From positions 1 to 23,086 of the IMG/VR virus record IMGVR_UViG_3300025383_000110: a stretch of DNA of 23,086 bases; one strand, written 5' to 3'. This document shows, piece after piece, positions 1-23,086 of this stretch (positions are counted from its first letter, which is position 1; every line of letters begins with the position of its first letter). This DNA is from a virus. The position numbers and the translations under genes were made by a program. The notes under the pieces are model-generated. The model was not told the DNA's origin. It did not search any database and was given only the letters and a program-made list of their open reading frames with translations.

Positions 1-363
1 CAATGGATTGGTAAAGCTAAGATTCTTGACACACCTATGGGTCAAATTGCTCGCCAATTGATTGAAGGTGGCGCCCAATTAGGTGTATCGTCAAGAGGTA
101 TGGGTTCATTGAAAAACGTTAATGGTGTAAACGTTGTTCAGAACGATTTTTATCTAGCCACAGCGGCAGATATAGTAGCAGATCCTTCTGCGCCTGGTGC
201 ATTTGTACAAGGTATCATGGAAGGTAAAGAATGGATGTTAGTAAATGGTGTTTGGACAGAACAATATGTTGAAGAAGCTAAGAAACAAATTCGTAAAGCT
301 TCTAGTAAAGATATTGAACTAGTAAGTCTACACATATTTGAAAACTTCATGAAAAAACTTTAA
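1..363 (+). CDS. 21: Prohead core protease gp21, C-terminal part (5' truncated by window)
   Basis: The frame is open from base 1, so only the last 120 residues are visible and the true start lies upstream. The product is the T4 gp21 family serine protease, which sits in the prohead core and trims scaffold and capsid proteins before DNA packaging. The visible part contains the family's Ser-containing GVSSRG motif (about residues 29-34 of the partial protein). Position supports the call: it lies directly upstream of the scaffold and major capsid genes, as in T4 (21-22-23). The first internal ATG at 37 is not the start, because conserved sequence continues upstream of it. A late-type promoter lies just after the stop codon. 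Confidence 0.87.
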   Translation, partial: QWIGKAKILDTPMGQIARQLIEGGAQLGVSSRGMGSLKNVNGVNVVQNDFYLATAADIVADPSAPGAFVQGIMEGKEWMLVNGVWTEQYVEEAKKQIRKASSKDIELVSLHIFENFMKKL

Positions 364-364
364 A

Positions 365-372
365 TATAAATA
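365..372 (+). promoter_or_regulatory. T4-type late promoter (TATAAATA) for the scaffold gene
   Basis: An exact TATAAATA lies in the 37-base gap between gp21 and gp22. This is the -10 element recognised in T4 by gp55-bound RNA polymerase. The expected transcription start is near 379, leaving a leader of about 22 bases that contains the ribosome site AAGGAG. No -35 is expected for this promoter class. Confidence 0.7.
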
Positions 373-400
373 TATCCAATAAATCAAGGAGATTTTCAAA

Positions 401-1615
401 ATGGGAAAATTTAATCTGACCGAAGCCGCTAAAGATATCCTTTTAGGCGAAGGTTCAAAAGAAACATTTGACGCTAACATTGCTGCTAAGAAGTCACAGC
501 GTGGTAGCGAAGGTACTCAAGGTCAAAAAGGTATGGTCGGCCAAGATAAGTTACCTACATCTACTGTTGCTGGTCAACAAGATGTTGGTGAAATCGGTCA
601 ATCACCAGAAGAAATGGATGATAAGTTGCCTGAGTATACAAAAGGCACACCATCCGCAACTCCTCCTGGTGCTACTCCTCCTGTTGGTTCAGAAAAAGAT
701 GGCGTTGGCATTTCCAAGCCACAAGGTCAACCACAAGAGACAATGGGTCGCCACGATTTAACACATACTGCTCAAGCACAAGCAACTGATTACGAAGCAA
801 TTCGTGACCGTATTGCTGGTAAAATGGCAGCACAAACAATGCAAGCTAATCCAGGTGCAACATTCCAACAATATGAAAGTACAGATATGTCCGCTGATAT
901 CGATGCGTTAATGGAAGGTGAATCACTTTCCGAAGATTTCAAAGTTAAAGCAACTACCATTTTTGAAGCTGCTGTATTGTCCCGTGTTGATGCAATTGTT
1001 GCTGATGTTGAATCACAATTGACAGAACAGTTTGACATCGCCGTAGACCAAATCAAAGAAGAAATGGCTGCCAAAGTTGATGATTACCTCAACTACATGG
1101 TTGAAGAATGGATGAAAGAAAACGAAGTTGCTATTGAGAAAGCTCTCAAAGCAGAAATCGCTGAAGAATTCATGGACGGTTTACGCAATTTGTTTGTTGA
1201 ACACTATATCGATATCCCTACCGAAAAGGTAGACGTTGTTGAAGAACTCTCTGCTAAAGTAGAAGAACTTGAAGCTTCTTTGAATGAGCAAATCAACAAA
1301 GGTGTTGAACTTACAAAAGAATTAAACGAACAGAAAAAAATTGAGGCTATCTACACAGCGTGTGAAGGCCTGACTCAAACCCAAGTAGAAAAATTGAAAT
1401 CGCTCGCAGAGAACGTAGAATTTACTACTGAAACAGAATTCAATGCAAAATTGAATGTTTTGAAAGAGTCATATTTCAAAGCAGAAGTAAAAATTGCTGA
1501 GAGTTCTGACTTAAACGAAGGCGTTGAAGTTGAAGAAGAAAAGAAACAGTCCGTTTCTGCTGACCCTTCAATGGACGTCTACGCTAAAGCAATCTCACAG
1601 AGTTTGGTAAAATAA
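401..1615 (+). CDS. 22: Prohead scaffold core protein gp22
   Basis: This 404-residue acidic, Glu/Gln/Lys-rich protein lies between the prohead protease and the major capsid gene, the position of T4 gene 22. gp22 forms the internal scaffold on which the capsid assembles, and gp21 later digests it. The N-terminal half is low in complexity, rich in Gly, Pro, Thr and Gln (about residues 30-115). The middle and C-terminal parts (about 160-370) are strongly helical with heptad-like charged stretches, as expected of a scaffold. It is longer than T4 gp22 (about 270 residues). The start ATG follows a good ribosome site (AAGGAG, 10 bases away). The call rests on position and composition more than on motifs. 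Confidence 0.8.
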   Translation: MGKFNLTEAAKDILLGEGSKETFDANIAAKKSQRGSEGTQGQKGMVGQDKLPTSTVAGQQDVGEIGQSPEEMDDKLPEYTKGTPSATPPGATPPVGSEKDGVGISKPQGQPQETMGRHDLTHTAQAQATDYEAIRDRIAGKMAAQTMQANPGATFQQYESTDMSADIDALMEGESLSEDFKVKATTIFEAAVLSRVDAIVADVESQLTEQFDIAVDQIKEEMAAKVDDYLNYMVEEWMKENEVAIEKALKAEIAEEFMDGLRNLFVEHYIDIPTEKVDVVEELSAKVEELEASLNEQINKGVELTKELNEQKKIEAIYTACEGLTQTQVEKLKSLAENVEFTTETEFNAKLNVLKESYFKAEVKIAESSDLNEGVEVEEEKKQSVSADPSMDVYAKAISQSLVK

Positions 1616-1621
1616 TAAATA
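1614..1621 (+). promoter_or_regulatory. Late-like promoter (AATAAATA) for the capsid gene
   Basis: AATAAATA begins at the gp22 stop codon and lies 38 bases before the gp23 ATG. It differs from the T4 late consensus only in the first base. A separate promoter would allow the very high capsid expression required, but this is inference from one motif. Confidence 0.45.
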
Positions 1622-1658
1622 AAATTTACCATTAAAGATACCTAACAAGGAGAATTAA

Positions 1659-2993
1659 ATGTATTTAACAGAAGAACTACAAAAGAAATGGCATCCAGTT
1701 CTGGAGCATCCAGAATTAGACGCTATTAAAGACCCATACAAGAAGGCTGTTACTGCTCTTGTTTTGGAAAATCAACAACAAGCTATGGCTAAAGACCGTT
1801 CAGTATTGAACGAAACTGCTGACGCTGGTCCAACCAACGTTGCTGGTGGTGTTCAAAACTTTGACCCAATCTTGATTTCTTTAGTACGCCGTGCTTTGCC
1901 AAATCTTATCGCTTATGACGTTGCTGGTGTTCAACCAATGACTGGTCCTACTGGTTTGATTTTTGCAATGCGTGCTCGTTACAACACACAACAAGGTACA
2001 GAAGCTTTTTACAACGAAGCCAATACCATGTTCTCTGGTCAAGGTTCCGCAAACGGTGTATTCAATAACTACGGTTTCTTGGGTACAACTGCTACAGATA
2101 CAGCAAACTCTGCTGTTTCTAACGAAGCTGCTAACTCATTCACAACTGGTATTGGTCTACAAACCGCCGTTGCTGAACAGTTAGGTGCTGACGGTGCTAA
2201 CAGTTTCCAACAGATGGCCTTCTCTATTGAGAAAGTTACTGTAACTGCTCAGTCCCGTGCCTTGAAAGCTGAATACTCATTAGAACTCGCACAAGACTTG
2301 AAAGCAATTCATGGTCTTGATGCTGAAACAGAATTGTCTAACATTCTGTCTACTGAAATTCTTGCTGAAATCAACCGTGAAGTTATCCGTACAATCTATT
2401 TGTCCGCTGTTGTTGGCGCACAATACGGTACAGTAACACAAGGTTATTTCGACTTGGATACAGACTCTAACGGTCGTTGGTCTGTTGAGCGTTTCAAAGG
2501 TTTGATTTTCCAAATTGAACGTGATGCTAACGTAATTGCTAAGCAAACACGTCGTGGAAAAGGTAACGTATTGATTGTTTCTTCTGACGTAGCTTCTGCA
2601 ATGGCTATGGCAGGCGTTCTTTCATACACACCTGCTCTTCAAGCTGACTTGCAAGTAGATGACACAGGTAATACATTTGCCGGTATGTTACATGGTCGTA
2701 TCAAGGTTTACATCGACCCATACTATGGTGGTTATACTTCTAACCAAGAACTCGTAACTATCGGTTACAAAGGTTCTAGCCCATACGATGCTGGCTTGTT
2801 CTATTGCCCATACGTTCCATTACAAATGGTTCGTGCAGTTGACCAGTTTACATTCCAACCAAAGATTGGATTCAAGACTCGTTACGGTATGGTAGCAAAC
2901 CCATTTGCTGCTGGTTTGAATCAGAATAGCGGTATCATTCAACCACGCACCAACGTTTACTATCGTATTTTTGGCGTCAAGAATTTAATGTAA
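1659..2993 (+). CDS. 23: Major capsid protein gp23
   Basis: This 444-residue protein matches the T4 gp23 family that forms the hexamers of the capsid shell. Recognisable family segments include FDPILISLVRRALPNLIAYD (about residues 68-87), the following GVQPMTGPTG and the RARYN stretch. The C-terminal part has the family pattern of short aromatic-rich strands ending in an RTNVYYR segment. A sequence of the type cut by gp21 (L/I-x-E), LNE, ends at residue 52, giving a plausible propeptide. ATG 1659 follows a clean AAGGAG ribosome site. A strong terminator follows the stop, so the head operon ends here. It is somewhat shorter than T4 gp23 (521 residues). Confidence 0.95.
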   Translation: MYLTEELQKKWHPVLEHPELDAIKDPYKKAVTALVLENQQQAMAKDRSVLNETADAGPTNVAGGVQNFDPILISLVRRALPNLIAYDVAGVQPMTGPTGLIFAMRARYNTQQGTEAFYNEANTMFSGQGSANGVFNNYGFLGTTATDTANSAVSNEAANSFTTGIGLQTAVAEQLGADGANSFQQMAFSIEKVTVTAQSRALKAEYSLELAQDLKAIHGLDAETELSNILSTEILAEINREVIRTIYLSAVVGAQYGTVTQGYFDLDTDSNGRWSVERFKGLIFQIERDANVIAKQTRRGKGNVLIVSSDVASAMAMAGVLSYTPALQADLQVDDTGNTFAGMLHGRIKVYIDPYYGGYTSNQELVTIGYKGSSPYDAGLFYCPYVPLQMVRAVDQFTFQPKIGFKTRYGMVANPFAAGLNQNSGIIQPRTNVYYRIFGVKNLM

Positions 2994-3033
2994 GCATCAA
3001 AGAAAATAAGTCAACATAGATTGACATTTTCAG

Positions 3034-3061
3034 AGAGACTCCTTCGGGAGTCTCTTTTTTT
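3034..3061 (+). terminator. Rho-independent terminator after gp23
   Basis: A perfect 9-bp stem (AGAGACTCC/GGAGTCTCT) is closed by a TTCG tetraloop and followed directly by a run of T. It ends the head-gene transcript. Confidence 0.95.
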
Positions 3062-3066
3062 ATGGC

Positions 3067-3073
3067 CTAAATA
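3067..3073 (+). promoter_or_regulatory. Possible late promoter variant (CTAAATA) before the tail gene
   Basis: CTAAATA lies directly after the gp23 terminator and only 5 bases before the ATG at 3079, so a transcript from it would start at or just inside the start codon. The same heptamer recurs at 21149 before a gene. The tail gene needs some promoter after so strong a terminator, but the motif is weak evidence. Confidence 0.3.
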
Positions 3074-3078
3074 TCCGT

Positions 3079-3606
3079 ATGACAGCACTTACAAGAACTC
3101 CTCAAAATACCAATTATCTACAACCGACCAAGTTTATCATGGCGTTTGATAGAATCCCTAATGTCCAGTATTTCTGCCAGTCAGTAAATATACCTGGAAT
3201 GCAACTAGGCGCAGCCCCATTGAATTTTCCTGGTCTTGATGTGAATGCACCTGGTACCAAGATGATGTATAATCAATTGGCCATGACATTTACTGTGGAT
3301 GAACCAATGAAGTCGTGGCAAGATTTACACTCTTGGTTTCGTTCCATTGCGTCTCCAGCAGGCACGGATGAACGGAATAGGTTGGCGGCACTACAAAGTA
3401 GGAGAACTACCGGTACTAAGTCTTATTCTGATGCCACTTTGACGGTTCTTTCGGCATTAAATAACCCTTTATTCCGTGTCCGTTATTATAATTGTTTTCC
3501 CATTTCTCTATCGGACATTCAGTTTGATACCAAAATGTCGGCAGATGATATCATTACTTCCGATGCCATTTTTCTATTTGATTACTTTGACTTTGAAGAT
3601 GCTTGA
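3079..3606 (+). CDS. 3: Tail completion/sheath stabiliser gp3-like (tail-tube fold) protein
   Basis: This 175-residue protein has a layout typical of T4-like tail tube-fold proteins. It starts with an N-terminal PTKFIMAFDRIPNVQYFCQ strand pair, followed by SVNIPG and a W-rich helix (about residues 79-86, WQDLHSW). It ends in a C-terminal hairpin with ISLSDIQFD and FLFDYFDF. It lies directly after the capsid gene and before uvsY, which is where I recall gp3, the tail completion protein, being found in T4-like phages of aquatic bacteria. A gp19-like tail tube protein is the main alternative, because both share the fold. No ribosome site is evident upstream. Placement as a structural tail protein is firmer than the exact gene name. 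Confidence 0.6.
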   Translation: MTALTRTPQNTNYLQPTKFIMAFDRIPNVQYFCQSVNIPGMQLGAAPLNFPGLDVNAPGTKMMYNQLAMTFTVDEPMKSWQDLHSWFRSIASPAGTDERNRLAALQSRRTTGTKSYSDATLTVLSALNNPLFRVRYYNCFPISLSDIQFDTKMSADDIITSDAIFLFDYFDFEDA

Positions 3607-3631
3607 CAATTAACATTGAGTATGTTAATAT
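3603..3631 (+). promoter_or_regulatory. Sigma-70-type promoter upstream of uvsY
   Basis: TTGACA, a 17-base spacer, then TAATAT preceded by TGT (an extended -10). The -35 overlaps the stop codon of the preceding gene. Predicted start is near 3638, about 25 bases before the uvsY ATG. This opens the recombination block. Confidence 0.7.
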
Positions 3632-3662
3632 ATTAAATTGGTGTTAAACTATTGAAAATATT

Positions 3663-4097
3663 ATGGAAAATCTTGAACAAGTATTAAAGTATTGGGAATC
3701 AGATGCAGATATGGACCAGACAGAGCCTGGTAAAGAACTGTTAAAGATACCTAAACTACACAACAAATACCTCAGTATTCTTACTAAACACAAAATTGCC
3801 TCAAAGAAGGCACATTTTGATTATCTCCGTATGCGTAAAGTCAAATGGGAGTATTATACAGGCAAGATGTCACAAGAAGAATTGGCTGAATACGGTTGGG
3901 AACCATTTCAATTTACACTCAAATCCGACATTACTACATACTTAGAGGCCGATAGTGATTTGATTAAACTATTGGAAAAGAAAGTATATCATGAAGAAAC
4001 CATTTCGGTGATTGAATCTATTATGAATGAATTGAAACAAAGAACATGGCAGTTGCGTGACTTTATCTCATGGGAGAAATTTATTGGCGGGCAGTGA
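3663..4097 (+). CDS. uvsY: UvsY-like recombination mediator
   Basis: This 144-residue protein has the size and layout of T4 UvsY (137 residues). That small hexameric mediator loads the UvsX recombinase onto single-stranded DNA coated by gp32. The protein is helical and charged. It includes a KKAHFDYLRMRK segment (about residues 48-59), matching the basic helix of the family, and a C-terminal WQLRDFISWEKF segment, equivalent to the UvsY C-terminal oligomerisation helix. Position next to the UvsW helicase gene matches other T4-like genomes. The leader lacks a clear ribosome site. The end of the gene overlaps or nearly meets uvsW, so the two are probably translationally coupled. Confidence 0.85.
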   Translation: MENLEQVLKYWESDADMDQTEPGKELLKIPKLHNKYLSILTKHKIASKKAHFDYLRMRKVKWEYYTGKMSQEELAEYGWEPFQFTLKSDITTYLEADSDLIKLLEKKVYHEETISVIESIMNELKQRTWQLRDFISWEKFIGGQ

Positions 4098-5571
4098 TAT
4101 TGTACTCTCTAAAAAGGATGAAGTCTATGCCAAGGTAACCTGCGAAAAACATATCGCCAAAGAGTTATCGGAGTTTTTCACATTCTTTGTTCCTGGTTAC
4201 CAGTTTGTACCTGCCTATCGTAATCGTATTTGGGATGGTAAGATACGATTATTCAATCTTCAAAGTTATACCATCTATCTCGGTCTTTTAGATTACATCA
4301 AACAGTTTTGTGAAGAACGAAACTATACATTGGAACATGAATTAGACCTTGAAGATGAATTCTCGGTTTATCATGCCAAAAAGTTTGCTGAACAATTAAA
4401 CATTCATTCAAACGGCAAACCAATCGAAGTAAGAGAACATCAGTTAAATGCTTTTGTTCATGCCATGCAAAAGAAACGAACCTTGTTGGTTTCTCCTACC
4501 GCTTCTGGCAAATCTCTCATCATCTATCTTATCTTCCAACAATTACACAAATACCAAAATTTAAAAGGTCTTGTTATTGTTCCAACAACATCTTTGGTTG
4601 AACAATTATATTCTGATTTTGGTGATTACAATGATGGTGAAATGACTAATGTTCACCGTATTTACCAAGGTAAAGAAAAAGAATCTGACAAAGACTTAAC
4701 CATTTCTACGTGGCAATCATTATATAAGATGCCACCAGAATATTTTAAGCAGTTCGATTATATTATTGGTGACTAAGCCCATCTATTCAAAGCACAATCT
4801 CTTACAACAATTCTTACCTCTTGTGTTAATGCCAAATATCGTATTGGTCTTACAGGCACACTTGATGGTACCAAAACACACAAACTGGTGTTAGAAGGTC
4901 TTTTTGGTCCTGTTCGTAAAGTAATTACCACAAAAGAGTTAATCACTCAACAGAAACTTTCACAATTTGAAATTAAGTGTTTAGTGTTGAAACATTCCGA
5001 TGAAGAAGCATTACGAATAAAAGATGCAACTTACCAAGAAGAAATTGAATATCTCATTTCACACGAAGCCAGAAATAAATTCATTAAAAATCTTACAGTT
5101 AGCTTAGGTAAAAATACTTTGGTTCTTTTCCAAATGGTTGACAAACATGGTAGGATACTGTATGATATGATAAGACAAACAGAGAAGATTGGCAATAGAA
5201 AAGTATTTTTTGTTTATGGCGGCACAGAAACTTCTGACCGTGAAGAAATTAGAAAGATTATGGAGACTGAAAACGATGCTATTATTGTGGCTTCTTTTGG
5301 GACTTTTAGTACTGGTATTAATATTAGGAATTTGCATAACATTATTTTTGCAATGCCAACTAAATCGAGCATTCGAACTTTGCAAAGCATTGGACGAGGC
5401 CTACGACAAAGTGAAGGAAAAGAAATAGCGGTGTTATACGATATTTCGGATGACCTTAGACATAAAAAACATATGAACTATACCCTTAAACATTTTGTGG
5501 AAAGAACTAAGATATATAATGAAGAGCAGTTCCCTTTTAAAATATACAAGATTGGATTAAAAAATGCCTGA
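4084..5571 (+). pseudogene. uvsW: UvsW DNA/RNA helicase, interrupted by an in-frame TAA in the DEAH box
   Basis: UvsW is the T4 superfamily 2 helicase that unwinds branched recombination intermediates and R-loops, and it helps shift T4 from origin-dependent to recombination-dependent replication. The N-terminal domain (FFVPGYQFVPAYRNRIWDGK), Walker A (PTASGKS) and motif Ia (IVPTTS) are intact. At 4774-4776 the codon expected to be Glu of the DEAH box is TAA, giving GD-stop-AH. The same frame then continues with LTGT (motif III), GTFSTGINIRNLHN and QSIGRGLRQ (motifs V and VI) to 5571. One base change (GAA to TAA) explains it. The likely start is TTG 4084, with GGGAG 7 bases upstream. GTG 4057 is an alternative that overlaps uvsY further. 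The gene overlaps the next one by 8 bases. Confidence 0.88.
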
Positions 5572-5950
5572 GTATAAAACACAAATTATTAAATTACAAA
5601 ATGGAACTGATTTGATTGCCAATGTTACCTTACATGGTAATGAACAATACATTTTAGAAGAACCAATGGAATTTGGATTAGATTTTCGTGGCAGAGAATC
5701 TGGCTTAGTTATGAAACATTGGTTACCAGTACAGTTACTTAAAAAGAACTCGATTGAAATCCATTCTAAAGATATTCTTTCTTTTATGGATCCTGAGGAG
5801 GAGTTCTGTGAATATTATATTAATACGGTATTGAAGATTAAAGAGTTGTTAAAAGCTAAAGAATTAGTCTCCGAGATGGATGACGATGAATTGCAATCTA
5901 TGATAAATGAATTTGAGGACTTACAACACTATGGAAATACATTACATTAA
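5564..5950 (+). CDS. Small Sm-like/SH3-barrel-like phage protein, function unknown
   Basis: This 128-residue protein begins with a strand pattern of the LSm type: a QIIKLQNGTDLIANV segment (residues 7-21), then paired hydrophobic strands and a MKHWLPVQ stretch. It ends in an acidic helical tail (about 80-125). A protein of this kind commonly sits between the helicase and the late sigma factor in T4-like phages of aquatic bacteria. Its role is not known to me. RNA or DNA binding by the barrel, or a link to late transcription given the neighbouring gp55, would be guesses. Its ATG overlaps the end of uvsW by 8 bases, so translation is probably coupled. Confidence 0.75.
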   Translation: MPEYKTQIIKLQNGTDLIANVTLHGNEQYILEEPMEFGLDFRGRESGLVMKHWLPVQLLKKNSIEIHSKDILSFMDPEEEFCEYYINTVLKIKELLKAKELVSEMDDDELQSMINEFEDLQHYGNTLH

Positions 5951-6032
5951 TACTTTCAACCAAGGACATACTCGACTATACACACTTGTCAAGCGTATGT
6001 CAATAACATTATGTGGTAATTATGGCGACTAA
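5931..6032 (+). CDS. Possible 33-residue small protein overlapping gp55
   Basis: An ATG frame of 34 codons starts inside the end of the preceding gene and stops inside the start of gp55 (GAC-TAA over ATGGCGACTAA). It would encode a basic, Tyr/His-containing peptide starting MEIHYINTF. There is no convincing ribosome site. It fills an otherwise 71-base gap, and coupled overlaps are common in this block, but it may be chance. Confidence 0.3.
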   Translation: MEIHYINTFNQGHTRLYTLVKRMSITLCGNYGD

Positions 6033-6558
6033 GAAAAAAGAATATGTTAATAACGGAGACTTTCTCAAGGCTCTGATTGATTATAAAGAAGGTTGTAAGT
6101 TAGCAAAGAAGAACAAAACAGCACCTCCTGCTATTCCCAATTACATTGGCGAATGCTTTATGAAGATTGCTGAAGGTCTTTCACATAAGCCAAACTTCAT
6201 AAACTATACCTATCGTGATGAAATGATTTCAGATGGCATTGAAAACTGTTTAATGTACTTTGAAAATTTTGATCCAGCAAAGTCTAAGAATCCATTTGCC
6301 TATTTTACCCAAATCATTTACTTTGCCTTTTTACGAAGAATCAGTAAAGAAAAGAAACAAACCTATGTCAAGTACAAAGCTACCGAACAGATGGGTATTT
6401 TAGATGAGTTTGAAATGATGGAACTTGAAGATGGTACCACAAGACAGTTTGAGTTATATGATAACATCTCCGAGTTTATTGGCAATTATGAAGAAACCAA
6501 AAAGGCAAAGAAAGCGGTAAAGAAGCCCAAAGGTATTGAAAAGTTCGTAGAGGAGTGA
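6022..6558 (+). CDS. 55: Late-transcription sigma factor gp55
   Basis: This 178-residue protein corresponds to T4 gp55, the minimal sigma factor that directs host RNA polymerase to TATAAATA late promoters together with the gp45 clamp and gp33. The core from about residue 10 to 115 carries family features: VNNGDFLKALIDYK, then IAEGLSHKPNFINYTYRDEM and SDGIENCLMYFENFDP (sigma region 2-like). It continues with KNPFAYFTQIIYFAFLRRI and KEKKQ, the -10 recognition helices. The C-terminal tail is Lys-rich. I chose ATG 6022; a GTG at 6013 would add three residues. Matching late-promoter motifs occur at 365 and 17360 in the same window. Confidence 0.9.
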   Translation: MATKKKEYVNNGDFLKALIDYKEGCKLAKKNKTAPPAIPNYIGECFMKIAEGLSHKPNFINYTYRDEMISDGIENCLMYFENFDPAKSKNPFAYFTQIIYFAFLRRISKEKKQTYVKYKATEQMGILDEFEMMELEDGTTRQFELYDNISEFIGNYEETKKAKKAVKKPKGIEKFVEE

Positions 6559-6562
6559 TATA

Positions 6563-6727
6563 ATGTATAAATTAACTTATACCCTTTCTAGTGGTGGTGT
6601 TAGATTCAAGGCGTTTGAAACGTTCCATGAAGCAATTGAATTTTCACGCAATTTAAAACCTATTGATTCAGTAATTGAAATTAAACATTATGACAACGTT
6701 GACAACAAAAAACAGGACCGAAACTAA
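6563..6727 (+). CDS. Small conserved-looking protein (54 residues), function unknown
   Basis: This frame starts 4 bases after the gp55 stop, with AGGAG 8 bases upstream, and overlaps the start of gp47 by 38 bases. The product starts MYKLTYTL and has a pattern F-x(2)-F-x(2)-A-I-E-F-S-R-N-L followed by a short strand VIEIKHYDN. The same pattern occurs in the 65-residue protein at 22219, so the two look like paralogues. A small alpha/beta fold is likely. No function is assigned. Confidence 0.65.
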   Translation: MYKLTYTLSSGGVRFKAFETFHEAIEFSRNLKPIDSVIEIKHYDNVDNKKQDRN

Positions 6728-7799
6728 AGTAGCAGTTATTACCGACCAACACTTTGGCGCCCGTAATGATTCTATCCAGTTTCTTGATTACTATGAGAAG
6801 TTTTATTCAGAAACATTCTTTCCTACTCTCAAGTCTGAGGGTATTACTACTCTGTTTATCCTTGGGGATACTTTTGACCGCCGTAAGTATGTAAACTTTT
6901 TTAGTTACAAACGTGCCAGAGAAATGTTCTTTGACAAACTGGCAGATATGGATATTCAAGTATTCATGTTGGCAGGTAATCATGATACCTATTTTAAAAA
7001 TACCAACGAAGTAAATTCTGTTCGATTGCTGTTACAAGAATACCATAACATTACGGTATTTGATAAACCAACAACACTTACTATTGAAGGTATTGATATT
7101 CCTATTTGTATGATGCCTTGGATTTGTGCAGAAAACCATGACGAATCTATGCAGATATTGAAAAACACCAAAGCAAATATTGTTATGGGTCATTTTGAAA
7201 TACCAGGATTCTTGATGCATCCAGGTATGCCATCACATGAAGGAGTAAATCGTGATGTATTTAAACGATTTGATATGGTTCTTAGTGGCCATTATCACCA
7301 CCGTTCTTCTGATGGTAACATACATTATCTTGGGAATCCATATCAACTTACATGGCAAGATTACAATGATGTCCGTGGTTTTCATTTACTTGATTTGAAA
7401 ACCCTCGACATGAAGTTTATTGAAAATCCTAATGTAATGTTCCATCGTATCTCTTATAATGATAAAGAAAATAGTATTACCGAAATTACCAGTCGTGATT
7501 TAAGCAAGTATGCCAACACCTATGTTAAGGTTGTGGTAATTCACAAAACTAATCCACATCTGTTTGACCGATTCATGGAGAATCTTTATAAGGTTAATCC
7601 AATCGATATTACCATTGCCGAGGACTTTAATGACTTGACAGAAGGTATAGAAGATGATATGATTGATGAAGCAGAAGATACTGTTACAATCATTAATAAG
7701 TTTGTGGATAATATCCACGATGAAAACATTGATAATGAAAAATTAAAAACAGTATTAAAAGAATTGTATATTGAGGCACTTAATCAGGAACAAGCATAA
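6690..7799 (+). CDS. 47: Recombination nuclease subunit gp47 (Mre11/SbcD-like)
   Basis: This 369-residue metallophosphoesterase is the nuclease half of the gp46/gp47 complex. The complex resects DNA ends for recombination-dependent replication and takes part in host DNA breakdown in T4. The full set of family motifs is visible: D19-x-H21 (TDQHFG), LGDTFDR (58-64), AGNHD (95-99), GHFE and SGHYHHRS. The C-terminal third is acidic and probably forms the gp46-binding region. I chose ATG 6690; an upstream TTG at 6675 would add five non-conserved residues. The stop overlaps the next start (TAATG). In T4, gene 46 follows closely; here a 2OG oxygenase gene is inserted between the subunits. Confidence 0.93.
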   Translation: MTTLTTKNRTETKVAVITDQHFGARNDSIQFLDYYEKFYSETFFPTLKSEGITTLFILGDTFDRRKYVNFFSYKRAREMFFDKLADMDIQVFMLAGNHDTYFKNTNEVNSVRLLLQEYHNITVFDKPTTLTIEGIDIPICMMPWICAENHDESMQILKNTKANIVMGHFEIPGFLMHPGMPSHEGVNRDVFKRFDMVLSGHYHHRSSDGNIHYLGNPYQLTWQDYNDVRGFHLLDLKTLDMKFIENPNVMFHRISYNDKENSITEITSRDLSKYANTYVKVVVIHKTNPHLFDRFMENLYKVNPIDITIAEDFNDLTEGIEDDMIDEAEDTVTIINKFVDNIHDENIDNEKLKTVLKELYIEALNQEQA

Positions 7800-8470
7800 T
7801 GTATAAAACACTTTATAATAATCCAACTGAAAGAGAAAGAATTACTTATTCTTGGACTTATTGGGATAACGCTTTTACAACAGAAGAATTGAAAAAGATG
7901 TGTGATTATTTTTCAAATCAAGGTGTAGAAAGAGGAGTTACTGTTAAAGGACAAGAAACTGATGCCAATACCGGAATCACCAAAATTGTCCAATCACCAG
8001 ATGAAGAAGTTCGAGTGTCGAATGTTAAGTTTTATGACTATGACGTAAAAAATGAAGATACCTCTTGGATATTTAATCGTTTAAATTTTGTAATTGAGTC
8101 TTTGAACAATCAATTTTATAATTTTAATTTGAATGGGTATGATTCTTTTCAATATACAGAATATGATGACTATGAACAAGGTCGTTACGACTTTCATATG
8201 GATACAATTACAGGCATTAATAAACCCTACAATATGTTTGGCACTCGTAAACTTTCTTTAACATTATTGCTGAATGAGCCAGGTGTTGACTTTGAAGGTG
8301 GTGACTTTTATTTCAATGAAGGACAAGAAAAAGAAGCTAAAGCGGTTGAAGGTATGCACGCAGGCAGAATTATTTGTTTTCCTTCTTTTATGATTCATCG
8401 TGTTGCACCTGTCACTAAGGGAACTAGAAAATCTGTTGTAGTGTGGGCATTAGGTCCTAAATTTATATAA
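7799..8470 (+). CDS. 2OG-Fe(II) oxygenase (PKHD/prolyl-hydroxylase-like)
   Basis: This 223-residue protein has the iron and 2-oxoglutarate binding set of the prolyl 4-hydroxylase-like superfamily: H133-x-D135 (YDFHMDT), a distal H200 (FMIHRV) and R210 for the co-substrate carboxylate (GTRKSVVVWALG). The segment between contains LSLTLLLNEP and FEGGDFYF, typical of this fold. It would hydroxylate a protein, nucleotide or small molecule; the substrate cannot be told from sequence. The gene is embedded without gaps between gp47 and gp46, so it is co-expressed with the end-resection nuclease. A second, distinct member lies at 14639. It starts at a TAATGTATAA overlap with the gp47 stop. Confidence 0.88.
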   Translation: MYKTLYNNPTERERITYSWTYWDNAFTTEELKKMCDYFSNQGVERGVTVKGQETDANTGITKIVQSPDEEVRVSNVKFYDYDVKNEDTSWIFNRLNFVIESLNNQFYNFNLNGYDSFQYTEYDDYEQGRYDFHMDTITGINKPYNMFGTRKLSLTLLLNEPGVDFEGGDFYFNEGQEKEAKAVEGMHAGRIICFPSFMIHRVAPVTKGTRKSVVVWALGPKFI

Positions 8471-8473
8471 TAC

Positions 8474-10189
8474 ATGATTACATTTGAGAAAGTCCGTTGG
8501 AAAAACTTCCTTTCAACTGGCGCAGCATTTACCGAAATCAATTTTCAAAAATCGCCAAATACATTAATCATTGGTAACAATGGTGCTGGCAAATCCACTA
8601 TTCTGGATGCCTTGTGTTTTGGTCTTTTTGGTAAACCATTTCGTAAAATCAATAAACCACAACTATTAAATTCTATCAACAATCAGGCAGCTGTTGTTGA
8701 GATTGAGTTTTCTATTGGCAAAAAGAAATATAAAGTCATTCGTGGTATCAAACCAAATACATTTGAAATCTATCAGAATGATGTATTACTAAATCAAGAT
8801 GCGGCATCCAAAGATTACCAAGAACACCTAGAAAAGTTTATTCTTAGATTAAACTATAAATCATTTACTCAGGTCGTTATTCTTGGTTCGGCATCGTTTG
8901 TTCCTTTTATGCAATTGTCTCCGGCAGATAGACGAAACATCATTGAAGATTTACTTGACATTGGTATCTTCTCATCAATGAATGGTATGGTCAAAGAAAA
9001 GATGTCTGAAATTAAAGAGTCGACCACAAAGAACAAATATGAAATGCAAATAACAACTGAAAAGATTAACTTTCAGAAACAAAATATTGAAGAACATAAG
9101 AACCGTTCTGAAGCCGAAATTGAGAAAAAGAAAAAAGAAGTTAAGGAAAGTATAGACCAAAACTTTACCTTACAAAGAGACATTGATTTAATTCAAAAAC
9201 ATATTGATGTATTACAAAGCAAGATACAAGATAAACTTGCCGTAGAAAAGAAAAGTTCCAAATTATTACAGTTGGAATCTAAATTAGAATTTCGTTTAAA
9301 GAAATTAGATAAGGAGTATAAATTCTATGAAGAAAACCACGACTGCCCAACCTGCAAACAAAGTATTGCTGACACCTTCCGACATAGCCAGCTTAGTGGA
9401 ATCGATAAAACAAAAGGAGAAATTGGAGTTGGAATCCAGGATATTGAAACAAAAATCCAAGAGGCGAACAACCGTATCGAAGAAATCCAAAAAATAGTCA
9501 AACATATTCAAGAACATAATAATGAAATTGTCAAACACAATTCTACCATATCAGCAATCAACACTTACATTTCTAAACTCCAAAAAGAAATTGAAGATTT
9601 ATCTACGCTTCGAGAGAGCATCGAAAGTGAGAATGATAAACTTAAAGAACTTAAATCAGAACTTAGTGCTTTGGTTAAAAAACAGGAAGAACTAGCCGAA
9701 CAAAAACAGTATTATGAATTCGCTGGTTCTTTATTAAAAGATACTGGTATTAAAACCAAGATTATCAAACAATACTTGCCTATCATGAATAAATTGATTA
9801 ACAAGTATTTGACTGCCATGGACTTCTTTGTGAACTTCAATATCAATGAACAGTTTGAAGAAACCATTAAGAGTAGACACCGTGATGAATTTTCTTATGC
9901 CAACTTTTCTGAAGGTGAGAAGATGCGTATTGATTTGGCATTATTGTTTACTTGGCGACAGATTGCTAAATTGAAGAACTCAACAAATACCAACTTGTTG
10001 ATTCTGGATGAAGTATTTGATTCATCTTTAGATGGTGTTGGTACAGAAGAATTTTTGAAGTTGATACACGAAATGGGAACAGATACTAATGTATTTGTTA
10101 TCTCACATAAAGGCGACCAATTGTTTGACAAGTTCAGGTCGATTATTAAATTTGAAAAGCATAATAATTTTTCAAGGATTGCAAAATGA
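8474..10189 (+). CDS. 46: Recombination ATPase subunit gp46 (Rad50/SbcC-like)
   Basis: This 571-residue SMC-like ATPase is the partner of gp47. Walker A is at 34-42 (GNNGAGKST). A long charged coiled coil runs from about 180 to 425 and is broken by a zinc-hook C-P-T-C at 291-294. The ABC signature is FSEGEKMR (about 478), and Walker B is LLILDEVFDSS with D512 and E513. An ISHK switch-type segment follows. Length is close to T4 gp46 (560). The complex tethers and resects DNA ends. The ATG lies 3 bases after the oxygenase stop, and the end overlaps the deformylase start by 4 bases. Confidence 0.95.
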   Translation: MITFEKVRWKNFLSTGAAFTEINFQKSPNTLIIGNNGAGKSTILDALCFGLFGKPFRKINKPQLLNSINNQAAVVEIEFSIGKKKYKVIRGIKPNTFEIYQNDVLLNQDAASKDYQEHLEKFILRLNYKSFTQVVILGSASFVPFMQLSPADRRNIIEDLLDIGIFSSMNGMVKEKMSEIKESTTKNKYEMQITTEKINFQKQNIEEHKNRSEAEIEKKKKEVKESIDQNFTLQRDIDLIQKHIDVLQSKIQDKLAVEKKSSKLLQLESKLEFRLKKLDKEYKFYEENHDCPTCKQSIADTFRHSQLSGIDKTKGEIGVGIQDIETKIQEANNRIEEIQKIVKHIQEHNNEIVKHNSTISAINTYISKLQKEIEDLSTLRESIESENDKLKELKSELSALVKKQEELAEQKQYYEFAGSLLKDTGIKTKIIKQYLPIMNKLINKYLTAMDFFVNFNINEQFEETIKSRHRDEFSYANFSEGEKMRIDLALLFTWRQIAKLKNSTNTNLLILDEVFDSSLDGVGTEEFLKLIHEMGTDTNVFVISHKGDQLFDKFRSIIKFEKHNNFSRIAK

Positions 10190-10758
10190 GTGAAATAATT
10201 AGTTTTAACACGGAAGAACTGGCACGAAATCCTAGCGTTGCTACACAAACAGTACCAACATTTAAATTGGTATCAGAAGAACATCCAATTCTTAAAGAAG
10301 TGATGCCTGAATTTGATTTCAGCAATCCACCTGTAAATCCAAATGAGTTTGCCTCATCTTTGGTTGAAACCTGTAAGTTACATAAAGGTTATGGTTTATC
10401 TGCCAATCAATGCGGATTCAAACATCGTGTTTTTGTAATGGGTTCAGGTGATAGTTATGTGGCACACTTTAATCCTAAACTTGTTAAGGAATATGGCGAA
10501 GCACATATGGTAGAAGGTTGCCTTTCTTTCCCTTTTATGGGATTGAGAATTACCAGACCTTCTATGGTTGATGTAGAATACCAAGACTTTAATGGTGAAA
10601 AAAGAACGGCAACATATTCTGGCATATCTGCTCGTTGTTTCCTACACGAGCTTGACCACATGAATGGTATCGTGTATACTAGCCGTGCTAAACCTCTGGC
10701 ATTGGAGCAAGGTAAAAAGAAACGCAGTAAATTGATGAAAAGTTTAAGACTAAGATAA
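10186..10758 (+). CDS. def: Peptide deformylase
   Basis: This 190-residue enzyme removes the formyl group from new N-terminal methionines. All three family motifs are present: GYGLSANQCG (68-77), EGCLSFP (110-116) and LHELDHMNG (153-161). The metal ligands are C112, H154 and H158, and E155 is catalytic. The usual Gln before HExxH is Leu here, and motif I has Ser in place of the first Ala, so the active site edge is divergent. It has an N-terminal extension of about 25 residues compared with short phage deformylases. It is coupled to gp46 (4-base overlap) and to the next gene (TAATG). Phage deformylases are known in T4-like phages of marine bacteria. Confidence 0.93.
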   Translation: MSEIISFNTEELARNPSVATQTVPTFKLVSEEHPILKEVMPEFDFSNPPVNPNEFASSLVETCKLHKGYGLSANQCGFKHRVFVMGSGDSYVAHFNPKLVKEYGEAHMVEGCLSFPFMGLRITRPSMVDVEYQDFNGEKRTATYSGISARCFLHELDHMNGIVYTSRAKPLALEQGKKKRSKLMKSLRLR

Positions 10759-12080
10759 TGGCTAAAAAAATTGAGGTTGTAAATACATTATTCGGCGAAG
10801 AAGAATCTATTGTCAATACTAAGACAATTGGAACTCCAGAAGAGCAATGGGAAATCTGGCAGAGACAAAATCCAAAAGAATCTTTTGAACATATCGATGA
10901 AGAAGTGATGAAAGAAATCCTAATTAAAGATTTAAAATATGCTTCTGATATGGATGTTCGTGAATATACTCTGTATCAAAAATGGTGTGAAATTAAAGAA
11001 AGATATCCTGTTCAAGATACTTCTACACTATTTGGAGATTCAGTAGAAATGGTAGATCCAAAACAAAAAGAATTGGTTGAAGAAGTTAAAAAGAATTTCT
11101 GGATGCCAAAAGAACCGGATGATTACGAGAAGTTGAAACCAATTATGGTTCTTTCAAACGGACCTGGTGCCGAAAAATGGAATGCCATTCGTACCTTTTC
11201 CTCTACAATGAAAAACAATAGTAATATTGGTCGTAATCTATTCTACATTGTTGCCGATGAAGTAACAAGTAAATACCTTGGTGTTATCTGCATCTCCTCA
11301 GACTTCCTGGACTTAACTCCGAGAGATAATGCAATTGGTTGGTCGAGAGATGTAAAAACAAAACAAAACATGATTAATCATACTGCAATTGGTTCTACAA
11401 TTGTTCCATTACAACCACTAGGCTTTAATTATATGGGTGGAAAATTATTGGCATTAATGTGTTTATCTGATACCGTACAGAAAGATTGGAAAGAACAATA
11501 TGGAGACACTCTTGTTGGCGTTACTACAACGTCACTCTACGGAAAAACAAAATCTGGAGGTCTCTCTCAGTATGATAATCTTGAACATTGGAATGCTATG
11601 GGTTTTTCTTCTGGTTCTGTGGCTTTTGAACCAACTCGAGCAACTAAAAAAATGGTATTTGACTGGATAAAAAAGAATCACACACACAAATATTTTCAAT
11701 GGTGGGAAGCAAAAAATCCACAAGGACTTCCATTAAAACGTGACCATAAGAATAGGTCTTTAAACTTTGCTTATTCACAACTAAAAATACCAAAAGAATT
11801 GATTCGTACCGAACACCAACGTGGTATTTACTTTAGTCCACTTTATAATAATACCAATGAATTTCTCCGTAAAGAAATTACAGATAAAGATTTGGTAAAG
11901 TCGTTTGATACCAGTGAAGAAGCATTGTCTACCATTTGGAAAACAAAGTATGCCAAAGGTCGTATTCGGCAATTACAGAAAAAAGGCAATGTTTCATATG
12001 AAACTCTTTTCTATGATGATTTGATTTACCTATCATGGGAAGAAACCAAAGCAAAATATTTACCACAAGTTGGTCGATAA
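10758..12080 (+). CDS. DruA-family protein (DUF4338)
   Basis: This 440-residue protein contains the core of the DUF4338 family that includes DruA of the bacterial Druantia anti-phage system. The core starts near residue 160 with FYIVADEVTSKYLGVICISS. It continues with LTPRDNAIGWS (about 185-195), the MINHTAIGSTIVPLQPLGF stretch and ALMCLSDTVQKDWKEQYGD. It ends with the TSLYGKTKSGGLSQYDN and WNAMGFSSGS segments. The biochemical activity of DruA is not established to my knowledge. The N-terminal 130 residues and C-terminal 140 residues are not recognised. It ends a coupled block with gp46 and the deformylase, so a role near phage DNA metabolism is inferred. A promoter starts directly after its stop. 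Confidence 0.78.
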   Translation: MAKKIEVVNTLFGEEESIVNTKTIGTPEEQWEIWQRQNPKESFEHIDEEVMKEILIKDLKYASDMDVREYTLYQKWCEIKERYPVQDTSTLFGDSVEMVDPKQKELVEEVKKNFWMPKEPDDYEKLKPIMVLSNGPGAEKWNAIRTFSSTMKNNSNIGRNLFYIVADEVTSKYLGVICISSDFLDLTPRDNAIGWSRDVKTKQNMINHTAIGSTIVPLQPLGFNYMGGKLLALMCLSDTVQKDWKEQYGDTLVGVTTTSLYGKTKSGGLSQYDNLEHWNAMGFSSGSVAFEPTRATKKMVFDWIKKNHTHKYFQWWEAKNPQGLPLKRDHKNRSLNFAYSQLKIPKELIRTEHQRGIYFSPLYNNTNEFLRKEITDKDLVKSFDTSEEALSTIWKTKYAKGRIRQLQKKGNVSYETLFYDDLIYLSWEETKAKYLPQVGR

Positions 12081-12084
12081 ATGC

Positions 12085-12114
12085 TTGACAAACACACATA
12101 CATAATGATATGAT
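12085..12114 (+). promoter_or_regulatory. Sigma-70-type promoter for the winged-helix gene
   Basis: TTGACA, an 18-base spacer, then TATGAT preceded by TGA (an extended -10). It shares ATGCTTGACAA with the uvsY promoter region. Predicted start is near 12121, at the base of the leader hairpin. Confidence 0.8.
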
Positions 12115-12121
12115 GTGAGAA

Positions 12122-12144
12122 CTTGCAACACGCAAGGATTTTTT
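12122..12144 (+). promoter_or_regulatory. Leader hairpin resembling a weak terminator/attenuator
   Basis: CTTGC-AACAC-GCAAG forms a 5-bp stem followed by GA and a run of six T, at the very start of the predicted transcript and before the ribosome site (GGAG near 12155). It could protect the 5' end, pause polymerase or attenuate transcription. Which of these applies cannot be told from sequence. Confidence 0.45.
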
Positions 12145-12166
12145 AACTTTACTATGGAGTATTACT

Positions 12167-12430
12167 ATGAGCAATTTATCTGCTAAAGAAAAGATGTTGA
12201 ACGCTTTACAACAACCTTCTGGTTACAACACTTTTACTGTCAAACAAGCACAACGCCGTTTCGGCATTACCAATGTTACCGCCCGCATTGACGAACTCCG
12301 TCAAGAAGGTCATGTAATCTACACCAACAAGAAAACTGTTGATGGTAAGAAAGTTGCTTTCTATCGTATGGGTAAGCCAACTAAGGGTTTAGTTAAGGCT
12401 GCACTCAAAGCTGGTTATTCATTAGCTTAA
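12167..12430 (+). CDS. Winged-helix DNA-binding protein (87 residues)
   Basis: This small basic protein carries a helix-turn-helix. The segment TFTVKQAQRRFGITNVTARI (about 22-41) supplies the two helices, and IDELRQEGHVIYTNKK with KVAFYRMG forms the wing. Small proteins of this kind are frequent in T4-like phages of aquatic bacteria. DNA binding is likely; the target is unknown. The gene is a transcription unit of its own, with a strong extended -10 promoter 53 bases upstream, a leader hairpin, and a terminator 10 bases after the stop. That layout suggests high or specifically timed expression of a regulator or DNA-coating protein. The ATG has GGAG 8 bases upstream. Confidence 0.85.
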   Translation: MSNLSAKEKMLNALQQPSGYNTFTVKQAQRRFGITNVTARIDELRQEGHVIYTNKKTVDGKKVAFYRMGKPTKGLVKAALKAGYSLA

Positions 12431-12440
12431 TCTGTGTGTT

Positions 12441-12463
12441 GGGGGACTTCGGTCCCCCTTTTT
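12441..12463 (+). terminator. Rho-independent terminator after the winged-helix gene
   Basis: A 7-bp GC stem (GGGGGAC/GTCCCCC) is closed by TTCG and followed by TTTTT. Confidence 0.95.
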
Positions 12464-12480
12464 AAATTATCGGAGCACAA

Positions 12481-13299
12481 ATGGAAATTTCAATTAAAAA
12501 AGAAGATTTACAAACAAAGAGTCTGTTTGTAGCAACCCCAATGTATGGCGGCCAAAATCACGGTCTCTATATGAAAGCTTGCCTTGACTTACAAGGTATG
12601 TGTATGCAGTATGGCGTACAAATCAAATTCTCATTCTTATTCAATGAGTCCCTAATTACACGAGCAAGAAACTATCTTGTTGACGAATTTATCCATCGTT
12701 CCGATTGCACTCATATGTTGTTTATCGATTCTGATATTCATTTCAATCCACAAGATGTAATCGCTTTATTGGCTATGGACAAAGATGTATCAGGCGGTCC
12801 TTATCCTAAGAAAGCAATTAAGTGGAAATCTGTTAAGACAGCAATCAAAAAGAATCCTGATATTGATGCTGACCTTTTGGCAAAAGTAACAGGTGATTAT
12901 GTTTTCAATCCTGTTAAAGGTACGGCACAATTTACTGTGTCTGAGCCGCTTGAAGTATTAGAAATTGGTACTGGCTTCATGATGATTAAGCGTGAAGTAT
13001 TTGCTAAAATGCAAGAAGCATATCCAATGATTCGATACAAACCAGACCACGTTGGTCAGGCACACTTTGATGGTTCTCGTTACATTCATGCCTTCTTTGA
13101 TACTGTAATTGATTCCAAAGATTCTATTACAGGCGGAGGTTCAGACCGTTACTTATCAGAAGATTATATGTTCTGTCAGATGTGGCGTAAAATCGGTGGT
13201 ACAATCCATCTCTGTCCATGGATGAGAACATCTCATATTGGAACTTATCACTTCCAAGGAGATATGCCGGCTGTTGCTAATTATGTCGGAGAAATGTAA
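12481..13299 (+). CDS. GT-A fold glycosyltransferase (family 2-like)
   Basis: This 272-residue protein starts with a nucleotide-sugar binding strand (LFVATPMYGG, 15-24). It has SLITRARNYLVDEF, typical of this phage glycosyltransferase group, and a D-x-D motif at 83-85 (FIDSDIHF) that would bind the metal and sugar nucleotide. Further on are VSGGPYPKK, IGTGFMMIKREVF and a SEDYMFC segment near 223, likely containing the catalytic acidic residue. The acceptor could be phage DNA bases, a virion protein or host surface sugar; sequence does not decide. No membrane segment is seen. It follows a terminator, and no promoter is obvious in the 17-base gap, so it may be read through. ATG has CGGAG 6 bases upstream. 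Confidence 0.82.
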   Translation: MEISIKKEDLQTKSLFVATPMYGGQNHGLYMKACLDLQGMCMQYGVQIKFSFLFNESLITRARNYLVDEFIHRSDCTHMLFIDSDIHFNPQDVIALLAMDKDVSGGPYPKKAIKWKSVKTAIKKNPDIDADLLAKVTGDYVFNPVKGTAQFTVSEPLEVLEIGTGFMMIKREVFAKMQEAYPMIRYKPDHVGQAHFDGSRYIHAFFDTVIDSKDSITGGGSDRYLSEDYMFCQMWRKIGGTIHLCPWMRTSHIGTYHFQGDMPAVANYVGEM

Positions 13300-13415
13300 T
13301 GTATAACATTGAAAAACTAAGAGAATTGTTGCGTAAGATTCCTTATCGTGCAATTCCAGCAAATACTGTTTCTAGTATTGAAACAATTCGAGATTTATAT
13401 CGTAAGGAAAAGTAA
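13299..13415 (+). CDS. Small protein of 38 residues, function unknown
   Basis: This frame starts on the last base of the glycosyltransferase stop (TAATG) and ends sharing its final A with the next start, so it exactly fills the gap between two genes. The product, starting MYNIEKLRELLRKIP, is basic and helical (a short amphipathic helix, then a second helix after AIPANT). The perfect fit and coupling argue that it is translated. Confidence 0.65.
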   Translation: MYNIEKLRELLRKIPYRAIPANTVSSIETIRDLYRKEK

Positions 13416-13981
13416 TGAGAACACTTGATGGTAAAAATACTGTGCATGAGCCGCCAGAAGATTGGATGAAACAACATTTAGAAAGTAATTTTAAAACAAT
13501 GGCTAATACTACATGGAGATATGATTATGAAAAGAATACTGTCACCAATGAACCTTATACATTAAGATTACATGATAATTCAGTAAAAACATCTTATGGT
13601 CCGGCAGATTATCAATTTGAGCATCCTCCTGTTGATAAAGTAAAAGCATCACAGACCGCAACCACAGGTGGTCGTAAATTTGATGGCGGGAAATTGCAGT
13701 ATGGTTTAGTGCCACCAAATGCACTTAAAGCAACAGTAGAGATTTTAACTTTTGGTGCAGAGAAGTATGAACCGGATAATTGGAAATGGGTACCAGATTC
13801 CAAGCGTAGATATTTTGATGCTGCACAACGGCATCTGTGGGCTTGGAAATCTGGTGAACAAAATGACCAAGAAACTGGTAAGAATCACTTGGCACATGCG
13901 CTGTGCTGCTTGATGTTTTTGTACGAACATGATACAATTAATTTTTTAGATAATGGAGAAGTAAATGAAGCTGTCAAATGA
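13415..13981 (+). CDS. dATP/dGTP diphosphohydrolase-like protein (DUF5664, MazG-like superfamily)
   Basis: The C-terminal half (about residues 86-180) matches the DUF5664 group. It has GRKFDGGKLQYGLVPPNAL, then EILTFGAEKYEPDNW, YFDAAQRHLWAWKSGE and NHLAHALCCLMFLYEHD. The acidic and His residues on these helices are those expected to bind magnesium in this all-helical nucleotide pyrophosphohydrolase group. A member, MazZ of phages with 2-aminoadenine DNA, cuts dATP and dGTP. The N-terminal 85 residues are not recognised. It overlaps the gp45 gene by 17 bases. Cleansing or tuning of purine dNTP pools during replication is inferred. No PurZ-like gene is present in this window, so base modification is not implied. 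Confidence 0.75.
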   Translation: MRTLDGKNTVHEPPEDWMKQHLESNFKTMANTTWRYDYEKNTVTNEPYTLRLHDNSVKTSYGPADYQFEHPPVDKVKASQTATTGGRKFDGGKLQYGLVPPNALKATVEILTFGAEKYEPDNWKWVPDSKRRYFDAAQRHLWAWKSGEQNDQETGKNHLAHALCCLMFLYEHDTINFLDNGEVNEAVK

Positions 13982-14639
13982 AACCCTCGTAGTACTTAAA
14001 AACTTTGCTACAATCAATCAAGGTTTAAAGTTTAAAAAAGGCAATACACTAAAAACCATTTCTGGTTCTAAGAATGTTATGGCTGAAGCAGAAATCAAAG
14101 ATGCTTTTGATGATGAGTTTTGTGTTGAAGATTTGAATGAATTCTTATCAGTACATTCTTTGTTTAAAGACAAAGCAGAATTGGTATTTGATGAGAAGAA
14201 TATCAATTTTCAAAATGGTCGTCAGAAAATCAAGTATCGTAAAACTGCCGATTCAATGATTACTGTTGCGCCAGAAAAAACTTTGAATCTTCCTACTAAA
14301 GATGTTGAGTTTACATTGACAGCAGAAGATTACGAGTGGATTCTAAAGACTTGTTCTGTATTGAAGTCTCCTAATATTGCCGTTGAATCTGATGGCGATA
14401 AAATTCAAATCGTTACTTTTGACCAAGAAAATGATGCCGCACACACCAATTCACTTGAGATTGGCACAGGCGATGGCAAGAAGTATAAGATTGTTTATAA
14501 TACAGACAATTTCAAAATGATTCCTGGCACATATTCTGCCGTAATCTCCTTCAAAGGTCTAACCCATTTCACCAATACAAAAGATAAGATTCAGTATTGG
14601 ATTGCAAATGAGAAAAAAGGCACAGTAGTACCTGCCTAA
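13965..14639 (+). CDS. 45: DNA polymerase sliding clamp gp45
   Basis: This 224-residue protein matches T4 gp45 (228 residues). It begins with the diagnostic MKLSNETLVVLKNFATINQG and has the two-domain clamp pattern (a VEDLNEFLSVHSL linker near 50-65 and a second domain from about 115). gp45 is a trimeric ring that tethers the replicative polymerase and, in T4, activates late transcription with gp33 and gp55. It is followed by a 2OG oxygenase gene and then the clamp-loader genes 44 and 62, so the T4 cluster 45-44-62-regA is kept with insertions. The stop overlaps the next start. Confidence 0.93.
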   Translation: MKLSNETLVVLKNFATINQGLKFKKGNTLKTISGSKNVMAEAEIKDAFDDEFCVEDLNEFLSVHSLFKDKAELVFDEKNINFQNGRQKIKYRKTADSMITVAPEKTLNLPTKDVEFTLTAEDYEWILKTCSVLKSPNIAVESDGDKIQIVTFDQENDAAHTNSLEIGTGDGKKYKIVYNTDNFKMIPGTYSAVISFKGLTHFTNTKDKIQYWIANEKKGTVVPA

Positions 14640-15238
14640 TGGAACCTTTAGTCATTGATGATTTTCTTTCGGTGGAATTTCAAGATTCCATCGTAAGATT
14701 ATTAACTAGTCATGAGTTTCCTTGGACTTTCTTTCCTTGGTCTGTAAGTGAATATCCTTTGGATGAACATTATTATATTGATGAACCGTTCAAAGAACAT
14801 ATTCAGTTCCGTCATATGTTTGCTCGTGATGGTGAAATTGAAAGTAAATTCTTTCAATACATTGCACCTCTAATTGCTGAGTACCAACAAAGAATGGGAG
14901 AGACGGATACTTTCCTACAAAGAATCAAAGCCAATCTTTTACTACCACAAGCAGGACCAACAAGACAACAACCTCATACTGATGGTATGCGTCTGCTTGA
15001 TGGTGTTTATAATAGTGTTGGTAGAAAAACATTATTGTACTATGTAAATGATGCAGATGGTGATACAATCTTTTATGATAAGTATTTTCTAGGTGAACCT
15101 CTTGGTCTTATAAAAGAACATTCGAGAGTTACACCAAAGAAAGGCAGAGCAGTTATATTTGATTCAAATCTAATTCATGGTGGTAATTGTCCTACTACTA
15201 GTGATTATAGAATGGTAGTAAATTGTGTTTTATCTTAA
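14639..15238 (+). CDS. 2OG-Fe(II) oxygenase, second type
   Basis: This 199-residue protein opens with MEPLVIDDFLS, a common beginning in phage oxygenases of this superfamily. It carries H113-x-D115 (QPHTDG), distal H180 (NLIHGGN) and R191 (YRMVVNCVL). The fold region includes LLYYVNDADGDTIFY and KKGRAVIFDSN. It is only distantly like the enzyme at 7799, so the two probably have different substrates. It lies between the sliding clamp and clamp loader genes with a 1-base overlap upstream, which places it in the replication operon. Modification of a nucleotide, DNA or replication protein is possible but not shown. Confidence 0.87.
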   Translation: MEPLVIDDFLSVEFQDSIVRLLTSHEFPWTFFPWSVSEYPLDEHYYIDEPFKEHIQFRHMFARDGEIESKFFQYIAPLIAEYQQRMGETDTFLQRIKANLLLPQAGPTRQQPHTDGMRLLDGVYNSVGRKTLLYYVNDADGDTIFYDKYFLGEPLGLIKEHSRVTPKKGRAVIFDSNLIHGGNCPTTSDYRMVVNCVLS

Positions 15239-15258
15239 TTATATTATGGGAGTTTTGA

Positions 15259-16194
15259 ATGAGCGAGCATTTATTATGGGTGGAGAAGTATAGGCCACAA
15301 CGGGTGGAAGACTGTATCTTGCCAGATGCAATTAAATCCACCTTTCAAGAGTATGTCAATCGAAAAGAAATACCAAACCTACTATTATCGGGTTCTGCCG
15401 GCGTTGGCAAGACTACGATTGCAAAAGCCCTCTGTGAAGAAATTGGTTGCGACTATATTGTTATCAATGGTTCTGATGAGTCTGGTATTGATGTTCTTCG
15501 TACTAAAATCAAAAGTTATGCTTCATCGGTTTCTCTCATGGGTGGTCGCAAAGTCATCATCATAGATGAGGCAGACTATCTTAATCCTAATTCAACTCAA
15601 CCAGCGTTGCGAGGTGCAATTGAAGAATATTCTTCCAACTGTTCGTTTATCTTTACCTGTAATTTCAAAAATCGTATTATCGATCCAATCCACTCTCGTT
15701 GTTCTGTTATCGATTTTAAAATCAACGGTTCTAAACAAAAGATGGCTGCAGCATTCTTTAAAAGAGTTGAATGGATTTTGGAACAAGAAAAAGTTCCTTA
15801 TGACAAATCTGTTGTCGCCGCAGTTGTTACAAAACATTTTCCGGACAATCGTAGAGTTCTTAATGAACTTCAGAGATATGCCGTTTCTGGAAGTATCGAT
15901 ACTGGTATTCTTTCCTCTGTTGCTGATATACAACTTAGCGAGTTGGTTACATCGTTAAAAGAAAAAGATTTTGGTTCTGTTCGCAAATGGGTCACAAACA
16001 ACCTGGACAACGATCCGGTCAAGATTTATCGTAAGTTATATGAAAGTCTTTATGAATCTTTAAAACCAAATTCTGTGCCACAATTGGTACTTCATTTGGC
16101 AAAATATCAATATCAAGCAGCATTTGTTCCTGACCATGAGTTGAACATGGTGGCTTGCCTCACAGAAATTATGGTGGATTGTGAGTTCAAATAA
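15259..16194 (+). CDS. 44: Clamp loader ATPase gp44
   Basis: This 311-residue AAA+ ATPase matches T4 gp44 (319 residues), the large subunit of the clamp loader that opens gp45 onto DNA. LLWVEKYRPQ begins the protein, Walker A is GSAGVGKTT (45-53), and Walker B is IIIDEADYL (D103, E104). Sensor 1 is FTCNF (132-136), and the arginine-finger SRC motif is at 146-148. ATG 15259 follows GGGAG by 8 bases. Its stop overlaps the endonuclease start (TAATGG), so gp44 and the next genes are coupled. Confidence 0.95.
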   Translation: MSEHLLWVEKYRPQRVEDCILPDAIKSTFQEYVNRKEIPNLLLSGSAGVGKTTIAKALCEEIGCDYIVINGSDESGIDVLRTKIKSYASSVSLMGGRKVIIIDEADYLNPNSTQPALRGAIEEYSSNCSFIFTCNFKNRIIDPIHSRCSVIDFKINGSKQKMAAAFFKRVEWILEQEKVPYDKSVVAAVVTKHFPDNRRVLNELQRYAVSGSIDTGILSSVADIQLSELVTSLKEKDFGSVRKWVTNNLDNDPVKIYRKLYESLYESLKPNSVPQLVLHLAKYQYQAAFVPDHELNMVACLTEIMVDCEFK

Positions 16195-16562
16195 TGGAAC
16201 AAACAAAATCTTGTATCTATTGTAAACAAGAAAAACCTTTTTCTGAATTTGGAAAACATCCAACAAGATTTGATGGCATGGACGGAAGATGTAAACAATG
16301 TATTAGAGAAAGAATTAGACTTGTAAAACAAATTCGTGAAACTGCTCCAGCAATGTCAAGCACTTGTGATTGTTGCGGTGAAGAAATTGGAATTGACAAA
16401 AGTTATAAACAAATCAAATTATGTTTAGACCATGATCCTATAAAAAATACTTTTAGAGGATGGCTCTGCCATAAATGTAATACTGGTATTGGTTTGCTTG
16501 GTGATAATGTTGAAGGTTTATTGCGAGCCTTAGATTATTTAAAGGAATCCAAAAATGCCTGA
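16194..16562 (+). CDS. 49: Recombination endonuclease VII-like HNH nuclease (gp49 family)
   Basis: This 122-residue nuclease has two zinc-type cysteine pairs near the N-terminus (C7-x2-C10 and C33-x2-C36). A second set follows, CDCC near 59-62 and CHKC near 91-94. Between them is LCLDHD with FRGWLCHKCNTGIGLLGDN, the endonuclease VII core. In T4, gp49 resolves Holliday junctions and branched DNA before packaging. T4 gp49 is longer (157 residues) and lies elsewhere. Here the gene is wedged between the two clamp-loader subunits, overlapping both (TAATGG upstream, 8 bases with gp62). A free-standing HNH homing-type nuclease is an alternative, but the GLLGDN motif favours endonuclease VII. Confidence 0.82.
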   Translation: MEQTKSCIYCKQEKPFSEFGKHPTRFDGMDGRCKQCIRERIRLVKQIRETAPAMSSTCDCCGEEIGIDKSYKQIKLCLDHDPIKNTFRGWLCHKCNTGIGLLGDNVEGLLRALDYLKESKNA

Positions 16563-16944
16563 TTTATTCAAAGAGATTGTACCTTCAATCTTACAAACTA
16601 AGAAAAATCCATTCCAAGATGAACATGATTATAAAGATTATGTACCTTTTGTAGTCAACCGAGCCTTGTCATTTCACCAAGACTGTGTTCTATATGCCAA
16701 CGAGATGAACATCAATCCAGCGTTGGATAAAGATATGCAGTATTTGTTTTATCTAAATACTATCAGGTCAATGAAACGGAAATTCCAACCGTGGCAGAAA
16801 ACGTTGGCCGACAAAGATATAGAAGCCGTTAAAAAATACTTTGGATATAATAGCCAAAAAGCCAAAGAAGCTTTGCGTATTCTAAATGATGACCAAATCG
16901 CTGAAATAAGAACAAAAACAGAAAAAGGCGGAGTGACCAAGTAA
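16555..16944 (+). CDS. 62: Clamp loader small subunit gp62
   Basis: This 129-residue protein lies between the gp44 cluster and regA, the T4 position of gp62. It is shorter than T4 gp62 (187 residues). Recognisable features are the DYKDYVPFVVNRALSFHQDC helix pair (about 26-45) and YLFYLNTIRSMKRKFQPWQK (about 65-84), the family's central KR-rich helix. The C-terminal part is Lys-rich and helical. gp62 forms the 4:1 complex with gp44 that loads gp45. The ATG has AAGGAA 9 bases upstream. The stop overlaps the RegA start. Confidence 0.8.
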   Translation: MPDLFKEIVPSILQTKKNPFQDEHDYKDYVPFVVNRALSFHQDCVLYANEMNINPALDKDMQYLFYLNTIRSMKRKFQPWQKTLADKDIEAVKKYFGYNSQKAKEALRILNDDQIAEIRTKTEKGGVTK

Positions 16945-17351
16945 TGATTTCAATTATAGATTTAGTTGAAGTTACATTAGGTGAAAAAGATGATTTCCTT
17001 AAAGTTCGTGAAACTCTTACACGCATCGGTGTAGCTTCCAAAAAAGATAGAATACTCTACCAGTCTTGCCATATTTTACATAAGCAAGGCAAGTATTACA
17101 TCGTACACTTTAAAGAACTGTTTGCTTTAGATGGTAAACCTACTGATATCTCAGAAAATGACTTGTCTCGTAGGAATGCCATTGCCAAGTTGTTACAAGA
17201 TTGGGGACTGGTAAAAGTGGTAAATCAAAAACAGATTGAAACACCAGCACCAATCTTTCTTTCCCAAATTAAGATCCTGTCTCATAAAGAGAAGGATGGT
17301 TGGGAATTGACACCAAAATACAATATTGGTAAGAAACCAGGTTCTTATTGA
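16944..17351 (+). CDS. regA: Translational repressor RegA
   Basis: This 135-residue protein is a close match to T4 RegA (122 residues), which binds start regions of early mRNAs, including those for gp44 and gp45, and blocks ribosomes. Diagnostic segments are DDFLKVRETLTRIG, then LYQSCHILHKQGKYYIVHFKELF (split by a short turn), RRNAIAKLLQDWGLVKVV and the C-terminal WELTPKYNIGKK. It closes the replication cluster as in T4. The gene starts at TAATG with GGAG 13 bases upstream. In T4 the DNA polymerase gene 43 follows; here Hsp20 does. Confidence 0.95.
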   Translation: MISIIDLVEVTLGEKDDFLKVRETLTRIGVASKKDRILYQSCHILHKQGKYYIVHFKELFALDGKPTDISENDLSRRNAIAKLLQDWGLVKVVNQKQIETPAPIFLSQIKILSHKEKDGWELTPKYNIGKKPGSY

Positions 17352-17377
17352 CAAAGTAGTATAAATACTGATACAAT
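17348..17377 (+). promoter_or_regulatory. Dual promoter for Hsp20: sigma-70-type with a late motif in its spacer
   Basis: TTGACA, an 18-base spacer, then TACAAT preceded by TGA (an extended -10). The spacer itself contains an exact T4 late element TATAAATA (17360-17367). Predicted starts are near 17384 (sigma-70) and 17374 (late), so both transcripts would carry the thermometer-like leader. The -35 overlaps the regA stop. Confidence 0.7.
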
Positions 17378-17381
17378 TATG

Positions 17382-17441
17382 TGCCGTGCTCATTTGAGGC
17401 GGCAGTTTTGATAACCTCGCTTAAATTAAGGAGAAAATATG
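17382..17441 (+). promoter_or_regulatory. ROSE-like RNA thermometer in the Hsp20 leader
   Basis: Two hairpins fill the leader. The first is TGCCG/CGGCA (17382-17404) with an inner CTC-ATTT-GAG. The second is CTCGCTTA-AAT-TAAGGAG (17416-17433): CTC pairs with GAG and CTTA pairs with TAAG, leaving G17419 bulged. The 3' strand is the whole ribosome site AAGGAG, five bases before the ATG. The 5' strand contains UCGCU, fitting the ROSE signature U(U/C)GCU whose bulged G lies opposite the ribosome site. ROSE elements control small heat shock genes, and the gene here is Hsp20. Melting with heat would free translation. Structure was folded by eye. Confidence 0.7.
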
Positions 17442-17906
17442 ACAAGCGCAACTTTATCTTTATTCCCACAATGGGCTTCCCTCCATAAGTCTTTGGATCC
17501 ATTCACAGTTGGTTTTGATGATGTATTAGACCAAATCCGTGATATCTCTGAGACAGTCGCCAAGGCAACACCTGGTTACCCTCCATATAACATCAAACAA
17601 GTCAAAGAAAACAAGTATGTCATTGAAATGGCAGTTGCTGGTTTTGCTAAGACGGACATTGAAGTTACCTTAGAAGGTAATAAGTTGGTTATCCGTGGTG
17701 CAGCTGTTGAAAGTGATGAAGATCCATCTAGTTTCATTTATAAAGGCATTGCTAATCGCAGTTTCAATCGTACCTTTACTCTTGCCGATAAGGTAGAGAT
17801 TAAAGATGCCGAAATTGCAAATGGTATGCTTAAAGTCTGGCTAGAAAATATGGTAAAAGCACAGGATATGGTGAAGAAGATTGCCGTAAAATCCAAAGAT
17901 GAATAA
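17439..17906 (+). CDS. hsp20: Small heat shock protein Hsp20
   Basis: This 155-residue alpha-crystallin-type chaperone binds unfolding proteins without ATP. The conserved domain runs from about residue 45 to 140. It starts YPPYNIKQVKENKYVIEMAV, then has AGFAKTDIEVTLEGNKLVI, the RSFNRTFTLADKVEIKDAEI stretch and NGMLKVWLE. The C-terminal tail is short and ends with charged residues. Hsp20 genes are common in T4-like phages of cyanobacteria and other aquatic hosts. Its leader holds a candidate RNA thermometer. Two overlapping promoter types precede it, suggesting expression both early and late. A 21-codon frame overlaps its stop. Confidence 0.95.
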   Translation: MTSATLSLFPQWASLHKSLDPFTVGFDDVLDQIRDISETVAKATPGYPPYNIKQVKENKYVIEMAVAGFAKTDIEVTLEGNKLVIRGAAVESDEDPSSFIYKGIANRSFNRTFTLADKVEIKDAEIANGMLKVWLENMVKAQDMVKKIAVKSKDE

Positions 17907-17964
17907 CTGGTGGCCCGTTACCGATGAGGAATGGGAACAGTTAAATTATCCGGTTGGCAAATAA
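17899..17964 (+). CDS. Possible 21-residue Trp-rich microprotein
   Basis: An ATG frame overlaps the Hsp20 stop by 8 bases and ends just before the terminator. The peptide, starting MNNWWPVTDEEWEQL, has three Trp in 12 residues and an acidic core, a composition unlikely from random AT-rich sequence. No ribosome site is obvious, so expression would depend on coupling to Hsp20. Confidence 0.4.
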   Translation: MNNWWPVTDEEWEQLNYPVGK

Positions 17965-17968
17965 TATA

Positions 17969-17994
17969 GGGGGTCTTGACTGACCCCCATTTTT
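17969..17994 (+). terminator. Rho-independent terminator after Hsp20
   Basis: A 7-bp stem (GGGGGTC/GACCCCC) with a 6-base loop TTGACT is followed by A and TTTTT. The loop is at the same time the -35 box of the next promoter. Confidence 0.9.
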
Positions 17995-18004
17995 GAGTTA
18001 TAAT
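17976..18004 (+). promoter_or_regulatory. Sigma-70-type promoter overlapping the terminator
   Basis: TTGACT (the terminator loop), a 17-base spacer and a perfect TATAAT at 17999-18004. The expected start is at 18011-18012, the ATG itself, so the first gene of this unit may be read from a leaderless message. Confidence 0.8.
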
Positions 18005-18010
18005 TATATC

Positions 18011-18229
18011 ATGAAAAAGAATCTTAGACCTGGTCATACAGGCACCAAAGCCATACTTAAAAAAGTTCGTGCCAAAAATGGTACGGATATCTTCTATACC
18101 TATTCAAATTGGGCAACCAATGAGATTGACGGTGTAACTTTTCTTCCTGTCGTAAGAGAAATACCTGACCCAAAGAAAAATCAGGTGGTACATTATATGC
18201 GTAAAGATAATATGGAGTATGTGAAATGA
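18011..18229 (+). CDS. Unknown small protein (72 residues)
   Basis: The product starts MKKNLRPGHTGTKAILKKVR, is basic at the N-terminus and contains FYTYSNWATNEIDGVTFLPVV, probably a small beta-rich fold. No family is recognised. I chose ATG 18011 over an upstream TTG at 17993, because the latter lies inside the terminator and upstream of the predicted transcript start. It begins an operon of short genes leading to the SpeD homologue and overlaps the next gene by 4 bases (ATGA). Confidence 0.75.
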   Translation: MKKNLRPGHTGTKAILKKVRAKNGTDIFYTYSNWATNEIDGVTFLPVVREIPDPKKNQVVHYMRKDNMEYVK

Positions 18230-18429
18230 ATCGTATTGAAATTTGGAATATTAATCAACGCAGATTGTTTGAACCTAGCAGCAAAGAAGATTTAAAACTT
18301 GTTAGAAAATATCTACATGACAATAAATGGGGTAATGATGGTTGTCCTTTCTACTTGGAATGGCCTTACCTAGATATACCTTCAATGTTAAAAGATAAAA
18401 TCACAAAGTATACTTTGAAAGGATTGTAA
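18226..18429 (+). CDS. Unknown small protein (67 residues)
   Basis: It overlaps the genes on both sides (ATGA before, TAATG after). The product starts MNRIEIWNINQRRLF, with a helical middle (SSKEDLKLVRKYLHDNKWG) and a C-terminal PFYLEWPYLDIPSMLKDKIT segment rich in aromatic residues. It has a single Cys. It looks soluble, and no family is recognised. Tight coupling suggests a real protein expressed with the SpeD homologue. Confidence 0.75.
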   Translation: MNRIEIWNINQRRLFEPSSKEDLKLVRKYLHDNKWGNDGCPFYLEWPYLDIPSMLKDKITKYTLKGL

Positions 18430-18599
18430 TGGATTGGCTAATGTACTCTGGTTGTAATATTACCTTGAAATTAAATCCGTTTCATTGGAGAATCTCATTC
18501 AAATACAATAAAACCAATGAGGTTTGGGAACAAGATGCTTTGTTGATTGAATTATTACCAATCACTATCCGTGTTTGGTTCGACAATGGAGAATGGTAA
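18429..18599 (+). CDS. Unknown small Trp-rich protein (56 residues)
   Basis: This frame starts on the last base of the previous stop (TAATG) and ends sharing a base with the start of the SpeD homologue. The product, starting MDWLMYSGCNITLKLNP, has five Trp and alternates hydrophobic and polar residues (WRISFKYNK, then ITIRVWFDNGEW), suggesting a small beta sheet. Start and stop overlaps on both sides support translation. Function unknown. Confidence 0.7.
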   Translation: MDWLMYSGCNITLKLNPFHWRISFKYNKTNEVWEQDALLIELLPITIRVWFDNGEW

Positions 18600-18961
18600 T
18601 GCAAGGTTGGGGTAAACATATGGTCGTTGATGCCAAAGGGTGCCAATTAGACCGAGCCAGAGATCCTGAATACATCAGTCATTTTATTAAAGAACTGGTA
18701 AGACAGATTGAAATGGTACCTTTTGGTGAACCACAAGTGGTACACTTTGCAGATAATACAGAAAAAGCAGGCTTCACGGCCATACAGTTAATTGAGACTT
18801 CCAATATTATGGCACACCTCTTAGACCATAATGGAGACCTCTACCTTGATGTATTCAGTTGTAAAGACTTTGAAAATCAAAGGGTTACGGATTGTCTACA
18901 ATCTTTCTTTTCTCCTGAAAAGATTTATTATAATATTATTACAAGAGATGCAAGGCGATAA
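18599..18961 (+). CDS. speD: S-adenosylmethionine decarboxylase homologue (SpeD-like)
   Basis: This 120-residue protein resembles the short bacterial SpeD class, which makes the aminopropyl donor for spermidine and cuts itself to form a pyruvoyl group. GWGKHMVVDAKGC (3-15) matches the family opening. The key residues lie at the right distances: S68, H73 and C88, matching the 63/68/83 spacing of the Thermotoga enzyme. The residue before the cleavage Ser is Thr (ETS) where ES is usual, and the Ser-His pair is Ser-Asn, so self-processing efficiency is uncertain. ATG 18599 is chosen because GGAG lies 7 bases upstream and it overlaps the previous stop. SpeD genes occur in T4-like cyanophages. Polyamine supply for DNA packaging is inferred. 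Confidence 0.8.
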   Translation: MQGWGKHMVVDAKGCQLDRARDPEYISHFIKELVRQIEMVPFGEPQVVHFADNTEKAGFTAIQLIETSNIMAHLLDHNGDLYLDVFSCKDFENQRVTDCLQSFFSPEKIYYNIITRDARR

Positions 18962-18964
18962 ATA
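18957..18964 (+). promoter_or_regulatory. Late-like promoter (GATAAATA) before the metalloprotease gene
   Basis: GATAAATA overlaps the speD stop. It differs from the T4 late element in the first base only. The predicted start is near 18971, giving a leader of about 57 bases that contains the AGGTCA repeats. Confidence 0.45.
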
Positions 18965-18983
18965 CGCTTGAGTGAGAAGTTAT

Positions 18984-19025
18984 AGGTCATGCTAGTTATT
19001 AGGTCAATTTACTAAGGAGTGACCT
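18984..19025 (+). repeat. AGGTCA direct repeats and matching TGACCT in the metalloprotease leader
   Basis: AGGTCA occurs at 18984-18989 and 19001-19006, and its complement TGACCT at 19020-19025, just before the ATG at 19028. The second copy can form a 6-bp hairpin whose 13-base loop ends with the ribosome site AAGGAG. The first copy can pair with the same TGACCT instead, so two exclusive structures are possible. A protein or metal-responsive switch is speculation. Confidence 0.5.
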
Positions 19026-19027
19026 GA

Positions 19028-19531
19028 ATGCAGCTAAGTATAGTTGGTTGTCCCGATAAAAAGCGGTTCAGACCCTATGTAAAACGTGCCGTATTGTTCT
19101 ATGCGGAACAACTTATCTCACAAAAATTGTTGGAAAACATATACTTACGGATTAAATTTAATCCAAAAATAGAGGCCTATGGTTATGCTTCTATTCTGGA
19201 GTATAACGATTCTCGTAAGGCTAGAGAATTTGAAATAGAGATTCATCCTGGTATTGGTGCTACTGAGATCCTAAAGACTCTGGCACATGAAATGACGCAT
19301 ATTAAACAGTATGCTTATCATGAAACAAACGAGACCTTAACTCGCTGGAAAGGTCTCAGGATCGATCCTGATAATACAGACTATTGGGTTCAACCATGGG
19401 AAATCGAAGCTCATGGAATGGAATCTGGACTATTTACCAAATTTGCCACAGAAGAAAAACTGTGGAATGTATTTACTGGTGTAGTTAATCCTGATTCTCC
19501 TATTGAAATGGAGCCATTAGGCTGGAAATAG
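19028..19531 (+). CDS. SprT-like zinc metalloprotease
   Basis: This 167-residue protein has the zincin motif HEMTH (87-91), with a downstream PWEIEAHG (123-130) supplying the likely third Glu ligand, as in SprT/Spartan-type proteases. The segment before the motif, EIEIHPGIGATEILKTLA, matches phage members of this group. Cellular Spartan proteins cut DNA-bound proteins, but phage relatives are uncharacterised and the substrate is unknown. It has no signal peptide. The ATG has AAGGAG 8 bases upstream, held within the loop of a possible leader hairpin. It is the last gene before the tRNA region. Confidence 0.82.
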   Translation: MQLSIVGCPDKKRFRPYVKRAVLFYAEQLISQKLLENIYLRIKFNPKIEAYGYASILEYNDSRKAREFEIEIHPGIGATEILKTLAHEMTHIKQYAYHETNETLTRWKGLRIDPDNTDYWVQPWEIEAHGMESGLFTKFATEEKLWNVFTGVVNPDSPIEMEPLGWK

Positions 19532-19534
19532 TTT

Positions 19535-19644
19535 TGATTGTGTAGTGACTACAATGGAACACCGAAAACTTGTTAATGTCGACCAAAACAAGAACCGGCC
19601 ATGAAGAGCGGGGTCACCGTGGATTCAAGCACCAAACACAATCA
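19535..19644 (+). ncRNA. Structured RNA candidate A (110 nt) upstream of tRNA-Thr
   Basis: A 9-bp closing helix (TGATTGTGT 19535-19543 with ACACAATCA 19636-19644) brackets the element, starting just after the metalloprotease stop and ending 4 bases before tRNA-Thr. Inside are CTTGTT/AACAAG (19569-19574 with 19587-19592) and CCATG/CGTGG (19599-19603 with 19618-19622). GACC in the first hairpin loop (19581-19584) can pair with GGTC (19612-19615) as a pseudoknot. I recognise no family. It could be a stable small RNA or a processing module. Confidence 0.5.
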
Positions 19645-19648
19645 CCCA

Positions 19649-19722
19649 GCCCTTGTAGTTAAATGGTATAACAGTTGATTTGTAATCATCAATTCGCAGT
19701 TCGATTCTGTGCTGGGGCACCA
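19649..19722 (+). tRNA. tRNA-Thr (anticodon UGU)
   Basis: A full cloverleaf with encoded CCA. The acceptor is GCCCTTG/CTGGGGC with one T-T mismatch and one wobble. The D arm carries GG, and the T loop is TTCGATT. The anticodon loop is TTTGTAA with TGT at 19681-19683. The anticodon stem has one T-T mismatch (19675/19689), so the molecule is slightly degenerate. It would read ACA and related Thr codons. Confidence 0.88.
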
Positions 19723-19744
19723 TCAAATATACCAAACTTTTGTA

Positions 19745-19773
19745 TTGACTTCTTATAATTAAGATGTTATAGT
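19745..19773 (+). promoter_or_regulatory. Sigma-70-type promoter inside the tRNA region
   Basis: TTGACT, a 17-base spacer and TATAGT preceded by TGT (an extended -10). The predicted start near 19780 lies 3 bases before the tRNA-like element, so that element would form the 5' end of the tRNA-Gly/tRNA-Asn transcript. Confidence 0.75.
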
Positions 19774-19782
19774 ATTACATAT

Positions 19783-19849
19783 GCGGAGAGTAATAGTACG
19801 ATAAAAGATACCATCTTTTGTTAGGTGAGCAAAGCATCACTCCGCTCCA
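19783..19849 (+). ncRNA. tRNA-like element (67 nt) abutting tRNA-Gly
   Basis: GCGGAG pairs with CTCCGC and is followed by T-CCA, like a tRNA acceptor end. Three hairpins lie inside. GTA/TAC is in the D-arm position. AAAAG/CTTTT has a 7-base loop ATACCAT in the anticodon position (ACC at the anticodon site, preceded by T). GTGAGC-AAA-GC-A-TCAC is in the T-arm position. It lacks the GG of the D loop and the TTCGA of the T loop, and is short, so it is not a normal tRNA. A decayed tRNA or a processing signal are possible. Confidence 0.55.
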
Positions 19850-19850
19850 T

Positions 19851-19924
19851 GCGGGATTCGTTTAATGGTAGGACTTCAGTTTTCCAAACTGATAACATTG
19901 GTTCGATTCCAATATCCCGCTCCA
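19851..19924 (+). tRNA. tRNA-Gly (anticodon UCC)
   Basis: A perfect 7-bp acceptor (GCGGGAT/ATCCCGC), discriminator T and encoded CCA. The anticodon stem TCAGT/ACTGA is perfect, with loop TTTCCAA and TCC at 19883-19885. The T loop is TTCGATT. It reads GGA and GGG codons. Confidence 0.95.
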
Positions 19925-19931
19925 GTTTTAT

Positions 19932-20007
19932 TCCGAAGTAGCTCAGTTGGTAGAGTAGATGACTGTTAATCATTTGGTCGCTGGTTCGAGCCCAGCCTTT
20001 GGAGCCA
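19932..20007 (+). tRNA. tRNA-Asn (anticodon GUU)
   Basis: The acceptor is TCCGAAG/CTTTGGA (one wobble) with discriminator G and encoded CCA. The D arm is GCTC-AGTTGGTA-GAGT, the anticodon loop CTGTTAA has GTT at 19965-19967, and the T loop is TTCGAGC. It lies 7 bases after tRNA-Gly. Its 3' CCA overlaps the first bases of the closing helix of RNA candidate B. Confidence 0.95.
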
Positions 20008-20221
20008 ATTATTGAGGATGTGCGGTAAAGGATAAGCAATCCTAACTGTCAAGGAACATCAACACCCCGGCGGTATGATCCAATATCTGGAGATTTTCCG
20101 TATGCTGAGAACGGAAGGAAGCTGTAAGCTGGGGTAGGCGGTGGTAGAGTTCGAAAGAATGGCCTTAAACGCTTAATCTACGACACGCCTATTAAACACA
20201 CGACAGTATCCTCAATAATTG
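20006..20221 (+). ncRNA. Structured RNA candidate B (216 nt) downstream of tRNA-Asn
   Basis: A perfect 14-bp helix closes it (20006-20019 with 20208-20221, core ATTGAGGAT/ATCCTCAAT). Directly inside, ACTGTC (20045-20050) pairs with GACAGT (20202-20207). Between these helices on the 5' side is hairpin AGGAT-AAGCA-ATCCT (20029-20043), making a three-way junction. Further helices are ACCCCGGC/GCTGGGGT (20064-20071 with 20128-20135), TCCA/TGGA (20079/20091), TTCCG/CGGAA (20096/20116), AGGCG/CGCCT (20136/20190) and GTAGA/TCTAC (20144/20181). There is also a GAAA-tetraloop hairpin at 20149-20160. No reading frame fits, and no family is recognised. Confidence 0.75.
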
Positions 20222-20316
20222 ATTTTCTTAATAACAATCATCAAAACATATCATAAAGGCAATAACTAAAATTTATTGATTTGAGATATACATAATATTT
20301 TAACTATGGAGTAAAT

Positions 20317-20775
20317 ATGTCTATTACATTACAAAACCTTGAGAGTGCATTGGCTGGCGAATCAATGGCTCATATCAAGTATCGTTATTTCGCCAAAATT
20401 GCTCGTGAAGAAGGCTTTGAAGAAGTAGCAAAGCATTTTGAACATACAGCAAACCAAGAAATTCTCCACGCTTGGGGTCACCTCGAATTACTCATCGGTA
20501 AACCATCTACAAAAGAATGTTTAGAAAAAGCCATTGAAGGTGAAACATATGAGTTCACTACAATGTATCCTCAGTTCTTAGAAAATGCTATCAGCGAAAA
20601 AAATGCTCAAGCATCTACTGAATTCGTTGAACAAATTTCTGAATCAAAAGAACACGCTGAACAATTCAAAGCAAAGTTGGCAGTATTAGAAAAAGCAGAG
20701 AAGCGTTTCAAGGCACTTAAAGGTGTTGAAGAACGTCATGCTAATGCCTATAAACAAATTTTGGAGACACTATAA
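20317..20775 (+). CDS. rbr: Rubrerythrin (diiron domain only)
   Basis: This 152-residue four-helix-bundle protein belongs to the rubrerythrin family, which reduces hydrogen peroxide using a diiron site. The first half opens LESALAGESMAHIKYRYFA with ligand E15, then E48-x2-H51 (NQEILHAWGH). The second half has GETYEFTTMYPQFLENA (E76/E79) and E109-x3-H113 (SESKEHAEQF). It lacks the C-terminal rubredoxin domain of classical rubrerythrin, but a separate rubredoxin gene starts on its stop codon (TAATG). The ATG has GGAG 6 bases upstream. Rubrerythrin is unusual in a phage. Protection of the infected cell from peroxide is inferred. Confidence 0.9.
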   Translation: MSITLQNLESALAGESMAHIKYRYFAKIAREEGFEEVAKHFEHTANQEILHAWGHLELLIGKPSTKECLEKAIEGETYEFTTMYPQFLENAISEKNAQASTEFVEQISESKEHAEQFKAKLAVLEKAEKRFKALKGVEERHANAYKQILETL

Positions 20776-20903
20776 TGGAATATTATCGTTGCGTGGTCTG
20801 TGGCCACATTTTATCCGTAGAAGATTGGAATAGTTTGCCTGATGAAGTGCCTTGTCCTGAATGTGGTGTTAGTAAGTGGGACTATGAGTTGGTGAAAGAA
20901 TAA
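20775..20903 (+). CDS. Rubredoxin-type iron protein (42 residues)
   Basis: The product has the two iron-binding pairs of rubredoxin: C6-V-V-C9-G-H near the start and C27-P-E-C30-G-V-S-K-W-D near the end. It starts MEYYRCVVCGH, with a Leu-Pro stretch between the pairs. It is the size of the rubredoxin domain that ends classical rubrerythrin, and its start overlaps the diiron gene's stop. The two proteins probably work as an electron-transfer pair, as separated parts of rubrerythrin. Confidence 0.88.
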   Translation: MEYYRCVVCGHILSVEDWNSLPDEVPCPECGVSKWDYELVKE

Positions 20904-20913
20904 GTAAAGGTAT

Positions 20914-20988
20914 AGCGGAGTAGCTCAGAGGTAGAGCATTGGACTCATAATCCAGGGGGCGTTGGTTCGATTCCATCCTCCGCAACCA
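20914..20988 (+). tRNA. tRNA with anticodon CAU (Met, initiator Met or Ile2)
   Basis: D arm GCTC-AGAGGTA-GAGC, anticodon loop CTCATAA with CAT at 20946-20948, T loop TTCGATT, discriminator A and encoded CCA. With canonical spacing, base 1 is A and base 72 is A, so the first acceptor pair is a mismatch, a feature of bacterial initiator tRNAs. However, the anticodon stem has G-C, G-C, A-T instead of three G-C pairs, and the 11-24 pair is C-G. The T stem has one mismatch. The amino acid identity is therefore open. Confidence 0.9.
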
Positions 20989-21001
20989 ATAAGGAGATAT
21001 T

Positions 21002-21148
21002 ATGACTAAAGAAATTAAACCGGTAAAACCAAGCACCAAACGAGTACCAATGGTAGAAGGCCGTAAGAATATTCCTAATATTAAAAATAAAGGTCCTGTA
21101 GCACCAAAATCTTCCGCTCCAATGCGAAGGAGTGGAAGGGGAAGATAA
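21002..21148 (+). CDS. Small basic Pro/Lys/Arg-rich protein (48 residues)
   Basis: This frame has a strong ribosome site (AAGGAG, 7 bases upstream) and lies 13 bases after the tRNA. The product starts MTKEIKPVKPSTKRVPMVEG and ends in RRSGRGR. It has no acidic cluster or hydrophobic core and is probably disordered, with nucleic-acid binding possible from charge alone. No family is recognised. The ribosome site and spacing support translation. Confidence 0.65.
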   Translation: MTKEIKPVKPSTKRVPMVEGRKNIPNIKNKGPVAPKSSAPMRRSGRGR

Positions 21149-21155
21149 CTAAATA
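21149..21155 (+). promoter_or_regulatory. Possible late promoter variant (CTAAATA)
   Basis: CTAAATA follows the previous stop codon directly and lies 32 bases before the GTG at 21188. The same heptamer occurs at 3067. The evidence is weak and rests on recurrence in intergenic DNA. Confidence 0.3.
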
Positions 21156-21187
21156 AACATTTAATATATTGACTAGGTAATTAAATT

Positions 21188-22207
21188 GTGACAAAAATAT
21201 TATTCATTCTCAAGCGCAGAGAAGATTTCAATGCGAAGGTACATAACAAATTAGGATTAAGTACTGGCTTATATAATTCAGCCAAGTTTATGAATGATAT
21301 GTTACTTGGTTGTGGCATTGATTCTGTTTTGGAAGTTGCTATCGATAATAATTGTATTGATAGATTAGTCCAACAACATAATCCAACTCATGTAATCATT
21401 GAAGCCTTATGGGTTGTTCCAACAAAATTTTCCGTATTACAAAAATTACATCCAAAAGTTAAATGGATTATTCGTTTACATTCTGAAATGCCTTTTATGG
21501 CAGGAGAAGGAATGGCAATGGATTGGCTTGGTGATTATGCTAAGTTTAAGAATATCGTAGTTGCTTGTAATGCACCTAGAATGTTGAGAGAAGTTCAATT
21601 ATACTTGGGTAAAAACAAAGTAATTTATTTGCCTAATTTTTATCCACAAGCATACAAAAAGAAAGAACTAGATACTGACAAGTATTGGATTGATATTTGT
21701 TGTTTTGGTGCCGTGCGACCATTAAAGAATCATATGGTACAAGCATTTGCTGCCATTGAATTTGCCGAGAAATTAGGTAAACAACTAAGATTCCATATCA
21801 ATGCTGGTCGTATCGAAATGAATGGTAGTCCAGTTCAAAATAATCTCAAAGGTCTCTTTCAGCATCTACACGAAAAAGGTCATAAATTAATCAATCATCA
21901 ATGGACACCAAGAGAAGAATTCTTAGAATTGTGTTCACAGATGGACATTGGATTACAATGTAGTTTTTCTGAAACATTTAATATTGTTGGTGCTGATTTG
22001 ACCTCTCAAGGAATACCTTTGATTGGTTCTTCTGAGATTCCATGGTCTAGTTATTTCAACAATGCCGACCCAACAAATAGTGAAGATATTTGCAGAGCTC
22101 TAATGAAAGCCTATAAACATCCACAGTTAAATGTCTTTAGGAATCAGTACCATCTGAAACGTTACACAAATAAGACAAAAAAGATTTGGAATAAATACTT
22201 CCTTTAA
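21188..22207 (+). CDS. GT-B fold glycosyltransferase-like protein
   Basis: This 339-residue protein has the two Rossmann-type halves of GT-B enzymes. The N-terminal half starts KILFILKRREDF and includes PTHVIIEALWVVP and WIIRLHSE. The C-terminal half has ICCFGAVRPLKNHMVQAFAA (about 171-190), the usual beginning of the donor-binding domain. FSETFNIVGADLTSQGIPLI (about 260-279) is equivalent to the E-x7-E-type nucleotide-sugar motif, ending in GSSEIPW. The sugar and acceptor are unknown. The start is GTG with only a weak ribosome site (AGG), so ATG-initiated shorter forms cannot be excluded. A second, unrelated glycosyltransferase lies at 12481. Confidence 0.8.
   Translation: MTKILFILKRREDFNAKVHNKLGLSTGLYNSAKFMNDMLLGCGIDSVLEVAIDNNCIDRLVQQHNPTHVIIEALWVVPTKFSVLQKLHPKVKWIIRLHSEMPFMAGEGMAMDWLGDYAKFKNIVVACNAPRMLREVQLYLGKNKVIYLPNFYPQAYKKKELDTDKYWIDICCFGAVRPLKNHMVQAFAAIEFAEKLGKQLRFHINAGRIEMNGSPVQNNLKGLFQHLHEKGHKLINHQWTPREEFLELCSQMDIGLQCSFSETFNIVGADLTSQGIPLIGSSEIPWSSYFNNADPTNSEDICRALMKAYKHPQLNVFRNQYHLKRYTNKTKKIWNKYFL
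22190..22197 (+). promoter_or_regulatory. Late-like motif (AATAAATA) before the small gene
   Basis: AATAAATA lies inside the last codons of the glycosyltransferase gene, 21 bases before the next ATG. It matches the gp23 upstream motif exactly. It may be chance in AT-rich coding sequence. Confidence 0.25.
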
Positions 22208-22218
22208 AGGAAAACCAA

Positions 22219-22416
22219 ATGCACACAATTCATAAAGTCGTATCTCACATCTGGAATGATGGTCAATTAAAGTCTTTCATCAATTCTTTTGCTAATTTTG
22301 AGCAAGCCATGAACTTTGCTAGAAGCTTAAACTGCCATGCTATTAAAGTTTATGACCATAACGAAGAATTAGTTCACACCGCTGGTGCAGTTGAAGATCC
22401 AGCAACTTACGCTTAA
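22219..22416 (+). CDS. Small protein (65 residues), paralogue-like to the one at 6563
   Basis: The product starts MHTIHKVVSHIWNDG and has the pattern F-x(2)-F-x(2)-A-M-N-F-A-R-S-L followed by AIKVYDHNEELVH, as in the 54-residue protein next to gp55. A compact alpha/beta fold is likely. The ATG has AAAGGA 10 bases upstream. Its stop codon directly abuts the stop codon of the oppositely oriented cyclase gene. Function unknown. Confidence 0.75.
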   Translation: MHTIHKVVSHIWNDGQLKSFINSFANFEQAMNFARSLNCHAIKVYDHNEELVHTAGAVEDPATYA

Positions 22417-23086
22417 TTACTTAGAAGTAGCACGATAAGTACCATCCCAATTGGCTGGAAGACCTTCTTCCAGCCTTTCTAACATATTCTTGTAGTATTG
22501 ATTCAATTCATTGTTTTCTTCAATCAATTCTTTACAGAGTTTCTTTGCTTTAGTCCAATCACCAGAGTAATAACAATCTAAGTACGTTTGATGTTTATAA
22601 TTAGGTTTACCTAAAGTAAATATCTTTATACCTTCTGTTTTACCTTTGACAGCGATACAATCTAACTCAACAACCGGGAATTCTTCTTTGACTTGTTCGG
22701 CTGTGTGGGGTCCAAGAACAATTCTGACACCATATGGTTTACTCTGTCCTTCAAGGCGGGATGCAAGATTAACAACATCTCCAAGACAAGTGTAATCAAA
22801 ACGCTGGTCAGAACCCATGTTACCAACAACAACGGTACCAGTATTAATGCCAAGACCCATCCCAAAAGCTGGAATACCCTCATCGGTAATTTCTTTATTA
22901 AATTCATCTAAACTCTCCATCATTTGTAATGCAGTTTTAACGGCCTTCTTTGCGTGATTTGGTTCATCAACAGGAGCATTCCAAAATGCCATCTGTGCAT
23001 CACCAATATATTTGTCTAATGTACCATTGTTTTCTAAAATCTTTCTCGTCATGGCGGTCATATAACGATTCATAATCTTAGTTAAT
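22417..23086 (-). CDS. Class III adenylate/guanylate cyclase, C-terminal part (5' cut by window)
   Basis: This gene is on the minus strand and stays open to the window edge. The last 223 residues are visible; the ATG at 23073 is probably internal. It has the class III cyclase core: GTLDKYIGDAQMAFWNAP (second metal-binding Asp), GLGINTGTVVVGNMGSDQRF, the DYTCLGDVVNLASRLEGQ stretch with the transition-state Asn and Arg, and the C-terminal KGKTEGIKIFTL. The first metal Asp should lie beyond the window. The extra C-terminus (ANWDGTYRATSK) resembles that of proteobacterial CHASE2-type cyclases. It would make cyclic AMP or GMP. It meets its neighbour stop to stop with no terminator between. Such an enzyme is unusual in a phage. 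Confidence 0.9.
   Translation of the reverse strand, partial: LTKIMNRYMTAMTRKILENNGTLDKYIGDAQMAFWNAPVDEPNHAKKAVKTALQMMESLDEFNKEITDEGIPAFGMGLGINTGTVVVGNMGSDQRFDYTCLGDVVNLASRLEGQSKPYGVRIVLGPHTAEQVKEEFPVVELDCIAVKGKTEGIKIFTLGKPNYKHQTYLDCYYSGDWTKAKKLCKELIEENNELNQYYKNMLERLEEGLPANWDGTYRATSK

Follow-up and report, generated by a model that had tools for sequence, protein, structure and literature searches.

A short two-hairpin leader of the ROSE type before hsp20 in T4-like phages, a probable RNA thermometer

The hsp20 leader of T4-like phages probably acts as a short, two-hairpin RNA thermometer of the ROSE type, in which the second hairpin (HP2) hides the Shine-Dalgarno sequence (SD) until warming; the probability of this reading is put at about 0.82. 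The leader studied here lies in a stretch of viral DNA of 23,086 nucleotides (IMG/VR record IMGVR_UViG_3300025383_000110, positions 1 to 23,086; "the window"). Its structure is conserved and covaries among phages, is specific to hsp20 leaders, and matches the ROSE architecture.

The hsp20 leader and its surroundings

The window is a contig of a T4-like phage, encoding Gp23 (PF07068), a Gp44-type clamp loader, RegA and Hsp20. The nearest named phage by major capsid protein is Methylophilales phage Melnitz, at 64.7% identity. As the initial annotation had stated, the gene downstream of the leader encodes a small heat shock protein, a PF00011 match being present directly 3' of the leader (Table 1). 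Elsewhere in the window, a Rubrerythrin-like protein (PF02915; 20317-20775) is encoded amid tRNA genes (four tRNAs, 19649-20985), and an ORF on the minus strand (22417-23073) looks, by eye, like a nucleotide cyclase catalytic domain.

Table 1. Features in and around the hsp20 leader of the window
Feature	Position	Strand	Basis
regA, phage translational repressor, directly 5' of hsp20	16944..17351	+	Pfam PF01818, E 7e-45
sigma-70-like promoter, TTGACA-18-TACAAT	17348..17377	+	consensus scan, 11/12 match; 0.8 expected by chance in the stretch
T4-late-promoter-like box TATAAATA	17360..17367	+	sequence; 2 in the window vs 2.3 expected by chance
hairpin 1 (HP1)	17382..17404	+	fold: UGCCGU/GCGGCA outer stem, bulged G17388, CUC/GAG inner stem, AUUU loop
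hairpin 2 (HP2), proposed thermosensor	17416..17433	+	fold and comparison: CUC-G-CUUA AAU UAAGGAG, SD paired, bulged G17419
Shine-Dalgarno AAGGAG, 5 nt before start codon	17428..17433	+	sequence
hsp20 gene, 155 aa small heat shock protein	17439..17906	+	Pfam PF00011, E 9e-17

The leader runs from the promoter boxes through HP1, a spacer, and HP2, whose 3' arm is the ribosome site, to the ATG start codon at 17439-17441. The initial annotation placed a single hairpin in the interval 17382-17441; HP2 is as described there, and the single hairpin gives way to two, HP1 also lying inside the interval. HP2 consists of CUC (17416-17418), the bulged G (17419), CUUA (17420-17423), an AAU loop (17424-17426) and UAAGGAG (17427-17433). 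Both the pairing of AAGGAG in a stem with one bulged G and the fit of the opposing strand, UCGCU, to the ROSE signature U(U/C)GCU, which had been read from the sequence earlier, are confirmed.

The 17382-17441 leader has a minimum free energy of -16.0 kcal/mol (z = -2.1), and HP2 has an energy of -3.9 kcal/mol with its flanks (z = -2.1) and -2.4 kcal/mol alone; across phages, the median for HP2 is -1.7 kcal/mol. As z-scores from one sequence, these are only suggestive, and it is the comparative test that settles the pairing. Since HP2 is weak, repression may be leaky. A longer fold that extends into the coding region is not unusual and contains a rival pairing, CGCUU/AAGCG, with codons 2-4. 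This pairing could open the SD in the window; it is peculiar to the window variant and is absent in relatives.

The sigma-70-like promoter overlaps the T4-late-like box TATAAATA, and its predicted start, a consensus match rather than proof, falls at about 17384, the foot of HP1. Of 71 relatives, 60 have a [TA]AAATA box no more than 40 nt 5' of HP1, compared with a background of 5.7%. Given this box and the sigma-70-like start near the foot of HP1, the element may constitute the whole 5' leader. A scan of the window for intrinsic terminators found none, and HP1 was thus rejected as a terminator.

Conservation and covariation among phage leaders

Protein similarity was the sole criterion for gathering Hsp20 homologues from viral contigs, their leaders being unseen; others came from annotated isolates. 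A bulged-G hairpin over the SD is present in 86 of the 92 unique hsp20 leaders, and an A, C or U bulge in none; the same hairpin is found in 2 of 194 neighbouring-gene leaders of the same loci and in 2.1% of shuffles. For hsp20 versus neighbouring-gene leaders, Fisher's test gives p ~6e-63, not corrected for relatedness; the leaders are related, and so their counts do not represent independent events. Of the six exceptions, four keep the motif on inspection (one has a mis-set start and three a short inner stem), and the other two, from Vibrio phages, are without the element. Relatives that keep Hsp20 and lose the pairing without compensation, which the initial annotation had named as evidence against a thermometer, amount to two Vibrio phages, distant from the window.

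Two more scans and eight more isolates enlarged the set to 215 unique phage leaders, nearly all obtained by protein similarity alone, and the bulged-G hairpin lies over the ribosome site in 211 of them. TCGCT or TTGCT is present in most of the 211. Two of the four leaders without the motif, those of Callisto and SCTP-2, have, by eye, the G in a shifted register; a scan with the Callisto-type Hsp20 found no relatives. Named isolates with the element include S-PM2, P-SSM4, syn9, HTVC008M and Melnitz. For Prochlorococcus phage P-HM2 (L461:116-188), the annotated Hsp20 start is 24 codons 5' of the likely ATG at 188, and the ROSE leader itself makes up this annotated extension. Campylobacter phage A18a (L458, MG065686, an unverified record) was excluded; its apparent enterobacterial ibpA with a ROSE_2 element is probably host contamination.

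In 10 long relative contigs the motif is present exactly once per contig, and a reversed-pattern control gave zero. When viral contigs were scanned by DNA pattern only, about half or more of the loci were hsp20 starts, including very divergent marine ones. A pattern scan of genome contigs yielded 80 matches, 20 of them with a downstream reading frame, and 5 of these 20 were Hsp20/Ibp; the remaining matches look like chance and were set aside.

In an initial MAFFT alignment of 30 diverse leaders the SD ends were wrongly aligned, and a seed alignment with a covariance model took its place. The bulged-G form of HP1 is the best hairpin in 82 of 86 leaders, and seven of its eight pairs have changes on both sides. 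The HP1 covariation score is 0.416, versus 0.124 for shuffled alignments, and 96% of HP1 cells are paired, versus ~50% when the partners are slid, the alignment having been fitted to the structure, which favours the 0.416 and 96% figures. The 5' arm of HP2 is nearly invariant in the core set, and its covariation therefore rests on few clades. A large S-CAM4-like clade has GUC-G-CUU..AAG-GAC, in which the SD itself is AAGGAC; the P-HM2 clade has a compensated CUC-G-CUA..UAG-GAG; L569-L571 have a compensated GAC-G-CUU..GUC; and L361-L368 have a rearranged AACUGUCU/AGGAGGUU. All compensated HP2 variants retain the single bulged G. Compensatory changes among related Hsp20 leaders, proposed at the outset as a check, are thus found both in HP1 and in clades of HP2.

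Relation to ROSE elements and other thermometers

Several features that characterize ROSE elements are present: location in the 5' leader of a small heat shock gene, pairing of U(U/C)GCU with the SD opposite a bulged G, two to four stem-loops with the SD in the 3' one, and a structure that is conserved and covaries in homologues. The curated Rfam cut-off for ROSE_2 or ROSE_3 is missed by the window, and the covariance search suggested by the initial annotation gave no match of the window element to the Rfam ROSE models even at E<=10. Relatives score 19-35 bits with ROSE_3 (Melnitz 34.1 bits, E 5e-4; L344 35.1; C48C1 26.8; others 21.8 and 19), with E values as good as 5e-4 to 7e-4, below the cut-off of 43 bits. 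Only one passes, the 338-kb jumbo-phage contig L166, with 43.5 bits exactly at its hsp20 leader. No phage leader matched ROSE_2.

In the opposite direction, a covariance model (R1) trained on nine phage leaders recovers the window element (27 bits, E 2e-6) and also bacterial elements, namely the leader of a Rhodospirillaceae hsp20 (35.9 bits) and those of Kosakonia ibpA/ibpB (14-20 bits). An R1 match in L259 overlaps a ROSE_2 call by Rfam; L259 ("Chryseobacterium sp. 18061") carries an enterobacterial-type ibpA and ibpB with the ROSE_2 match and is probably a mixed or misnamed assembly. A second R1 match in the window (3034-3071, 15.8 bits) is not ROSE; it resembles a terminator, having a UUCG hairpin and a U run.

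The phage element resembles ROSE_2 (RF01832, enterobacterial ibpA) in having two hairpins with one bulged G each and an HP1 of 5 pairs, a bulged G and 3 pairs. The ROSE_2 HP2, CUC-G-CUG AUUU CAGGAG, is close to its window counterpart; however, the phage HP2 has CUU/AAG as its inner stem and is weaker (-2.4 vs -4.1 kcal/mol alone). The short two-hairpin ROSE_3 (RF02523), taken here to correspond to the ibpA elements that Krajewski 2013 described in Pseudomonas, also lies before a small heat shock gene. Its HP1, AUGCC..GGGU, carries a bulged G. In its HP2, CUcGCU faces the SD; the U(U/C)GCU motif and the bulged G in this position are shared with the phage. Unlike ROSE_3, the element resides in phage genomes, its HP1 sequence is largely free to vary, and no sigma-32 context was seen. 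Architecture, conservation and compensatory changes speak for the original assignment to ROSE, as do cross-detection with bacterial ROSE and the ROSE_3 signal in relatives, and the element represents a phage branch of the family that is probably functional.

Other thermometers share single aspects with this leader. The Synechocystis hsp17 thermometer also precedes a small heat shock gene, and cyanobacteria are hosts of many of these phages; however, it is a single hairpin with a 1x3 internal bulge, its start codon is paired as well, and it is not described as ROSE (PMC4477652). Temperature-responsive phage leaders are exemplified by blyA of prophage SP-beta, a fourU element before another gene (PMC10586365), and by lambda cIII, which uses an alternative fold (PMC4166951), but neither is ROSE or concerns a chaperone. 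According to a published account, ROSE invariably goes with small heat shock genes of bacteria (PMC4166951). A search limited to openly accessible papers turned up neither a phage ROSE element nor a thermometer preceding a phage hsp20, in line with the initial annotation, which knew of none. ROSE itself is known, and the known phage thermometers are of other kinds; the element is therefore classed as a new branch, in phages, of an established family.

Similar elements were observed before other genes. In viral contig L099, a bulged-G SD hairpin (2477-2514, minus strand; R1 19.2 bits, E 0.0013) precedes the peroxiredoxin gene ahpC (1907-2470), which is followed by an AhpF-like gene. In L162 (741-1018, minus strand), a ROSE-like element lies before a 75-aa ORF without a Pfam match, followed by Hsp20, with regA upstream, and may therefore control a two-gene unit. 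The same motif, with a shorter HP1, precedes an 84-aa protein in viral contigs L124 (4305-4341, minus strand) and L147 (2089-2126); the L147 copy of the protein has no Pfam match.

Thermal behaviour, alternatives and significance

By analogy with ROSE biology, HP2 would hide the ribosome site at low temperature, while the bulged G opposite the SD would keep the hairpin only marginally stable, so that warming would open it and Hsp20 would be translated. HP1, a stable hairpin, may organise the 5' end or protect it. With less confidence than these thermometer steps, it is suggested that transcription begins with HP1 or just 5' of it, driven by either the sigma-70-like or the late-promoter-like box; the timing of hsp20 expression during infection is likewise a weaker proposal. 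Two-hairpin elements of the same shape before Pseudomonas ibpA have been shown to be thermometers, in which HP2 melts between 25 and 42 C and HP1 does not, and deletion of the bulged G blocks opening, alone in P. aeruginosa and together with U38C in P. putida (PMC3669281). The phage HP2 is expected to behave in the same way; the literature search returned no temperature experiment with a phage leader. Computation gives the bulged G a cost of ~3.8 kcal/mol (HP2 is -2.4 with the G and -6.2 without it). Since the hairpins are kept in nearly every hsp20-carrying phage examined, these phages probably make the chaperone only when warm.

A conserved hairpin over the SD could instead bind a protein of the phage or its host, such as RegA, and answer to that protein rather than to temperature. 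The regA gene lies directly 5' of hsp20 here and in several relatives, and the arm of HP2 hardly varies in sequence, which is common in protein-binding sites. However, the same element is found before bacterial hsp20, ibpA and ibpB and in the 338-kb jumbo-phage contig, the sequence variants preserve pairing and bulge rather than sequence, and the single copy in each of the 10 long relative contigs lies only before hsp20, whereas RegA has many targets. A RegA site was therefore rejected on specificity, the motif not being shared among several phage genes, and on its occurrence in bacteria, and a protein site in general is considered unlikely.

Equally improbable is a static hairpin that reduces translation of Hsp20 whatever the temperature, or holds it back until ribosomes are plentiful, with no useful thermal switch. 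Model energies do predict little opening of the SD, its computed accessibility rising only slightly up to 42 C, but real ROSE_2 elements give an equally flat curve, and such energy-based curves therefore do not discriminate. A plain hairpin, moreover, would not need the always-conserved bulged G in both hairpins, and closely matching bacterial elements are proven thermometers (PMC3669281). That a purine-rich SD pairs with its surroundings by chance might be suggested by a single-sequence z of only ~-2 and by the ordinary longer fold, but this is refuted by the conservation, the compensatory changes and the controls, and has a negligible likelihood.

If the leader is indeed a ROSE-type thermometer, the commonest thermometer class would extend from bacteria to viruses, including cyanophages, pelagiphages, methylophages and jumbo phages. 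The finding matters because hsp20 is reported to be a core gene of marine cyanobacterial myoviruses (PMC3037559); the literature searched yielded nothing on its regulation. A bolder and quite tentative proposal, which we consider rather doubtful as a whole, is that a large, long-maintained phage ROSE lineage lets temperature directly govern a core gene of abundant marine and freshwater T4-like phages. The control would be tuned to cool water and would make infection itself sense warming, and elements of the same kind would also stand before other phage stress genes (ahpC in L099). A thermometer in these leaders would provide a direct molecular handle on the effects of temperature on phage infection in lakes and oceans.
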